NCBI GenBank assembly: GCA_017540585.1
Contig: JAFYAT010000010.1
Coordinates: forward strand, 1-63,076
Origin: Bacteroidaceae bacterium
GTDB lineage: Bacteria > Bacteroidota > Bacteroidia > Bacteroidales > Bacteroidaceae
Direction of reading: 5' to 3'
DNA: 63,076 bases
The translations under genes and the position numbers were made by a program. The first letter of the stretch is position 1. The number at the start of each line of letters is the position of its first letter. Under the pieces are notes generated by a model that searched no databases, was not told the DNA's origin, and saw only the letters and a list, made by a program, of their open reading frames with translations. Positions 1 through 63,076 of the stretch are shown in pieces.

Positions 1-30
1 GTATAACTGTATACTGTACACAGCACCCTC

Positions 31-168
31 CTATGGTCTTACGTTCATGTTCATGCGTAGGGCCATGTGAAGTTCCTCATATACGCCCCGTGTGTATTTC
101 TCTAAAGAGAAGTCACTTGCGAGTGTGGCGAGCATCTTGAAGTTGGGACGCACTGCAATGATTGACAA
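31..168 (-). pseudogene. Possible C-terminal gene remnant
   Basis: A 45-codon open frame reads on the minus strand from a TTG (or from further upstream material now lost) to a TAG at 31-33, with normal-looking codon use and a compact peptide containing RPNFKMLATLASDF and ending MNMNVRP. I do not recognise the family. It lies head to head with the truncated ATPase gene and the DNA between them is A/T rich, so it may be the tail of a broken gene rather than a functional small protein. Chance is also possible at this length. Confidence 0.2.
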
Positions 169-200
169 TCCTCAATAAACTAATAATTCTATTAGTAAAT

Positions 201-237
201 TTTGAAATAAAACTATTTCAAATAAGATTATTTCAAA
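201..237. promoter_or_regulatory. Operator-like TATTTCAAA repeats
   Basis: TTTGAAATA (201-209) and TATTTCAAA (214-222) form a perfect 9-bp inverted repeat with a 4-nt gap. TATTTCAAA recurs at 229-237, 15 bp on. The set overlaps the region where the -33 element of the promoter at 247-254 should lie, which is the usual position of a repressor site. No regulator is encoded next to it in this window. Confidence 0.45.
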
Positions 238-246
238 TAAAGTTGT

Positions 247-254
247 TACATTTG
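247..254 (+). promoter_or_regulatory. Bacteroidetes -7 box (TACATTTG)
   Basis: TACATTTG matches the Bacteroidetes -7 consensus TAnnTTTG and lies 26 nt upstream of the ATG of the truncated ATPase gene. The promoter therefore appears intact although the gene it served is not. Confidence 0.6.
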
Positions 255-280
255 CAGACAATAAAAAAAATTGTAAGAAT

Positions 281-415
281 ATGGATATTCCTTTTGTATA
301 TGGACGTGTGGCTACGAACAAGGAGTTTACGGGAAGGGCAAATGACATTGCCCGTCTCAAGGCAAACCTCACAAGCAAGGTCAACACGACGATAATATCT
401 CCACGAAACAATTAA
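281..415 (+). pseudogene. Truncated AAA/archaeal-type ATPase, N-terminal fragment
   Basis: The 44-codon frame starts MDIPFVYGRVATNKEFTGR and ends TTIISPRNN. This matches the start of the Bacteroidetes family of about 380-residue single-domain ATPases (family resemblance by eye: 'PFVYG..., F.GR..E...L..., INT.IISPRRWGKSS'). The frame stops exactly where the P-loop (GKSS/T) should begin, so the nucleotide-binding core and everything after it is missing. The break point is the first base of a 15-bp inverted repeat at 410-448 that also occurs at 41686-41727. The promoter and operator-like repeats upstream are retained. The peptide cannot be a functional ATPase. Confidence 0.7.
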
Positions 416-448
416 GCCATTCGGAACAAGTGACCGAATGGCTTAATT
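410..448. repeat. Dispersed palindrome / terminator-like stem, copy 1
   Basis: AATTAAGCCATTCGG (410-424) and CCGAATGGCTTAATT (434-448) pair perfectly over 15 bp around a 9-nt loop. The same stem with a different loop is found at 41686-41727. Here it contains the stop codon of the truncated ATPase frame. Confidence 0.8.
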
Positions 449-484
449 CGTTACATATGAATTTTCATTTTCGCAAGAACTTAA

Positions 485-645
485 TTTAAGTTTCGCAAGT
501 GCTCAACTTGTTAAGGTCATTAGGTTTAAGGTTATCGGGTCGCTACGCTTTCAGGTTTTGATGTTCTCTGCGACGAGTATCAAATCTGATAACCTAAGAC
601 CTATAAACCTAACAACCCTTCAATTAGTACTTGCGGAAGTAGAGA
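485..645. repeat. Imperfect long inverted repeat (MITE-like)
   Basis: The stretch can be folded end to end. TTTCGCAAGTGCTCAACTTG near 491 faces a complementary TACTTGCGGAAGT near 627-640. TAGGTTTAAGGTTATCGG near 521-538 faces CTGATAACCTAAG and ATAAACCTAACA near 578-613. GTCGC at the inner edge faces GCGAC. No coding frame is visible. A 21-bp piece of the left arm (488-508) recurs at 21135-21155. This fills the gap between the ATPase fragment and the converging large gene. Confidence 0.5.
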
Positions 646-648
646 AAC

Positions 649-3600
649 TTAAAAGCTTACCCTTACCTTCCTGCCATTGATGACATAGATGCCAGAGGAC
701 GTGATGTCGGAGAGACGGCAACCCTGAAGGTTGTAGATAGTGTTATGAACGGCATCCTTATTCAATGCCTCGATGGCATCGGGTATGTTCTCGCCAAGGT
801 ATGTGAGAGAGAAGTTGTCAAAGATTGACCAGTCGTTGCCAATCTGTGTCGTCTTCTTTACTCCGAAGGTAAGTTTTCCATCCTCGCCAACGACGCACTC
901 GAGAGAGTTCTTGTACAATCCCTTGCGGAAATATACACTGGTCTGCTCCATCGTGTTAGGGATATATCCGTATGAACCTGCCATGACACCGTTTGCGCCC
1001 GCCTTGCCAGCATCGGAGAGGATGCTCACGAGAGGAACAGATGCATCGTTGGCATAGAATACGGCATTAAGCTTCTCCGTACTTGAGCCATGAGCAGCAA
1101 CGGCAGCATCTATGCTTCCAGCACGATAGAATCCCTGGCAAGTAAGCATGTAGCGACCTGCACGGAGTCCTGTGACAGTCTGGTAGATATTGAAGTTTGT
1201 GTTCCACTTCTCTGCACAGCCGAAATCGACAACAGGCCCTCCAGTCCATCCGTATGTGCTGTTGCCGTCAAATGATGGATTGACTATGAAGTCCGTGTAA
1301 TCCTTCTTCTCGATAGTGGGCATGGTCACGCTCTCAGCGCATACCTCACCATTGCGGATGAACACCTTAACGGTCTTACCTTTCTTGATATTGACTGATG
1401 CAGAACGATTGCGGATATACACCTTAATGTCGGCATTTGCCGTAGCTGTGACGTATGCAGTAGAGTCGTCCTCAAGCTGAGCCTCAACGCCAGTACCTGA
1501 CACGAGTACACTAAGTTCCTGTGCGCATGAGTGGTTCTGCTGGAGGTCGAAGGTTACACTTGACTTGCTGTCCTTGATGACTGTGTTCTGGTAGAATACA
1601 GGTGCAAGGTTGTTGTATGACACGTCTGTGAGTGTTGCCTTGTTCTCGCCCTTGAAGTTGCTCACGATGAAGAATGCTGTTTCTGCATCAGGAGCGATAA
1701 CTCCATTCCATCCAGCAGGGAGTGATGAACGGAGAGGCACGAGTGCCTTGGCATACTCCTTTGTCTGCACGGCATTAACAAGGCTGTAGTAAACGAGGTT
1801 ACGAGCATCCACCACGTCATCCTTCTTGACCGTACGACTGCTGTTGCTGAACATCGGATAGAGCTTGGATGTGTAGATAGAGTTGTTTGAGCCACGGTCG
1901 CCAAAAGCAATCTTCTTATTGTTCTTGCCAACCACGCCAAGTTCGTTGTCCACGTTGACCCAGTCACTCTGTATGCTTGCAAATGAAGCACCGTCATACT
2001 GCTTGTAAGCCACCTCATTATCGCTTTCAACAGTGCCCTGGTTATTGACACCAGCCTTGGCATCGAAATAGAGGGTACGCTTGGTCTTCATCAACTCGTC
2101 GGTAGAGATAGCGAGGAGACCGCCCTTCTCTGCTGATATTGTAGCAGCAGCATTGGCTGTCACATAGTCGAGGTAGATGATGGCATTCTTAGGTGTAGAA
2201 TAGATGGCAAAACGATTGTCGAGTGTACCATCGTTACAGTTGAGTTCACCATTCATCACATATCCATTGCCCTTCAACTGGTAGATACCAGCCACAACAG
2301 GAGAGGCGTTGCTTGCCTTTCCGCTCACGTCGTACCATCCGATGATATTACCTGTATTGTTTGCACGATAAGGAACGACAATCTTGTTCTTGTCAGCAGA
2401 GTTGGCTGCAAAGTAACCTGTGTAGCTCTTGAGTCCATTAGACCATGAGAAACAAGAGAAACGATAGTCGGAAGCCGCACGCACGATGTTCTGACATGGT
2501 ATCATGCGAGCCTCGGCATGCTTGCTGTTGAAGTCTGCCCATGACGTAGGAGTGATGTCGGCTGTAGAGAGTACGTCGTGCATGAGATAGGTCATCATGA
2601 CACGGTGAGCCTCAACACCCATACGACGTGCGCCTACGTCGGCACGGAGAAGCCAAGAGCCGTCAGCCGTTGTCTTCTGACGAGCCTTGATATACTTGTA
2701 TGCAAGATTCTCAAGCATGAGGGCATTGGCATCACGAAGGAAACAAGCCTGAGTAGAGTATGATGTAATCTGGTCATAGAGGAAGAGTGACCAGTCGTTA
2801 CCATTAGGCATGGCAAGTTCACCGTCGGCAAGAGCAAGCCAGTTGAGAACGCTATCCTGTACCTCCTGATTGTGGTGCATGAGGGCATTGCTCTTCCACT
2901 TCTCCTCACCCTTGATGCCCAACTGGAACATCTTGAGTGCAAGAGCAGCCTCACCAAGTTCCTGCTGTACCACATTCTGGTAAGATGTGTGGAAAAGATT
3001 ATGGTTCTGGAGCGAATAGTCATCGTAGAGGTTCTGTCCACGATAGAGGTCAGCCACAGTCTTGTTGTCATACCACTTGTCGATGACGGTGTTGTTGTCA
3101 ACATCACTTGGATGTGAGTATGAGTTGACAGCCATCTCGCGCATACGCTCGAACCACTTGCTTGCGAGAGCATCATCAGGGAAGAGTCCGAGTGTGGCAG
3201 CAAGCACGTCTGCCTCCCATCCGTTCTCCTCAGCCTTAGTATCTCCAGCATAGCCTGTAGGGATGCCACGATAGAGTTCATAGTTACACTCAGCCTTGAG
3301 GAGCTTCTCAATGTAGCCCTTCTGGTCGGCTGTGAGCTTATCCCACTGGAAGTATGCTGAGTAAGCCACAGACATAGCCCAGAGGCTTGACTCCCACACA
3401 GCATCGCTTGTAGATGTAGAGCCCCAGTAGTTATTGCCTGCGCAGACCTTGAGCTTGTTTGCCTTATGAGTAGAATAAGCAAAGACGAGTGACTTCATAG
3501 CCATATCCTCAAGCTTCTCGTATGTAACGCCCTGTGGGAGCTTTATGCCCTGTGGCTGTGCATACTTGACGAGGAAGGCACACACCATGGAGAGGTCAGC

Positions 3601-4524
3601 ATTAGGGCGCACTCCCCTCTCGTCGTTAGCCATAGTATTCTCACCCTTGAAACAACCGCACTTCTCGTTCTTGCTGTTTGGTGCAGAACATTCCTGGAAG
3701 TCGTTGACCATGTAAGTAGAGAAGTCAGCAAGCATCTGGAGGAGGTCACGCTTCATGTCAGCCTCTGGCACGAATGTATTGTTGATTACTCCCTCGGTAA
3801 ATGATGTCACATTTGTTTCTGTTGGCTCTTTTGTTTCCACAACCTCACCAGAAAGACGATAGAGACGGAAGTTATCCACGAGGACGCTACCACCCGAACC
3901 ACTACCAAAATTGACCCTAAGACCGAGACTTAAGGTTGACTCCTTAGTGACAGTAAAGAAGAGCGTAGTTTTCTCCCATGCTGAAGGCATAGATTCCTTG
4001 AACGTAAGAGCCACACTATTGTCACCTGCCACGAGGTAGGCAGCATGGTTTGATGCCGTAATGCACTTATTATCAAGAGTAATCTTGTAGTTGCCAGCAG
4101 GCAACTTTACATCCTGAAGCAGCGTAGCAGTAGATGCGCTCCAAGCATTACGGATATAATACATCTGAGTACCACTTGAAGGCTTGCCCGGAGCACCAAA
4201 GTTGTTATCCGTAGCTGTTGCTGCAGAAGTCATGATGTCACTCACGCCATAGCTACCCGATAGAGTCCAGCCGACCAGACTCGTAGCAGTATATGCACCA
4301 CGAGTATTGTCCTTGGCAAGCGTTGCAATGTCATCATTCTCAAAGGAAGGGTTGACAAGATACTGTACCGTCACATCGGTAACATCCTCGTCATCCTCAA
4401 ACTCAAAGCCCTCACCCGACACAGAAGCCTTACGCCTATTGTCAGTCAGTCCCATGACGACTACCGACGTGGAAGCAAGAGCTGCCGCGAGGAACAGAGT
4501 CTTTGACATAATTGTTTTTTTCAT
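649..4524 (-). CDS. Large secreted polysaccharide-lyase-like protein
   Basis: A 1291-residue protein starting MKKTIMSKTLFLAAALA, a clear signal peptide. I use the ATG at 4524, not an upstream in-frame ATG, because a -7 box (4561-4568) lies inside the longer frame. Order: a carbohydrate-binding-like beta domain beginning VQYLVNPSFENDD (about residues 50-220), a helical region rich in Trp, Tyr and His (about 260-690; motifs NNYWGSTSTSDAVWESSLWA and QNHNLFHTSYQNVV) resembling the alpha/alpha toroid of polysaccharide lyases such as PL8, a long beta-sandwich region, a second binding-like domain (NPSFDGNSTYGWTGG), and a short C-terminal domain ending YVINGRKVRVSF. That tail resembles Prevotella sorting tails, so export to the cell surface is likely. 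The lyase assignment is by fold-like pattern only; a glycan role is inferred and the substrate is unknown. Confidence 0.6.
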   Translation of the reverse strand: MKKTIMSKTLFLAAALASTSVVVMGLTDNRRKASVSGEGFEFEDDEDVTDVTVQYLVNPSFENDDIATLAKDNTRGAYTATSLVGWTLSGSYGVSDIMTSAATATDNNFGAPGKPSSGTQMYYIRNAWSASTATLLQDVKLPAGNYKITLDNKCITASNHAAYLVAGDNSVALTFKESMPSAWEKTTLFFTVTKESTLSLGLRVNFGSGSGGSVLVDNFRLYRLSGEVVETKEPTETNVTSFTEGVINNTFVPEADMKRDLLQMLADFSTYMVNDFQECSAPNSKNEKCGCFKGENTMANDERGVRPNADLSMVCAFLVKYAQPQGIKLPQGVTYEKLEDMAMKSLVFAYSTHKANKLKVCAGNNYWGSTSTSDAVWESSLWAMSVAYSAYFQWDKLTADQKGYIEKLLKAECNYELYRGIPTGYAGDTKAEENGWEADVLAATLGLFPDDALASKWFERMREMAVNSYSHPSDVDNNTVIDKWYDNKTVADLYRGQNLYDDYSLQNHNLFHTSYQNVVQQELGEAALALKMFQLGIKGEEKWKSNALMHHNQEVQDSVLNWLALADGELAMPNGNDWSLFLYDQITSYSTQACFLRDANALMLENLAYKYIKARQKTTADGSWLLRADVGARRMGVEAHRVMMTYLMHDVLSTADITPTSWADFNSKHAEARMIPCQNIVRAASDYRFSCFSWSNGLKSYTGYFAANSADKNKIVVPYRANNTGNIIGWYDVSGKASNASPVVAGIYQLKGNGYVMNGELNCNDGTLDNRFAIYSTPKNAIIYLDYVTANAAATISAEKGGLLAISTDELMKTKRTLYFDAKAGVNNQGTVESDNEVAYKQYDGASFASIQSDWVNVDNELGVVGKNNKKIAFGDRGSNNSIYTSKLYPMFSNSSRTVKKDDVVDARNLVYYSLVNAVQTKEYAKALVPLRSSLPAGWNGVIAPDAETAFFIVSNFKGENKATLTDVSYNNLAPVFYQNTVIKDSKSSVTFDLQQNHSCAQELSVLVSGTGVEAQLEDDSTAYVTATANADIKVYIRNRSASVNIKKGKTVKVFIRNGEVCAESVTMPTIEKKDYTDFIVNPSFDGNSTYGWTGGPVVDFGCAEKWNTNFNIYQTVTGLRAGRYMLTCQGFYRAGSIDAAVAAHGSSTEKLNAVFYANDASVPLVSILSDAGKAGANGVMAGSYGYIPNTMEQTSVYFRKGLYKNSLECVVGEDGKLTFGVKKTTQIGNDWSIFDNFSLTYLGENIPDAIEALNKDAVHNTIYNLQGCRLSDITSSGIYVINGRKVRVSF

Positions 4525-4560
4525 TTTCGTTGATTTATTGATATTTTGAGTTATTTTCTG

Positions 4561-4568
4561 CAAAAATA
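4561..4568 (-). promoter_or_regulatory. -7 box for the large secreted protein
   Basis: The minus strand reads TATTTTTG (plus CAAAAATA), a TAnnTTTG match about 36 nt upstream of the ATG at 4524. It is divergent from the promoter at 4645-4652. Confidence 0.55.
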
Positions 4569-4644
4569 AACATTTCATTTCATAAACTATCTTAAAAAGT
4601 TGAGTTTTCGTACCCAAACAGGATACTTTTATCAAATATTGTGG

Positions 4645-4652
4645 TATCTTTG
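4645..4652 (+). promoter_or_regulatory. -7 box for the 4683-7668 operon
   Basis: TATCTTTG, an exact TAnnTTTG match, 30 nt upstream of the ATG at 4683. Confidence 0.7.
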
Positions 4653-4682
4653 CGACAAATTAAAGACTAACATAACTCTAAT

Positions 4683-5345
4683 ATGAACAAACTTATCATT
4701 TCATTCTGCGCATTGCTCATGCCACTTTGTGCCAATGCACAAGTTGAAGAGCTCTTCAACGAGCCAATGAGTAAAGTCGAAAGACAGAAAGCACTTAAGG
4801 AAAGCCTTATAAGCCAAAACCTTCCTGAAGAAAACGGAAAGGTGGTTCTCCGCTACTCTACCGACATTCCAGGAATAAGCAAGAACGAATTGTACTCATT
4901 ACTCGGCTACTGGTGCGAAAAGCGATTTGAGAGAGAGGCTCAGCGAAGCGAATGGCCAGAAAACAATTTCTTCAAGAACATCATGTACTCTGCCGTAAAA
5001 CAAGCCGACAGAAAAGAAGGAAAAATCAAATGTCAGGGTGCAGAAGAGATTATTGTCACAAAAAAGACCTTTGTAATGAATTGGGCAGAGTTCTTCTATA
5101 CTCTCGACATCACAGTTACTGACGGTCATATCGATGTGGTAATATCAAATATCTACTATGTTCTCGATGCAGAGACAGACAGGGCAAAACTCACAGCAGA
5201 AGAATTCGTGTCAAACAAGGCAATCGTTTCGGGCAGGGGTAGATTCCTCAAGAATGCTGCAAAGTATCGTGTGGAGACAATAAAGCTTTTCAAGAACCTC
5301 TTGAAGGAAATTGACTACGTAGCAAAATCAAAAGCAAAAAAATAA
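4683..5345 (+). CDS. Secreted DUF4468-type protein
   Basis: 220 residues. MNKLIISFCALLMPLCANAQ is a typical signal peptide with cleavage after ANA. The mature part has the pattern of DUF4468 (TBP-like fold) proteins of Bacteroidetes: an ENGKVVLRYSTDIPGISKNE strand/helix start, a central segment asking for a conserved ECKG-like turn (here IKCQGAEEIIVTK), and alternating beta strands (FFYTLDITVTDGHIDVVISN). The role of this family is not established; a periplasmic or cell-surface location is likely. It is first in an operon with the small membrane protein at 5349 (3-nt gap) and the porin at 5632. Family call by resemblance. Confidence 0.6.
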   Translation: MNKLIISFCALLMPLCANAQVEELFNEPMSKVERQKALKESLISQNLPEENGKVVLRYSTDIPGISKNELYSLLGYWCEKRFEREAQRSEWPENNFFKNIMYSAVKQADRKEGKIKCQGAEEIIVTKKTFVMNWAEFFYTLDITVTDGHIDVVISNIYYVLDAETDRAKLTAEEFVSNKAIVSGRGRFLKNAAKYRVETIKLFKNLLKEIDYVAKSKAKK

Positions 5346-5348
5346 CAG

Positions 5349-5624
5349 ATGGCAACAACACAAGAAGAGATGGACAAGCTCATTGCAGAGGCACTTGCAG
5401 ACAGCAAGAAGCAAAGCAGATGGCACCGTCCAAATAACAAAGGACTCACAGCAGATAAAATCATGAAGATACGCAAGACCATAAACATGGTATTCATGAT
5501 TCTATTTGTGGTCGCTGTGTTGATTTACTTCATACTTCCGGACCAACGCATTCTCTTCTTCTGCATTGGATTCGGCGCATTGATACTGAAGATTGTGGAG
5601 TTCGTTCTCCGATTCATGTTCTAA
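5349..5624 (+). CDS. Small two-helix membrane protein
   Basis: 91 residues. A soluble, charged N-terminal part (MATTQEEMDKLIAEALADSK...) is followed by two hydrophobic segments, about residues 47-65 (MVFMILFVVAVLIYFIL) and 69-90 (ILFFCIGFGALILKIVEFVL), separated by a short turn PDQR. It therefore probably forms a membrane hairpin. I do not recognise a named family. It sits 3 nt after the DUF4468 gene and 7 nt before the porin start, so it is cotranscribed and may assist one of them. Confidence 0.7.
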   Translation: MATTQEEMDKLIAEALADSKKQSRWHRPNNKGLTADKIMKIRKTINMVFMILFVVAVLIYFILPDQRILFFCIGFGALILKIVEFVLRFMF

Positions 5625-5631
5625 CATACAG

Positions 5632-7668
5632 ATGCGAATCAGACAATACATATTATCTACATTTATGTGCGTTGTGCTCACACCATCCGTGTGGGCACAA
5701 CGCTCTGTTACAGAACTGGAGTCGAACATGGACACGGACATGGCTCTCCAGAATGACACCACAAGCAAGAAAAAGCCGAAGATTGTACCTAACGACATCA
5801 AGGCTTGGGTAATAGACGAGACATACGGCAATATGCGTCACGTGAATGTCGATACACTCATGAACATGTTCTACAACGACAATCTGTCAGAAGGACGCAC
5901 AGGTCACTTCAACAGTTTGTCCAACCTCGGTTCGCCTCGTCACTCACGTATCTTCTCAGAACGTGGCATCACACCACAGTTCATGTTCACGGAGCCATTT
6001 GACCAGTTCTTCGTGACGACTGACCGTTTCCTACACTACGACACGAAGTCGCCATACATGAACGCCACCTACACCAACTGCGGCTCAAAGCAGACGGGTG
6101 ACGACCATGTCAAGGTTATCTACACCAACAACGCAGGCAAACACTTCAACCTTGGCGGCATCTTCGACTACATGTACGGTCAGGGATTCTACTCTAACCA
6201 GAGCACATCATTCATGAATGCAAGCGTATGGTCAAGCTACCGAAGTGAGAGATACAACTTCCACTTCTACTATCAGCACAACTTCATGAAGATGGGCGAA
6301 AATGGAGGTATCATAGACGAACATGACATAACCAATCCCGAAGCACAAGCATACAAGTATGCCTCAAACGACATACCCGTATATCTTGACAACACATGGG
6401 CAAGACAGGAACATGACGTACTCTTCTTCAACCAGAACTACCACCTCGGATTCTACAAGGAAGAAATGGTTGACAGCAACCGCATAGAGACATTCGTGCC
6501 AGTAACGAAGCTATTCCATACGCTCAAACTTATGGGTATGCGCCGTTACTACAAGTCTTATAATGAGACTCCGGGCTATCACTCATACACTTACCTGCCT
6601 GGTGACAGTACAAACGACTGGACAAAGTACACAAGCATACGCAACCATGTGGGCATAACACTTTGCGAGGGCTTCAACAAGTGGTCTGTATTCGGTCTAA
6701 GTGCATACATCGGTCACGAGTACCGCCGCTTCATTATCATGGACACCATTCCCGGAGGACGTATCTCTGGCTACGACAGACGTATAGACACTCAGAACAA
6801 CATATTCGTAGGAGGACAACTGTTCAGCGAACAGAACAAATACCTACGTTTCAACGCTAATGCAGAGTTCGGAATATACGGAGAAGAACTCGGAGCATTT
6901 GACATCAACTGTCATGGCGAGATGAACCTGCCGCTGTTCGGTGACACGGCACAACTGGCAGTAAACGCATATATCAAGCGCATCACTCCAAGCTACTACT
7001 ATGCTCACTATCACGGCAAACATGCATGGTGGGACAAGAGTCTCGACAAGGAATACCGACAGAGAATAGAAGGAGCACTCTCCCTCCCTACCACAAAGAC
7101 ACGCCTCAGCGTAAGTCTTGAGAACATCACCAACTACACCTACTTTGCCAACAACGGAGGATGGATGAGTGCCACAGACACAGCAACCAACAATATTGTG
7201 TCACTCCAGCACTCAGGCAGCATACAAGTCATGCGTGCAACACTTGAGCAGAATTTCCGTCTCGGCATCCTGCATTTTGACAACGAGATAACATATCAGA
7301 CAACGTCAAACGAGACAGTCCTCCCACTTCCTAAGTTGTCAACATACCACAATATCTACATTGACTTCCGCATAGCCAAGGTGCTCCACACTCAGATGGG
7401 TGCTGACCTCAAATACTTCACAGAGTATTATGCACCCGACTATTCACCAGTCATCGGTATGTTCACTACGCAACGCGAAAGCAACAAAGTTAAGATAGGC
7501 AACTACCCTCTCGTGAGCGTATATGCCAACTTCGCCCTGAAGCGCACACGCTTCTACCTCCACTACTATCACGCCAACCAGAGCGATGGTCGCTACTTCT
7601 GGGCACCTGGTTACCCAATGAATCCGACTACCCTCCGCTTTGGTCTCAGTTGGAACTTCTTCGACTAA
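5632..7668 (+). CDS. Putative outer-membrane porin (Porin_10 type)
   Basis: 678 residues. The start used is MRIRQYILSTFMCVVLTP, whose signal peptide ends VWAQ; an in-frame ATG 13 codons upstream lies inside the preceding gene and would spoil the signal peptide. The mature N-terminus carries a proline/lysine segment (DIKAWVIDETYGNMRHVNVD) and the conserved NLGSPRHSRIFSERG block, followed by many alternating aromatic strands (FHFYYQHNF, YLRFNANAEFGIYGE, FYLHYYHANQSDGRYFW) and a C-terminal strand ending FGLSWNFFD with a terminal aromatic. This is the pattern of the Bacteroidetes 'putative porin' family (PF14121). It is the last gene of the operon and is followed at once by a palindromic repeat that may act as terminator. 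Confidence 0.75.
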   Translation: MRIRQYILSTFMCVVLTPSVWAQRSVTELESNMDTDMALQNDTTSKKKPKIVPNDIKAWVIDETYGNMRHVNVDTLMNMFYNDNLSEGRTGHFNSLSNLGSPRHSRIFSERGITPQFMFTEPFDQFFVTTDRFLHYDTKSPYMNATYTNCGSKQTGDDHVKVIYTNNAGKHFNLGGIFDYMYGQGFYSNQSTSFMNASVWSSYRSERYNFHFYYQHNFMKMGENGGIIDEHDITNPEAQAYKYASNDIPVYLDNTWARQEHDVLFFNQNYHLGFYKEEMVDSNRIETFVPVTKLFHTLKLMGMRRYYKSYNETPGYHSYTYLPGDSTNDWTKYTSIRNHVGITLCEGFNKWSVFGLSAYIGHEYRRFIIMDTIPGGRISGYDRRIDTQNNIFVGGQLFSEQNKYLRFNANAEFGIYGEELGAFDINCHGEMNLPLFGDTAQLAVNAYIKRITPSYYYAHYHGKHAWWDKSLDKEYRQRIEGALSLPTTKTRLSVSLENITNYTYFANNGGWMSATDTATNNIVSLQHSGSIQVMRATLEQNFRLGILHFDNEITYQTTSNETVLPLPKLSTYHNIYIDFRIAKVLHTQMGADLKYFTEYYAPDYSPVIGMFTTQRESNKVKIGNYPLVSVYANFALKRTRFYLHYYHANQSDGRYFWAPGYPMNPTTLRFGLSWNFFD

Positions 7669-7672
7669 GCAT

Positions 7673-7837
7673 TTCGCACGAAACGCGCGGACGAAGAAAA
7701 AACAAAGAAAAACAGATAAAAACATAAGAAAACATTATCTTTTTAGTTTGTATCATTCATCGAAATCAAACCAAAAGAATGTTTATGTTTTTATCTGTTT
7801 TTCTTTGTTTTTTCTTCGTCCGCACCTTGGGTGCGAT
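7673..7837. repeat. REP/MITE-like palindromic element, copy 1
   Basis: Both ends carry a small GC hairpin (CGCACgaaaCGcGCG left, CGCACCttgGGTGCG right) followed inward by the common motif GGACGAAGAAAAAACA. The sub-terminal A-rich segments ACAAAGAAAAACAGATAAAA and its reverse complement form a long near-perfect stem around a unique centre of about 65 bp. Copy 2 at 10172-10346 has the same centre in the opposite orientation. It separates the converging porin and TlpA-like genes and could also terminate transcription both ways. Confidence 0.8.
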
Positions 7838-7859
7838 ACCCACGTATCAGAATAGCATA

Positions 7860-10028
7860 CTACTTGTTTATCCTCTTTATCACAGGCAGAATGCTTTCCA
7901 GTTCTCGGCCATCAACGTCATCCTCAACGAGATTTCCGTCTTTGTCAAACAACCTGTATGTCGGGAAACTTCTGATTTGAAGATAACGTTCTATTGCATT
8001 CTGTTGTCTAACAGGTAGATTGTAATGTACGCAATTCTCACCAATAACGCCACACGTATTAATGAATTTCTTCCATTGTTTCTCAGGACTATTATTAGCA
8101 AGGTAGATATACACCATATCGTAGTCCTTGAGCTGTTCCTTTATTGTGTGAGACTCCCTGATGGCATCCTTACAAGGACCACACCAAGTACCCCATAAGT
8201 CAAGCATCACAATCTTTCCCTTGAATGGCTCAACAATCTTTTCAAGCAATGCTTTGCCATCGGTTATTCCTTCTAATTCCTCTGGCTTTACATATACCTT
8301 TGACTCATTTATTTCCCTTTCACCTGCGTTGTATTTTCGCTTCACCTCCTCATTCAATGCAACAACCTTTTCCTTAAATACGGGAATCGTCACATAATCA
8401 TTGAGAAGCTGCAAGGCAAAATCTGTCAGAGGCTCCATATTTTCCTCAAGCATCAGATACAAACTGGCAGACACAAACATAGACCTTAAGACAGAATCTG
8501 TACACAAAGAATCTGCAGTAGTCTTTATAGGAATCAGGGCGGTCTTCATAAGAAACTCATTAGCGGCTTCCTTCTCATCACAACTCTCTATAATGAAGCT
8601 TTGAGGGCAATATAATTCGAACATTGCTTCTCCTAATAACTGACGGACAAAATACATCTGTGTATCAACATACATATCATCTTGTCTTTTGCTCAATATA
8701 TTGTCCGTCAAATATCTAAGCATAAACTTTTCCGCATCAGCAATACATCCATCGTCCAGACAATTTTTAAGAACCGTTCCACAACTGAACAAAGCACTGT
8801 TTGATAAATATCTACGGAAACGCATAGACAGATAAGGATGAGCAGCAAACAAGCTGTCACACTCTCTCCTTTTTTCATCATACAAAACCTTTACAGCTTC
8901 AATCCTATCCTTCATCTGTTCAAGAGTAGAGTCTTTACGTTCGTTTATTTCACGATACCCAAAACTTGATAAACCATAAAGCTGCATCTCATTCTGGAAG
9001 CGTGCATTCTTTCCCATCATAAGATGCTGACCCAATTCCGGATTCTCATAATACAGATACGTTTCACCTGGCTCAACGATAAAACTATGAGAATCGATAC
9101 ACATCGTTATTAATCCATCTTTCAACAAGAAAGAATAACGAAAACGTCCTAATGAATCAACACGTACCTTTACACTTGGATAATCAAACACCCTTAGGAT
9201 ATCTGCGAAATACAAATCAACAGTTCGACTATTATCAGACACTCCGTCTATACAGCCAACGATTGTAACGCTATCAGGTCGGAAGCCATTATTATTGAAG
9301 TGAGGATTTTCATCCTTTACAGGATAATCTGGAAGATACTTAGTCGCTATACAACTATATGAATCTGGCTTAGCCCCGTTGATGGAAATCTGACGTTTGC
9401 CTGCCTTGTTCTTTCCGACGTTGAGAGTCATTTCATCCTTTCCGTTTGTCACGACAAAACGACCCTTCTTATCGTCTCTATTCTTATATTGCCAGAATTT
9501 ACAATCATAAACGACATAATTATCAGAAAATGCTATTTCAAAGTCGCCTGTCTGCTCATTTCTCCATGCAGACGGTAACAGTTGATTGGCAACCTTATTA
9601 GCCATCCACTCAAATGTGGATATACCCCTTATCACGAAAGCCCTTTCTCCATCGCCCTCATGAAGTTCAAAACATTTGGTGTCAGAAGGCAATGGCTCGA
9701 AATGAAAAACGAAATCCTTTTCATAGATATCGTCAAGTTTAAGCCACTCACCCAGAGTCAATCCTTCTGCCTTAGTGACAGCATAGCGTTTGCCATCAGC
9801 CAACAGATAAGTCTCCGGGACAAAAAGAATAGAAGAAGAATACCCTTTGTAATGGATGTCAAGTACAGTCTCGTCCGGGCGGAACTCGACACGTGTAACA
9901 GTAAAGTAACCATAATTACATGCACTCGTAGGATTGCTCCACACAAGAGTCTTGTCCTTTGCATTACAGAATGATGCAACAATCAGGAAAAGCAAAATAA
10001 AAAGATGCTTTAAATTTAACTTATTCAT
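7860..10028 (-). CDS. Secreted TlpA-family thioredoxin-like protein
   Basis: 722 residues from ATG 10028 (MNKLNLKHLFILLFLIVASF, signal peptide ending CNA); an upstream in-frame start is rejected because the -7 box at 10101-10108 lies within that extension. The N-terminal 570 residues are a beta-rich and then helical region with no motif I can name (DUF4369-like beta strands may be present around 280-380). The last 140 residues are a thioredoxin fold of the TlpA/ResA type: KIVMLDLWGTWCGPCKDA with the CxxC redox pair at about 612-616, and a cis-proline in IRSFPTYRLFDKDGN. Such proteins reduce disulfides or act as thiol oxidoreductases in the periplasm. Inverted repeats bracket the gene (7673-7837 and 10172-10346). 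Confidence 0.75.
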   Translation of the reverse strand: MNKLNLKHLFILLFLIVASFCNAKDKTLVWSNPTSACNYGYFTVTRVEFRPDETVLDIHYKGYSSSILFVPETYLLADGKRYAVTKAEGLTLGEWLKLDDIYEKDFVFHFEPLPSDTKCFELHEGDGERAFVIRGISTFEWMANKVANQLLPSAWRNEQTGDFEIAFSDNYVVYDCKFWQYKNRDDKKGRFVVTNGKDEMTLNVGKNKAGKRQISINGAKPDSYSCIATKYLPDYPVKDENPHFNNNGFRPDSVTIVGCIDGVSDNSRTVDLYFADILRVFDYPSVKVRVDSLGRFRYSFLLKDGLITMCIDSHSFIVEPGETYLYYENPELGQHLMMGKNARFQNEMQLYGLSSFGYREINERKDSTLEQMKDRIEAVKVLYDEKRRECDSLFAAHPYLSMRFRRYLSNSALFSCGTVLKNCLDDGCIADAEKFMLRYLTDNILSKRQDDMYVDTQMYFVRQLLGEAMFELYCPQSFIIESCDEKEAANEFLMKTALIPIKTTADSLCTDSVLRSMFVSASLYLMLEENMEPLTDFALQLLNDYVTIPVFKEKVVALNEEVKRKYNAGEREINESKVYVKPEELEGITDGKALLEKIVEPFKGKIVMLDLWGTWCGPCKDAIRESHTIKEQLKDYDMVYIYLANNSPEKQWKKFINTCGVIGENCVHYNLPVRQQNAIERYLQIRSFPTYRLFDKDGNLVEDDVDGRELESILPVIKRINK

Positions 10029-10100
10029 AATACGATTTATATATGTTGGTAAAAAGTTATATTTCTGGTAACAAAAGATGATTTTGTTCTCATTTGTGCA

Positions 10101-10108
10101 CAAAGTTA
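10101..10108 (-). promoter_or_regulatory. -33/-7 promoter for the TlpA-like gene
   Basis: Minus strand TAACTTTG, with TTG at 10130-10132 separated by 21 nt. This matches the Bacteroidetes TTG-N19-21-TAnnTTTG layout and implies a leader of about 70 nt. Confidence 0.6.
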
Positions 10109-10171
10109 AGCAAAAAACACATATATGTGCAACCAATTAACATTTTTTGGAGAAAAATTTTCCAAAAAGAA

Positions 10172-10346
10172 ATCGCGCCCAAGGTGCGGACGAAAAAAAA
10201 CAGGTAAAAACAAAGAAAAACAGATAAAAACATAAACATTCTTTTGGTTTGATTTCGATGAATGATACAAACTAAAAAGATAATGTTTTCTTATGTTTTT
10301 ATCTGTTTTTCTTTGTTTTTTCTTCGTCCGCACCTTGGGTGCGATA
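10172..10346. repeat. REP/MITE-like palindromic element, copy 2
   Basis: Reverse complement of the element at 7673-7837, including the unique centre (GGTTTGATTTCGATGAATGA here, its complement there). It has GCGCCcaaGGTGCG and CGCACCttgGGTGCG end hairpins and one extra AGGTAAAAAC-type insertion on its left arm. Together the two copies enclose the TlpA-like gene. Confidence 0.8.
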
Positions 10347-10358
10347 CAACACTACAAG

Positions 10359-10997
10359 TTAAAGCTTGTAGTTTACCTTAATAACCAGCACACGGAGTTT
10401 CTGACTTGCCTCCTTTGTCTTAATCTTTGCCACGTGCCAGTCGCATGGGAACATTATGTTGAATGTGCCAGGGATGGACGCGAACTGTTCAAGTCTGTCG
10501 GCATCAAACTTATAGTCACAACGGTCCTTGTCCGTATTGAAAGGATTGGCAACGGATGTCTCATGGTCAAGACGGGCAAAGCCTTCAGTACCACGAACGA
10601 CATACATGAAGTCAATCTTCTTGCGATGACTCTCCGTACCCTTTCCTGCCTTCAGGTCATCCTGACTGCACCAGTTCTCGCTATCCTCCACACTCACCAC
10701 GAGGTCTGTTCCCTCAATAGGAATCCTACCAGCAGGAACGGCAAGGAGGTCGTGCGTCTGCAACCAGTTGAAGAGAGCCTTCCACTCCTCAGGATTACGA
10801 TGATACTGGATATAGAACTCCACAAGATTAACCGTAGGAGCAGGGACAGCCTTGGTAAAGCCATTACGCCACTCCCCTTTATTCACCCACTTCTGTGCCA
10901 GCTTCTGTATATCCTTAGGATACTCATTAGTATATGTCTGTGCATTGGCAGCCATGGATGCCACGACCAATGCCAGTGAAACGATTACCTTCTTCAT
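10359..10997 (-). CDS. Secreted YhcH/YjgK/YiaL family protein, copy A
   Basis: 212 residues with signal peptide MKKVIVSLALVVASMAANA. The mature part matches the YhcH/YjgK/YiaL (DUF386, EbgC-like) cupin family: ESHRKKIDFMYVVRGTEGFA (the 'H.k.iDi.yv..G.E' block), a PGTFNIMFPCDWHVAK block with the conserved histidine, and the terminal KLRVLVIKV strand. Known members are cytoplasmic sugar-handling proteins (sialic acid or beta-galactoside operons) that often bind a metal through His and Glu; here a signal peptide places it outside the cytoplasm. A paralogue about 85% identical by eye lies at 12286-12924 in the opposite orientation. Its own promoter is at 11024-11031. Confidence 0.75.
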   Translation of the reverse strand: MKKVIVSLALVVASMAANAQTYTNEYPKDIQKLAQKWVNKGEWRNGFTKAVPAPTVNLVEFYIQYHRNPEEWKALFNWLQTHDLLAVPAGRIPIEGTDLVVSVEDSENWCSQDDLKAGKGTESHRKKIDFMYVVRGTEGFARLDHETSVANPFNTDKDRCDYKFDADRLEQFASIPGTFNIMFPCDWHVAKIKTKEASQKLRVLVIKVNYKL

Positions 10998-11023
10998 ATT
11001 GTCGATTATTTTTGATTATTATG

Positions 11024-11031
11024 CAAATGTA
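11024..11031 (-). promoter_or_regulatory. -7 box for YhcH copy A
   Basis: Minus strand TACATTTG, 26 nt upstream of the ATG at 10997. It lies only 12 bp from the divergent box at 11044-11051, so the two promoters must share upstream DNA. Confidence 0.6.
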
Positions 11032-11043
11032 AATATTTTTCTT

Positions 11044-11051
11044 TAACTTTG
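11044..11051 (+). promoter_or_regulatory. -7 box for the lipoprotein-YhcH B operon
   Basis: TAACTTTG on the plus strand, 55 nt upstream of the lipoprotein ATG at 11107. The back-to-back arrangement with 11024-11031 suggests joint control of the two YhcH copies. Confidence 0.6.
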
Positions 11052-11106
11052 CACACGATTGAAAGACAAAACAGTCTCAAAACTAATACACATAACTAAA
11101 AAAACG

Positions 11107-12216
11107 ATGAAAACAAAAACCTTATCAACTCTTTTCATGTCAACAATCATGTTGATGTTTTCTTGTAACAGCAACAAGAACAATCCGTCATCAAATGAAC
11201 AGACAGACTCCCTGGCACAGGAGACAGATGTCACAGAAAAATGTGACACGACCTACTTCCTTTATGACAATTACTTTTGGGGGGACCAACATTTTGATGC
11301 AAGGAAAGACGCTGTCATTATGCTCATCCGTTCACAGAAAGAAGTAAAAGGATATTTCTTTGCCCCATACATGCAGTTTGAGGAAATGGGCGAAAGCGGA
11401 CATTCTTGGGGTTATACCGTCTGCAAGATGGAAGATATCACCTATACTGACAAAGAGGATTTTGAGTTAAACTTCTCTGTAAAGCCAGACGTAAACAAAT
11501 TCTGTAATGTTCCAATAAGCGTGGATTATACATCATTTGAAGATGCCCGCAAGGCTGGTTATCAATTATGGGATGTTACTCCAGGAAACATTGACAGATT
11601 AACTCTCAAGACCAAATATAAAGGAGGTAAACTGACAGTCGTATCTTCCTTGTATCCCGAAGAAACGATTTTCCATGAAGACATATACATCGAAAAGAGT
11701 AAAGCCGAACTTATCAAAGAATATTTTGACTACAAAATTGTTGATGACGAGATGAGGTCTGCCGTAAAGAACATCTACACACATAGCAAGGATGCCCTCT
11801 ACAGCGATGCTTCAATCGACAAATACCTCAGCAAGGACTTCAAGGAGTTTCTTGCAAAGGTACGAACTCACGCCGCTGGTGACAATCATATAGAAAATCT
11901 TAACAAAATCAAGTACCTCTGGCTTATGTCCGACCATGCCGAAAACGTAAAGTGGAACATCACATATTCATTTGTCGGAAGCAAGACTGACGGATATGTT
12001 GATGTAAATGTAACAAACGGTGGAAAGGAACAAAGGGTTCAGTTGATGATGCGCAAAGAGCATGACACTTGGACTGTTTACGACATAGGGCACGAAATAC
12101 CAGAAGAAGAAGCTCTGAACTCAATTGACGTTCTATACTATTTCTCATATTACATCAAAAAGGATATGGGAATTGATGTGAACTCCAACGATAATCACGT
12201 AAATCCTTATATCTGA
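11107..12216 (+). CDS. Lipoprotein of unknown function
   Basis: 369 residues. MKTKTLSTLFMSTIMLMFSC ends in a lipobox cysteine followed by NSNKNN, so this is a lipoprotein; a start 16 codons upstream would bury the signal. After a Ser/Asn linker there is a beta-rich region (residues 40-200; HSWGYTVCKMEDITYTDKED) and a second region with the pattern of a DUF3828/SnoaL-like fold (VKNIYTHSKDALYSDASIDKYLSKDFKEF..., then VNVTNGGKEQRVQLMMRKEH and WTVYDIGHE). I cannot name the family. It is divergent from YhcH copy A and cotranscribed with copy B (69-nt gap, no promoter between). Confidence 0.7.
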   Translation: MKTKTLSTLFMSTIMLMFSCNSNKNNPSSNEQTDSLAQETDVTEKCDTTYFLYDNYFWGDQHFDARKDAVIMLIRSQKEVKGYFFAPYMQFEEMGESGHSWGYTVCKMEDITYTDKEDFELNFSVKPDVNKFCNVPISVDYTSFEDARKAGYQLWDVTPGNIDRLTLKTKYKGGKLTVVSSLYPEETIFHEDIYIEKSKAELIKEYFDYKIVDDEMRSAVKNIYTHSKDALYSDASIDKYLSKDFKEFLAKVRTHAAGDNHIENLNKIKYLWLMSDHAENVKWNITYSFVGSKTDGYVDVNVTNGGKEQRVQLMMRKEHDTWTVYDIGHEIPEEEALNSIDVLYYFSYYIKKDMGIDVNSNDNHVNPYI

Positions 12217-12285
12217 TGGCACGAGTATGGCTCAGCAGGAACATCTTCGACTGATTAAAGAACAAATCAAAAGACAACAAACAAC

Positions 12286-12924
12286 ATGAACAAACTTATC
12301 CTATCAATAGCATTAGCTATGGCATCGATTGCCATAAATGCACAGACATACACAAATGAATATCCGAAGGACATTCAGAAACTGGCAGCAAAGTGGGTAA
12401 AGAAAGGTGAATGGAAGAACGGATTCACCAAGGCTGTACCTGCCCCAAGCGTGAACCTCGTGGAGTTCTACATACAGTACCACCGTAACCCAGAGGAATG
12501 GAAGGCTCTCTTCCGATGGCTGCAAGAAAATGACCTGCTCACCGTTCCTGCTGGCAGGATACCTATTGAGGGTACAAACCTCACGGTAAGCGTGGAGGAC
12601 AGCGAAAACTGGTGCAGTCAAGCCGACCTGAAGGCAGGTAAAGGCTCTGAGAGTCATCACCAGAAGATAGACTTCATGTATGTCGTGCATGGCACTGAAG
12701 GCTTTGCACGTCTTGACCACGATACTTCAACAGCTAATCCTTACAACGCAGACAAAGACCGCAAGGACTACAAGTTTGACGCCAACCGTCTGGAACAGTT
12801 CAACTCAATCCCCGGAACATTCAACATCATGTTTCCTTGCGACTGGCACGTAGCAAAGGTTAAGACACAAGAGGCAAGCCAAAAACTCCGTGTGCTCGTA
12901 ATCAAAGTGAACTACAAGCTTTAG
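12286..12924 (+). CDS. Secreted YhcH/YjgK/YiaL family protein, copy B
   Basis: 212 residues, the same length as copy A at 10359-10997 and about 85% identical by eye. Most changes are in the signal peptide (MNKLILSIALAMASIAINA) and in scattered conservative positions; the His- and Glu-containing blocks (ESHHQKIDFMYVVHGTEGFA, PCDWHVAK) are kept. No TAnnTTTG box lies in the 69 bp upstream, so expression probably comes from the lipoprotein promoter at 11044. Its function should match copy A: a metal-binding cupin acting on a sugar-related ligand in the periplasm, by family inference only. A strong hairpin follows at 13056-13095. Confidence 0.75.
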   Translation: MNKLILSIALAMASIAINAQTYTNEYPKDIQKLAAKWVKKGEWKNGFTKAVPAPSVNLVEFYIQYHRNPEEWKALFRWLQENDLLTVPAGRIPIEGTNLTVSVEDSENWCSQADLKAGKGSESHHQKIDFMYVVHGTEGFARLDHDTSTANPYNADKDRKDYKFDANRLEQFNSIPGTFNIMFPCDWHVAKVKTQEASQKLRVLVIKVNYKL

Positions 12925-13055
12925 TAAACCAAGATACACACCTTCCATCATGGAGGAGACGATAGCTACTCTTTTTACAATAGAGACTTGAATTATAAGT
13001 ATATGTTCTCTTCAACTTCTCACAGTTGATTTTCAAATAAAAAAAGGACATAAAA

Positions 13056-13095
13056 AACGCTCATACGATTGAAGAATCATATGAGCGTTCTTTTT
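13056..13095 (+). terminator. Rho-independent terminator
   Basis: AACGCTCATACGATT, GAAG loop, AATCATATGAGCGTT, then CTTTTTG. It lies between the converging YhcH B and MBL-hydrolase genes. The core AACGCTCATACG is also used in the hairpin at 21452-21487. Confidence 0.8.
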
Positions 13096-13156
13096 GTTAT
13101 AATTAATGGAATGCTTGTCAGATTATTGTCACAAAGAAAAACCCATCGGCCTCACA

Positions 13157-13906
13157 CTACAGCTTCATCACACGCTTCATCTCCAGATTCTCATATCCTT
13201 CTGGACAATGAGTAGAGAGATATACCGTAGGATTGTTCTTGATGAACTCACGTACGCGGTCGAGTGTAACACGTGCAGCTTTAAGGTCTTCAAAGACTAT
13301 GCTTAACTTGTTAGCCTTCAATGCTGCATCAGTATATGTAACATCACCATGAAACATATAGAAGAGTCCATCAAGTTCTGCAATGATGATGCTATTGCCA
13401 GATGTGTGTCCCTTTGCCTGAATAAAATATACTCCATCAGCAATTTTCTCCGAAGCAGGGAAATTGTGGTATGCACCATCCTTATATGACACACGCACAA
13501 CATTCTCTCCCTCCAACTTGAGAGCATCGGCATCCTCTGGAGAAATATAAATCTTGGCATTTGGGAAATAGCCAAGTGCTGCTGTATGATCTGGATGCTT
13601 ATGTGTAACAAGAATCTTTGTTACCTGCTCTGGCTTGTATCCAAGAGCAGAGAAAGCCTCCATATAGTCAGCTATCTTCTCTCCCATATAAAGTGGAGCT
13701 CCGAGAGTCTTGGCTGGTGCAGCCATGCCATTTTGGAATCCTGTATCAACAAGAATCACCTCGTTACCCATATCAATCAGGAAGTTCTGTAATGAACTAC
13801 GATAGTTAATCTGTTCATCAAATGCTTCCTTACCCTCTTCGCCACCAAAGGCGAAAGCCTGGTTCATAAAACCATGGTCGAACATACGAATAGTTTTGAT
13901 CTCCAT
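13157..13906 (-). CDS. MBL-fold hydrolase (lactonase-like)
   Basis: 249 residues, metallo-beta-lactamase fold. The metal-binding motif is LVTHKHPDH at about residues 104-112 (HxHxDH variant), with a second ligand set in AKGHTSGNSI and a bridging aspartate in FMFHGDVTYTD. Spacing and the start (MEIKTIRMFDHGFMNQAFAF) resemble the N-acyl-homoserine-lactonase-like branch (AttM/AiiA). The substrate cannot be told from sequence; a lactone or other ester is likely. No signal peptide, so it is cytoplasmic. It has its own promoter (13973-13980) and is not obviously linked to its neighbours. Confidence 0.75.
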   Translation of the reverse strand: MEIKTIRMFDHGFMNQAFAFGGEEGKEAFDEQINYRSSLQNFLIDMGNEVILVDTGFQNGMAAPAKTLGAPLYMGEKIADYMEAFSALGYKPEQVTKILVTHKHPDHTAALGYFPNAKIYISPEDADALKLEGENVVRVSYKDGAYHNFPASEKIADGVYFIQAKGHTSGNSIIIAELDGLFYMFHGDVTYTDAALKANKLSIVFEDLKAARVTLDRVREFIKNNPTVYLSTHCPEGYENLEMKRVMKL

Positions 13907-13972
13907 AACTAAACATCTTTTAGGTTAGTACTTATTTTAACTGTTTGTTGTTTTTTACTTTACAGAGAGAGT

Positions 13973-13980
13973 CAAAGATA
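13973..13980 (-). promoter_or_regulatory. -7 box for the MBL hydrolase
   Basis: Minus strand TATCTTTG, about 67 nt upstream of the ATG at 13906. Confidence 0.6.
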
Positions 13981-14061
13981 TGATTTGATTATATTACATC
14001 ATCACTCTTCTACACGTTGCCACAGACCTTAAGTCTCCTGCCATCCCCCCATTATGGAAAG

Positions 14062-14472
14062 CTACTCCAATGTTGACTCTACGAACGAAGCCAAGGCATC
14101 AAAATCTGCCTTATTTGGATGACCAGCCTGTATTGGTCCCATAGAGCCACGGCATGTAAACTGTCGTTCATCAACCTTGATGCCCTGTTTCTCGAGCAAT
14201 TCCTTTACCTTGGGATAGTTACTCTCAATAATTGCAGCAGAGGAGAAACAGATGACGCGTCCCACCATATCGGGAGTAAGAGTCTTTATAAACTTCTTAA
14301 CACGCCAGTCAACAACAGTGGCATATACGGCAGAGCCGAAATAGAGCACATCCACATATTCTGTTATAGGCTGGTCAATACTCTCAGCAGGAACACCGAC
14401 TTTGTCTGCCACAACTGCTGCCATCTTTCGAGTATGGCCAAATTTACTATAATATCTTATTGCTTTTGTCAT
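14062..14472 (-). CDS. Flavodoxin-like protein
   Basis: 136 residues. The start IRYYSKFGHTRKMAAVVADK contains a flavodoxin phosphate-binding loop (S-x-x-G-x-T-x-x-x-A), followed by a VLYFGSAVYATVVDWRVKKF segment typical of the flavin isoalloxazine loop. It is a small FMN electron carrier or flavodoxin-fold protein. It starts 61 nt after the GMC oxidoreductase stop with no TAnnTTTG box between, so it may be the last gene of the minus-strand operon beginning at 20318, where it could supply or accept electrons; that link is inferred. Confidence 0.75.
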   Translation of the reverse strand: MTKAIRYYSKFGHTRKMAAVVADKVGVPAESIDQPITEYVDVLYFGSAVYATVVDWRVKKFIKTLTPDMVGRVICFSSAAIIESNYPKVKELLEKQGIKVDERQFTCRGSMGPIQAGHPNKADFDALASFVESTLE

Positions 14473-14533
14473 AATGGTTAATTCTGATTCATGTATGTTA
14501 TCACTTAAGCGTAGCTTCTTACGAAACAGAATT

Positions 14534-15799
14534 TTATTGGTTAATAATATTTTTTGCTATACGCTTTGCAAGTGCCATGATGGTAAGTATTGGTGGAAGA
14601 CCAAGTGACTGAGGTAGTATAGACGCATCTGCCACATACATGTTGTCTGGCAACAATGGAGAATGGAGAGAGTCTGCCTCAGCAGCTGTGAGCGGAAGCA
14701 TACCACCAGGGTGACCTGCATTAAGTGTTCCGAGGAATATATCCTTTTCATTTGCACCCAATCGCATGAGAACCTCACGACAGTCATCCACACCACGTTT
14801 TAGATATTCATGGTCTGTGACTGTAAGAGTCTTCTGCATCCTGTTATCATGTACGTCTCCCTGTTCCACATCTGCAAGCTTAATCATAAGACTCACCATA
14901 CCATCCATTGGTTTATACCATTGCTTATTGAAGAAGAAACTTAGCCAGTCCATATAAGGAGAAATGATATATTTGTCCCTTATGCTGACAAATGGCATTA
15001 ACAACTGACGGTCCTGATGAACATTTGCCATAGGAGCAGCTACACAGAGCACTGGATCGACAAAGAGATGAGGCTGACAATCGATACCAGAGTTGCGAAG
15101 AATGTCAGGAGTACCATAACCTCCAGCAGCAACTATGATGACATCTGCTTCGTACGTCTCATGTCTCGACCCACGTGTCACATGAACACGTCTTGCCCTT
15201 CGGTCATCTATGTCTATATGCGTCACCTTACAACCTGTAATGACTTTGATGCCATCAAGAAGTTCACGTGTATCCCACTTAGCACGTGTAGGACATCCAA
15301 TAGAGCAATGTCCACACATACGACATTGTTGTGGGCGCAACAGTTTAGGCATAGGCTGAGGATCAAGTCCCATATCCTTCATCACCTCAAAAGTTCGTTT
15401 CGTAATAGGTAACCAACGACTCTGGTGATCTGTGGTTATAGGAAGTTCCTGAAACAGCTCATCAAATTCTGCATCAAGATTGATGCCAATCTTTTTCAGT
15501 CCTTCATCTGCACGAACGGCATTACCAGTAGCCAATGTCGTAGTACCTCCCAATCCGCGTCCATAGACCATAACCATCTCTGGATTCCTGTCTATACGCA
15601 TATTAGGGAGAAGGAGTTGTATAAGACGTTCATCAAAATACAATCCAGTCTTACGGAACTTAGCCAACTGTTCCAAGGGAAAAGAAAATGGTTTGAAAGC
15701 CTTACCTTGTTCCAATACTGTCACGTCAAAGTGACTTGACAACATCTTTGCAGCCGTGGCACCACCAGCACCACTTCCTATTATGATTGCTTTTTTCAT
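14534..15799 (-). CDS. GMC-family FAD-dependent oxidoreductase
   Basis: 421 residues from ATG 15799. The FAD-binding Rossmann motif is GSGAGGATAAKML at residues 7-19, followed by VTVLEQG. GMC features include MVYGRGLGGTTTLATGNAVR and the C-terminal block ADASILPQSLGLPPILTIMA. A cysteine cluster CRMCGHCSIGCPTRAKWD (about 160-177) resembles the segment of long-chain fatty-alcohol oxidases and related GMC dehydrogenases. It lacks a signal peptide and is shorter than typical GMC enzymes (500-plus residues). It starts 7 nt after the unknown 167-residue gene and is in the same operon as the reductase-ligase fusion, which points to oxidation of a long-chain alcohol or similar lipid. The substrate is inferred. 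Confidence 0.75.
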   Translation of the reverse strand: MKKAIIIGSGAGGATAAKMLSSHFDVTVLEQGKAFKPFSFPLEQLAKFRKTGLYFDERLIQLLLPNMRIDRNPEMVMVYGRGLGGTTTLATGNAVRADEGLKKIGINLDAEFDELFQELPITTDHQSRWLPITKRTFEVMKDMGLDPQPMPKLLRPQQCRMCGHCSIGCPTRAKWDTRELLDGIKVITGCKVTHIDIDDRRARRVHVTRGSRHETYEADVIIVAAGGYGTPDILRNSGIDCQPHLFVDPVLCVAAPMANVHQDRQLLMPFVSIRDKYIISPYMDWLSFFFNKQWYKPMDGMVSLMIKLADVEQGDVHDNRMQKTLTVTDHEYLKRGVDDCREVLMRLGANEKDIFLGTLNAGHPGGMLPLTAAEADSLHSPLLPDNMYVADASILPQSLGLPPILTIMALAKRIAKNIINQ

Positions 15800-15806
15800 T
15801 TTCGTT

Positions 15807-16310
15807 TTATCTATATACTGCCAGACAATTTTCACACCCTTCTGTAATACGTTTCTGGAAAGACAGTTTGCCGCTCCTACCAGACAATCCACGCATTATA
15901 CCATCATCCAACGCCGATGCAGCAAGACAAATGGCGGGTGTGTAATATTTACTAAAAAAACAACGTCTGAAGCACATATTACCTGGTATATGTCCTTCAA
16001 GTTCAATACCAATATTAAGATATAGACCTATGATAAACTGTTCAACATCATTCTGGTTTCTCAACAGTAATACTCGTCGCAGCATACGTCCCATTTTGAA
16101 AGCCTCGCCATTCATCCGTTGCAGCATCGCACTATCTACTCCGTTCTGTAAATTTGAACGTGTATATAAGGCATAAATACGCAGAGCCTCATCATTTGAT
16201 AGTCGCCACAAACGCATGGATGGTTTTCCTATGGCACGTGCCGTAAGATTCATCAGCAACTGTATTTCTATACGACGAAATAATGATGTCTTAATCAGCA
16301 TACATCTCAT
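15807..16310 (-). CDS. Unknown protein between ligase and oxidoreductase
   Basis: 167 residues, no signal peptide, basic N-terminus and helical middle (MNGEAFKMGRMLRRVLLLRN). The C-terminal half is the distinctive part: IPGNMCFRRCFFSKYYTPAI followed by CLAASALDDGIMRGLSG and ending RITEGCENCLAVYR. The CxxxC, single C and CxxC pattern suggests bound metal or a disulfide/redox role, but I do not recognise a family. The ATG (16310, or 16301) overlaps the end of the upstream reductase-ligase gene and the stop is 7 nt before the GMC oxidoreductase, so translation is probably coupled and the protein likely works with these two enzymes. Confidence 0.7.
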   Translation of the reverse strand: MRCMLIKTSLFRRIEIQLLMNLTARAIGKPSMRLWRLSNDEALRIYALYTRSNLQNGVDSAMLQRMNGEAFKMGRMLRRVLLLRNQNDVEQFIIGLYLNIGIELEGHIPGNMCFRRCFFSKYYTPAICLAASALDDGIMRGLSGRSGKLSFQKRITEGCENCLAVYR

Positions 16311-18975
16311 CTATGACCTGTTTGTAATGTTCCAGTACTACGTTACGCTTTACCTTCAGATTTGGCGTCAACTCTCCATTTTTGATACTCAATGGCACAT
16401 CTATTATACGCCATCGTCTCACCTGCTCAGGATGCGACAATGTATCGTTCATCCGCTCTATTTCCTGCTGAAGCTGATCTGTCTTACCGACAGTCCACAA
16501 CAGAGCTGTACAGTAAGGACGTTGTTCACCCACAAGGACTGCCTGATCTACACAAGAGATGTCGGTCAGACGCTGTTCTATCTTGGTACAATTGATATTC
16601 TTTCCATACGATGTGATAAGCATATCCTTCTTACGACCTCCGATATACACATGTCCATTCTCGTCAATATGTCCAAGGTCTCCAGTACGCAATTCGCCAT
16701 CCTTGAAAGTATCATCCTCCATCTTATAATATCCCATAGCAACCTGAGGGCCACGTACTATCAGTTCACCATCAGGATTTACCTTTACGGTTGTATCAGG
16801 CAGAGGAGTACCAATACTTGATATGACATTATCACCAATACGATTAAGTGTTATCAATGGTGCTTCTGTCTGTCCATAAGCATTATGAATTTCGATTCCC
16901 AAAGCACGGAAACGCAACAATAATTCCTCACTTATAGGGGCAGAACCGACAAGTAACTGTCCACACTTGTCAAGACCAGCCTTACGCAACACCACATAAC
17001 GCAATATACAACCAATCCTTTTCTTTGCACTACCCTCCTTCATCGAGAGATATTTTGCACCTAACGGATTATGTTCTATCTGTTCCCATAGTTTCTCATA
17101 GAAACGAGGAACTGAAAAGAATACCGTAGGACGCACCTTTGGCAAGGCTTTAGTCAGCATCTGGAAATCATTAAGATAATATATCTTGGACTTGCACAGC
17201 ATACAATATGGAGCATAGGCAGCCAAGATACCCTCCACCACATGACTCATTGGCAAGAATGACAAATAACGCATCTCACTATTTCGTCCACGCCATGACA
17301 ACAGATTTGTGAGGACTTCACCCATCCATTTCAATTGATGAAAACTGAACATCACACCCTTTGGTTCACCTGTTGTACCCGAAGTATAGCGGATTGTTGC
17401 CAGATTAAAAGGAGAAACATGTGTAGTTGTCTGAACAGAAGACTTTTCTACTATTATGTCAAACTTACCTGTTGCCAAAGGTCCAAAATATATGATTTGA
17501 ACATCTTTAGGCACAAGCCACAAATTACTTTTGATACGTTCGTCGCCTACGAAAAACCATCGTGCCCCACTCTTCTGCAAAAGCAAGGCTATCTCCTCGG
17601 CTGGTGTGGTGTAGTAGATTGGTACACTTACAGCTCCAACAAGTCCAATGGCATTATCTATAGCAGCATTTTCTGTGCAATTTATTCCAGAGAGAGCAAC
17701 AGTATTGCCAGTTTGTACTCCAAGAGCCCTCAACTGCCCCACAAACCTGTTGACAAGGGCATTCATTTTCCTTCCGCTAATCTCCTCTATACCTTGAGCG
17801 GAAATATTATAATACGAAACAGGATAATGACGACTTGCCCTGCGAACCATAGCCTGCTCAAAAATTGTCTTGTCTGTCAGACGCATAAAGTTATGACGAC
17901 AAGCAAAAGACAGCAATACAGGTAAATACTCTCGCCAGTCAAGGTCATAACTACCTGTCAGCTCGTCCGTATTAGTCCTATCAAACTGATGGTCATCGAG
18001 GAAATACGGCATCAAGGCAACAAGGTTAGACAATATGTTGCGACGCTTTTCTCCCTTACCAGCATTACGTCCTCTACCTATTGTACGCATCAGCGGAACA
18101 GGAACGCATACTGGGTCAGGTACGTCAATCTGAAGATTCTCTTTTGCCCACTTTCTTACCTCGCTCACAAGTTCGCCTACCGTAGGCAACTTGTCATAAG
18201 GTGCTGTCAAGTGGAATGTACGTCCAACAGCCTGCTTATTCATGGAAAGTTCTACAACAAGCCTTGCCACATAGTCAACTGGTGCAACATTAACTGTCTG
18301 ACTTCTACTGACAGGCAAGAACTTCATCTTGCCTTGCAACATCTGCTTGAGTACATAGTAGATAGTATTGAAGTTAATAGTTCTACCAGTCTGACTATTA
18401 CCGACAATCATACCAGGTCTGCATATTGTTATAGGCAAAGTGGTTTCCCTCACCATTCGCTCAGCCTCAGCCTTACTCTGTTCATAATGACTATTGAAAC
18501 GGGAAGGCAAAGGAGCATTCTCCATAATTCTTCCACGTGACCTGCCAGCCACATAGGCAGTTGATATATATACGAATCTCTTTAACTGTGGCATTTTATC
18601 TGCCATCAATATCATGTTCCTCGTACCCTCAATATTCATCGTGCGAAGTTCATCCATCGATTTCTGGATGCCTACCTCTGCAGCGTTATGGATAATATAG
18701 CTTGTGTCTGCGAGTACACACGAATAATCAGCGTCGCTCATGCCAAGACGGTCATGAGTAATGTCGCCAGTAACAGGTAAAACACGCTTTCCTATTTCGG
18801 CAGAAAGAACTTTATCTTCCCACCAGAGCGACTGCAATCTGTATGTTGCATCTGCAGTCGAAGCTGCACGTACTAACACACGAATAGTACAGTCTGTAGT
18901 TGATAGAAGGCGATGTACAATCTCCGTTCCCAACAATCCTGTTGACCCTGTTATGAAAAATGTTCCTTCAGCCAT
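16291..18975 (-). CDS. Fused NAD-reductase and AMP-forming acyl ligase
   Basis: 894 residues with two enzymes. Residues 1 to about 345 are a NAD_binding_4 (male-sterility/thioester-reductase type) extended SDR: TGSTGLLGTEIVHRLL, then YISTAYVAGRSRG and the catalytic YEQSK (YxxxK). Residues from about 360 are an AMP-dependent acyl-CoA synthetase: ATIRYTSGTTGEPKGVMFSF, NAYGQTEAPLITL, RTGDLGHIDENGHVYIGGRK and a C-terminal catalytic-lysine segment NGELTPNLKVKR typical of long-chain fatty-acid ligases. No phosphopantetheine carrier motif is visible. Together the parts could activate a fatty acid and reduce it to aldehyde or alcohol. The order is reductase then ligase, opposite to carboxylic acid reductases. 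It overlaps both neighbours, so it is part of a coupled operon. Confidence 0.8.
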   Translation of the reverse strand: MAEGTFFITGSTGLLGTEIVHRLLSTTDCTIRVLVRAASTADATYRLQSLWWEDKVLSAEIGKRVLPVTGDITHDRLGMSDADYSCVLADTSYIIHNAAEVGIQKSMDELRTMNIEGTRNMILMADKMPQLKRFVYISTAYVAGRSRGRIMENAPLPSRFNSHYEQSKAEAERMVRETTLPITICRPGMIVGNSQTGRTINFNTIYYVLKQMLQGKMKFLPVSRSQTVNVAPVDYVARLVVELSMNKQAVGRTFHLTAPYDKLPTVGELVSEVRKWAKENLQIDVPDPVCVPVPLMRTIGRGRNAGKGEKRRNILSNLVALMPYFLDDHQFDRTNTDELTGSYDLDWREYLPVLLSFACRHNFMRLTDKTIFEQAMVRRASRHYPVSYYNISAQGIEEISGRKMNALVNRFVGQLRALGVQTGNTVALSGINCTENAAIDNAIGLVGAVSVPIYYTTPAEEIALLLQKSGARWFFVGDERIKSNLWLVPKDVQIIYFGPLATGKFDIIVEKSSVQTTTHVSPFNLATIRYTSGTTGEPKGVMFSFHQLKWMGEVLTNLLSWRGRNSEMRYLSFLPMSHVVEGILAAYAPYCMLCKSKIYYLNDFQMLTKALPKVRPTVFFSVPRFYEKLWEQIEHNPLGAKYLSMKEGSAKKRIGCILRYVVLRKAGLDKCGQLLVGSAPISEELLLRFRALGIEIHNAYGQTEAPLITLNRIGDNVISSIGTPLPDTTVKVNPDGELIVRGPQVAMGYYKMEDDTFKDGELRTGDLGHIDENGHVYIGGRKKDMLITSYGKNINCTKIEQRLTDISCVDQAVLVGEQRPYCTALLWTVGKTDQLQQEIERMNDTLSHPEQVRRWRIIDVPLSIKNGELTPNLKVKRNVVLEHYKQVIDEMYAD

Positions 18976-20318
18976 GATTTAAAGAATTGACTCATTTGAT
19001 TTACTCTGTTCTCATTAATCACCTGATGTCTCTTGATGATTTCTATTATCTCCTGTCTGTGTGCATCAGCCTTTCGGAGAGAAGTAGAGATGCGCTCGCC
19101 CAAATCGTCATCATCCACATGATGAAGATAGTGGTCTGCAAGTTCTGTTTCCCGAATGACTCCATCAAGTCGTCCATCCATCGATATTGCCACTATCGGA
19201 ACGGCTTGCTTCATGCTAAGCACGGCAGCATGATACCTTGATGTTACCAACATGGAAAGATGACGTAACAGTCCTGTCATCTGGAACACATCATGATTTC
19301 TTGAATGGTACACTCCATGAGGTCCTTCAACGAGTTTTTCGAAGCATCGGCATGCCTCCTCGTCAAGTTTTTCCATACCGAGAATAACGACAAAAGCGTC
19401 ATGCTCATGCTGATAACTATTGACGGCACTTGCAATCTCTGACAAATAACGCATGAATTTCTCTCTGCGTTCTGCACTATCGCTAAAGAAATACATCTTG
19501 TCATATTGCATACTATGGTTACCAGTCACAACAGCCTTAACCCATTTTGATATAGACGGACGGACTGGCCACCAGAAAGGATTGATGACTGCCACTCCAA
19601 GCAAAGGCTTGTTTCCGTCCCATCCATCATCCATCAACTGTTGATATGCCCATTCCTTTCCTTCCGAAGTCATGAAAGGCCATGCCGTATCTGTACCTAC
19701 ATGTCCATTTAATCCTATTGCCTCCAAGTTCTTCATGGACGTATCTGTACGTGTGATGAAATAAACATCTTTACACATGTCATGGCTCAACTTGGCAAGC
19801 CATCCATCAAGGAGTCCCACTTCCGAGCCATAAGCTATACATGGCTTTCCCTGACTGCGCATGATACCAGCTGCCTGGCAATAGAACACAGATAGAGCCT
19901 CGGCAAACGTAGTAGTAAGCGTAGAGCCTTCACACAATACTGCTACATGATGTGTAGAACATGCACGCAGAAGAGAAAAGAAAAACATAGTCGTAAAAGA
20001 CAGACGATGAACATAATCAGGGAAATACCCATTGACATTATCATCATCAAGTGTCATAACTGTCATTTCTATATCTTCCTTGCCGAGTGACTCATCCATC
20101 TGTCTGACGAGTTCGACAACACGTGCATCTGCTCCCGTATTTCTTGCTCCGTTATATCCTACAAGCAATACCTTTATCTTTTTTCCTTTGCTCCATTCAT
20201 CATAACTACCAAGTCCGAAAACAGAAAGGAGCTTAACGTATCCTGAAAACCAAACTATCAGTCTTACGATGTATGATAGTAACTTATCCAATCTTTTTTT
20301 GTTTGTGCTTTTAAGCAA
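18951..20318 (-). CDS. Polysaccharide pyruvyl transferase family protein
   Basis: 455 residues, starting at a TTG (20318); an in-frame stop two codons upstream leaves no ATG option before residue 70. An N-terminal hydrophobic segment (LLSYIVRLIVWFSGYVKLL) may anchor it. The first conserved block is VLLVGYNGARNTGADARVVE, and the C-terminal block is LVTSRYHAAVLSMKQAVPIV, both typical of PF04230 (polysaccharide pyruvyl transferase fold, GT-B like). Known members add pyruvyl ketals to surface glycans, but some act differently, so the reaction is open. It is first in an operon overlapping the reductase-ligase gene by 25 bp. No clear TAnnTTTG box precedes it. Confidence 0.7.
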   Translation of the reverse strand: MLKSTNKKRLDKLLSYIVRLIVWFSGYVKLLSVFGLGSYDEWSKGKKIKVLLVGYNGARNTGADARVVELVRQMDESLGKEDIEMTVMTLDDDNVNGYFPDYVHRLSFTTMFFFSLLRACSTHHVAVLCEGSTLTTTFAEALSVFYCQAAGIMRSQGKPCIAYGSEVGLLDGWLAKLSHDMCKDVYFITRTDTSMKNLEAIGLNGHVGTDTAWPFMTSEGKEWAYQQLMDDGWDGNKPLLGVAVINPFWWPVRPSISKWVKAVVTGNHSMQYDKMYFFSDSAERREKFMRYLSEIASAVNSYQHEHDAFVVILGMEKLDEEACRCFEKLVEGPHGVYHSRNHDVFQMTGLLRHLSMLVTSRYHAAVLSMKQAVPIVAISMDGRLDGVIRETELADHYLHHVDDDDLGERISTSLRKADAHRQEIIEIIKRHQVINENRVNQMSQFFKSWLKEHFS

Positions 20319-20489
20319 GTCCTACAAATCTGCTTTTATCCAAAGATTATACAAACAACTTTCTAATAGAACTTGCCTTAATAATTCATAGAAATCAGGA
20401 CGGTTTGGCATTATGAATTATAGTCGTTTATGGCATATCCAAACCGTCCCAATAAAATATATCGTCTGAAATTGTATTTCACGAGAATC

Positions 20490-20663
20490 TTACTGAGCAG
20501 GTGCCCATTTACAACGGACAGGTGAAACAATAGCACCCTCCTTCTTCAATTCTGCAAACGCCTTGTCAACCTCCTTACGGTCAGTACCCAAAGCCTTTGT
20601 CACATCGCCTGCAGAGACTGGCTTACCCGCCTCACGCATAGCCTGCAAAACTTTTTCTTTCAT
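20490..20663 (-). CDS. Small winged-helix DNA-binding protein
   Basis: 57 residues, MKEKVLQAMREAGKPVSAGD through CKWAPAQ. The pattern helix (KVLQAMREA), KPVSAGDVTKAL, then GTDRKEVDKAFAELKKEG and a short wing IVSPVRCKW is a single winged helix-turn-helix. Proteins of this size and pattern are annotated as small transcriptional regulators in Bacteroidales. It begins 14 nt after the PNPOx-like gene and so is cotranscribed with it. The palindromes around the promoter at 21274-21281 could be its target; this is inference. Confidence 0.75.
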   Translation of the reverse strand: MKEKVLQAMREAGKPVSAGDVTKALGTDRKEVDKAFAELKKEGAIVSPVRCKWAPAQ

Positions 20664-20677
20664 GATAATACCTTAAA

Positions 20678-21076
20678 TTAGAAATTAACAGTTTCAACCA
20701 ACTCCATCATCTTGAAGAAGTCTGCCTTAGCATCCTTAAGATAGTACATGACTCCATTCTCACCATTCTCTCCAAGAGCTGGCTTCAAAATTGGCATTCT
20801 TTCAACCAAAGCACGACCAACTTCTGGACGATTGTCCTCAACAAGCTTACATTCAATACGGAGTGTCTGTCCCTTGAACGCACAAATCTCAGCCTTTTGA
20901 TTAGCTGCAATCTGACGTGTTGTGTTTGTTTTTCCAAATGCCATGATATAAATCTTATCCTCATAATAGAGCATAGCTCCATAAGGACGTACACGAGGCT
21001 GGTCACCTTCTACTGTTGCAAGATAAAATGTTCCTGCACTCTCAAGAAAATCGAAAACTTTTTTTGAATCTGCCAT
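20678..21076 (-). CDS. Pyridoxamine-phosphate-oxidase-like FMN protein
   Basis: 132 residues. The split-barrel FMN-binding pattern is clear: FLESAGTFYLATVEGDQPRV, RPYGAMLYYEDKIYIMAFGK, TNTTRQIAANQKAEICAF. These small PNPOx-fold proteins bind FMN or F420/heme and act as flavin reductases or stress proteins; vitamin B6 synthesis is unlikely for this subfamily. No signal peptide. It precedes the winged-helix gene by 14 nt and has a promoter far upstream (21274-21281) with a leader of about 190 nt. Confidence 0.8.
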   Translation of the reverse strand: MADSKKVFDFLESAGTFYLATVEGDQPRVRPYGAMLYYEDKIYIMAFGKTNTTRQIAANQKAEICAFKGQTLRIECKLVEDNRPEVGRALVERMPILKPALGENGENGVMYYLKDAKADFFKMMELVETVNF

Positions 21077-21260
21077 AATATTATTGTTTTAAAAATTAAG
21101 AATCTTACTATCTTTGGACATCTTTCAATAATTCAAGTTTCGCAAGTGCTCAACTGGAGTTTATGAAAGTTGAGTTCTTTTAATTGAGAATTTAGATTCA
21201 TTTCACCAAAATCGTAACTCCCACACATTTTTAAATAGAACGCTACCGGCTTTCATATAT

Positions 21261-21308
21261 ATCGCTCACGATGCAAATGTACGAACTTTCGTTTATATCG
21301 CAAGCGAT
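21261..21308. promoter_or_regulatory. Promoter flanked by two operator-like palindromes
   Basis: A minus-strand -7 box TACATTTG (21274-21281) for the PNPOx-like operon is bracketed by ATCGCTCACGAT (21261-21272) at the expected transcription start and ATCGCAAGCGAT (21297-21308) at the expected -33 region. The two share ATCGC....CGAT symmetry with centres 36 bp apart. This is a classic two-site repressor arrangement; the winged-helix protein of the same operon is a possible ligand. Confidence 0.5.
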
Positions 21309-21451
21309 TTATCTATCTTTTTTACTGTTTACGACAAAAATAAGTGATAATGATTAGCAAATTTCCGAACATGTTCCACTTTTGCTCTGTGATTCTACTT
21401 CTTATTTAATTATTCAAGTATCAGGCGTTCCAAAAACACGATTAGATAACA

Positions 21452-21487
21452 TAAAAACGCTCATACGACGATGCCGTATGAGCGTTT
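21452..21487. terminator. Hairpin AACGCTCATACG, terminator of the OMP gene
   Basis: ACGCTCATACG and CGTATGAGCGT pair around a short loop, flanked by AAAA on one side and TTTAT on the other. It lies 22 bp beyond the minus-strand OMP gene at 21510. The core is shared with the terminator at 13056-13095, so it may be a dispersed hairpin. The rest of 21077-21509 shows only the promoter region and a 21-bp repeat (21135-21155). Confidence 0.65.
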
Positions 21488-21509
21488 ATCATATCATTAT
21501 ATATACAGA

Positions 21510-22145
21510 TTAGAAGCGGTAACCAAACTTGACATCAAATTCGTTCCACTTGCCATCATGAGTACCCTTTGAGTAGTAGTTTGAAAAAGAAGGATTGTAA
21601 GACAAACCAAGCACAAAACGATTGATACCCAAATCAACACCAACCTGAGCTCCAAAATCCATACGCTTTAAGCCGTCATTCTCGCCAAACATATCAACAT
21701 GAAGTGTCCTTGAATCTTTCTTTAAATCATAAGAAGCATCAGTATTAACACCAATGCTAAGTCCTGCAAATGGCTCAATAGAGACATTTTCATTCACATT
21801 GATTACATACTTAAATATGACTGGAACAGAAACCCTGAAATAATTCTCTGAAAGATTGTCATACTCCTTACCATCAATAGTCTTGTTCTCATCTATATAT
21901 CCCCAATACATAAGCTTTGCACCCAAGATAAACTTAAAATTGGAGTTGTCGCCAAGGTCAAAAGCATGATTATATCCAAAAGTAAGACCGATAAATTCCT
22001 TCTTGTTCAAAGGTGAACCAACCTCACCTGATGACAAATTGGATGTAACAGGAGATAATGACATGTACACTTCATTGTTTTTCTGAGCATTAACATTCAG
22101 AGATAATGCAAGCATCATAAGAGATGCAAGAAAAAATTTCTTCAT
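21510..22145 (-). CDS. Outer-membrane beta-barrel protein (211 aa)
   Basis: 211 residues, signal peptide MKKFFLASLMMLALSLNVNA. The mature protein is built of alternating amphipathic strands with glycines (FIGLTFGYNHAFDLGD, VSIEPFAGLSIGVN, MDFGAQVGVDLGINRFVLGL) and ends on a strand with C-terminal phenylalanine (EFDVKFGYRF), typical of small 8-10-strand barrels (OMP_b-brl/OmpW-like). It resembles the three minus-strand paralogues at 24711-26612 in the N-terminal NEVYMSLSPVTSN motif, the IEPFAGL centre and the tail. Function unknown. It has its own promoter (22197-22204) divergent from the region before panB. Confidence 0.8.
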   Translation of the reverse strand: MKKFFLASLMMLALSLNVNAQKNNEVYMSLSPVTSNLSSGEVGSPLNKKEFIGLTFGYNHAFDLGDNSNFKFILGAKLMYWGYIDENKTIDGKEYDNLSENYFRVSVPVIFKYVINVNENVSIEPFAGLSIGVNTDASYDLKKDSRTLHVDMFGENDGLKRMDFGAQVGVDLGINRFVLGLSYNPSFSNYYSKGTHDGKWNEFDVKFGYRF

Positions 22146-22196
22146 AAGTATAGTTTATTCTTTAATAATTAAAATTTGTTATTCAAAAATAGTGCG

Positions 22197-22204
22197 CAAA
22201 TATA
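22197..22204 (-). promoter_or_regulatory. -7 box for the OMP at 21510
   Basis: Minus strand TATATTTG, about 52 nt upstream of the ATG at 22145. Confidence 0.6.
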
Positions 22205-22345
22205 CGTATTCTTTCATTACATACAAAGAAACAGGACAATTATTTCTTATTTTGGCACTTTTTGCCTGGAGTTTTTATATAACAAAGACGATTGAGGTCA
22301 AAGCAACAATATTATAATCAATTATCGCATATTTGAAATTCTAAA

Positions 22346-22455
22346 ACTACCATCATAAGAGAATTAGACTACCATGAAAATAAATTTTAACTACCATGAA
22401 GAATAAATTAGACTACCATCAAAATGAATTTAAACTACCATGAAAAAGAGCGTTA
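22346..22455. repeat. Five tandem 22-bp units, ACTACCAT array 1
   Basis: ACTACCAT begins at 22346, 22368, 22390, 22412 and 22434, exactly every 22 bp. The rest of each unit is A/T rich and less conserved (consensus GAAAATAAATTTAG). No reading frame is preserved because 22 is not a multiple of three. It lies between the divergent promoters at 22197 and 22532. A second array of the same unit in the other orientation is at 44770-44845. Confidence 0.85.
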
Positions 22456-22531
22456 TTCATAAGAGAACTTTATCATTCTTGTCGAATTGATATTATTTGC
22501 CCTTTTTGGTACATCGTAATTATTATATTCG

Positions 22532-22539
22532 TAACTTTG
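22532..22539 (+). promoter_or_regulatory. -7 box for panB
   Basis: TAACTTTG, 41 nt upstream of the ATG at 22581. Confidence 0.65.
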
Positions 22540-22580
22540 CAGTCCAATAAACAAAATACTACAACTTGAACTTTCAAAAA

Positions 22581-23402
22581 ATGGCAGGATATTTAGTAGA
22601 AGATCAGAAAAAGATTACTTCAACAAGGTTTACTCAGATGAAAGCACAAGGCAAGAAGATTGCCATGCTCACATCTTATGATTATACAATGGCGCAGATT
22701 ATCGATGCCGCAGGTGTGGACTCAATCCTCATTGGCGACTCTGCAAGCAACGTGATGGCAGGTAACGATACTACCCTCCCTATTACTCTTGATCAGATGA
22801 TTTACCATGCCCGCAGCGTGGCTCGTGGTGCAAAGCGTGCCTTCGTCATCTGCGACATGCCTTTCGGTACATACCAGATAAGTCGTGAGGACGGAATACG
22901 CAACGCAGTTCGTCTTATGCAGGAAACTGGCGTGGACTGTCTCAAGCTTGAAGGTGGCGTTGAGATTATCGACACTGTACGTGGCATCATCAACGCAGGT
23001 ATTCCTGTATGCGGACACCTCGGACTCACTCCACAGAGCGTATATAAGTTCGGCGGTTTCGGTCTCCGTGCCAGGGAAGAGGCAGAGGCAAACAAGCTCC
23101 TCTCCGATGCAAAATTACTTGAGGAAGCAGGATGTTGTGCCGTAGTACTCGAGAAGATTCCTGCAGAGCTTGCCAACAAGGTGACAGCAGCACTCAATAT
23201 TCCGACAATAGGTATTGGAGCTGGCAACGGCTGTGACGGTCAGGTACTTGTAGGACAGGACATGCTCGGCATGAACCGTGGTTTCAAGCCTAAGTTCCTC
23301 CGCCACTTTGCCGACCTATACACAGCCATCACGGATGGTGTTGGTGACTATGTACGTGCTGTAAAGGACGGCAGTTTCCCTAATGCTGACGAAGCATACT
23401 AA
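22581..23402 (+). CDS. panB: Ketopantoate hydroxymethyltransferase
   Basis: 273 residues from the ATG at 22581 (MAGYLVEDQKKITSTRFTQM); an upstream in-frame TTG would add five residues and is not needed. PanB makes ketopantoate from alpha-ketoisovalerate and methylene-THF for pantothenate and CoA synthesis, in the cytoplasm. Visible family motifs: MLTSYDYTMAQIIDAAGVDS, ILIGDSASNVMAG (metal-binding aspartate), CDMPFGTYQ, and IPVCGHLGLTPQSVYKFGGF. Full length for the family (about 265-275). It is monocistronic between repeat-rich intergenic regions and uses the codon bias of highly expressed genes. Confidence 0.97.
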   Translation: MAGYLVEDQKKITSTRFTQMKAQGKKIAMLTSYDYTMAQIIDAAGVDSILIGDSASNVMAGNDTTLPITLDQMIYHARSVARGAKRAFVICDMPFGTYQISREDGIRNAVRLMQETGVDCLKLEGGVEIIDTVRGIINAGIPVCGHLGLTPQSVYKFGGFGLRAREEAEANKLLSDAKLLEEAGCCAVVLEKIPAELANKVTAALNIPTIGIGAGNGCDGQVLVGQDMLGMNRGFKPKFLRHFADLYTAITDGVGDYVRAVKDGSFPNADEAY

Positions 23403-23499
23403 CAATACGGGAGTTAAAAAATGAGCAATAAATTAGAAAAAACAAGGGGTAAATAGAAGAAAAATAGGATAAAAGACTCTGCATTTGAATAAATATACA

Positions 23500-23507
23500 T
23501 AAATTTG
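23500..23507 (+). promoter_or_regulatory. -7 box with long structured leader
   Basis: TAAATTTG, about 132 nt upstream of the ATG at 23640. The leader contains a hairpin ATATCTC/GAGATAT near 23600-23622, close to the start codon, so translation control is possible. Confidence 0.5.
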
Positions 23508-23639
23508 CAGCGGATAAGGTGGGGAAAAGAATGTCTTTGAGAGAAGATGACGGTTCATTCATTCTCCAACGAACTTAGAATTAACTAATTTCCAATCGAA
23601 TATCTCAGAACCGGAGATATAAACTAACATTAGAACGAA

Positions 23640-24098
23640 ATGAAAAAGATTATTCTCAGCATGATTCTCGGAATCATGACAATCACAGCATCAGCTCAGC
23701 TCAAGTCTTTTGACATCAAGGGCGACCTCCGTGGCGACTTCGGTATTGGTGCCGGCGTTACTCTCGGCGTAAACGACAAGATTGACTTTGCTCCAGCATT
23801 CAACTGGTTCTTCACAGAAGGCAACCTTACAGTTTGGGCTATCGACGCAGACTTCCACTACAACTTCGACGTTGCTCAGGACTTCAAGGTTTATCCTATC
23901 GCAGGTCTTGCTCTCTACCACTGGAGCGTAAGCAACGAGGGTGTAAACACAGGTAAGACAAAGCTTGGTGTAAACCTCGGTTGCGGATGCCAGTATGATT
24001 TCTCTGACAACCTCGCAGGTTTCGTTGACCTCAAGTACCAGTGGGTTGATGGTGCAGACGACACATACTTCTCACTCGGTGTAAAGATTGGTCTCTAA
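23640..24098 (+). CDS. Small outer-membrane beta-barrel protein, copy 1
   Basis: 152 residues, signal peptide MKKIILSMILGIMTITASA. Mature strands include FDIKGDLRGDFGIGAGVTLG, IDFAPAFNWFF, WAIDADFHYNF, LGVNLGCGCQYDF and the terminal strand DDTYFSLGVKIGL. The pattern is that of an 8-strand Bacteroidetes barrel. The gene at 24188 encodes a homologue of the same length, so this is a tandem duplication. The codon use here is that of a well-expressed gene, unlike the following copy. Function unknown. A terminator follows at 24123-24158. Confidence 0.8.
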   Translation: MKKIILSMILGIMTITASAQLKSFDIKGDLRGDFGIGAGVTLGVNDKIDFAPAFNWFFTEGNLTVWAIDADFHYNFDVAQDFKVYPIAGLALYHWSVSNEGVNTGKTKLGVNLGCGCQYDFSDNLAGFVDLKYQWVDGADDTYFSLGVKIGL

Positions 24099-24122
24099 TC
24101 AACTGTTGAGAGCATTAAAACA

Positions 24123-24158
24123 AGTCGCTTGGATGCTTCGTGCTCCAAGCGACTTTTT
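24123..24158 (+). terminator. Rho-independent terminator
   Basis: AGTCGCTTGGA and TCCAAGCGACT pair around TGCTTCGTGC, followed by TTTT, 25 nt after the barrel gene stop. Confidence 0.8.
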
Positions 24159-24187
24159 ATCAAGCAAAAACATTAACTAACATTCAC

Positions 24188-24646
24188 ATGAAAAAGATTA
24201 TCCTCTGCCTTATCCTTACAGCATCAGCCATAACGGCATCAGCACAGAGCCATTCATTCAACCTCAAAGTTGACACACGAGACGAGCTTGGCATTGGTGC
24301 TGGTTTAACATACGGTGTAAACAAGCATTTCAATTTCAATCCTGCATTTATCTACTTCCCTCATACTGGCAACAGCAAATACTGGTCAATCGATTTTGAT
24401 TTCCACTATAACCTATACCTCACAAAAAATTTCAAGGCATACCCAATCATCGGTTTTGCCATATTCCATAGAGGAGGAAATAGCTATAATTATTCGGGAA
24501 GCACGAATGCGGGTTCAAACCTCGGTCTTGGATGCGAATATGATTTAAGCAAAAGAGTCACAGGATTTGCAGAAATCAAAAATCAAAACATAAAAAATTT
24601 GGGAGATGAGACATACGCTTCTCTCGGTATTAAAATTGGCTTTTAA
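24188..24646 (+). CDS. Small outer-membrane beta-barrel protein, copy 2
   Basis: 152 residues from ATG 24188 (MKKIILCLILTASAITASAQ); a longer frame upstream would read through the preceding terminator. It matches copy 1 at 23640 along its length: FNLKVDTRDELGIGAGLTYG, FNFNPAFIYF, WSIDFDFHYNL, NLGLGCEYDL and the terminal ETYASLGIKIGF. Identity is moderate, so the duplication is not recent. No TAnnTTTG box lies in the short gap, so expression may depend on read-through past the terminator. Function unknown. Confidence 0.75.
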   Translation: MKKIILCLILTASAITASAQSHSFNLKVDTRDELGIGAGLTYGVNKHFNFNPAFIYFPHTGNSKYWSIDFDFHYNLYLTKNFKAYPIIGFAIFHRGGNSYNYSGSTNAGSNLGLGCEYDLSKRVTGFAEIKNQNIKNLGDETYASLGIKIGF

Positions 24647-24692
24647 GCAAAATAAAGTCGCCTAGAAACATTTCCAAGCGACTTTATTTTGC
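24647..24692. terminator. Bidirectional terminator
   Basis: GCAAAATAAAGTCGC (24647-24661) and GCGACTTTATTTTGC (24678-24692) form a 15-bp stem with runs of A and T at the two ends. It separates the converging barrel genes and can terminate both. Confidence 0.8.
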
Positions 24693-24710
24693 TTATAACA
24701 TGTATATACG

Positions 24711-25319
24711 TTAGAATCTCACACCAAGCTTGAAATCTACAGATGACCACTTACAACTTGCGTCATCCCCGACTGATACGAAATTAGTGAAATCCTTAGC
24801 ATATCCAACACCAAGAATCAAACCATTAACATTTATATCAGCACCAACCTGCCATCCTAATCCGAAACGATTGTACCCATCATAATCGAACAAGCTTATG
24901 CTTTGTTTGCGTCCATACGAATCATAACCCGAAATATTGTATGAAATAAAGTATGAGCCATTAAAACCTGCATAAGGTTCAATTTTCAGACTATTAGCAA
25001 GCTCTAAAGACAATTTCAGATTCAATGGGAACTGACATCTGACACATTTTTCTTTTAATCCGTTTTCTTCGTCCCAAAGATAAGAAAGCTTTCCTCCAAA
25101 CACGAGATAAACCATATTATCTTTTTTAGACAGATAGTTATATCCTGCTGAAACAGAGTTTCCCTTTCCGCTTACACTCAGATCATTTCGTGCCCCTGGA
25201 ACAGATGCTTTCGTAGTCAGAGTAACAGGTGAATAATTGATGTAGAGTTCATTGCTTTGAGCATTAGCATTTGTAAGTCCTGCAAATGCCAACGATAATA
25301 CCATGAATAGCTTTTTCAT
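24711..25319 (-). CDS. Outer-membrane beta-barrel protein (202 aa)
   Basis: 202 residues, signal peptide MKKLFMVLSLAFAGLTNANA. The mature protein begins NELYINYSPVT, similar to the 21510 gene (NEVYMSLSPVT), has the centre SLKIEPYAGFNGSYF and WQVGADINVNGLILGVGYAK, and ends WSSVDFKLGVRF with a terminal Phe. It is the last of three such genes read together (26612 to 24711, gaps of 29 and 31 nt). Function unknown; a variable small porin or adhesin-like barrel is possible. Confidence 0.8.
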   Translation of the reverse strand: MKKLFMVLSLAFAGLTNANAQSNELYINYSPVTLTTKASVPGARNDLSVSGKGNSVSAGYNYLSKKDNMVYLVFGGKLSYLWDEENGLKEKCVRCQFPLNLKLSLELANSLKIEPYAGFNGSYFISYNISGYDSYGRKQSISLFDYDGYNRFGLGWQVGADINVNGLILGVGYAKDFTNFVSVGDDASCKWSSVDFKLGVRF

Positions 25320-25350
25320 CGAATAGCTTTTTGTTTAACTTCGTGACACA

Positions 25351-25980
25351 TTAGAAACGATAACCAATCTTGAGATTATAAGAGTACCACTTCTGCTCCA
25401 CTTTCACACCTTGTGAGACAGTACTATCAAAATTTGTGAAGTCATGCTGATACTCAAATCCTAATACAACATTACTGATTGCAAGGTTTGCGCCAAAATG
25501 ATATCCGACAGTTAAGCTATTAGCATCTGGGAACCATTTCTCGATAGCACTTTGACCAGAATACAGAATTCTGTCTTCTCCACTAAAGAAATAAGTAGCG
25601 TCAAGTCCCGCATAAGGCTCAAGAGTAACATTCGTTCCCAGTTCTGCAGCATACATAAGACTTACCGGAATCTGCATTCTTGTGAATATGGCATCATCCA
25701 TAACAACTCCAGCAATTTCCACATCACTACGCATCTTACCATACTGGAAGTTCATACCAACCATACAGTTCAATGGATTTGTTGCAGAAATTGGCACAAT
25801 ACGATTGTATCCTAAGCCAAAAGAAGTAAAATCCACATCCATATTCACTTTTACAGAAGAATTAGAGGAAGAAGAGGACATAGTTGGGAAATCACAAAGA
25901 AGATAAACTTCATTTCTCTGTGCAAAAGCACTTGTACACATAGCCATTGCAAGGGCAAGGGCAGAAAATAGTTTTTTCAT
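25351..25980 (-). CDS. Outer-membrane beta-barrel protein (209 aa)
   Basis: 209 residues, signal peptide MKKLFSALALAMAMCTSAFA. Family features: NEVYLLCDFPT start, a serine run (SSSSSNSS) after it, VTLEPYAGLDATYFF centre, FGANLAISNVVLGFEYQHDF and YSYNLKIGYRF tail. It is the middle gene of the three-gene operon, 29 nt after the 26010 gene. The serine-rich loop right after the first strand is the least conserved part of the paralogues and would face outward. Function unknown. Confidence 0.8.
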   Translation of the reverse strand: MKKLFSALALAMAMCTSAFAQRNEVYLLCDFPTMSSSSSNSSVKVNMDVDFTSFGLGYNRIVPISATNPLNCMVGMNFQYGKMRSDVEIAGVVMDDAIFTRMQIPVSLMYAAELGTNVTLEPYAGLDATYFFSGEDRILYSGQSAIEKWFPDANSLTVGYHFGANLAISNVVLGFEYQHDFTNFDSTVSQGVKVEQKWYSYNLKIGYRF

Positions 25981-26009
25981 TTTTCAAGAAATTAATTTAG
26001 TTATTATTA

Positions 26010-26612
26010 TTATTCAAATCGTAAGCCAACTTTGAAATCAATTGATGACCACTTTGTATTATAATCAGAAGAATAATTCGTAAAATCTTTCTCATAGCAC
26101 ACACCAATAACAAAATTATTTATGCGCAAATCCAAACCGACATGACCTCCAAAAGTAAAATGATTGAGTTCTCCTTCAGAGAACAGATCTACGGAAGAAG
26201 AACCTGAGCCATAAGGATTATCAGCAGAAACGGTGTGCACCATATACATAGACGCATTAAGACCCGCATAAGGTTCTAATGCACTCTCTTTACCCACCAT
26301 CAATTTACACTTGAGACTTGCTGGTACCTTTAATCTGAGAATATTCTCGGTAAAAGATTCTTCCTTATCCCAAATATAGGAGAGTTTGCCACCAATAACA
26401 AAATAACAATTGTCATTAAAGCAAGGATTCAGACTATTATAGCCCAATGACAATCCATAATTGTTATCACTTACACTTATCTTAGTGCCATTAACGGTTT
26501 CACTTGACGTAGCAAAAAGACTTGAATAACTTGCAAAAATTTCTGCTGCCTGAGCATTAGCTTTCTGCATACACGCAAACGTAATAGATAAAATAATAAA
26601 GATCCGTTTCAT
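26010..26612 (-). CDS. Outer-membrane beta-barrel protein (200 aa)
   Basis: 200 residues, signal peptide MKRIFIILSITFACMQKANA. Shared features: AEIFASYSSLF start, YNSLNPCFNDNCYFVIGGKL, SALEPYAGLNASMYM, HVGLDLRINNFVIGVCYEKD and the terminal WSSIDFKVGLRF (here with a final Glu). First gene of the three-gene operon, with promoter box at 26657-26664. It is closest by eye to the 24711 paralogue (identical stretches around KLSYIWD/KLSYLWDEE and KDFTNY/KDFTNF). Function unknown. Confidence 0.8.
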   Translation of the reverse strand: MKRIFIILSITFACMQKANAQAAEIFASYSSLFATSSETVNGTKISVSDNNYGLSLGYNSLNPCFNDNCYFVIGGKLSYIWDKEESFTENILRLKVPASLKCKLMVGKESALEPYAGLNASMYMVHTVSADNPYGSGSSSVDLFSEGELNHFTFGGHVGLDLRINNFVIGVCYEKDFTNYSSDYNTKWSSIDFKVGLRFE

Positions 26613-26656
26613 ATAGTTGTTTATGGATTAAAATATCATAAAAAAATTACAAGATG

Positions 26657-26664
26657 CAAAGTTA
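26657..26664 (-). promoter_or_regulatory. -7 box for the three-gene OMP operon
   Basis: Minus strand TAACTTTG, about 45 nt upstream of the ATG at 26612. Confidence 0.65.
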
Positions 26665-26727
26665 AGGATTTTTCAGGTAGCCCGAAAACAAATTATAGGA
26701 TTTTTCGGCAAGAACATCATAAAAAAC

Positions 26728-26763
26728 AAAATTTGCCGCTTCTGCACGAAGCGACAAATTTTA
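26728..26763. terminator. Strong orphan hairpin
   Basis: AAAATTTGCCGCTTC and GAAGCGACAAATTTT pair (one mismatch) around TGCAC, with A- and T-runs outside. It stands about 110 bp upstream of an OMP operon and 870 bp before pyrB, so no gene in the window clearly ends here. It may bound an unannotated transcript or be a repeat. Confidence 0.5.
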
Positions 26764-27141
26764 TTTCCTTAACATAATGTACTGACACTTCAGTTTTTTG
26801 TAAAGGAGTGAACTTTCAATTTTAGGAAGTAAATGAACTTAGAAAAAGCTATTATATTTTGAACATTGCAAAGATATGAGGTTTCCGTAGAAAGAACTTG
26901 TAATATAAACACAAAAATGTCTTATTTTATATTTTTGATAACTTTTCATTGTCTTAAAAAAACACAGAAACAACATTTAAGACACAGTTTAACATATTTA
27001 ATGGTACATTCGTAAACAAAGATGGTTACATCCGAAAATAAATCAAAAGTATGGTTGAATGATATAATCCCACTCTAACCGTACAGGTCAAAAAAATTGT
27101 CACGAACTAACGTGATGGACATCTATTTTTTACTTGATTAT

Positions 27142-27230
27142 CCTTCGGGATTCCTTCGGGAATGCTTCGGGAATGCTTCGGGAATGCTTTAAGACGCTAT
27201 CGATGAGTTATCGAAGGACTATCGAAGGAC
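27142..27230. repeat. 11-bp periodic array (CTTCGGGAAT / TATCGAAGGA)
   Basis: Units of CCTTCGGGATT, CCTTCGGGAAT and GCTTCGGGAAT begin at 27142, 27153, 27164, 27175 and 27186, exactly every 11 bp. A second motif TATCG(A)... begins at 27198, 27209 and 27220, again every 11 bp. It lies in the 1-kb gap between the OMP operon and pyrB, which otherwise shows only the hairpin at 26728, the array at 27319 and the pyrB promoter. Confidence 0.85.
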
Positions 27231-27318
27231 TTTCACCTCATCATTTTTATGTAAAACTACCCAAAATTCCGAAAAAGACAAAAAAGGATAGTATTTTTCC
27301 GTTATCATAGCAAAAAGA

Positions 27319-27384
27319 GTACGGATAAAGTACTGACTAAGTACTGACTAAGTATAGACGAAGTACTGACTAAGTACTGACTAT
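27319..27384. repeat. 11-bp periodic array (GTACTGACTAA)
   Basis: Six units (GTACGGATAAA, GTACTGACTAA twice, GTATAGACGAA, GTACTGACTAA, GTACTGACTAT) start at 27319, 27330, 27341, 27352, 27363 and 27374. A short array of the same motif is at 38373-38403. Confidence 0.85.
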
Positions 27385-27583
27385 GAACTTTAGGACAAAA
27401 CATGGTGGGGGATGTGTATTTTGGTATTGACGTCAACTATACGGAAACCGACGAACAAAATGGGAAATGTTTCATGTCACGCAACCGTTACGAAAATCTT
27501 AATTCTTAAATCTTAACTCTTAATTAACTCTTAAATTCTCTTAATTTCTTTGTCCTTAATTATTAAATATGAATTTTATTGAT

Positions 27584-27591
27584 TACCTTTG
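27584..27591 (+). promoter_or_regulatory. -7 box for pyrBI
   Basis: TACCTTTG, 42 nt upstream of the pyrB ATG at 27634. Confidence 0.65.
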
Positions 27592-27633
27592 CACGATATT
27601 TTGTAATTACAACAATAAACTTCAATAACTATA

Positions 27634-28569
27634 ATGGAAAATAGAAGCATTGTTTCGATTGCCGACTACAGCAAGGAGAAGATTCAGAACCTCCTCGACA
27701 TGGCAACCGAATTCGAGAAGCATCCTAACAGAAGCCTGCTAAAGGGCAAGGTGGTGGCTACGCTCTTCTTTGAGCCTTCCACACGTACTCGACTTTCTTT
27801 CGTAACAGCGGCTAACAGACTGGGTGCGCGCGTCATCGGATTCACCGACCCTAAGGTTACGAGTTCATCAAAGGGCGAGACGCTGAAGGATACCATCAAG
27901 ATGGTTAGCAACTATGCAGACGTCATCGTCATGCGTCACAAACTTGAAGGCGCGGCTCTCTACGCAAGCGAGGTGACCAACATCCCTATCATCAACGCTG
28001 GTGACGGTTCAAACCTCCACCCTTCTCAGACAATGCTCGACCTCTATTCCATTTACAAGACTCAGGGAACACTTGAGAACCTCAACATCTACCTCGTGGG
28101 CGACCTCAAGTATGGACGTACGGTCCACAGCCTCATTATGTCTATGCGCAAGTATAATCCTACCTTCCACTTCATCGCTCCTAAGGAGTTGGAGATGCCA
28201 GAAGAGTACAAGCTCTACTGCCAGAAGGAAGGTATCAAGTACATCGAGCAGCAGGACTTCACCGAAGATACTATTGCCGATGCCGATATCCTCTACATGA
28301 CACGTGTACAGCGTGAACGTTTCACCGACCTCATGGAGTATGAGCGCGTGAAGGATGCCTATATTCTCCGTGCCGACATGCTCAGCAAGTGTCGCGAGAA
28401 CATGAAGATTCTTCATCCTCTGCCACGTGTTAACGAGATTCAGTATGACGTTGACGACAGCAAGCATGCCTACTACTTTGAGCAGGCACAGAATGGTCTC
28501 TACGCTCGTGAGGCCCTTATCTGCGACGTCCTCGGCATAACACTTGAGGATATCAAGAAGGATAAATGA
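27634..28569 (+). CDS. pyrB: Aspartate carbamoyltransferase catalytic subunit
   Basis: 311 residues, normal length. PyrB joins carbamoyl phosphate and aspartate in the first committed step of pyrimidine synthesis. Signature motifs: [11 protein letters not shown] (carbamoyl-phosphate site), [12 protein letters not shown] and the aspartate-site [11 protein letters not shown]. Start at ATG 27634 fits the family N-terminus ([20 protein letters not shown]). The regulatory subunit pyrI follows at 28754, so the enzyme should be the allosteric class-B type. A C/G-rich hairpin element lies directly after the stop. Confidence 0.97.
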
Positions 28570-28570
28570 T

Positions 28571-28607
28571 GCCCCCTAACCCCCGAAGGGGGCAGCCATC
28601 CGGAGTA
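28571..28607 (+). repeat. C/G-rich intergenic hairpin element
   Basis: GCCCCCTAACCCCCGAAGGG and GGGC form a GC hairpin, followed by agCCATCCGG, starting 2 nt after the pyrB stop. Similar elements are at 42711, 42815, 45176 and 45842. The remaining 28608-28753 holds a degenerate relative (CCATCCCCCCC) and no gene. Confidence 0.7.
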
Positions 28608-28753
28608 TGACGGATGTATGCATTCGGGGTCAACATATTTTGCCATCCCCCCCAATATCAGGATGGCCGCCAATGGAGTTCTGAGTTATAAGTTATGAGT
28701 CAGCAAAACTTTTAATTTTTAACTTTTAACTCCAAAGGCCAGGGGAATTTCTT

Positions 28754-29206
28754 ATGAGTAACAAAGAACAGAAACTCGTGGCTGCTCTTGAGAACGGAAC
28801 AGTCATCGATCACATACCAACAGACAAGCTCTTCACCATCGCCCAGCTTCTTGAGGTGAGCAAGTGTACAGAGCCTGTACTTATCGGCAACAACCTTGAG
28901 AGCAAGATGATGGGAAAAAAGGGACTTATCAAGATAAGCGGTAAGTTCTTCACAGAGGCTGAAATCAGCAAGCTTGCCGTTGTATGCCCTAACATACGTC
29001 TCGTAGAGATTCGCAACTACGAAGTAGTGGCAAAGCGACAGATTACTCTCCCTGAGACACTCACGGACATCGTGAAGTGTGCAAACCCTGTCTGCATTAC
29101 CAACAACGAGCCTATGAAGACAGTATTCTACCTCAAGGGTACTGACACACTCAAGTGCCGCTACTGTGGCAAAGAACAGAAATTGGAAAATATAAAACTT
29201 AAATAA
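28754..29206 (+). CDS. pyrI: Aspartate carbamoyltransferase regulatory subunit
   Basis: 150 residues. PyrI binds nucleotide effectors and holds the catalytic trimers through a zinc site. The N-terminal part NGTVIDHIPTDKLFTIAQLL is the effector domain; the C-terminal zinc ligands are in CANPVCITN and LKCRYCGKE (four cysteines, CxxxxC...CxxC spacing typical of PyrI). Start ATG 28754 is in the usual place. Cotranscribed with pyrB across a repeat-filled 184-nt gap. Confidence 0.96.
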   Translation: MSNKEQKLVAALENGTVIDHIPTDKLFTIAQLLEVSKCTEPVLIGNNLESKMMGKKGLIKISGKFFTEAEISKLAVVCPNIRLVEIRNYEVVAKRQITLPETLTDIVKCANPVCITNNEPMKTVFYLKGTDTLKCRYCGKEQKLENIKLK

Positions 29207-29214
29207 AAGGCTGG

Positions 29215-29340
29215 CCCCCACCCCGACCCTCCCCACAGGGGGAGGGAGTATTGACAGGACAACAGGCACACAAACCATATTGTCCAAGAGGAATAATGTT
29301 TCCGTCAACCCTCACAGAGGGATGGGAAGAGGGGCAGAGT
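29215..29340 (+). repeat. C/G-rich hairpin between pyrI and ileS
   Basis: GACCCTCCCCacaGGGGGAGGG near 29228-29248 forms a GC hairpin shortly after the pyrI stop, with a partial relative (CCTCACAGAGGGATGGGAAG) before ileS. No gene is visible in this stretch. Confidence 0.6.
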
Positions 29341-29351
29341 GTTTAAATATT

Positions 29352-32300
29352 ATGAGCAAATTTACAGAACGTGCTAAACTTAACCTTTCACAGGTTAATG
29401 AAGATGTACTTAAGGATTGGAACGCAGAGGATGTGTTCCACAAGAGTATTGAGGAACGTGAGGGATGCCCATCCTTCATATTCTTCGAAGGACCTCCATC
29501 AGCCAACGGACACCCAGGTATCCACCACGTGATGGGTCGTACAATCAAGGATACATTCCTTCGCTATAAGACAATGCAGGGCTATCAGGTAAAGCGTAAG
29601 GCAGGTTGGGACACACACGGTCTCCCTGTTGAACTTTCAGTTGAGAAGTCACTCGGCATTACAAAGGAAGATATTGGCAAGAAGATTTCAGTTGATGACT
29701 ACAACGATGCTTGCCGCAAGAACGTGATGATGTACACAGACGAGTGGACTCAGCTCACAGACAAGATGGGTTACTGGGTTGACCTCGAGCACCCTTACAT
29801 CACTTACGACAACAAGTATATCGAGACTCTCTGGTATCTCCTCAAGCAGCTCTACAACAAGGGGCTCCTCTACAAGGGCTACACTATCCAGCCATACTCT
29901 CCAGCAGCAGGTACAGGTCTTTCTTCTCACGAGCTTAACCAGCCTGGTTGCTACCGTGACGTAAAGGACACTACCGTTACAGCTCAGTTCAAGGTACTCG
30001 ATGTATGCGAAGGACTCAAGGGCAAGGGTGAGGTTGTCAACTCAGAACTCCTCACTCAGAGCTCAGCACTCCCAACATACATCCTCGCATGGACAACAAC
30101 ACCTTGGACACTCCCTTCAAACACAGCACTCTGTGTTGGTCCTAAGATTGACTATGTTGCTCTCAAGGGCAACAACCCATATACAAACGAAGAGGCTATC
30201 TACATCCTTGCCGAGAGCCGTCTCGTTGCTTATTTCCAGGCAGAGAAGGATGAGGAAGGCAACGAGAAGCCACTCCAGATTATCTGGCGCGGTAAGGGTA
30301 CAGACCTCGTAGGTCTCCACTACCAGCAGCTCATGCCATGGGTTAAGCCATGCGACCTTGTTGACGGTAAGGTAGTTGAGAAGTCAGCAGAGGCATTCCG
30401 TGTAATCCCTGGTGACTACGTAACAACAGAGGACGGTACAGGTATCGTACACATCGCACCTACATTCGGGGCTGACGACGCCAAGGTAGCCAAGGATGCA
30501 GGCATCCCATCACTCTTCGTAATCGACAAGGCAGGCGACACTCGTCCAATGGTTGACTTCACAGGTAAGTACTTCGTGAAAGCAGACATGAACGAGGAGT
30601 TCGTGGCAGCATGTGTCAACGAGGCATACTGGAAGCATTCAGGCGACTTCGTCAAGAACGCTTACGACCCTAAGTACAACGTGGACGGCAAGTATGACGA
30701 GAAGGCAGCCGCTAAGGACATGGACCTCAACGTCATCCTCTGTCTTGAGATGAAGGAAGAAGGAACAGCATTCAAGATTGAGAAGCATGTTCACAACTAT
30801 CCACATTGCTGGCGTACAGACAAGCCTGTGCTCTACTACCCTCTCGACTCTTGGTTCATCAAGTCAACAGCCAAGAAGGATCGTATGTTCGAGCTTAACA
30901 AGACAATCAACTGGAAGCCAGAGTCAACAGGTACAGGACGCTTCGGTAAGTGGCTTGAGAACCTCAACGACTGGAACCTCTCACGTTCACGCTACTGGGG
31001 TACTCCACTCCCAATCTGGCGCAACCGCGACACACGCGAGGAAATCTGTATCGGCTCAGTTGAGGAACTCTACAACGAGATTGAGAAGGCAGTTGCTGCA
31101 GGCGTGATGAAGAGCAACCCATTCAAGGATAAGGGCTTCGTTCCAGGCAACATGGAGCAGGCTAACTACGACAAGATTGACCTCCACCGTCCTTACGTGG
31201 ATGACATCAAGCTCGTAAGCGAGAACGGAAACGTGCTCACACGTGAACTCGACCTTATCGACGTATGGTTCGACTCAGGTGCTATGCCTTACGCTCAGAT
31301 TCACTACCCATTCGAGAACAAGGAACTCATCGACAACGGAACAGCATTCCCAGCCAACTTCATCGCCGAGGGTGTTGACCAGACACGTGGATGGTTCTTC
31401 ACACTCCACGCCATCGCAACAATGGTGTTCGACAGCGTGGCATACAAGAACGTAATATCAAATGGTCTCGTTCTTGACAAGAACGGTATCAAGATGTCAA
31501 AGCGTCTTGGCAACGTAATCAACCCATTCGAGTGTATCGGCACTTACGGTGCTGACGCAGTACGTTGGTACATGATTACAAACTCATCTCCATGGGACAA
31601 CCTCTCATTCGACCCAGAGGGCGTGAAGGAGGTAACAAGCTCATTCTTCATGAAGCTTCAGCAGGCATACTCATTCTTCACAATGTATGCTAATGTTGAT
31701 GGATTCGAGTACAAGGAGGCAGACATCGACTACAAGAACCGTCCTGACTTCGACCGTTGGTTGCTCTCAGAACTCAACACACTCGTTAAGAACGTACAGA
31801 CATACCTCGATGACTACGACCCAACACCAGCAGGTCGTCTCATTCAGGAGTTTGTCATCAACAACCTCTCTAACTGGTACATCCGTCTTAACAAGGCACG
31901 TTTCTGGGGAAGCAAGAATACAGACGACAAGCTCAGCGCATACCAGACACTCTACACTTGTCTCGACACGCTCAGCCGTCTCATCGCTCCTATCGCACCA
32001 TTCTATGCTGACCAGCTCTTCCGTGACCTCAACGCAGCAACAGGCAAGGACAACGCCAAGAGCGTACACCTCGCTAAGTTCCCAGCATACAATGAGGAAT
32101 ACATCGACTCTGAACTTGAGGCAGCAATGGAGGCAGCCATGAAGGTAACATCAATGGGACTCTCTATCCGTAAGAAGGTACAGATTCCTGTTATCCAGGC
32201 TCTTCAGGCAATCGCTATCCCAGATACAGATGCTGTTCTCTCAGCTCAGCTCCAGCGCATGGCTTCAATCATCACGAAGGAAGTCAACGTCAAGGAACTC

Positions 32301-32840
32301 CAGCTCATGGATGGTGCTAAGCTCGTCAAGAACGTGAAGTGTGACTTCCGTGTGATGGGTAAGAAGTTCGGAAAGCAGATGAAGGCTGTAAGTGCTGCCG
32401 TAACAGCAATGTCACAGGCACAGATTGCAGAACTCGAGTCAAAGGGACAGATCACACTCAAGGCTGACGGAGAGGACGCAGTTGTTGAACTCTCAGACGT
32501 AAGCATCATGAGTCAGGACATCCCAGGATGGAGCGTTGCAAACGAAGGTGCAGTAACAGTTGCACTCGACATCACAATCACTCCAGAGCTCAAGAACGAG
32601 GGTAACTCACGTAAGATTATCAAGCAGATACAGACTCTCCGTAAGTCACAAGGCTTCGAGATTACCGACCGTATCAAGGTTACAATCTCAGAGTGTCCAG
32701 AGACAAAGGCTGTGCTTGACTCATTCAAGGAGCATATTGCAGCTCAGGTTCTTGCTAATTCAATCACACTCGGAGCATCTGAGGGTGAGGAGTACAACTT
32801 CGATGACTTCAAAGCTGTAATAAATGTCACAAAGGACTAA
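29352..32840 (+). CDS. ileS: Isoleucyl-tRNA synthetase
   Basis: 1162 residues from ATG 29352 (MSKFTERAKLNLSQVNEDVL); the longer frame reads repeat-like DNA. Class I synthetase that charges tRNA-Ile and edits valine. Motifs: PPSANGHPGIHHVMGR (HIGH signature) at about residues 50-65, WTTTPWTLPSNTALC in the editing-domain region, GWDTHGLP, the KMSKRLGNV loop, and WYIRLNKARFW in the anticodon domain. Length agrees with the Bacteroidetes type of IleRS. Highly expressed codon use. lspA overlaps its 3' end by 17 bp. Confidence 0.98.
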   Translation: MSKFTERAKLNLSQVNEDVLKDWNAEDVFHKSIEEREGCPSFIFFEGPPSANGHPGIHHVMGRTIKDTFLRYKTMQGYQVKRKAGWDTHGLPVELSVEKSLGITKEDIGKKISVDDYNDACRKNVMMYTDEWTQLTDKMGYWVDLEHPYITYDNKYIETLWYLLKQLYNKGLLYKGYTIQPYSPAAGTGLSSHELNQPGCYRDVKDTTVTAQFKVLDVCEGLKGKGEVVNSELLTQSSALPTYILAWTTTPWTLPSNTALCVGPKIDYVALKGNNPYTNEEAIYILAESRLVAYFQAEKDEEGNEKPLQIIWRGKGTDLVGLHYQQLMPWVKPCDLVDGKVVEKSAEAFRVIPGDYVTTEDGTGIVHIAPTFGADDAKVAKDAGIPSLFVIDKAGDTRPMVDFTGKYFVKADMNEEFVAACVNEAYWKHSGDFVKNAYDPKYNVDGKYDEKAAAKDMDLNVILCLEMKEEGTAFKIEKHVHNYPHCWRTDKPVLYYPLDSWFIKSTAKKDRMFELNKTINWKPESTGTGRFGKWLENLNDWNLSRSRYWGTPLPIWRNRDTREEICIGSVEELYNEIEKAVAAGVMKSNPFKDKGFVPGNMEQANYDKIDLHRPYVDDIKLVSENGNVLTRELDLIDVWFDSGAMPYAQIHYPFENKELIDNGTAFPANFIAEGVDQTRGWFFTLHAIATMVFDSVAYKNVISNGLVLDKNGIKMSKRLGNVINPFECIGTYGADAVRWYMITNSSPWDNLSFDPEGVKEVTSSFFMKLQQAYSFFTMYANVDGFEYKEADIDYKNRPDFDRWLLSELNTLVKNVQTYLDDYDPTPAGRLIQEFVINNLSNWYIRLNKARFWGSKNTDDKLSAYQTLYTCLDTLSRLIAPIAPFYADQLFRDLNAATGKDNAKSVHLAKFPAYNEEYIDSELEAAMEAAMKVTSMGLSIRKKVQIPVIQALQAIAIPDTDAVLSAQLQRMASIITKEVNVKELQLMDGAKLVKNVKCDFRVMGKKFGKQMKAVSAAVTAMSQAQIAELESKGQITLKADGEDAVVELSDVSIMSQDIPGWSVANEGAVTVALDITITPELKNEGNSRKIIKQIQTLRKSQGFEITDRIKVTISECPETKAVLDSFKEHIAAQVLANSITLGASEGEEYNFDDFKAVINVTKD

Positions 32841-33441
32841 ATACATAGTATCAATCGCTATATTCATCGCCGTACTTGTCATTGACCAGATAATAAAGGT
32901 CAATGTCAAGACGGGGATGTTTCTTGGCGAACGTATCGAGATAACATCTTGGTTCTCTCTTGTGTTCGTAGAAAACAACGGTATGGCTTTCGGTTGGGAA
33001 CTATGGGGAGGCAAACTCTTCCTCACGCTCTTCCGTATCGTAGCCGTATCAGTCATAGGATGGTTCATCTACAAGGAGATAAAGCGCAACAGACCTTTCG
33101 GTTACATCGTATGCCTTTCACTCATCATGGCTGGTGCAGCAGGCAATATCATCGACTGTCTTTTCTACGGACTTATATTCAACACACCACCATATCCAGG
33201 CGTGGCGCAGTTCGTACCTTTTGGTGAAGGCTACGGCGACTTCCTATATGGTAAGGTTGTGGATATGTTCTACTTTCCTCTTATCGAATGGGACATGCCA
33301 AATGTAAGCTATCTGCCTTATGCAGGTGAACATTGCGTGTTCTTCAGCCCGATATTCAACTTTGCCGATGCCGCCATTTCTGTAGGTATCGTAGCACTCA
33401 TCCTCTTCTATTACAAGATACTCAACGAATTGAACAAATAA
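32824..33441 (+). CDS. lspA: Lipoprotein signal peptidase
   Basis: 205 residues with four membrane segments. LspA cleaves the signal peptide of prolipoproteins in the inner membrane. The catalytic aspartates lie in AGNIIDCLFYGLIFN and IFNFADAAISVG (the N..D and F.xAD motifs). The Bacteroidetes forms carry an insert between them, as here (FGEGYGDFLYGKVVDM). Its start overlaps ileS by 17 bp, and its stop overlaps the next ATG (TAATG), so the three genes are translationally coupled. The dksA homologue common between ileS and lspA in relatives is absent. Confidence 0.95.
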   Translation: MSQRTKYIVSIAIFIAVLVIDQIIKVNVKTGMFLGERIEITSWFSLVFVENNGMAFGWELWGGKLFLTLFRIVAVSVIGWFIYKEIKRNRPFGYIVCLSLIMAGAAGNIIDCLFYGLIFNTPPYPGVAQFVPFGEGYGDFLYGKVVDMFYFPLIEWDMPNVSYLPYAGEHCVFFSPIFNFADAAISVGIVALILFYYKILNELNK

Positions 33442-34427
33442 TGAGAAAAATCTTTCTAATAATACTGGCAATAGGACTTCTTTGCGCTTGCGACAGCACT
33501 CCGAGCGGAGTGATATCAAAAGGCAAGATGGAAGACTTGCTCTTCGACTTCCACATAGCCCAGAGTATGATATACGACATGAGCGCAGCGGAACAGGAAG
33601 AGAAAAGTCAGGAGTATATAGATGCCGTATTCAGAAAATACGGTGTGACACAGGAGGATTTTGACTCATCACTCGTATGGTACAGTCGTCATCCAGATGA
33701 GTACCACAAGCTGTACGTAAACATCAAGGAGAGGTACGACAAGTTGAACAGCGAGCTTCAGATCCAGAATGGTAACAAGGATATGATGGCAGTCTTCTCT
33801 ACAGGAGGCGACACCACCAATATCTGGGGAGCACAAAAACTTCTCGTTCTTCGCAACAACGATCTCCTCAACAAGGAGACGTTCTCCATCAAGGCTGACA
33901 CAAGTTTCCACAAGGCTGATTCCTACATCCTGATGTGCAAGGTCGGCTTGCTTCTTGAAAACAGGAATGAGCGTAGCGAATACGTAGCCATCGGTATGTC
34001 AATCAAATACAAGGATGGCACAACTGAAGGATATTCACGTCAGGCATCAACCAACGATAAGATTCAGATTACCATAGCATCAAAGGACTCTGTCGAAATC
34101 GAAAAGGTGACAGGCTTCTTCTACTTCAAGGGTAACCAGCACTATCGTAGTACAGCCTTCATTGATGACATCCAGCTTTTCCGTATGCACAAGCAGGCAA
34201 CGCCAGCAGAGCCTGAAGTTAAGATAGATTCTACAAAACTCAAGATTGAGAAGATTGACACAGTCCAAGTTATCAAAACGGACACTCTCCCACACGAGCG
34301 CATCAACCCAGATGAGCTTCTTGAGCGAAGCAATCATAGAAAGAGAACAATCGACATCAAAGCTGCTCCTGAAATACGTACTCCTAACACGTATGGAAGA
34401 AGAAAGGCTAAGAAAGCAAGTCGGTAG
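33441..34427 (+). CDS. DUF4296 lipoprotein
   Basis: 328 residues from the ATG overlapping the lspA stop (33441). MRKIFLIILAIGLLCAC is a lipoprotein signal with cysteine at 17. The next part, GKMEDLLFDFHIAQSMIYDM, is the DUF4296 helical pattern (residues about 27-110, ending FDSSLVWYSRHPDEYHKLY). The C-terminal part is beta-rich, then a lysine-rich tail (RRKAKKASR). The role is unknown; it commonly follows lspA in this phylum. The 34428-34588 gap holds A/T repeats and a C/G hairpin (CTCCCCCacGGGGGAG). Confidence 0.8.
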   Translation: MRKIFLIILAIGLLCACDSTPSGVISKGKMEDLLFDFHIAQSMIYDMSAAEQEEKSQEYIDAVFRKYGVTQEDFDSSLVWYSRHPDEYHKLYVNIKERYDKLNSELQIQNGNKDMMAVFSTGGDTTNIWGAQKLLVLRNNDLLNKETFSIKADTSFHKADSYILMCKVGLLLENRNERSEYVAIGMSIKYKDGTTEGYSRQASTNDKIQITIASKDSVEIEKVTGFFYFKGNQHYRSTAFIDDIQLFRMHKQATPAEPEVKIDSTKLKIEKIDTVQVIKTDTLPHERINPDELLERSNHRKRTIDIKAAPEIRTPNTYGRRKAKKASR

Positions 34428-34588
34428 ATAATTGACAATTGATAATTGAAAATTATTTTTAGCCACGATACATAAATAAAACAACAGAGTGTAATCTGGC
34501 TTAAAAGGCAAAATCATACACTCATTATTAAAACATCTTCTCCGGATGGCATTCTCCCCCACGGGGGAGTTAGAAGGGGGCCTTCACT

Positions 34589-34927
34589 ATGCGACGAATA
34601 GCAGCAAACATAGTATATATCAATAACGACAAAGAGTTCCACAAGAATCATATTGTGGAACTCTTTGACGATATGGTGGTAAACCATTATAATATAAGTG
34701 AAGAACTTGCCATGACAGAATGGCTCGGTGGTATGCTTCTTCTTACCACAGCCTCAGACGTTGACCTCACGCAGATCGACAGCATAGAGGAGTTCTACGA
34801 AGCCGCCAACGCTTGTGAGCAACACGATATGCGCATGCACGCATACCATCTGAACAAGGTATTATCCCCTACGGCGAAATTCAGCGCAGACAATGGCTGT
34901 GGCAATTGCCACATTAAGCGACTCTGA
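34589..34927 (+). CDS. Small conserved hypothetical protein
   Basis: 112 residues with the pattern MRRIAANIVYINNDKEFHKN, HIVELFDDMVVNHYNISEEL, AMTEWLGGMLLL. I recognise this as a small Bacteroidales family of unknown function (N-terminal strand pair and the TEWLGG motif); no catalytic motif is visible. The last 22 codons lie antisense to the end of the RNA methyltransferase gene (66-bp convergent overlap, 34862-34927), so the final residues (GCGNCHIKRL) may be recent extension. The true stop of the ancestral gene may have been earlier. Confidence 0.55.
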   Translation: MRRIAANIVYINNDKEFHKNHIVELFDDMVVNHYNISEELAMTEWLGGMLLLTTASDVDLTQIDSIEEFYEAANACEQHDMRMHAYHLNKVLSPTAKFSADNGCGNCHIKRL

Positions 34928-35620
34928 TGTCTCCCGACCCTCCGGGTAATTCGGAATATAGAGACGCTCGTTAACCAAACTGCCGACCTCGTCGGACACG
35001 CCTCGTCCCTCATTTCCCATGATGATGACGCCATGGTTGGTGAGAGTCTTCGAATACATATTCTCGCCATCAAGGAAAGTACCATAAATAGGCACTCCAT
35101 TGGCAGAAGACAACTCGCTTGCAAGATCGACATAATGAACCTTCACACGTGCTACGCCTCCCATCGTTGCTTGTACGGTCTTAGGATTATAGATGTCTGC
35201 ACTACCCTTTGAACAGAAGATATGTTCTATTCCGAACCAGTCGGCAAGACGAACTATCGTGCCAAGATTACCAGGATTCTGTACATCATCAAGGGCAATA
35301 CATAGATTATCCTTTGCCACATCTGAGATATGGGCATCATACTCAGGCTGACGGAACACGGCAAGCACCTTCTGCGGAGTCTCAAGGAAACTCACCTTGC
35401 GCAGTTCGTCTTCTGTAACCGTATCTACCGCACAATCCGTAGGGATGAACCTACAATTATCATTTATCCATTCATCCACTCCAGCCACATAGACGCACGT
35501 CATTACAGTAAGGAGATCGCCCACGAGTTTAGGTCCTTCGGCAACGAAGACTCCCTCCTGTTTTCGATACTTCTTTTGTTCGAGCGAATGAATGTATTTA
35601 ATTCTATTTTTGCTAATCAT
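34862..35620 (-). CDS. SpoU/TrmH-family RNA 2'-O-methyltransferase
   Basis: 252 residues from ATG 35620 (MISKNRIKYIHSLEQKKYRK). SpoU motifs: ALDDVQNPGNLGTIVRLADW (motif 1, NPGN), FCSKGSADIYNPKTVQATMG, and the knot region NEGRGVSDEV...IPNYPEGRETSESLNVAIAT that binds SAM. The N-terminal segment is the RNA-binding L30e-like domain (EGVFVAEGPKLVGDL). It probably methylates rRNA or tRNA ribose; the target is not determined. The -7 box ends 4 nt before the ATG, so the transcript is probably leaderless. Confidence 0.9.
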   Translation of the reverse strand: MISKNRIKYIHSLEQKKYRKQEGVFVAEGPKLVGDLLTVMTCVYVAGVDEWINDNCRFIPTDCAVDTVTEDELRKVSFLETPQKVLAVFRQPEYDAHISDVAKDNLCIALDDVQNPGNLGTIVRLADWFGIEHIFCSKGSADIYNPKTVQATMGGVARVKVHYVDLASELSSANGVPIYGTFLDGENMYSKTLTNHGVIIMGNEGRGVSDEVGSLVNERLYIPNYPEGRETSESLNVAIATAIVCAEFRRRG

Positions 35621-35624
35621 ACGG

Positions 35625-35632
35625 CAAAGATA
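35625..35632 (-). promoter_or_regulatory. -7 box giving a leaderless transcript
   Basis: Minus strand TATCTTTG (35632 to 35625) followed by CCGT and the ATG at 35620. Transcription should start at or next to the A of the start codon. Confidence 0.6.
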
Positions 35633-35676
35633 GAACATAATATTGATAAAATTTTGTTCTTTAGCATAAAATCTCG

Positions 35677-35684
35677 TACCTTTG
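35677..35684 (+). promoter_or_regulatory. -7 box for the Omp85 gene
   Basis: TACCTTTG, 19 nt upstream of the ATG at 35704; divergent from 35625-35632. Confidence 0.6.
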
Positions 35685-35703
35685 GGTGTTTTTAGCAATA
35701 ACA

Positions 35704-38004
35704 ATGACCACATTTCGCATACATATAATCACAATACTGTTGTCAGCAGCCATACTCACGTCATGCTCAGTTGACAGATTCATCCCTGAGGAGCAATACC
35801 TACTCAAGGATGCGAGTATCAATACCAATGACAATAGCAAGGTGACAAAGGAGTTATCGCTCAAGAACTACATCAAACAGACACCAAACACAAAAATCTT
35901 CGGTGTCAAGTTTCCGCTGAAGATATACTGTCTCTCTGGCAAGAATGATTCACGATGGTACAACAAGATGCTACGCAAAATTGGTGAAGACCCCGTTCTC
36001 TACAACGAGTCATCCGCCCTTCAGAGCAGCGAGGCTATGGAACAGGTTCTGCGCAACTCTGGCTACATGAAGGCAGAAGTCACTCCCGTCAAGAGCATCA
36101 ACAAAAAGAAACTGTCACTCCAGTATAACGTCAATCTCGGTGAGATGTACTACATCCGCAATGTGCGACGAGAGACACAGGATGATGCCATACGTGACAT
36201 CATCTGTGGCATTGACACACTTGACTCATGGATTCGTCCTGGAGCAGTATTCAACATCAACAATATCAACGAGGAGCGTTCACGTATAGCCAACAAACTC
36301 AGGAGCATCGGCTACTACAAGTTTACCAAGCAGGACATAACATTCGTAGCTGACACAACACTTGAGAGTACAAATGTGGATGTGACGATACGCATCAACC
36401 AGCATCTTGAAAACGGACGTTCACTCCCAGAGAACCATAAGCCATACTACATAGGCGATGTTCGTTTCCTTCTTGAGACAACGGCTGACGACACAACTGG
36501 ATGCAACCATGAATTCTTCCGTGGCATAGAACTCGTATCTAAGGGTTCGAGACATTTCCGTCGAAACATGCTATACGCCAACACACAGTTCCGTAGTGGC
36601 GACCTCTATAACGACAAGTATCTCAAGAACACATACACCAACTTCACAAGTCTTCCTGCCGTGTCATACTCCAACGTAAGACTGAAGGAAAGACCAGGTA
36701 CTGACACTCTTGACGTTGATATAATCGCAAACCGTGGCAAACTGTTCCATACCGAGGCTTCACTCGAAGGAACGAATACGGCTGGCGACTTAGGTGCTGC
36801 AGCTTCTGCCATGTTACAGATAAAGAACATATTCAAGGGTTCGGAGACATTCACATTCAAGGTGCGTGGTGCATACGAAGCGATAACTGGACTCGAAGGC
36901 TATGACGGCACATCATTCCGTGAGATTGGCTACGAGGCAAAGATTACGTTCCCGTCATTCCTCCTTCCGTTCGTCAAGCGTGACTGGGGAATGCTCCACC
37001 ACGCAAGTTCAGAGATTGCTTTTCAATCAAACACACAGAACCGTCCTGAGTTTAACCGTCGCGTGTTCACAGCAGCATGGCGATACAGATGGAGCAGCAT
37101 GAGCCAGAGCATACAGCACAAATTCGACCTCCTTGAGGTCAACTACGTCTATATGCCTTGGATTTCTGGTACGTTCAAGGAGCAATACCTCGACTCCATC
37201 GGTAAGACAAATGCCATTCTCAAGTACAACTACGAGAATATCCTGATTACCAAGTTAGGATACACATACTCTTACAACTCACTCGGACACCGTATGCAGA
37301 CATACGGACAGGATGCCTACACCTTCAAGTGGAACATTGAAACATCAGGCAATATGCTCAAGTTGCTCACGAGTGCCGTCAACGGAAAGAAGAACGATGC
37401 AGGTCAGTACACCTTCTGCGGCATAGCCTTTGCCCAGTACATCAAGACCGACCTCGACTTCGGCAAGAGTATCAAGATAGACAAGAACAACTCGGTAGCC
37501 TTCCACATAGCAGGAGGCGTTGCATATCCTTACGGCAACTCCAACATCCTTCCATTTGAGAAGCGTTACTTTGCAGGAGGAGCAAATAGCGTGCGTGGTT
37601 GGTCTGTACGCTCACTCGGTCCGGGTCGCTACAACGGAACAGATAAGGGCATCAACTTCATCAACCAGTCAGGTGACGTTAAGCTCGACATGAGTATGGA
37701 GTACCGTACCCATCTCTTCTGGAAATTCAACGGAGCATTCTTTATTGACGCAGGAAATATCTGGACGATAAAGGAATACGATGACCAGCCAGGCGGTGCT
37801 TTCCGTCTCGACTCATTCCTTCAGGAGATAGCCTTCAGCTATGGTCTTGGACTAAGAATGAGTCTTGACTTCTTCACCCTGCGCCTCGATGCGGGTATGA
37901 AAGCCATCAACCCAGCCTATACAGGCATAGACCACTACCCTCTCATCCGTCCTAACCTCTCACGCGACTTCGCCTTCCACTTCGCTGTGGGACTCCCGTT
38001 CTGA
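35704..38004 (+). CDS. Omp85 (BamA/TamA) family outer-membrane protein
   Basis: 766 residues from ATG 35704 (MTTFRIHIITILLSAAILTS then C, a lipoprotein-type signal); an upstream GTG six codons earlier is possible but worse. The N-terminal half has POTRA-like segments (SALQSSEAMEQVLRNSGYMK, NEERSRIANKLRSIGYYKFT). The C-terminal half is a 16-strand barrel containing the hallmark FAGGANSVRGWSVRSLGPG (VRGW/F motif) and ending FAFHFAVGLPF. Members insert or secrete outer-membrane proteins. The lipidated N-terminus matches the Bacteroidetes BamA/TamA-like subgroup; which substrate it serves is unknown. Monocistronic. Confidence 0.85.
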   Translation: MTTFRIHIITILLSAAILTSCSVDRFIPEEQYLLKDASINTNDNSKVTKELSLKNYIKQTPNTKIFGVKFPLKIYCLSGKNDSRWYNKMLRKIGEDPVLYNESSALQSSEAMEQVLRNSGYMKAEVTPVKSINKKKLSLQYNVNLGEMYYIRNVRRETQDDAIRDIICGIDTLDSWIRPGAVFNINNINEERSRIANKLRSIGYYKFTKQDITFVADTTLESTNVDVTIRINQHLENGRSLPENHKPYYIGDVRFLLETTADDTTGCNHEFFRGIELVSKGSRHFRRNMLYANTQFRSGDLYNDKYLKNTYTNFTSLPAVSYSNVRLKERPGTDTLDVDIIANRGKLFHTEASLEGTNTAGDLGAAASAMLQIKNIFKGSETFTFKVRGAYEAITGLEGYDGTSFREIGYEAKITFPSFLLPFVKRDWGMLHHASSEIAFQSNTQNRPEFNRRVFTAAWRYRWSSMSQSIQHKFDLLEVNYVYMPWISGTFKEQYLDSIGKTNAILKYNYENILITKLGYTYSYNSLGHRMQTYGQDAYTFKWNIETSGNMLKLLTSAVNGKKNDAGQYTFCGIAFAQYIKTDLDFGKSIKIDKNNSVAFHIAGGVAYPYGNSNILPFEKRYFAGGANSVRGWSVRSLGPGRYNGTDKGINFINQSGDVKLDMSMEYRTHLFWKFNGAFFIDAGNIWTIKEYDDQPGGAFRLDSFLQEIAFSYGLGLRMSLDFFTLRLDAGMKAINPAYTGIDHYPLIRPNLSRDFAFHFAVGLPF

Positions 38005-38184
38005 CATACAAGCCCCCTCAAAAGACAACAGGGCAACCAGAAAACTGATTACCCTGCGATGCAACGTGCCGTAGCACATGCTTTCCTTTGTTAAGGACAC
38101 GGCAAAATTATAAACTTTATCTCACTTAACCAAGGAATTAAGCAAGATTTTAACCTTTGGTTGCAAAAATATCACTTTAAATCC

Positions 38185-38215
38185 TTGGTTGACAAGAAAA
38201 GAAGGTGTACCTTTG
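38185..38215 (+). promoter_or_regulatory. -33/-7 promoter of the small RNA
   Basis: TTG at 38185-38187, a 20-nt spacer, and TACCTTTG at 38208-38215: a full match to the Bacteroidetes TTG-N19-21-TAnnTTTG layout. Confidence 0.7.
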
Positions 38216-38219
38216 CAAA

Positions 38220-38356
38220 GCATCGGAAGATGTAGGGATGGGATTTTATCCTGTACCGCCTTGGCGAGTCCATGACTCGCTTTCTATGCAATTTGAATGA
38301 CAAGTTGCACCGTCTTACTTAAATAAGCCGCAGTTTTTCTGCGGCTTTATTTTTTG
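38220..38356 (+). ncRNA. Structured small RNA, unassigned
   Basis: A full promoter (38185-38215) is followed by about 130 nt with four consecutive stems. Stem 1: GTAGGGAT / ATCCTGTAC (38232-38256). Stem 2: GCGAGTC-CAT-GACTCGC (38264-38280). Stem 3: TGCAATTTG / CAAGTTGCA (38287-38309). Stem 4: the terminator AAGCCGCAG-TTTTT-CTGCGGCTT (38325-38347), then TATTTTTTG. The only ORF (20 codons from 38239) disrupts stems 1-3 and has no support. I do not recognise it as 6S, SRP or tmRNA. It lies between the Omp85 and aspS genes, with its own promoter and terminator, so it is not an aspS leader. Confidence 0.7.
38325..38356 (+). terminator. Terminator of the small RNA
   Basis: Nine-pair GC-rich stem AAGCCGCAG / CTGCGGCTT, five-T loop, then TATTTTTT. 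Confidence 0.85.
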
Positions 38357-38372
38357 ACTCACATGAGACTAA

Positions 38373-38403
38373 GTATTGACTAAGTATAGACTAACTACTG
38401 ACC
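38373..38403. repeat. Short 11-bp periodic array
   Basis: GTATTGACTAA, GTATAGACTAA and CTACTGAC begin at 38373, 38384 and 38395. Same motif and period as at 27319-27384. It is followed by C/G hairpins (CCCTCCCCtataGGGAGGG, CTCCCCCttGGGGGAG) to 38490, and A/T-rich DNA with many ACTTA repeats up to aspS. Confidence 0.75.
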
Positions 38404-38598
38404 CTCCCCAGCCCTCCCCTATAGGGAGGGAGTTAAGTTACCTTGTTTGTCACGCCTCTCCCCCTTGGGGGAGCTGGAGGGGGCTTTGAACTCATAAACT
38501 TACTAAGCTAAGAACTAAAAAACTTACAAACTCACGAACTTAAAAACTCAAAATCCCAAAAACTTAAAAACTTATGCACACGTTTCACTTTTTTCCGC

Positions 38599-38606
38599 TA
38601 TCTTTG
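38599..38606 (+). promoter_or_regulatory. -7 box for aspS
   Basis: TATCTTTG, 29 nt upstream of the ATG at 38636. Confidence 0.7.
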
Positions 38607-38635
38607 CACGGAAAATATAAATACAACATAAAAAT

Positions 38636-40423
38636 ATGTACAGATCACATACAGCAGGAGAACTTCGTCTCTCCGATGCAGGCAAGACAGTGACTCTTGC
38701 AGGATGGGTACAGCGCACACGAAAGATGGGTGCCTTGACATTCGTTGACCTTCGTGACCGCTACGGCATTACCCAGCTCGTCTTCAACGAGGAAACAAAT
38801 GCCGAACTTTGCGCAGAAGCAAACAAGCTTGGACGTGAGTTCGTAATCCAAGTAACAGGTGTAGTGGCTGAACGCTACTCAAAGAACCAGAACATTCCAA
38901 CAGGAGAGATTGAAATCAACGTGAACGAGCTTGTCGTTCTCAACAAGTCAATCACTCCTCCATTCACTATCGAGGACGAGAGCGACGGTGGTGACGATAT
39001 ACGTATGAAGTACCGCTACCTCGACCTCCGTCGTAACGCTGTACGCAAGAACCTTGAGCTTCGTCACAAGTTCTGCATCGCAGTACGCAATTACCTCTCT
39101 AACCTTGGATTCCTTGAGGTTGAGACTCCAATGCTTATCGGTTCTACTCCAGAAGGTGCACGCGACTTCATCGTACCTTCACGCATGAACCCAGGACAGT
39201 TCTACGCTCTTCCACAGTCTCCTCAGACACTCAAGCAGCTTCTCATGGTGGCAGGTTTCGACCGCTACTTCCAGATTGTAAAGTGTTTCCGTGACGAGGA
39301 CCTCCGTGCTGACCGTCAGCCAGAGTTCACACAGATTGACTGCGAGATGTCATTCGTTACACAGGAGGACATCATCCAGACATTCGAGGGTATGGCAAAG
39401 CACCTCTTCAAGGAGCTTCGCGGTGTTGAACTCAACGAGCCATTCCTCCGTCTCCCATGGATTGAGTGTATGAAGCGTTTCGGTTCAGACAAGCCAGATA
39501 TGCGTTTCGGCATGGAGTTTGTTGAGCTCAAGACTACAGGCAAGGATGGCGACGCTAATATCTTCCCTGCAGGATTCTCAGTATTCGACGAGGCAGCATA
39601 CGTAGGTGGTATCTGCGCTACAGGCTGTGCATCATATACACGTAAGGATATCGACAAACTCACAGAGTGGGTTAAGCGTCCACAGATTGGCGCAAAGGGT
39701 CTCGTATATGCACGTGTTGCAGAGGATGGTTCAGTCAAGTCTTCTGTTGACAAGTTCTACGGTCAGGACACACTCCAGGCTATCAAGGAGAAGATGAACG
39801 CACAGCCAGGCGACCTCATCCTTATCCTCTGTGGCGACGATGCAATGAAGACACGCAAGCAGCTTTGCGAACTTCGTCTTGAGATGGGTGAGCGTCTCGG
39901 TCTCCGCGACAAGAACAAGTTTGCCCTTCTTTGGGTTACAGAGTTCCCAATGTTCGAGTGGAGCGACGAGGAAAACCGTCTCATGGCTATGCACCACCCA
40001 TTCACACATCCAATGGACGAGGATATTCCAATGCTCGACACAGACCCAGCAGCAGTACGTGCTGATGCATACGACATGGTATGTAACGGTATCGAAGTCG
40101 GTGGTGGTTCAATCCGTATCCACGACCCTAAGCTTCAGGCTAAGATGTTCGAGACTCTCGGTTTCACGCCAGAGAAGGCAGAGGAGCAGTTCGGCTTCCT
40201 CATGAACGCATTCAAGTACGGTGCACCTCCTCATGGTGGTCTCGCTTACGGTCTCGACCGTTGGGTATCAATCTTCGCAGGTCTCGACTCTATCCGCGAC
40301 TGTATCGCATTCCCTAAGAACAACAGCGGACGTGATGTCATGCTCGATGCTCCATCATTCGTTGACCAGAAGCAGCTCGACGAGGACTTTATTGCCATCA
40401 ACCTCCCAAAGGACAATGAGTAA
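38636..40423 (+). CDS. aspS: Aspartyl-tRNA synthetase
   Basis: 595 residues, normal for a bacterial-type AspRS (about 590, with the GAD insert). Class II enzyme that charges tRNA-Asp. Motifs: N-terminal OB fold [20 protein letters not shown] (anticodon binding), motif 2 [23 protein letters not shown]-domain region [20 protein letters not shown], and motif 3 [13 protein letters not shown]. Start at ATG 38636. Monocistronic with its own promoter and a terminator at 40474-40505. Highly expressed codon use. Confidence 0.98.
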
Positions 40424-40473
40424 CTACTAATGAGTAATGAGTAATATATTTACTCACTACGAAATAAACATCA

Positions 40474-40506
40474 AGGCAGGAACAACAAAACGTTCCTGCC
40501 TTTTTC
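40474..40506 (+). terminator. aspS terminator
   Basis: AGGCAGGAAC and GTTCCTGCCT pair around ACAAAAC, followed by TTTT. Confidence 0.85.
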
Positions 40507-40680
40507 ATGCCACAACTGCAATCATAATATGTTTCTTTTATTTTTCACTTCCCACTTTTCACTTCCCTATTTTCACTCACAAATTACCTAAATCTTAATT
40601 ATTAATTCACAAATCTCAACTTTTTCAACTTTTTCTTCAAAAAAAAATGGCTTAACGCTTGCCAATTCGGCAAAAGTCCT

Positions 40681-40688
40681 TACCTTTG
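40681..40688 (+). promoter_or_regulatory. -7 box for tRNA-Lys
   Basis: TACCTTTG, about 48 nt before the first base of the tRNA. The 40507-40680 stretch is A/T rich and holds no other feature I can name. Confidence 0.6.
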
Positions 40689-40735
40689 CACCGCAATTGA
40701 GAAAAACAACAAATTGTGGCTCTCAAAACAAGCAT

Positions 40736-40808
40736 GCGTCCTTAGCTCAGCTGGTAGAGCAATTGACTCTTAATCAATGGGTCCAGGGTTCGAGCCCCTG
40801 AGGGCGTA
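40736..40808 (+). tRNA. tRNA-Lys (anticodon CTT)
   Basis: A full cloverleaf: acceptor GCGTCCT paired with AGGGCGT (with G-T wobbles), D arm GCTCAGCTGGTAGAGC, anticodon stem ATTGA/TCAAT with loop CTCTTAA and anticodon CTT, T arm CAGGG-TTCGAGC-CCCTG, discriminator A at 40808. CCA is not encoded. The downstream MBL gene starts 61 nt later and is probably read from the same promoter. Confidence 0.95.
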
Positions 40809-40869
40809 CAAAGAGGAGGATAACATTTGTCTTCCTCTTTTTTTATACAACAAAGAACAGAAAACACTC

Positions 40870-41670
40870 ATGCTCACATTTTTCAGTTTCGGAAGCGGCA
40901 GTTGTGGCAACTGCTATTACATAAGCACTGGAACCGACGCCATCATCGTTGATGCAGGCGTGGGCATTAGGCGTTTTAAAAAGAATGTGCGCGAATATGG
41001 GCTCAACACATCTATCATACGTGGAGTACTCATCACACATGACCATGCCGACCATATCAAGAACGCAGGACTGTTGAGCAATGAATACCATGTACCCGTG
41101 TATGCCACAGCACCCGTACACGAAGGCATCAACCGCAACTATCAGGTCAAGAACAAGGTTGACGGAGAGTATGCACGCACCATCACACCAGACGAGTCAT
41201 TCGAGGTAGGGCCATTCAAGGCTACGCCATTCCTTCTCCCTCACGATGCCTCACAGAACGTGGGCTATATGTTGGAGATAGACGACACTACCTTCACAGT
41301 GATGACCGACGTAGGTGCCGTGACAGACAACGTGAACAAGTATATCCGTATGTCACACAACCTTGTCATCGAGGCAAATTACGATACCGAGATGCTCAAG
41401 CAGGGACGCTACCCTGCCATCCTCAAGCAGCGCATCTGCTCAGGCAACGGACACCTTGCCAACACACAGACAGCAGAAGCACTCTCAGCCAATTTTCACG
41501 AGAATCTCAAACGTGTATGGCTATGCCACCTCAGCGAAGAGAACAACCATCCTGAGTTGGCACGCAAGACCATTGACACCCATCTCCGTTCATTCGGTAT
41601 CATAGCTGGAGTAGATTTCCAACTTGAGGTATTGAGAAGAAAGATTCCGACAGGACCATTCAACCTGTAA
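40870..41670 (+). CDS. MBL-fold metallohydrolase (YycJ/WalJ-like)
   Basis: 266 residues from ATG 40870 (MLTFFSFGSGSCGNCYYIST); a longer frame would start inside the tRNA. The GSGSCGNCYYI opening and the metal motif LITHDHADHIKNAG (HxHxDH) match the YycJ/WalJ group of beta-lactamase-fold hydrolases, which are linked to nucleic-acid processing or cell-wall control. Further ligands lie in VMTDVGAVTDNV, EANYDTEML and LCHLSEENNHPELA. Cytoplasmic. It ends 15 nt before the palindrome at 41686-41727, which may be its terminator. Confidence 0.85.
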   Translation: MLTFFSFGSGSCGNCYYISTGTDAIIVDAGVGIRRFKKNVREYGLNTSIIRGVLITHDHADHIKNAGLLSNEYHVPVYATAPVHEGINRNYQVKNKVDGEYARTITPDESFEVGPFKATPFLLPHDASQNVGYMLEIDDTTFTVMTDVGAVTDNVNKYIRMSHNLVIEANYDTEMLKQGRYPAILKQRICSGNGHLANTQTAEALSANFHENLKRVWLCHLSEENNHPELARKTIDTHLRSFGIIAGVDFQLEVLRRKIPTGPFNL

Positions 41671-41685
41671 TAATTGATAATTGAT

Positions 41686-41727
41686 AATTAAGCCATTCGG
41701 AACAGAGCGTATCCGAATGGCTTAATT
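41686..41727. repeat. Dispersed palindrome / terminator-like stem, copy 2
   Basis: AATTAAGCCATTCGG (41686-41700) and CCGAATGGCTTAATT (41713-41727) with a 12-nt loop; the stem extends to 18 bp with ATA/TAT outside. It is identical in its stem to 410-448. Here it probably ends transcription of the MBL gene. Confidence 0.8.
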
Positions 41728-41856
41728 ATTTATTACTCACTAATAATTCCTCATTCCTAATTCGTATTTTGTTAATTTTCCTCAAATTTTACCCAAACAA
41801 CGTTCTCAAAATCTTAAATATATTGAAAAACTTGCAATTTTGTCGCATTTTTTATA

Positions 41857-41864
41857 TATCTTTG
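41857..41864 (+). promoter_or_regulatory. -7 box for the GT5-like gene
   Basis: TATCTTTG, 25 nt upstream of the ATG at 41890. Confidence 0.7.
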
Positions 41865-41889
41865 CATTACTTTTCGTAAAATATCGACA

Positions 41890-42708
41890 ATGAAGGCAAA
41901 GAAAATATTATTCATCACACAGGAAATGGTTCCATTCGTGCCAGAAAGCCCTAAGGCTCTCATTGGCCGTTACCTGCCACAGGCTATTCAGGACAGAAAG
42001 CACGAAATCAGAACATTCACTCCAAAGTGGGGCATAATCAACGAGCGACGCAACCAGTTGCACGAAGTAATCCGCCTCTCTGGTATGAACCTTATCATCG
42101 ATGAGACGGATCATCCACTTATCATCAAGGTTGCATCCCTACAGGCAGCACACACACAGATTTACTTCATCGACAACGATGATTACTTCATGAAGCGTGA
42201 CATGACTACTGACGAAAACGGCAACGAGTATGAAGACAATGGAGAAAGAGCCATCTTCTATGCACGTGGCGTACTTGAGACAGTCAAGAAGCTCCGTTGG
42301 GTACCAGATGTAATCCACTGTCACGGATGGATTTCTGCCCTTGCACCACTCTACATCAAGAAGGCATACAAGGATGAACCATCATTCTGCGACAGCAAGG
42401 TGGTATTCTCAGTATCAGCAGGCGACTTCAAGAACGACCTCGGCAAGCACAGCCTCGAGTGCATTCCATTCAAGGATGCTGTGATGGACGACCTCACCGA
42501 CGTGTGCGGCGATAAGTTCGGCTACACAGAACTTGCAAAGCTCGCAACAAAGTTCTCTGACGGAATCATCCTCGAAGAGCCAGGCGTTGACCCATCAATC
42601 GTAGAATATGCCAAGGCAAACAACATCCCAGTACTCGACTATGTCGAAGGCGATGCCTACAAGGATGCCTACAACGACTTCTACGAAGTGGTAATGGGAG
42701 AAGAATAG
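41890..42708 (+). CDS. Starch-synthase N-terminal-domain protein (GT5-like)
   Basis: 272 residues. KKILFITQEMVPFVPESPKA and VIHCHGWISALAPLYIKKAY match the N-terminal (catalytic GT5, PF08323) half of glycogen/starch synthases. The C-terminal GT1 half with the nucleotide-sugar site is absent. The usual N-terminal K-x-G-G-L loop is replaced by ESPKALIG. The length is normal for a conserved Bacteroidetes protein that lies near pantothenate genes and before a DUF4270 gene, as here, so this is not a truncation. Whether it has transferase activity is doubtful; a binding or regulatory role is possible. Confidence 0.75.
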   Translation: MKAKKILFITQEMVPFVPESPKALIGRYLPQAIQDRKHEIRTFTPKWGIINERRNQLHEVIRLSGMNLIIDETDHPLIIKVASLQAAHTQIYFIDNDDYFMKRDMTTDENGNEYEDNGERAIFYARGVLETVKKLRWVPDVIHCHGWISALAPLYIKKAYKDEPSFCDSKVVFSVSAGDFKNDLGKHSLECIPFKDAVMDDLTDVCGDKFGYTELAKLATKFSDGIILEEPGVDPSIVEYAKANNIPVLDYVEGDAYKDAYNDFYEVVMGEE

Positions 42709-42710
42709 CC

Positions 42711-42850
42711 CCCCAGCCCCCAAAGGGGGCGTCCATCCGGGCTAAAAGAGAATTGAGAATTAATAATTAACAGCCTCACACGTTCAGAACTAACATAAAA
42801 CAAAGACCCGCTCTGGACAGCCGCCCCCTTTGGGGGATAGTGGGCTTTAA
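42711..42850. repeat. Pair of inverted C/G-rich hairpin elements
   Basis: GCCCCCAAAGGGGGCGTCCA (about 42723-42742, directly after the GT5-like stop) and GCCGCCCCCTTTGGGGGATA (about 42820-42839) are inverted versions of one element, both with the CCATCCGG or GGACAG flank. The 154-nt gap between the GT5-like and DUF4270 genes is nearly filled by them. Confidence 0.7.
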
Positions 42851-42862
42851 TTCATTTAATAG

Positions 42863-44221
42863 ATGTATTGGAAACACTTTTTTGCTTTAATCACAGCAAG
42901 CATACTTTTCGTCTCATGCGATGATAACACATCCACTCTCGGAATGGACATGATACCAGCCGCTGACCTGATAGCAAAGACATACAAGACATACGACGTC
43001 AAGACATCATCATACGCCGTAGGTGACTCTGTACTCTCACGCACAAGTACATCCTACTTCGGACAGTACACCGACCCTATCACAGGCTCAACAGTCAAGA
43101 GCGACTTCCTCTCACAGTACAACTGTCCTATAAACAAGTTGAAGAACGAGATACTCGGCGACACAGCACATACCGTAAACATCGTATTCAACGTGTCACA
43201 GTTCGTGGGCGACTCACTTGCTCCACTCAGTCTCGAAGTATATGAGCTTGACTCACTGCTTGATCCTAACGCTGACTACTACACAAACATTGACCCGTCA
43301 AAGTTTGTCAAGAAGGATGCTAAGCCTGTAGGTTCTATACGTTTCTCAGCAAAGAACTTCGTCAAAAACTTAGAGATTATTAATATCCCTATCGACAGAG
43401 CAATCGGTGACGACATCATAGCTGGCCTGAAAAAAGACCCAAGTCTTGCTGAACCATCAAAGTGGCTCAAAAGCGGTCTCCGTGGTAGCAAAGGCTTCTA
43501 CTTCAAGCTTTGCAGCGGCGATGGTGCCATGTACTACTTCAGCGACAGCCAGATGAACGTGACATACAGATATCACGACACAGAGGCAGACAAGGATTCA
43601 ATATCACTTCTCGACTTTGAAGGTTCAGAAGAAGTCGTTCAGGCTTCACGATTTGCCACAAGCAACATCAAGAGCCTCATTGACGACGACAGTGCCACAT
43701 ACCTCAAGTGCCCTGCAGGAATATTCACAATGGCAGAAATACCACTTGACAGTATCAGTGCAAACGACACTATCAACTCGGCATCAATAAAGTTCATACG
43801 CTACAACGACGATGCAGAAACAAACAGCAAGATTGACAAGAAATACCGTCTCGGTATCCCAGAAAACGTTCTTTTGGTACGTTACGACGAATACAAGAAC
43901 GGATTCTTCGAGAGTTACAAGCTTAATGACAACGTAACATCATACCTTGCCCCATTCTCATCAACAAAGAACGCCTACGAGTTCTCAGACATCTCTCGTC
44001 TAATCACAACGATGATTCAGGAGAAGAAGAGCGGCAAGGCAAGCGAGAACTACAACAAGGTGCTCATCATCCCAGTAGCAATAGAGACAACAGGAGGAAG
44101 TGGTTCTTACTCAAAGGTCGTAAAGATAAACCACGACTTCAGTATGAAGAGCACACGTCTTGTAGGCGGTAAGGACGGCGGTGTAAAGATAGAGCTTATC
44201 TACAGCAAATTCATACGATAA
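42863..44221 (+). CDS. DUF4270 lipoprotein
   Basis: 452 residues. MYWKHFFALITASILFVSC is a lipoprotein signal peptide with cysteine at 19. The DUF4270 pattern follows: DDNTSTLGMDMIPAADLIAK, SYFGQYTDPITGSTVKSDFL, and a beta-rich body with LVRYDEYKNGFF and IQEKKSG. These are surface-associated proteins of unknown function, typical of Bacteroidetes. It shares the gene order with GT5-like proteins in relatives. A strong terminator follows at 44311-44344. Codons are those of a well-expressed gene. Confidence 0.85.
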   Translation: MYWKHFFALITASILFVSCDDNTSTLGMDMIPAADLIAKTYKTYDVKTSSYAVGDSVLSRTSTSYFGQYTDPITGSTVKSDFLSQYNCPINKLKNEILGDTAHTVNIVFNVSQFVGDSLAPLSLEVYELDSLLDPNADYYTNIDPSKFVKKDAKPVGSIRFSAKNFVKNLEIINIPIDRAIGDDIIAGLKKDPSLAEPSKWLKSGLRGSKGFYFKLCSGDGAMYYFSDSQMNVTYRYHDTEADKDSISLLDFEGSEEVVQASRFATSNIKSLIDDDSATYLKCPAGIFTMAEIPLDSISANDTINSASIKFIRYNDDAETNSKIDKKYRLGIPENVLLVRYDEYKNGFFESYKLNDNVTSYLAPFSSTKNAYEFSDISRLITTMIQEKKSGKASENYNKVLIIPVAIETTGGSGSYSKVVKINHDFSMKSTRLVGGKDGGVKIELIYSKFIR

Positions 44222-44225
44222 GAGA

Positions 44226-44275
44226 GAAGAGTGAAAAGTGAACCTTTTGCTCGACGTAGTCAAAAGTGAAAAATA
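44226..44275. repeat. Dispersed repeat with CGTCGAGC core, copy 1
   Basis: AGAGTGAAAAGTGAACCTTT and GACGTAGTCAAAAGTGAAAA recur, reverse complemented and about 85% identical, at 55850-55905. It follows the DUF4270 stop by 5 nt. Function unknown. Confidence 0.65.
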
Positions 44276-44310
44276 TATTTTACTTTTTTGCTGACATATC
44301 ATAGTTATAT

Positions 44311-44344
44311 AAGTGGAATGGCAATTTAGTCATTCCACTTTTTT
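44311..44344. terminator. Terminator after the DUF4270 gene
   Basis: AAGTGGAATG and CATTCCACTT pair around GCAATTTAGT, followed by TTTT. Confidence 0.8.
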
Positions 44345-44420
44345 CATACTATGCTATGGAGTGCCCTCGCCTCGTCCTGAAAAAGGGGGCAACGTATTTA
44401 CCCTGAAAAAGAAGGAATTT

Positions 44421-44669
44421 TTAGTGAGTTTTCAAGTGAGTTTTTGGATGTATATTTTAACGAGATAGCAATATGTATTTCAACAATATACATCCATTTT
44501 TTGTGAGTTTTTACATTATTTTCTCAAAAAAGGTAACAGAAATAAATTATTCTAAACACTTTTCCAGCATTTACCCTCAAAAACTCACTTTTTAGCACAT
44601 ACATCATTAAAACACAACACGTTACCCTTATATTTTAGAGCCTCAAAAACTCACTTAAAAACTCACTTA
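44421..44669. repeat. Inverted GTGAGTTTTT element with internal stem
   Basis: TTAGTGAGTTTTCAAGTGAG (from 44421) faces CCTCAAAAACTCACTTAAAA (from 44641), an inverted terminal repeat of about 28 bp. Inside, GGATGTATATT (44446-44456) and AATATACATCC (44485-44495) pair perfectly, and further GTGAGTTTTT or CTCAAAAACTCAC copies lie at 44503 and 44576. No coding frame. It occupies the middle of the 987-bp gap 44222-45208. Confidence 0.65.
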
Positions 44670-44769
44670 CTCCCTCACCCACCTCATTTCCGCCAAAACG
44701 ATACTACCATCAGACTTGCGTAAGACAACCATGATAAACAAATAAAGGTACCATCTGTCCCATAGCATA

Positions 44770-44857
44770 ACTATCTTGAAATTATTTTTTCATGGTAGTC
44801 TAATTTCATTTTCATGGTAGTCAAAAAATATTTTCATGGTAGTCTAAAGATAATGAG
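44770..44857. repeat. Three tandem 22-bp units, ACTACCAT array 2
   Basis: ATGGTAGT (complement of ACTACCAT) begins at 44792, 44814 and 44836, exactly 22 bp apart; a degenerate fourth unit may precede it. The unit shared with 22346-22455 is ACTACCATGAAAAT plus an A/T-rich tail, here inverted. The rest of 44870-45170 is A/T rich with a CTCTGTG-type repeat (44890, 45105-45130). Confidence 0.8.
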
Positions 44858-45175
44858 AAACTGTCTTCAATGAGGAATGAGGTATTATTACTCTGCTTTC
44901 TCTGTGTTTCAAACCCCTTTTTTTGCACGAATTATCATGTAATTGACCACGAATTTTCATGAATATTTTTCTGAGTAACAATTTAATTATCACAAATAGA
45001 TTTCGATGTAGAAATCATAATTCATGATTATTGGCTACGCAAAACTAAAGGTTCGTGGAAAATTAATGATAATTTGTGCACTCAAAAAATTATTTTTCTC
45101 TGAATCCTCTGTGCTCTCTGTGTTTCAAACCTTTTCGACACCGAGTGTTCCTCGTGTTAGAAAAAAATAACTACC

Positions 45176-45209
45176 CGAATGGACGCCCCCTTCGGGGGGA
45201 TGGGGGCTT
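45176..45209. repeat. C/G-rich hairpin element after udk (inverted copy)
   Basis: GGACGCCCCCTTCGGGGGGA and TGGGGGC lie directly beyond the minus-strand udk stop. The same sequence, reverse complemented, lies immediately before the udk start (45842-45874). Confidence 0.75.
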
Positions 45210-45835
45210 TATTCCATTCTGTTCTTTCGTTCCTTGACGGCAGCGGTGATGTACATACGCATCATCTCGATAGCCTGTACATTGTTGCCACCATTAGGGA
45301 TGATGATGTCAGCATACTGCTTGGTTGGCTCAATGAACTCGTCGTGCATTGGCTTGAGCACATTGCGATACTTGTCGATGAGCATCTCAAGAGGATGACC
45401 ACGCTCTGCAATGTCACGTACAATGACACGAAGGAGACGCTCATCAGGCGTTGCATCAACGAATATCTTCAAGTCCATCTGGTCACGGATGTTCTTGTCG
45501 TAGAGAGCCATGATGCCCTCGACGATGATGACCTCCTTTGGTTCAACATGTACGGTGTCCTCCAAGCGTGTACAAGTGAGGTAGGAGTATGTTGGCTGCT
45601 CTATCGCCCTACCCGCCTTCAACTCTGCTATGTGTTTGGAGAGCAGCGACCACTCAAATGCATCAGGGTGGTCAAAGTTAGTCTTCTTACGCACGTCAAG
45701 CGGAAGATGTGACTGGTCATTGTAATATGAATCCTGAGGAATAACAGCTACTGTACTCTCCTCCAGACTCTCAAGAATCTTACGTACGACGGTGGTCTTA
45801 CCAGAACCTGTTCCGCCTGCAATACCTATTATCAT
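45209..45835 (-). CDS. udk: Uridine kinase
   Basis: 208 residues from ATG 45835 (MIIGIAGGTGSGKTTVVRKI). An ATG 15 nt upstream is formed by the C/G repeat and is unlikely. Udk phosphorylates uridine and cytidine in pyrimidine salvage. Visible: P-loop GGTGSGKTT at residues 6-14, DSYYNDQSHLPLDVRKKTNF with the substrate residues, HPDAFEWSLL, and VEPKEVIIVEGIMAL (Walker B-like). Length normal for the family. The gene is bracketed by inverted copies of a C/G-rich element. Confidence 0.96.
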   Translation of the reverse strand: MIIGIAGGTGSGKTTVVRKILESLEESTVAVIPQDSYYNDQSHLPLDVRKKTNFDHPDAFEWSLLSKHIAELKAGRAIEQPTYSYLTCTRLEDTVHVEPKEVIIVEGIMALYDKNIRDQMDLKIFVDATPDERLLRVIVRDIAERGHPLEMLIDKYRNVLKPMHDEFIEPTKQYADIIIPNGGNNVQAIEMMRMYITAAVKERKNRME

Positions 45836-45841
45836 AATCTT

Positions 45842-45876
45842 GCCCCCCATCCCCCGAAGGGGGCGTCCATCCGGAA
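45842..45876. repeat. C/G-rich hairpin element before udk
   Basis: GCCCCCCATCCCCCGAAGGG, GGGCGTCCATCCGG. Inverted relative to 45176-45209. It makes up the first codons of the longer, rejected udk start. The rest of 45877-46109 is A/T rich, with a CTCTGTG-type repeat near 46011-46045. Confidence 0.75.
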
Positions 45877-46109
45877 CGCCTGCCCCATAAAGGGAGAGGA
45901 TATTTATTATTTAATTATTTTTATTAATCTATATTTTGCCGCAAAGCGTCCATTTAGAAAAACAAAAGAAAACAGAATAATTAACAATTAATAATTAATA
46001 ATTAACATGCAAACTCTGTGTTCTTTGTGCCCTCCGTGTTTGAAAGATAATTTTCTTTTATTTCTTAATTGGCGCATATTGCGCACTTTCGTTTACCAAA
46101 TCTTAATTC

Positions 46110-46697
46110 TTAAATCTTAATTCTTATTTCCTCCACAAGTGGAAGGAGGACTTTCCTTACCACCTTGTCATTCAGCTGATGCTCACCATCAAAGCGGATA
46201 AGATGGTCAGCGAGGTAGTTCTTCTTGAATATCGCCTCGGCATTCTTTACCGTGTCGTCGTGCATACCCACGAGACACCAACAGGTCTGTTGCTGTTCCT
46301 TGGTGATACCCTTGAACTGCTGACGCTCCATCATGTTGTGGTGCTGTATGATGTCCTTAGTAATCTTGAACGTCTTGGCTCCATCATATCGTCCGTTGAA
46401 GAACTTATGTTCGCCCGTCTTCAAGCCCTTGGACATTGTGGACATATTGAACGCAGGATTGACAAGAATACGCTTGTAGTCACGCATCTGCTGGGCATAC
46501 ATTCCACCCATACTCGTACCTATGATAAGGTCAGGATTCTCCGTCCTGACATACTCCTGCAAGTAAGGCAAAGCCTCCACTGGGTCAACAGGTATATCTG
46601 GCGCCACTACCTCATCATCAGGCAACAGATTACGCAGAATCTCTACCGTGCCACTGGCATGCGATGAGCCAAAACCATGGAAATATACTATCTTCAT
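46110..46697 (-). CDS. YqiA-type alpha/beta-fold esterase
   Basis: 195 residues. MKIVYFHGFGSSHASGT is the typical start of YqiA/YcfP esterases. The nucleophile is in IIGTSMGGMYAQQM (GxSxG), and the catalytic histidine is probably in RFDGEHQLND; an acid in LVGMHDDTV. Cytoplasmic, no signal peptide. YqiA hydrolyses short acyl esters and palmitoyl-CoA in other bacteria; the substrate here is unknown. Confidence 0.8.
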   Translation of the reverse strand: MKIVYFHGFGSSHASGTVEILRNLLPDDEVVAPDIPVDPVEALPYLQEYVRTENPDLIIGTSMGGMYAQQMRDYKRILVNPAFNMSTMSKGLKTGEHKFFNGRYDGAKTFKITKDIIQHHNMMERQQFKGITKEQQQTCWCLVGMHDDTVKNAEAIFKKNYLADHLIRFDGEHQLNDKVVRKVLLPLVEEIRIKI

Positions 46698-46820
46698 TTT
46701 ACAATATTAAACATTAGACCCTCTCCCCTGCCCTTTCCTTCTATTGGAGGACGACTAATGCAAGAGGGCTGTAGAATTATCTTGAATTACTATAAGAACC
46801 TTAGAGAGCTGTGCTACCAC

Positions 46821-48443
46821 CTACTCCTCCCCTCGGGGAGGCTGGGAGGGGGCCGTCTTTTTCAGGAATATGCTATGGTCTATGCACTTAGGCAGTTCCT
46901 CCTGATAATGAGTAACCATGATGAGTGTCTTGTTCTTGCGACGGCAGAAAGTCTCAATCACATCCTTCACGAGACGACGGTTCTTCATGTCAAGTCCATG
47001 AAGTGGCTCGTCAAGAATAAGTAGTGATGGGTCTTTCACAAATGCACGAGCAAGGAGTACAAGTCTCTGTTCGCCCGAAGAAAGCTTGAGGAACGTAGTG
47101 TCCTTGTACTTGGCTATGCCGAACACATCCATCCAGAACTCACAGATGCCCATCTGCTCAGGCTTAGGTTTCTTGTAGAGTCCCGTAGCATCGCTCAGTC
47201 CGCTTGCCACGATGTCGATGGAAGGTAGGTCGCGCATGAATGCACGGTGCATCTCCGGCGATATATAGCCTATATGTTTCTTGATGTCCCATATACTCTC
47301 ACCCGTACCACGCTTGTAGTCAAACAGCACGATATTGTTGGCATAAGCCTGCGGATTATCGGCACACACGATACTCAACAGTGTACTCTTACCCGCTCCG
47401 TTCTCTCCGCTCAATGCCCAATGTTCGCCATTAAGTACGCTGAAGCTCAAGTCCTTCAATATGGTACGTTCGCCATATCGTATATTGACATCCTTGAAGT
47501 CTATGACGTGCTGTGTACCAGGCTCTGCATCCTCGTCCGAGCCCTTGGCATAAGGGAGCGATAGTATTGCCTCTGCCTTTTCATTGGTAATGACACGTGA
47601 TGGTGGAACAGGCTGACTTGCCTTGTATTCGGCTATCGTCATCTTAGGTTTCATGTCCATATCATCCACTGGGATGACATGAGTCACGAACAATGGTATG
47701 TCGTCCGTCTTAGAGAGAACGAGTATGATGAGGATATCCGTTTCCTTGGACAATATCGTCAGGAACTCATGCAACTGCTTGCGTGCATTCACGTCAAGAC
47801 CGATGAACGGATTATCCATTATGAATACACGTGGATTGGTAAGCAGAGTCTTCGTGAGCTGAAACTTACGCAATTCACCGCTACTGAGCATGATGACACG
47901 CTTGTCAACAAGCTGGTCAAGATGAAAGATATCATACAAGCGGTCGCGCATCCTTTCAAGTTCTATGCGTACCTGCAGCTTGTCGGCCTCTTCCCTTGCC
48001 ACACGTTCGGCAGCCTCTGCTTCGCTCTCGTCACGCACAAGGAACTTGTCATAGTTGCTTGTACGGGTGATGCCTTGCTCTGCCACACGGAATGCTTCGT
48101 CAAGCAACTCGCCCACTGTAGGAGCTTCGTCCACATAATTCTGGTTCCAACGCTGCTGGTAGTAATACTGACCGTCAGATGCGCCATACGAATCACGGAA
48201 CGTCATGTACTTGATGTTGTCACTCACCATCTTTGCCTTGCTCGGAGCAAAGTCATACTTCACCTCCGTCATGAGCAGGGCATGTTTGCCCGTGATGACA
48301 TCCACGAGCATACTCTTGCCAGCGCCATTATCACCGACAATGGCAACCTGTTCACCAGCAAGGATGTCAAGATTTATTGGACTTTTGAACCTGTACAAAG
48401 GATGGCGTGTGACACCATCGGTTATCTGAATTATATGCTGCAT
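46821..48443 (-). CDS. Two-domain ABC ATPase (ModF/PhrA-like)
   Basis: 540 residues with two ABC modules and no membrane segment. Domain 1: Walker A GDNGAGKSML (about 37), signature LSSGELRKFQL, Walker B FIMDNPFIGLD. Domain 2: Walker A GENGAGKSTLLS (about 349), signature LSSGEQRLVLLA, Walker B LLILDEPLHGLD. The duplicated arrangement resembles ModF/PhrA rather than a transporter. Domain 1 has Asn where the catalytic Glu should be, so only site 2 may hydrolyse ATP well. The final residues (APSQPPRGEE) are encoded by a C/G-rich repeat. A promoter box is at 48481-48488. Confidence 0.8.
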   Translation of the reverse strand: MQHIIQITDGVTRHPLYRFKSPINLDILAGEQVAIVGDNGAGKSMLVDVITGKHALLMTEVKYDFAPSKAKMVSDNIKYMTFRDSYGASDGQYYYQQRWNQNYVDEAPTVGELLDEAFRVAEQGITRTSNYDKFLVRDESEAEAAERVAREEADKLQVRIELERMRDRLYDIFHLDQLVDKRVIMLSSGELRKFQLTKTLLTNPRVFIMDNPFIGLDVNARKQLHEFLTILSKETDILIILVLSKTDDIPLFVTHVIPVDDMDMKPKMTIAEYKASQPVPPSRVITNEKAEAILSLPYAKGSDEDAEPGTQHVIDFKDVNIRYGERTILKDLSFSVLNGEHWALSGENGAGKSTLLSIVCADNPQAYANNIVLFDYKRGTGESIWDIKKHIGYISPEMHRAFMRDLPSIDIVASGLSDATGLYKKPKPEQMGICEFWMDVFGIAKYKDTTFLKLSSGEQRLVLLARAFVKDPSLLILDEPLHGLDMKNRRLVKDVIETFCRRKNKTLIMVTHYQEELPKCIDHSIFLKKTAPSQPPRGEE

Positions 48444-48480
48444 AATACCAAAAAAGGAATCTCACATTTGAAATTAAGGG

Positions 48481-48488
48481 CAAAGATA
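48481..48488 (-). promoter_or_regulatory. -7 box for the ABC ATPase
   Basis: Minus strand TATCTTTG, about 38 nt upstream of the ATG at 48443. Confidence 0.65.
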
Positions 48489-48727
48489 TAGATTTTCGCT
48501 TTAACTTGGTCAGCAAACCAGACAAAATTCTTAATTTTGTAAGTAATTTTGAGTTTGTGAGTTTACAAGTTTTTAAGTTCATGCGGATTAAGAGAGGACT
48601 TGGAAAACCAAAAACACAGGACTCACAAAGAACTCAGAGATTTCTAAAAGAGAATTTTATATTCCCACAAAGAAGAAAAGCTCTGTGTTCTCCATGCTCT
48701 CTGTGTTTCACACAAAAAACAGAAGAA

Positions 48728-49954
48728 ATGACAAGAATCATCATATCAACACTATGTCTGCTCCAAAGCGTATGCGGATTAGCTCAGGAGAATGCCGTAT
48801 ATGTGGAAAACCTCAAGTCCATTCAGGTAAAAGCCAATGGTACTTGGGGCGAACCGCCTCTGATGATACTCCACAGCAACAACTTTGTGGAGATAAGCTT
48901 TGACGACCTCCAGCACAACTTCGTACGCTACACTTATACCATCACTCATTGCAATGCTGACTGGACACCATCTGACATCAACCGCAACGAGTACATGGAC
49001 GGCTTTGCCGACAACAAGATTGAGGACTACGAGCAGAGCATGAGTACCATGATGGACTATAACCACTACACACTCTGCCTCCCTAATGATGATGTGAAGT
49101 TGCTCATCAGCGGCAACTACAAGGTCACGATATATGAAGAAGGCGAAGACGAGCCAGTGGCAGAGGCTTGCTTCAGCATCATCGAGCCACGAGTGGGCGT
49201 TGAGGTGTCAGTATCAGGCAATACCGACATCGACACATGGGCACAGCACCAGCAGGTGGAATTCAACATCAACTACAAGGGCTACGAGGTACGCAACCCC
49301 GTTGACGAGTTCTACCCCATCGTTCTCCAGAACCGCCGTTGGGACAACCATGTAGAGGAATTGAAACCAACATATATGCGTACCAATCAAGTGGTGTATT
49401 CGCACAACAAGAGCCTTATCTTTGAGGCAGGCAACGAATATCGCCGCTTCGAGATACTTGACGAACACGTCCCTACCATGCGAGTAGATCAGATGGAATA
49501 TCACGACCCATACTACCACGCAACCATCTTCACAGATGAACAAAGGACAAACTACCTCTTCGACAAGGATCAGGACGGCCGCTACTACGTACGCAACAGC
49601 GACAACATAGACAACGAGACGGAGAGTGATTACTTTCTCACACACTTCACGCTCAAGATGCCACCAGTAGCAGGTGGAGACATCTACCTGAACGGTGAAC
49701 TGACCAACAATCGTATAGCAGAGGAGTACCGAATGGAGTACAACCGCATCACCAAAGCATACGAGAAAATGCTGCCACTAAAGCAGGGTTCATATAACTA
49801 TCAGTATCTCTTCGTACGTGATGGCGAGACAACGGGTCATACTCTCCAGACGGAAGGTAATTTCCACCAGACCGAAAACGAATACTACGTGTATGTGTAT
49901 AGCCGTCCTTTCGGAGGACGCTACGACAAACTCATAGGGTTCGGGAAGAAATAA
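48728..49954 (+). CDS. Type IX secretion plug-domain protein (DUF5103)
   Basis: 408 residues from ATG 48728 (MTRIIISTLCLLQSVCGLAQ, signal peptide). A longer frame upstream reads CTCTGTG-type repeat DNA. The start of the mature part, ENAVYVENLKSIQVKANGTW, and LMILHSNNFVEISFDDL, HCNADWTPSDIN, then the C-terminal GSYNYQYLFVRDGETTGHTL pattern match the T9SS plug protein family (PF17116), which seals the outer-membrane SprA/Sov channel. This supports a working T9SS in the organism. The remaining T9SS genes are not in the window. Confidence 0.8.
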   Translation: MTRIIISTLCLLQSVCGLAQENAVYVENLKSIQVKANGTWGEPPLMILHSNNFVEISFDDLQHNFVRYTYTITHCNADWTPSDINRNEYMDGFADNKIEDYEQSMSTMMDYNHYTLCLPNDDVKLLISGNYKVTIYEEGEDEPVAEACFSIIEPRVGVEVSVSGNTDIDTWAQHQQVEFNINYKGYEVRNPVDEFYPIVLQNRRWDNHVEELKPTYMRTNQVVYSHNKSLIFEAGNEYRRFEILDEHVPTMRVDQMEYHDPYYHATIFTDEQRTNYLFDKDQDGRYYVRNSDNIDNETESDYFLTHFTLKMPPVAGGDIYLNGELTNNRIAEEYRMEYNRITKAYEKMLPLKQGSYNYQYLFVRDGETTGHTLQTEGNFHQTENEYYVYVYSRPFGGRYDKLIGFGKK

Positions 49955-50050
49955 TGCCCCCATCCCTCCCCACAAGGGGGTGAGGGTGACTAAAGCAATA
50001 ACACAAATCCGTGCCTCAGCCTTCTTTGACTGAGTTTCACATATCAAGAA
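49955..50050 (+). repeat. C/G-rich hairpin after the plug gene
   Basis: GCCCCCATCCCTCCCCACAA and GGGGGTGAGGG begin 2 nt after the stop at 49954, followed by A/T-rich DNA up to the next start. Confidence 0.55.
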
Positions 50051-53000
50051 ATGAGAATAAAAACAAACATACTAACAAAAATAGAAGCTAAGGCTGCATC
50101 CTTCGCTGCATGGACATCCCGCCACTTTCCTATGGTCAACGAGACCCCTTCGACAAGTGTAGGTGGCGTGGGACTTCTCATCCTCTGCATGGCTTCAATG
50201 TCTGCATTTGCACAGGACTATCAGAAGGATTTCAAGAATAGCATAACGAGCTATTTTGAAAACTATCCACATGCAAATGCTAAGATAGACCGTATCAAGT
50301 TGCAGAGCCTCGAAATTGACACAGACAGTCAGACGGTGAAGATTGTTGCTGGCGGTGGTTTTCAGGAGCAATGCTTCACATCAAATATCGTTGACAGCAT
50401 ATACAAGGATATTCGCAGTTTTCTTCCCGAAGAGATACACAGCTACAATGTGTCACTCTACACGGAGAACCACCTCATCGAAGACCTTGTACCTAATTTC
50501 TTCCGTAAGAAGAACAAGGACAAGACACGTCTCCTCAAGAAAGAATACACTGGTGCACCATGGATTACGAATGTGTCAAAGCCATACAAGGCAATCAAAG
50601 GACTTGAAGGTACACACATAGCACTATGGCCAAGTCACGGACGCTACTACAAGCAAGCCACAAAGGAATGGACATGGCAACGTCCTCGACTATTCTGCAC
50701 CAATGAGGACCTGTTCTCACAGTCCTTTGTCAATCCATACATAATTCCGATGCTCCAGAATGCAGGAGCAATAGTATTCACTCCACGCGAGAGAGATTGG
50801 CAGACCAACGAGGTGGTGATAGACAACGACACACCCATGACGGATGGCTACTACATAGAAAACGTAAGCAACAAATCCCGCCACATGTGGGCATCACCTA
50901 AGTCAGCAGGCTTTGCCAACTACAAACAGATATACGCCGTTACCGATACTCCGTTCGTTGATGGTACATCAAGGTACATAGCATCAACCACGGACAAGGC
51001 AAACGCTCATGTTCTGTGGGTACCAAACATTCCCAAAGCTGGCAGATATGCCGTATATGTCACTTACCACAGCTTTGACAACAGCGTACACGATGCTCAC
51101 TACAAAGTTATGCACAAAGGAGGCGTGACCGAGTTCAAGGTAAACCAGAAGATGGGAGGCGGTACATGGGTGTATCTCGGTACGTTCGACTTTGAAGAGG
51201 GAGTAAACGAAAACACCATGGTCATCCTCTCCAACCATAGCAGCGAGAAAGGTATAGTGTCAGCAGATGCCGTCCGATTCGGAGGCGGAAAAGGCAATGT
51301 AGTACCATTGGACAAGGATTCTATCCCAGTTAATCCAAGTGGTTTCGCACGATGGGCAGAGGCAGCCAAGTACTCTACATTCTGGTACGGAATGCCATAT
51401 AGCATACACACAGGAGGATTCGGTGCAGACGAGTACAATAACGACATCAACAGTCGTTCACGCTCTATCAACTATCTTTGCGGCGGCTCAGTATATAACA
51501 AGCAGAATGATGGTTTGAAAGTGCCTCTCGAGATGAACATTGCATTCCACACAGATGCTGGCTACTCAGTAGAAGACAGTCTCGTCGGTTCACTGTCAAT
51601 ATACAGGACAACCAACACAAACGGACTTACTGGGGCAGGACTTGACAGATACGTGAGTCGCGACCTTGCAAGCATGCTGATGTACAATCTGCGCCGTGAC
51701 TTGAAGAAATACAACTGGAAGATTCGCCAGTTATGGAACAGGAACTATGGCGAGGCACGTGAACCACTCACTCCTGCATGTATCCTTGAGATGCTGTCTC
51801 ACCAGAACTTTGCGGACATGCGTCTTGCATACGATCCACAGTTCAAGTTTGACTTCAGCCGTTCAGTCTATAAGACCATAGTCAAGTTCATAGCAACGGA
51901 ACACAATCGCAGTTATGTCATACAACCACTGCCAGTTCATAACTTCTCCATCAACCTCAATGAGCAGAAGAGAACTGCCGAACTGTCATGGGCACCAACA
52001 ATGGATAAGTCAGAGCCAACCTCTACCCCACGCCAATACGTCATATACATACGCAAGGGAAACGGAGCATTTGACAATGGAACTGTAGTCAACGGAACAA
52101 GTCACTCGATAGCATTACAGCCAGATGTCACATATTCATTCAAGGTAACTGCCCTCAATGCTGGTGGCGAGAGTTTCCCTTCTGAGATTCTATCAGCAGG
52201 CATAGCATCCCACAACATAGGAACGATACTTATTGTCAACGGCTTCACACGTCTCGAAAGTCCCAAGGTCATAGACACACCTACCGAGGCAGGATTCGAC
52301 CTCGATGCTGACCCTGGCGTTCCATACGGAGCATACGCAGGATATTGTGGAAGACAACTATCCTTTGACCGTTCAAAGGCAGGCAAGGAGACACGTGACG
52401 GACTTGGTTACAGTGGTTCAGAACTGGAAGGAAAGATAGTAATGGGCAACACCTTCGACTATGCCTATCAACACGGAAGAGCGATAATGACTACACACCG
52501 CCATTCGTTCACATCCACAAGCGAGGATGCACTCCTCACGGGAGTATATAATCTGAAACATTTCAACATCGTTGATGTCATCTTCGGAGTACAGAAGGAG
52601 TTCAACAACAAGACCGCCGACCTGCTAAGTACATACCTCAAGGACAACGGACATATTATCATCAGCGGAGCCAACATCACACCACTTATGGAAAAGATGC
52701 AAGGTATTGACGTAACAGGTACAAAGGTAACAACAGACAAAAGTATAAAGGACATAAGCATGCGCAATCTGTCATTCGACATCTTCCGAGAGATGAATGA
52801 TACAAGCTATGCCATTCCTCAACTCACTTCGCTTGCCACAGGCAACAAGGCGTTCCCTATGCTCACCTACTCCGATGGTAGTACAGCAGGTATAGCATAT
52901 AGCGCACCAGAGCCAAAGGCAAAGACAGAAACGCCAATAACAACAAGGACAAAGAAAGAAAAGAAAAAGAAGAAGAATAAAGAAACTGAAGTCACTCCAC

Positions 53001-53119
53001 AAATAAAGAGTAACACCAGTCCACGCTACATCATACTGGGTTTCCCACTTGAGAGCATAAAGGAAGATACAAAGATGAACACCTTCACAAGGGCACTCGT
53101 CAAGTATCTGGAGAATTAA
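50051..53119 (+). CDS. Large secreted golvesin-domain / amidase-like protein
   Basis: 1022 residues. A possible signal segment is VGGVGLLILCMASMSAFAQ at residues 37-55, so the N-region is long; a start at Met28 (50132) is possible. Then WPSHGRYYKQATKEW and NIAFHTDAGYSVED resemble an N-acetylmuramoyl-L-alanine amidase-like core (zinc-type H and acid residues). A golvesin C-terminal-like beta domain follows in sequence (GRYAVYVTYHSFDNSVHDAH and MGGGTWVYLGTFDFEEG, about 340-425), a fibronectin type III segment (PRQYVIYIRKGNGAF), a C-terminal Rossmann-like part, and a lysine run KKEKKKKKNKE. Annotated relatives are called golvesin-domain or xanthan-lyase-like proteins. Function unproven; cell envelope. 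Confidence 0.65.
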   Translation: MRIKTNILTKIEAKAASFAAWTSRHFPMVNETPSTSVGGVGLLILCMASMSAFAQDYQKDFKNSITSYFENYPHANAKIDRIKLQSLEIDTDSQTVKIVAGGGFQEQCFTSNIVDSIYKDIRSFLPEEIHSYNVSLYTENHLIEDLVPNFFRKKNKDKTRLLKKEYTGAPWITNVSKPYKAIKGLEGTHIALWPSHGRYYKQATKEWTWQRPRLFCTNEDLFSQSFVNPYIIPMLQNAGAIVFTPRERDWQTNEVVIDNDTPMTDGYYIENVSNKSRHMWASPKSAGFANYKQIYAVTDTPFVDGTSRYIASTTDKANAHVLWVPNIPKAGRYAVYVTYHSFDNSVHDAHYKVMHKGGVTEFKVNQKMGGGTWVYLGTFDFEEGVNENTMVILSNHSSEKGIVSADAVRFGGGKGNVVPLDKDSIPVNPSGFARWAEAAKYSTFWYGMPYSIHTGGFGADEYNNDINSRSRSINYLCGGSVYNKQNDGLKVPLEMNIAFHTDAGYSVEDSLVGSLSIYRTTNTNGLTGAGLDRYVSRDLASMLMYNLRRDLKKYNWKIRQLWNRNYGEAREPLTPACILEMLSHQNFADMRLAYDPQFKFDFSRSVYKTIVKFIATEHNRSYVIQPLPVHNFSINLNEQKRTAELSWAPTMDKSEPTSTPRQYVIYIRKGNGAFDNGTVVNGTSHSIALQPDVTYSFKVTALNAGGESFPSEILSAGIASHNIGTILIVNGFTRLESPKVIDTPTEAGFDLDADPGVPYGAYAGYCGRQLSFDRSKAGKETRDGLGYSGSELEGKIVMGNTFDYAYQHGRAIMTTHRHSFTSTSEDALLTGVYNLKHFNIVDVIFGVQKEFNNKTADLLSTYLKDNGHIIISGANITPLMEKMQGIDVTGTKVTTDKSIKDISMRNLSFDIFREMNDTSYAIPQLTSLATGNKAFPMLTYSDGSTAGIAYSAPEPKAKTETPITTRTKKEKKKKKNKETEVTPQIKSNTSPRYIILGFPLESIKEDTKMNTFTRALVKYLEN

Positions 53120-53286
53120 ACAATTAAGGCCCCAGCCCTCCCCGAGAGGGAGGGTGACCAATACAGAAATGGGGACTGTAACATAAAACTGTTTCCTTCG
53201 TTTGAAGGACTAATAATAAACTTCGCGAAACGGTCTCAATGACCGAATATAAATAATTATCTATTGCCCCCAAGGGGCTATCGCCT
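53120..53286. repeat. C/G-rich hairpin before the 101-aa gene
   Basis: GGCCCCAGCCCTCCCCGAGA and GGGAGGG lie just after the stop at 53119. A weaker TATTGCCCCCAAGGGG hairpin precedes the next ATG. No gene in the gap. Confidence 0.5.
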
Positions 53287-53592
53287 ATGTACACTATTCA
53301 ATCAAACGCTTCAGGCACACGAAGCATCAACATAACAGAGGAGCATCTACGTGCAATAGAGAAGTATTCACTCCTCAAGGGACTCATCCCAAGTAACGGA
53401 ATGATAGACGAGACTACGCTCGAGACTCTCAAGCACAACGTGAAGTCTTACATCCTAAGCAACAAGGACTGCGATGACCTCGTGGACCTATGTACCAACG
53501 TCCTTTACCACGACAACATGAAGGTGTACGGACTCAAGGAGCTTATCATCCTCTACGTAGGATGGAAAGAAAGAACACCTTCTGAGAATTAA
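53287..53592 (+). CDS. Small hypothetical protein
   Basis: 101 residues, no signal peptide. Helical pattern throughout (EEHLRAIEKYSLLKGLIPSN, SYILSNKDCDDLVDLCTNVL, LKELIILYVGWKERTPSEN). I do not recognise the family. It lies 48 nt upstream of the YgiQ gene and probably shares its transcript. Confidence 0.55.
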   Translation: MYTIQSNASGTRSINITEEHLRAIEKYSLLKGLIPSNGMIDETTLETLKHNVKSYILSNKDCDDLVDLCTNVLYHDNMKVYGLKELIILYVGWKERTPSEN

Positions 53593-53640
53593 AAGGTAAA
53601 AAGTAAAAGGTAAAACAAAAGAAAGATTTTTAGGAAAATA

Positions 53641-55497
53641 ATGACAGAAAACAAATTAACATGGCTTCCTACGACCAAGAAGGAGATGGAACGCCTCGGA
53701 TGGGATGAGCTTGACGTCATCCTATTCTCTGGCGATGCATACGTTGACCACCCTTCTTTTGGTGCTGCCGTAGTTGGACGAATACTTGAAGCGGAGGGAC
53801 TACGCGTAGCCATTGTTCCTCAACCTGACTGGCACGGAGACTTCCGCGACTTCAAGAAACTGGGACGCCCACGTCTTTTCTTTGGCATATCACCTGGTTG
53901 CATGGACTCCATGGTTAACAAATATACAGCAAACAAGCGTCTCCGTTCGGAAGACGCATACTCACCAGATGGTCGTCACGACTTACGACCAGAGTACCCA
54001 ACCATCGTATATACTCAGATTCTCAAACAGCTATACCCTGATGTGCCAGTGGTACTCGGAGGCATAGAAGCATCATTGCGCCGTCTCACACATTATGACT
54101 ACTGGAAGGACTCATTGCAGAAGTGCATCCTCTGTCCAAGTGGTGCTGACCTCCTTGTATATGGTATGGGCGAAAAGCCGATGACATCACTCGCACATCT
54201 GCTCATGGAACAGGGACGTGAGATAGATACTAAGCTTTTCCGCAATCTTATGCTTCGATTCCCACAGAACCAAACGGTGATGCTTCTCAACAAGAAGGAG
54301 ATACCTGGAGGTTTCCGTGAAGATGACATCATACTCCATAGCCACGAGGAATGTCTGCAGGACAAGAGATGTCAGGCAGAGAATTTCCGTCATATAGAAG
54401 AAGAGTCAAACAAATACTCAGCACAGCGAATCATACAGGAAGTGGATGGCAAGTATGCCGTGGTCATGCCACCATACCAGCCAATGACACAGGACGAGCT
54501 TGACCGCTCCTTCGACCTTCCTTACACACGTCTGCCCCACCCTAAGTACAAGGGCAAGCGTATTCCAGCATACGAGATGATTAAGTTCTCCGTATGTATG
54601 CACCGTGGCTGCTTTGGCGGTTGTGCATTCTGTACCATCTCAGCTCATCAAGGTAAGTTCATCACCTCACGCAGCAAGGAAAGCATCCTGAAGGAAGTTA
54701 AGGCTATGACGCAACTCCCCGACTTCAAGGGCTACCTTAGTGACCTCGGCGGACCGTCAGCCAACATGTATGCGATGCACGGCAAGAACCTCGACATCTG
54801 CCACAAGTGCAAGCGTCCTTCATGCATTCATCCAAAGGTGTGTCCAAACCTGAACACCGACCACTCAAAGCTCCTCGATATATATCACGCAGTAGATAAG
54901 ATTCCGGGAATAAAGAAGAGTTTCATCGGTAGCGGAGTGAGATATGACTTACTCCTGCACGATACTGGCGATGCACGTATAAATAAGGTGAACATGCAAT
55001 ACACACGCGAACTTATCACCAAGCACGTGAGTGGACGACTCAAAGTTGCACCCGAACATACTTCGGAGAAGGTGCTGTACCTTATGCGCAAACCATCGTT
55101 CAAGCTGTTCTATGATTTCAAGAGGATATTTGACAAGATAAACCGTGAAGAAAGGATGAACCAACAACTCATCCCATACTTCATAAGTAGTCATCCAGGA
55201 TGTACTGCCGAAGATATGGCAGAGCTTGCCGTCATTACCAAAGGACTTGACTTTCACCTCGAACAGGTGCAGGACTTCACCCCTACTCCAATGACCGTGA
55301 GCACCGAGGCATGGTACTCAGGTGTACATCCTTACACACTCGAACCAGTGTTCTCTGCCAAGACACCTAAGGATAAGCTTGCACAGCGTCAGTTCTTCTT
55401 CTGGTATAAGAAGGAGGAACAGCAGAAGATTATCAAGGAACTTCGTCGTATAGGTCGAAATGACCTAATTGATAAACTTTTTGGTAGAAAACTTTGA
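53641..55497 (+). CDS. YgiQ family radical SAM protein
   Basis: 618 residues, typical for YgiQ. Radical SAM enzymes cleave S-adenosylmethionine at a [4Fe-4S] cluster; the substrate of YgiQ is not known. The cluster motif is HRGCFGGCAFCT (CxxxCxxC) at about residue 322. Flanking features: VLGGIEASLRRLTHYDYWKD in the N-terminal B12-like domain, a cysteine pair near GKNLDICHKCKRPSC, and the C-terminal TPTPMTVSTEAWYSGVHPYT. Cytoplasmic. Confidence 0.93.
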   Translation: MTENKLTWLPTTKKEMERLGWDELDVILFSGDAYVDHPSFGAAVVGRILEAEGLRVAIVPQPDWHGDFRDFKKLGRPRLFFGISPGCMDSMVNKYTANKRLRSEDAYSPDGRHDLRPEYPTIVYTQILKQLYPDVPVVLGGIEASLRRLTHYDYWKDSLQKCILCPSGADLLVYGMGEKPMTSLAHLLMEQGREIDTKLFRNLMLRFPQNQTVMLLNKKEIPGGFREDDIILHSHEECLQDKRCQAENFRHIEEESNKYSAQRIIQEVDGKYAVVMPPYQPMTQDELDRSFDLPYTRLPHPKYKGKRIPAYEMIKFSVCMHRGCFGGCAFCTISAHQGKFITSRSKESILKEVKAMTQLPDFKGYLSDLGGPSANMYAMHGKNLDICHKCKRPSCIHPKVCPNLNTDHSKLLDIYHAVDKIPGIKKSFIGSGVRYDLLLHDTGDARINKVNMQYTRELITKHVSGRLKVAPEHTSEKVLYLMRKPSFKLFYDFKRIFDKINREERMNQQLIPYFISSHPGCTAEDMAELAVITKGLDFHLEQVQDFTPTPMTVSTEAWYSGVHPYTLEPVFSAKTPKDKLAQRQFFFWYKKEEQQKIIKELRRIGRNDLIDKLFGRKL

Positions 55498-55515
55498 CAG
55501 ATAAATTAAAAAATC

Positions 55516-55523
55516 TATCTTTG
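55516..55523 (+). promoter_or_regulatory. Candidate -7 box after YgiQ
   Basis: TATCTTTG lies 19 nt after the YgiQ stop and 433 nt before fabD. It may drive fabD from a long leader or an unannotated transcript. Confidence 0.4.
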
Positions 55524-55612
55524 CGAGTGAAAGAATAAAGAGTTAAGAAATTAGTAACGAAAATTCAGAAAAAGAAAGAAAATTCTTTGTCTATGTTACG
55601 CTACAATGGTGT

Positions 55613-55905
55613 AATCGCTCCAGAGGAGCGGACGAAGAAAAAACAAATAAAAACAGATAAAAACCGTTTATTTGAAACACAGAGAACACTGAGAGCACAG
55701 AGTGAATAAACATAAGACTCTCTTTTTTTCTCTGAGTCCTCTGAGACCTCTGTGTTTAGAGAAAACAAAATTATCTTTAATTTCACCTTACGGTGAGAGA
55801 AGTTCTAACTTTTCGTTCTAAAAAAACAGCGAGGGGAGTAAATTTGATTTTTCACTTTTGACTCCGTCGAACTAAAGGTTCACTATTCACTTTTCACTCT
55901 CATTT
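55613..55905. repeat. REP-like end, CTCTGTG repeat, and dispersed repeat copy 2
   Basis: ATCGCTCCagaGGAGCGGAC GAAGAAAAAACA (55613-55643) is one end of the palindromic element family seen at 7673, 10172 and 58749, here without an obvious partner end. It runs into an inverted pair of CTCTGTG-type repeats (CACAGAGAACACTGAGAGCA near 55677; CTGAGTCCTCTGAGACCTCT near 55733). The segment 55850-55905 is the inverted copy of 44226-44275. This fills the gap 55498-55955. Confidence 0.65.
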
Positions 55906-55955
55906 CTTCACTTTTAACTTAGAAAAAATACTAACAAATAAAATAACAAAACAAA

Positions 55956-56843
55956 ATGAAAGCATTCGTTTTCCCTGGTCAGGGAGCTCAGTTCACAGGA
56001 ATGGGCAAAGACCTTTACGACACTAATCCAAAGGCAAAGGAACTATTCGACAAGGCAAATGAAATCCTTGGATTCGATATCACAAAGATAATGTTTGAAG
56101 GAACTGCCGACGAACTCAAGCAGACAAAGGTTACACAGCCTGCTGTATTCCTCCACTCTGTAATCAGCGCAATATGTCTCGGCGACGCATTCGACGCAGA
56201 CATGGTAGGCGGTCACTCACTTGGTGAGTTCTCTGCACTCGTTGCAGCAGGTGCACTCTCATTTGAGGATGGTCTCAAGCTCGTTTCTCAGCGTGCTCAG
56301 GCTATGCAGAAGGCTTGTGAGGCAGCACCATCTACTATGGCAGCCATCATCGGTCTCCCAGATGAGAAGATTGAAGAGATTTGTGCTGGCATCTCTAAGC
56401 CAGGCAACATCGTTGTTTCTGCAAACTACAACAACCCTGGACAGCTCGTTATCTCTGGTAATGTAGAGGCTATCAACGAGGCTTGTGAGGCAATGAAGGC
56501 AGCAGGTGCAAAACGTGCTCTCCCACTTCCAGTAGGCGGTGCATTCCACTCACCACTCATGCAGCCAGCAAAGGATGAGCTTCAGGCAGCTATCGAGGCA
56601 ACAACATTCTCAACTCCTAAGTGTCCAGTTTATCAGAACGTGGATGCTCAGGCTCACACAAACCCAGAGGAAATCAAGAAGAACCTCATCGCTCAGCTCA
56701 CAGCTCCAGTAAAGTGGACTTACGAAGTTCAGAACATGATTGCAGCTGGTGCTACAGACTTCACAGAGTGTGGTCCTGGCAAGGCACTTCAGGGTATGAT
56801 TGCAAAGATTAACCGTGACGTTACTGCTCACGGAATAGCATAA
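55956..56843 (+). CDS. fabD: Malonyl-CoA:ACP transacylase
   Basis: 295 residues, starting MKAFVFPGQGAQFTGMGKDL. FabD moves malonyl groups onto acyl carrier protein for fatty-acid synthesis. The nucleophile serine is in VGGHSLGEFSALVAAGAL; other motifs are QRAQAMQKA with the conserved Arg, and the His-containing GGAFHSPLM. Full length. Highly expressed codon use. A C/G hairpin (CCCTCCCTacaGGGAGGGA) follows the stop. Confidence 0.96.
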   Translation: MKAFVFPGQGAQFTGMGKDLYDTNPKAKELFDKANEILGFDITKIMFEGTADELKQTKVTQPAVFLHSVISAICLGDAFDADMVGGHSLGEFSALVAAGALSFEDGLKLVSQRAQAMQKACEAAPSTMAAIIGLPDEKIEEICAGISKPGNIVVSANYNNPGQLVISGNVEAINEACEAMKAAGAKRALPLPVGGAFHSPLMQPAKDELQAAIEATTFSTPKCPVYQNVDAQAHTNPEEIKKNLIAQLTAPVKWTYEVQNMIAAGATDFTECGPGKALQGMIAKINRDVTAHGIA

Positions 56844-56982
56844 TATAAAAGGCAGACCCACCCTACCCCTCCCTACAGGGAGGGAACAGAGTAACTATTT
56901 TCACTCCATTCAATGAGTGACTGAGGGTGGGTCTGCTTCAAATTAAAAAATTATTTGTTCAACCTTACTAATATCAATTGTT

Positions 56983-58668
56983 ATGGAGAAAATCGTTATC
57001 TATCAAGTTTTTACAAGACTCTTTGGAGCTAATGCCAACAAAAACAAGAGTAATGGTACCAAGAAAGAGAACGGATGTGGACACATGGCAGACTTCACAC
57101 AGGCTGCACTTGACAACATCAAGGCTCTTGGTATTACACACGTATGGTACACAGGTATTATTGAGCATGCCACAAAGACTGATTACTCTGCCTTCGGTAT
57201 TCGTCGTGACCACCCTGCTGTTGTCAAGGGAAATGCAGGAAGTCCTTATGCTATCAAGGACTACTACGACATAGACCCTGACCTTGCAGTCAAGGTTCCT
57301 GAACGAATGAAGGAATTTGAGAATCTCGTTGTACGCACTCACAAGGCAGACCTCAAGATGATTATCGACTTTGTCCCTAATCATGTTGCACGTCAGTACG
57401 CTTCGGATGCTAAACCTGAAGGAGTGAAGGACCTTGGCGAGGATGACATCAAGACAATGGCATTCAATCCTAATAATAACTTCTACTACATTCCTCATAG
57501 CAAGTTCTCACCTAACTTTGACCTCAATGACGAGGAACTTGGTGAATACATAGAGACTCCAGCCAAAGTTACAGGCAACGACTGCTTCAGCCAGTACGTG
57601 ACACGTAACGACTGGTACGAGACTGTCAAGCTCAACTACGGAGTAGATTATCAGGGATGCAACAATCTCACCACATGGGGTATTCCTAACACATGGGAAA
57701 AGATGCGTGACATCCTCCTCTTCTGGGCAAGTAAGGGAGTAGATGGTTTCCGTTGCGACATGGCAGAGATGGTACCATGCGACTTCTGGGGATGGGTCAT
57801 TCCACAAGTGAAGAACAAGTATCCAGACATCATCTTCATTGCTGAGGTATATAATCCACACGAGTACCGCAACTACATACATCGCGGTCGCTTCGACTAT
57901 CTCTATGACAAGGTGGGACTCTACGATACACTCCGTTCTGTCATTGGAGGCAACAGTGCAACAAGCATCTCTGGTGCATGGCAAAGTGTGGACGACATCA
58001 GTTCGCACATGCTTAACTTCCTTGAGAACCACGATGAACAGCGTATTGCATCACAGTTCTTTGCAGGTAATGCGGAGAAGGGAAAGGCTGCCATGATTGT
58101 TGCCACACTCATGCGTACCAACCCTGTGATGATTTACTTCGGTCAGGAACTTGGCGAACAGGGTATGTACTCAGAAGGATTCAGCGGTCAGGACGGTCGT
58201 ACAACAATCTTCGATTACTGGACGATAGACCTTATCCGCAGATGGAGAAACAACGGTAAGTTTGACGGCAGTCTCCTCAACAAGGAAGAGAAAGACCTTC
58301 AGGCATTCTACAGTAAGCTTCTCAACCTTGCTAACAAGGAGAAAGCTATCCGCGAGGGTCTCTTCTACGATGTGATGTACGTCAACTACGGTCAGGGAAT
58401 GAACGAACACCGTCAGTTTGCATTCCTCCGCAAAGCAGGAAAAGAACTTATCCTCGTTGTTGCCAACTTTGATGACAAGCCAGCACGCTCATGGATCAAG
58501 ATTCCTGCTCACGCATTCGAAGTACTTGATATTCCTACAAAGCAAGGCGTGGAGTGCAAGGAACTCCTCACAGGCAAGAAAGAGACTAAGTGCGACCTCA
58601 TACCAGATGGCACTATCTACGTAGAACTCCCTGCCAACGGTGGTAAGGTCATCAAGTACAAGTTGTAA
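56983..58668 (+). CDS. Cytoplasmic GH13 alpha-amylase-family enzyme
   Basis: 561 residues, no signal peptide. GH13 signature regions: MIIDFVPNHVARQ (region I, DxxxNH), GFRCDMAEMVPCDFWG (region II, nucleophile Asp), IFIAEVYNPHEY (region III, acid/base Glu) and FLENHDEQRIA (region IV, NHD). All catalytic residues are present. The C-terminal domain is short (KELTLLV..., ends VIKYKL). Without export it probably acts on intracellular alpha-glucans such as glycogen or imported maltodextrins. It follows fabD after 139 nt of repeat DNA and may be in the same transcript. Confidence 0.88.
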   Translation: MEKIVIYQVFTRLFGANANKNKSNGTKKENGCGHMADFTQAALDNIKALGITHVWYTGIIEHATKTDYSAFGIRRDHPAVVKGNAGSPYAIKDYYDIDPDLAVKVPERMKEFENLVVRTHKADLKMIIDFVPNHVARQYASDAKPEGVKDLGEDDIKTMAFNPNNNFYYIPHSKFSPNFDLNDEELGEYIETPAKVTGNDCFSQYVTRNDWYETVKLNYGVDYQGCNNLTTWGIPNTWEKMRDILLFWASKGVDGFRCDMAEMVPCDFWGWVIPQVKNKYPDIIFIAEVYNPHEYRNYIHRGRFDYLYDKVGLYDTLRSVIGGNSATSISGAWQSVDDISSHMLNFLENHDEQRIASQFFAGNAEKGKAAMIVATLMRTNPVMIYFGQELGEQGMYSEGFSGQDGRTTIFDYWTIDLIRRWRNNGKFDGSLLNKEEKDLQAFYSKLLNLANKEKAIREGLFYDVMYVNYGQGMNEHRQFAFLRKAGKELILVVANFDDKPARSWIKIPAHAFEVLDIPTKQGVECKELLTGKKETKCDLIPDGTIYVELPANGGKVIKYKL

Positions 58669-58694
58669 AAAAGAATCCGACATAACAACACATA

Positions 58695-58975
58695 GCCGTG
58701 CGTCATCGTTGCCCCAGCAACCTGACGCACGGCTTGTCTTTGTGTGGAATCGCACGAAACGTGCGGACGAAGAAAAAACAGGTAAAAACATGAAAAAACA
58801 GATAAAAAACAAAAATATTTTTCCTGTGTAGTAAAGAACAAAAATGTTTTTTGGTGTTTTTATCTGTTTTTCTTTGTTTTTTCTTCGTCAGCACGTCTCG
58901 TGCGATAAAATTTTCGAAGGACGAGGAACTAAAAAAGCCGTGCGTCAAGTTGCAGAGGCAACGACGACGCACGGC
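58695..58975. repeat. Nested palindromic repeat between GH13 and surface protein
   Basis: Outer pair: hairpin GCCGTGCGTCATCGTTGCCC...GACGCACGGC (58695-58733) and its inverted version at 58937-58975 (about 35 of 39 positions match). Inner pair: REP/MITE-like element with ends ATCGCACGAAACGTGCGGAC (58749) and the inverted CGTCAGCACGTCTCGTGCGA (58887-58906). The outer hairpins may be terminators of the converging GH13 and surface-protein genes. This fills 58669-59017. Confidence 0.75.
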
Positions 58976-59017
58976 AAATGATTTTATATAGTTATAAAAC
59001 TATGAGTAAGTACAATG

Positions 59018-62000
59018 TTACTTAACGAAAATCTTCTTGACTGTGTTGCCAGTCTTGACGATGTTAAGACCCTTCTGGAGTGAATTCTGACGAACACCAG
59101 AGATGTTGTAGATAGTAGTTGCTTCTGTCTCAGCAGCAACTCCCTCAACAGCTGTTGGAGTCTTAGAACTGTTAGCTCCGAAGTACATGAGACGGAAGTT
59201 ATCAGCCTTGAACCATGAAGCAGAAGAAACCTTGATAACAGCACTCTCACCTTCCTTAACTGCAAAGATGACGCTTACATCAGTACCGATACCCTTCTCA
59301 TTCTCCATTGCAACCTCAGCTGCATCGTTATTTACGCTAACTGTAATCTTGTTACCCTTATCAGAAGCAACGAGAGCAGTAAGCTCGTATGTACCAGCCT
59401 TGAGGACATCAATAGTCTGTGTTACATAGAAGTCAACAGCGCTACCATTCCAAGTATTGAAGAGGTATGAACCATCAGCATTTTCTACTACATATTTTTC
59501 ATCTGCAGCTCCAACAATCTTAGTATCTCCAGTTGCAGCAGTGTTATAAGCCCAACCTGTGAAGTCACCTGTTTCGAAACTTGCGTTTTCAATCATAGAA
59601 GTACAAGGAACAGGGGCTGTATCAGAAGCAACATCCATACCATCAGGAATTCTCAGTGCTGCGATAGCTTTGCGGATATTTGCCATTGTCTCCTTAATCT
59701 GCTCAATAGAATATGAGCGGTTTTCAAAGGCAGAAGCAATCTCAGAATAAAGAACGGTTGCACCTTGTAATGCTTCCTTATTGTCAGAATAAAGATCAAT
59801 AGCAATTTCAAAATTCTCAAGTGTATTTTTCAGCTCTGTGTAAGCATCAACACTCTCCTGATATTCTGCTACTGCCTTCTTAAGTGCAATTGTTGCCTCT
59901 GAAAGACCTGTTTTCGTATTAAGAGCGTTATTAGCTGCAGTAACTGCACTCTGTAATGCATCCTTTGCAGCAGAAGCTGCAATAATATCATTATTACTTA
60001 ATGTTGACTCTGCATCGTCAACAAGAACAGCAAGTTCATTAGCAACGAGCTTCTCATCAAGTTTGTTGTATGCAATCTCGAATGAATACCAAACTACCCA
60101 TGAGTTCTCAGACATAGCGTCACCACATACACCGAAGCTGAGGTCGCCATTCTCTACGAGAGTAGTCTTGACAGTACGTGTCACCTTCTCTGCATAGTCG
60201 TCGCTTGTGAATACATAGTTAGCCTCGTTCTGGTTGTTAGGAATACGAGTAACTTCATCTGAAAGCAATGTTGCAAACTTCTCGTCAGAACCAGCGATTT
60301 CTGCCATGTTGCAGAGAGGAGTCTTTGACTGTCCTGCCCATACGTATGCAGCGTCAGGATTTGAACCAGCCAAATAATCATCGTAGTTAGTCTGATTGTC
60401 ACCTGTACGATAGAAAGCACGAGTAGTGATAGTGTATGTACCAGCAGGCATATCCTTGAGAGTACGTGTTACCTTGAATGGGCTCTTGTTCCATACCTCG
60501 GCAGTACCATACTGAGTCTTGAAGTTATCACCAGCATCGCTTGTCCAATCCTTGTCAGGAATTGCACTTCCCTTGTAAGCTGTCTCACTGTAAGAATAAG
60601 CAACACCATCAAGAAGTGAAGTGATATCAAAGTCTTCGCCAGTGTAGTCACCAGACTGAACAACCTCAAATGCCTTCTGAGTAGCCTCCTTAATCTTTAC
60701 AGGAATAGAAGCCAAAACTTCGTTAATCTTTTCAGTGTTCCAGTTATAGTCACCAACAGCAGCATCAACATCGTCCTGAATACTACCTAACTCATCATAA
60801 AGTTCTGCATACAATGGCATGTCTTTATACTTCTCAAGAAGTTCTGGTAACTCATTTTCGCTATAAGCGCTAAGCTTTTCGTATGCCTTGATGTTGTCAT
60901 TAATCTCAGTAACAAGAGATGTGATAGCATCCTTAGCAGCAATGTTAGCTTCCTTGTCTGCACTTACAGAGCTTACAAGTTCCTGACCAGCACCTACAGC
61001 AGCCTCAAACTTTTCTCTCAATTCAGAACTAAATGAATTTTCAAGAAGTGTCTGACCTGAAGCCACAGCAGCCTGAAGAGCAAAGAGTGATGGGTCGATA
61101 GCTGTCTCACCTACATAATTGAGGGCAATACCATCAATAAAGAAGTGAGGCATATTGCCTGAACCTGTGTTTGTAGCCTGATAACCTACAGAGAACTTAC
61201 CAGCTGTTGACTCCTCAAGTTCAAATGCGATAGTCATCTTCTCCCAAGAACCAACCTTGAATGATTTTACTTCTGACAGATATTCTGTACCGTCGTCAGC
61301 AATGAATCCCATAAGGTTCTTTGCCACATCATTTGTACCACCAGTGTTATAGTAAGAGATAGTAAGAGTATATTTACCTGCTGGGATTGTTACATTCTGA
61401 GTGTATTGAGTAGTAGCGCTCCAACAAGTAACGAATCCAAGTACATTACCTGATGCAGAACCATCAGACATTGTTCTTGGTACAGCATACTGACTACCAC
61501 CAAGCCATACACCAGAACCGATAGCAACAACACCACAAGCACGACCATTGTTTACACCTGTGTTCTTATCAACAGGATTATCTTCAAGAGTAGCTGCAGG
61601 GTGACTTGCTGTCCAACCGATAATAGGCTGCATACCATAGTAGTTTACGCTGTTCTTTGAACGGTCGTAATCGTATGTTGTGATACCCTCACCAACAGGG
61701 AGTGCTTCATCCTGATTGAAATGAGGATTATTGATGAAGAACTCAGAGAGGTCTGAAACTGAACCATCATTGATAGCCTTCTGACTTTCGATAGCAGCCT
61801 CAACCTCTGCAAGTGTAGCATCATCATCGGCATAAACCTTCATAGCTGCTGATATGTCAGCACCAATCTGCTCACCAAGCTCTATCAAAGAGTATAGTTT
61901 CTCCTTTGCAGCTGCAATCTTCTCTGCTACCAATGGAGCTGGGTCAATACTGTAAAGGCTCACACTATTATAAAAGAGGTGCGGAGAATTATCACTACCC

Positions 62001-62677
62001 TGTCCTCCTGCAATATAACCAAGAGAGATGCGGCCCTTTGTCTCCTTGTCAAGCATAAAGACAATCTGATCAACTGTTGTTGAATAGACATCAACCTGGA
62101 ATGACTGAGTCTTTGAAAGATACTCTGTACCATCCTCAGCAATAAAACCGTTGAGGTTAGTCATACCACCAGCACCCATTGTATTGCATACAGGAATTTC
62201 AATGAGGTAAGCACCAGCTGGGAGAGTAATCTCTTGGGTATATTGTACAGTTGCACCCCATACACCCAATATACCAAGACCGCAAGTAGCACCACCCTCA
62301 TATGTATAAGGAATGTTGCCTGCGCCACCCAAGCCATACTCAGCAACCTCACCATCATAGATGTATGACATGACTCCACAAGCACGAGCATTGATACCAT
62401 TCTCCTCCGTAGTCATGATGTTGTCAGTAGGAGCTGAAGCAGTCCATCCTTCAACAGGTTGCATACCGAACAGTTCAGTACCACCAGCACCAAGACCAGC
62501 ATCGGTAAGGTCCTTGGCATAAGTTTTAATGATTGCATTCACAGGCGTTCCTGCCTTGAAATCAGCATTCTGAATCTTTGAGGTAAGGTCTTCAAGCTTC
62601 GTGTACTCAATTTCCTGAGCCCACGAATAAGAACAAGACATAGCTACCCCAAGAAAGGTGTAGAATAATTTTTTCAT
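59018..62677 (-). CDS. Multidomain secreted surface protein (1219 aa)
   Basis: 1219 residues, signal peptide MKKLFYTFLGVAMSCSYSWA. Two homologous beta domains of about 220 residues are at 30-255 and 300-530 (each with FGMQP..GWTAS or YGMQP..GWTAS, ACGV, VQYTQ or TQYTQ, AEDGTEYLS and a terminal FYNSVSLYSI-type strand). Helical spacers with FIVAR-like spacing (AKEKLYSLIELGEQIGADIS) join them. A third carbohydrate-binding-like domain is near 660-860, and a fourth (IENASFETGDFTGWAYN) near 1010-1160. The C-terminal sorting-like domain ends LNIVKTGNTVKKIFVK, similar to that of the 649-4524 protein. Its role is unknown; likely T9SS-exported glycan binding or scaffold. Confidence 0.7.
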   Translation of the reverse strand: MKKLFYTFLGVAMSCSYSWAQEIEYTKLEDLTSKIQNADFKAGTPVNAIIKTYAKDLTDAGLGAGGTELFGMQPVEGWTASAPTDNIMTTEENGINARACGVMSYIYDGEVAEYGLGGAGNIPYTYEGGATCGLGILGVWGATVQYTQEITLPAGAYLIEIPVCNTMGAGGMTNLNGFIAEDGTEYLSKTQSFQVDVYSTTVDQIVFMLDKETKGRISLGYIAGGQGSDNSPHLFYNSVSLYSIDPAPLVAEKIAAAKEKLYSLIELGEQIGADISAAMKVYADDDATLAEVEAAIESQKAINDGSVSDLSEFFINNPHFNQDEALPVGEGITTYDYDRSKNSVNYYGMQPIIGWTASHPAATLEDNPVDKNTGVNNGRACGVVAIGSGVWLGGSQYAVPRTMSDGSASGNVLGFVTCWSATTQYTQNVTIPAGKYTLTISYYNTGGTNDVAKNLMGFIADDGTEYLSEVKSFKVGSWEKMTIAFELEESTAGKFSVGYQATNTGSGNMPHFFIDGIALNYVGETAIDPSLFALQAAVASGQTLLENSFSSELREKFEAAVGAGQELVSSVSADKEANIAAKDAITSLVTEINDNIKAYEKLSAYSENELPELLEKYKDMPLYAELYDELGSIQDDVDAAVGDYNWNTEKINEVLASIPVKIKEATQKAFEVVQSGDYTGEDFDITSLLDGVAYSYSETAYKGSAIPDKDWTSDAGDNFKTQYGTAEVWNKSPFKVTRTLKDMPAGTYTITTRAFYRTGDNQTNYDDYLAGSNPDAAYVWAGQSKTPLCNMAEIAGSDEKFATLLSDEVTRIPNNQNEANYVFTSDDYAEKVTRTVKTTLVENGDLSFGVCGDAMSENSWVVWYSFEIAYNKLDEKLVANELAVLVDDAESTLSNNDIIAASAAKDALQSAVTAANNALNTKTGLSEATIALKKAVAEYQESVDAYTELKNTLENFEIAIDLYSDNKEALQGATVLYSEIASAFENRSYSIEQIKETMANIRKAIAALRIPDGMDVASDTAPVPCTSMIENASFETGDFTGWAYNTAATGDTKIVGAADEKYVVENADGSYLFNTWNGSAVDFYVTQTIDVLKAGTYELTALVASDKGNKITVSVNNDAAEVAMENEKGIGTDVSVIFAVKEGESAVIKVSSASWFKADNFRLMYFGANSSKTPTAVEGVAAETEATTIYNISGVRQNSLQKGLNIVKTGNTVKKIFVK

Positions 62678-62783
62678 TGTTTTAATTTAGGTTTTTTAAG
62701 TTAATGACTTAATTTCTTTCGAATTGTTAATATTTGATTAGTATAATGTGTGAAAAGTTTACTTGTTATCCCCAAATTCTTCG

Positions 62784-62791
62784 CAAATATA
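62784..62791 (-). promoter_or_regulatory. -7 box for the surface protein
   Basis: Minus strand TATATTTG, about 107 nt upstream of the ATG at 62677. Confidence 0.6.
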
Positions 62792-62916
62792 TAGTTTTTA
62801 TTTGATACTGCAAGGAAAAAAGACAAAAAAAATAAGAATTAAGAGTTAAGATTTAAGATTTTACTATCGATAGCACTTACTATGGGACACTATAGCCTGC
62901 ATTATTCATAAGTAGG

Positions 62917-63076
62917 TGTGCAAAATTATTCGAACAGTATGGTTGTAGTTTTGCACAAAGGTGCATATTAAAAAAACAGTCAAGAAACAGAACAAAAACA
63001 AGAAAAAACATGTTTTTTTTGATTTTATTTGGTTTTTACCATGTTTTTTTAACTGGCCGCACTGCGGCAAAAAACA
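62917..63076. repeat. Inverted TGTGCAAAA pair and incomplete REP-like end
   Basis: TGTGCAAAA (62917-62925) and TTTTGCACA (62949-62957) are inverted copies; TAGTTTTG at 62946-62953 is also a possible plus-strand -7 box. Beyond 62960 the A- and T-runs with a GCCGCagtGCGGC hairpin (63052-63067) look like a variant palindromic element cut by the window edge. The remaining 62678-62916 shows only the surface-protein promoter. Confidence 0.5.

Follow-up and report, generated by a model that had tools for sequence, protein, structure and literature searches.

What do four tightly packed genes in the genome of a Bacteroidaceae bacterium make together? The window analysed here, a 63,076-nucleotide stretch of DNA, is a single contig of a 3.6-Mb genome (86% complete) and carries a minus-strand cassette transcribed in the order PPT, FUS, UNK and GMC. 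PPT (18951..20291) encodes a pyruvyl-transferase-superfamily protein (PF04230) with a hydrophobic N-terminus, and FUS (16291..18975) an 894-residue fusion of a fatty-acyl reductase (approximately residues 1-365) with a ligase (approximately residues 366-894). UNK (15807..16310) encodes a 167-residue protein in which C117, C128 and C162 were invariant in 17 aligned rows, and GMC (14534..15799) a GMC-family flavoprotein (PF00732) containing the motif CxxCGHCxxGCP (C159, C162, C165, C169). PPT and FUS overlap by 25 nt, FUS and UNK overlap by 20 nt, and 7 nt separate the UNK stop from the GMC start. A preliminary description of this DNA had reported the tight packing and named the domains, and both were borne out, the former by the ORF listing and the sequence and the latter by an HMM search, which returned PF04230 for PPT, NAD_binding_4 with AMP-binding and AMP-binding_C_3 for FUS, and GMC_oxred_N for GMC, with no Pfam or NCBIfam family match for UNK.

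The limits of the cassette were examined at both ends. The PPT open reading frame spans 20318-18951 with an opening codon at 20318, and translation may begin at codon 10 (TTG 20291), the position that opens 8 of 13 other cassette ORFs. Homologues support a predicted GMC start at ATG 15799, and a 452-residue reading of this gene from GTG 15892 was set aside as an over-extension. A flavodoxin gene (14472-14062) lies 61 nt after GMC and had been proposed as a possible member; its homologue was absent from the fetched sequence of every other cassette locus, some of which end just behind GMC or before it, and we did not retain it. The next gene, encoding an MBL-fold protein (13906-13157), was likewise rejected as a member, with a homologue in two loci only (L011 and L017). 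By eye we also observed two very similar 212-residue proteins with signal-like N-termini (10359-10997, minus strand; 12286-12924, plus strand), which flank a lipoprotein-like gene as an inverted duplication, and, within 21510-26612, several similar proteins of about 150-210 residues on both strands that have signal-like N-termini and resemble small outer-membrane barrels.

All four genes were collinear in 11 of 11 complete loci from Prevotella-like genomes, the window included (the others being L009 (=L019), L011 (=L038), L012, L013, L014 (=L039), L015 (=L040), L016, L018, L037 and L041, where equated loci are those whose contigs have the same length). Four additional loci (L017, L020, L021, L022) were cut by contig or fetched ends, and the genes present within them kept the cassette order. 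Identities across the cassette loci (blastp) were 65-75% for FUS and 49-69% for UNK, which together with the constant order indicates that the cassette is more than a chance arrangement. The flanks were mostly unlike between loci; the window, L011, L017 and L018 had some neighbours in common, namely a PNPOx-like gene, a 56-residue protein gene and the MBL gene. Upstream of the cassette in the window (20490-21076) lie the 56-residue protein, whose counterparts in L017 and L018 are 93% identical over 56 residues, and the PNPOx-like protein, whose counterpart in L011 is 86% identical; their sharing suggests a common site in a subgroup of related loci. In three loci PPT is closely preceded by a gene that, by eye, we take to be MarR-like (L012 6210-6674, L016 3-449, L021 694-1200), a possible regulator.

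A scan of genome contigs with FUS returned 14 loci, 12 of which were titled Prevotella, Prevotellaceae, Bacteroidaceae or Bacteroidales, with three of these 12 titles naming yak reticulum, roe deer colon or goat abomasum. In the other two (L023, L024) the ligase part alone aligned. Within the family, the UNK profile matched 7 of 399 genomes (this one included), and a search with the single UNK sequence matched 2 of 61 relatives; the cassette is therefore a sporadic trait. No paper was found on the four-gene set or its pairs in a literature search outside whose coverage most subscription papers fall, in agreement with the earlier remark that no described Bacteroidales pathway is known to have this gene set. 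Scattered homologues without synteny, a phosphopantetheine site in FUS and an already characterised pathway, any of which would have spoken against the preliminary description, were looked for and none was found.

The reductase domain of FUS matched NAD_binding_4 with 193.2 bits (residues 8-239), and its ligase half matched AMP-binding with 195.8 bits (392-750) and AMP-binding_C_3 with 46.8 bits (784-893), both above cut-off, such that the two halves occupy most of the chain. Invariant in nine aligned rows were GxTGxxG, S138, Y164xxxK168, SGTTGEPKG, YGQTE, TGD and LTPNLKVKR. The domain together with GxTGxxG and YxxxK is that of the NAD_binding_4 fatty-acyl/thioester reductases, and the score against the thioester reductase model TIGR01746 was 168.7 bits, below its cut-off of 213.35. 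At the domain level and in its motifs the other half corresponds to the long-chain acyl-CoA synthetases, an assignment made because of its AMP-binding_C_3 domain and FadD-type top NCBIfam matches; no ligase cut-off was reached among the matches listed. The substrate could also be another lipophilic acid, such as a bile acid or a plant aromatic acid, as models of thioester reductases and of 3-beta-HSD likewise match the reductase domain and many cassette records are of gut or rumen origin. We consider this very unlikely given the C-terminal domain type and FadD-type matches of the ligase, and given that the Myxococcota operons described below, in which PPT accompanies a fatty-acyl reductase (FAR), carry an enoyl-CoA hydratase and a lipid kinase.

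The reductase precedes the ligase in FUS without a carrier, as first described: no PP-binding Pfam match was found, and a search of the protein for a carrier-serine pattern was also empty. A reversed carboxylic acid reductase with a hidden carrier was rejected on these grounds. Carboxylic acid reductases (NF041592; PDB 5mso) resemble FUS in joining an adenylating ligase to an NAD(P)H thioester reductase within a single polypeptide, but have the opposite order and a carrier, and FUS scored 164.7 bits against the NF041592 cut-off of 1300. Fatty-acyl reductases normally act on acyl-CoA, and because the ligase half resembles long-chain acyl-CoA synthetases, CoA can stand in for the carrier.

The order reductase-ligase had been presented as new, and here a precedent exists. 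ElbD of Myxococcus xanthus is described in the available text of PMC9131029 as a FAR-ACS-ACP-acyltransferase protein that is required for most of the ether lipid, with its acyl-CoA synthetase (ACS) and ACP activities, but not its FAR activity, confirmed in vitro. By that description ElbD, like FUS, begins with a FAR1-like reductase and continues with an acyl-CoA synthetase; unlike FUS, it adds ACP and acyltransferase domains. FUS had no ACP or AGPAT-like acyltransferase Pfam match at E<=0.1, and its ligase domain ends the protein. The neighbours described for ElbD in the same text (ElbA, B, C and E, with ElbC a protein of unknown function) also differ from PPT and GMC. We did not find the full FAR-ACS fusion in 112 Myxococcota genomes (E<=1e-70), where the ligase half alone matched, in a search that scored at most eight candidates per genome and may miss ElbD-type fusions.

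One candidate role is accordingly an ElbD-like ether-lipid route, a narrower version of the alkyl or ether-type lipid explanation to which we return below. In such a route FUS would supply fatty aldehyde or alcohol for 1-O-alkyl/alkenyl phospholipids (plasmalogens), and PPT or GMC would carry out the ether-forming or redox chemistry done elsewhere by AGPS or CarF. The FAR-ACS order that FUS has in common with ElbD, as the latter is described, fits this route, as does the oxygen requirement given for CarF/PEDS1 chemistry in the partly available sources, which makes that chemistry of no use to an anaerobe. Plasmalogens are also reported, in the available text of PMC10056535, from Bacteroides thetaiotaomicron and as absent from the three other Bacteroides species examined. 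FUS, however, is without the ACP and acyltransferase domains of ElbD, the four cassette genes showed no acyltransferase, AGPS-type or phosphatase domain in Pfam, and the cassette is present in few genomes. We consider this route fairly improbable.

PPT passed PF04230 with 38.8 bits (cut-off 25.3) and reached 86.5 of the 213.1 bits required by the CsaB NCBIfam model, and it was rejected as a plain CsaB on this score. R190, R361, H363 and R383 (within SR-x-HA and D-x-R) were invariant in alignment A8, which holds 15 rows from both phyla, Bacteroidota and Myxococcota. In CsaB, R148 and H308 are critical, K328R remains active and R306 is a predicted PEP contact, according to the available text of PMC10435577. 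The PPT residues R190, R361, H363 and R383 appear to match CsaB R148, R306, H308 and K328, as judged by motif. PPT resembles the ketal-pyruvyltransferases CsaB and Pvg1p in superfamily (PF04230) and, by this motif match, apparently in the PEP-binding Arg, Arg-x-His and a basic residue, but differs in belonging to a separate subfamily and in lying beside fatty-acyl reductase genes in Myxococcota. A PPT profile search of the PDB gave chance-level matches only (E 0.034 or worse), and tblastn against plasmids gave no match. The cross-phylum A8 profile found the own genome alone among 128 Bacteroidota genomes (E<=1e-10), and the PPT subfamily is therefore rare in Bacteroidota.

Searching 140 genomes of Myxococcota, the phylum of L023, with the PPT profile (cut-off 1e-20) gave matches in 17, all with E-values of 3.5e-78 to 1.6e-92, which marks a separate PF04230 subfamily. 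These proteins were 32-35% identical to the window PPT (ten aligned rows), and the CsaB model scored 60-72 bits (cut-off 213) in the three of the 17 that were tested. The surroundings of all 17 (L112, L116, L117, L128-L141) were labelled with local profiles, with Pfam and NCBIfam names for the operon genes taken from three representatives (L112, L116, L128); the surroundings of L117 and L129 were cut by contig ends. In 15 of the 17 loci PPT was immediately preceded by a FAR gene of the same orientation, the exceptions being L132 and L129, whose contig begins just before PPT. Sixteen loci also had a second, FAR1-type reductase, which in L112 matched NAD_binding_4 and, below threshold, Sterile. 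Genes for an enoyl-CoA hydratase and for one or more acyl-CoA ligases were each present in 15 loci (L138 having a single partial ligase about 8 kb away), and a YegS/DAGK-type lipid kinase was present in 11. Eight loci (L112, L116, L128, L132, L133, L134, L137, L139) had a FUS-type ligase right after PPT, and the operon ligase of L112 was of the AMP-binding_C_3/FadD type, like the ligase half of FUS. UNK and GMC were labelled by their profiles in none of the 17. The set as a whole runs FAR1-type reductase, FAR, PPT, often a ligase, enoyl-CoA hydratase, a second ligase and lipid kinase, and no description of such a PPT-FAR gene set was found in the literature searched.

The pairing of PPT with FAR and ligase genes therefore recurs in two phyla, with gene order differing. 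In a FAR tree of 47 rows the cassette and operon clades joined with 31% support, and in an ACS tree of 37 rows cassette and operon sequences fell in one 27-row group with no resolution and a long-branch warning. As neither tree gave the two a private shared ancestor, the cassette and the Myxococcota operons may have come together independently. Scored with the cassette FAR profile, standalone FARs reached 141-220 bits and the Myxococcota operon FARs 84-151. FAR genes were also observed in 13 other Bacteroidota genomes (of 198 searched), and three such neighbourhoods (L106, L107, L110) had no PPT, ACS, UNK or GMC match.

The preliminary description had paired a long-chain alcohol or aldehyde with a glycan modification. 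Spelled out, PPT would pyruvylate a sugar and FUS would make the fatty-alcohol aglycone of a pyruvylated glycolipid. The characterised PF04230 members CsaB and Pvg1p do pyruvylate saccharides (available text of PMC10435577), and PPT retains residues that appear to match the PEP site. The link to glycans did not hold up well: the four genes include no glycosyltransferase (flanks surveyed by eye, Myxococcota loci with chosen profiles), PPT and its tested Myxococcota relatives score far under the CsaB cut-off, and those relatives sit in lipid-gene operons. A pyruvylated glycolipid appears improbable as the product.

UNK and GMC form the last part of the cassette. In UNK, C113 and C159 were also kept in all 12 cassette rows; of the 17 members, 4 showed a weak ATC_hydrolase resemblance (E 0.018 at best), and a profile search of the PDB gave nothing better than E 1.1. 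GMC matched GMC_oxred_N (PF00732) with 59.3 bits (cut-off 23) and GMC_oxred_C with 20.6 bits, below the cut-off of 24.6. C159-x2-C162-x2-C165-x3-C169 and H363 were invariant in 17 of 17 rows, and the spacing CxxCxxCxxxC is that of ferredoxin [4Fe-4S] clusters. Fer4 was above cut-off in a GMC relative (L035; 22.0 bits, cut-off 21.1) and below it in the window GMC, where Fer4_10 reached 16.2 of 25.5 bits. With its [4Fe-4S] ligand motif, GMC is predicted to be an iron-sulfur flavoprotein, and gene adjacency makes UNK its likely partner. A comparable arrangement is the FAD glucose dehydrogenase gamma-alpha complex of Burkholderia, described in the available text of PMC6719666 as a GMC subunit that carries a 3Fe-4S cluster and has a small partner; UNK-GMC is alike in combining a putative Fe-S GMC protein with a small protein, here from gene adjacency only, and the Burkholderia complex differs in its 3Fe-4S cluster and Cys spacing. 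The best-scoring NCBIfam GMC model was that of mycofactocin MftG (TIGR04542), but GMC scored 55.2 bits of the 400 required and no mycofactocin gene is among the cassette four; we rejected GMC as a plain MftG.

UNK and GMC are also a separable pair, with a second context in another Bacteroidota class. Of 296 Bacteroidota genomes the GMC profile matched three: the own one and a pair from the genus g97 of that class. Within the g97 class it matched 7 of 119 genomes, all of them g97 (at least one g97 genome had no GMC). In all seven g97 loci (L035, L036, L071-L075) the order was radical SAM/SPASM gene, UNK, GMC, and the seven stretches had no PPT, FAR or ACS match. Radical-SAM and UNK matches fell in a single open frame in L072, and in L073 the UNK match was shortened and GMC was present by profile search but not picked in the ORF listing. 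A small hydrophobic protein of 134-147 residues was observed between radical SAM and UNK in four loci (L036, L073, L074, L075), and upstream in some g97 loci lies a large 'SQTGTITG...' protein that by eye is TonB-type-receptor-like. In two genomes (G099, G319) ligases are present but unlinked. A tblastn search of plasmids with GMC gave one match (28% over 76% of the query). The occurrence of the pair behind a radical SAM gene with no PPT or FUS nearby argues for a role of GMC of its own.

This bears on the simplest use of a reductase and a GMC flavoprotein that share an operon, namely redox cycling or fatty-acid detoxification, in which FUS would reduce acids to alcohols and GMC/UNK would re-oxidise them with no new lipid formed. 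A loop that makes and re-oxidises an alcohol, as earlier envisaged, is unlikely as stated, since UNK and GMC also occur apart from FUS, and it leaves PPT without a role. In addition, for the catalytic His/Asn or His/His pair of GMC oxidoreductases, H363 was invariant, and the residue aligned with the Asn of the cholesterol oxidase motif GVNP was Pro402 in 17 of 17 rows. This Pro casts doubt on plain alcohol oxidation and suggests that the chemistry of GMC may not be of the ordinary kind, although in the g97 rows L035 and L036 the preceding residue is an Asn. We hold redox cycling to be highly doubtful.

We tentatively favour, with a little less than even confidence, the reading of the cassette as a self-contained, sporadic set for lipid biosynthesis that would yield an alkyl or ether-type lipid. 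It draws on the recurrence in Myxococcota of PPT beside FAR genes with acyl-CoA ligases close by, on the collinearity of all four genes in every complete locus despite mostly differing flanks, and on the need for ElbD, likewise FAR then ACS, for most of the M. xanthus ether lipid as described. The report in the available text of PMC11868695 that elbD homologues do not guarantee ether lipids counts against it, as do the lack of acyltransferase, AGPS-like and phosphatase domains in the four genes, the rarity of PPT in Bacteroidota, the absence of UNK and GMC from the 17 Myxococcota loci and the tendency of standalone FARs to score higher than operon FARs with the cassette profile. From the families, and building on the observed gene set, gene order and conserved residues, we infer the following catalytic steps. 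The ligase half of FUS, by its domains and intact motifs, would use ATP to join a free long-chain fatty acid to CoA, and the reductase half would draw on NAD(P)H to convert the acyl-CoA to a fatty aldehyde or alcohol. PPT would then transfer a group, pyruvyl or related, to an acceptor that may be the alcohol, an alkyl lipid or a small polar molecule, and the UNK-GMC pair, as an iron-sulfur flavoprotein, would perform an oxygen-independent redox step on an intermediate, giving the alkyl or ether-type lipid.

A further and more speculative reading, which we think rather less probable, is that the pyruvyl-transferases include a branch acting on lipids, with PPT as its founding member. Taken jointly, this reading would have PPT use PEP, or transfer a group in some other way, on fatty-alcohol or alkyl-lipid acceptors supplied by its partner reductase and contribute to an undescribed class of surface lipid, anaerobically with GMC/UNK in gut Bacteroidota and within a longer operon in Myxococcota. 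If true, one branch of a family annotated for polysaccharides would be linked with fatty-acyl reduction in both phyla, and some Prevotella relatives of the gut and rumen would produce a lipid that may be undescribed. The iron-sulfur GMC with UNK would then employ, independently of oxygen, a fold familiar mainly from oxidases.
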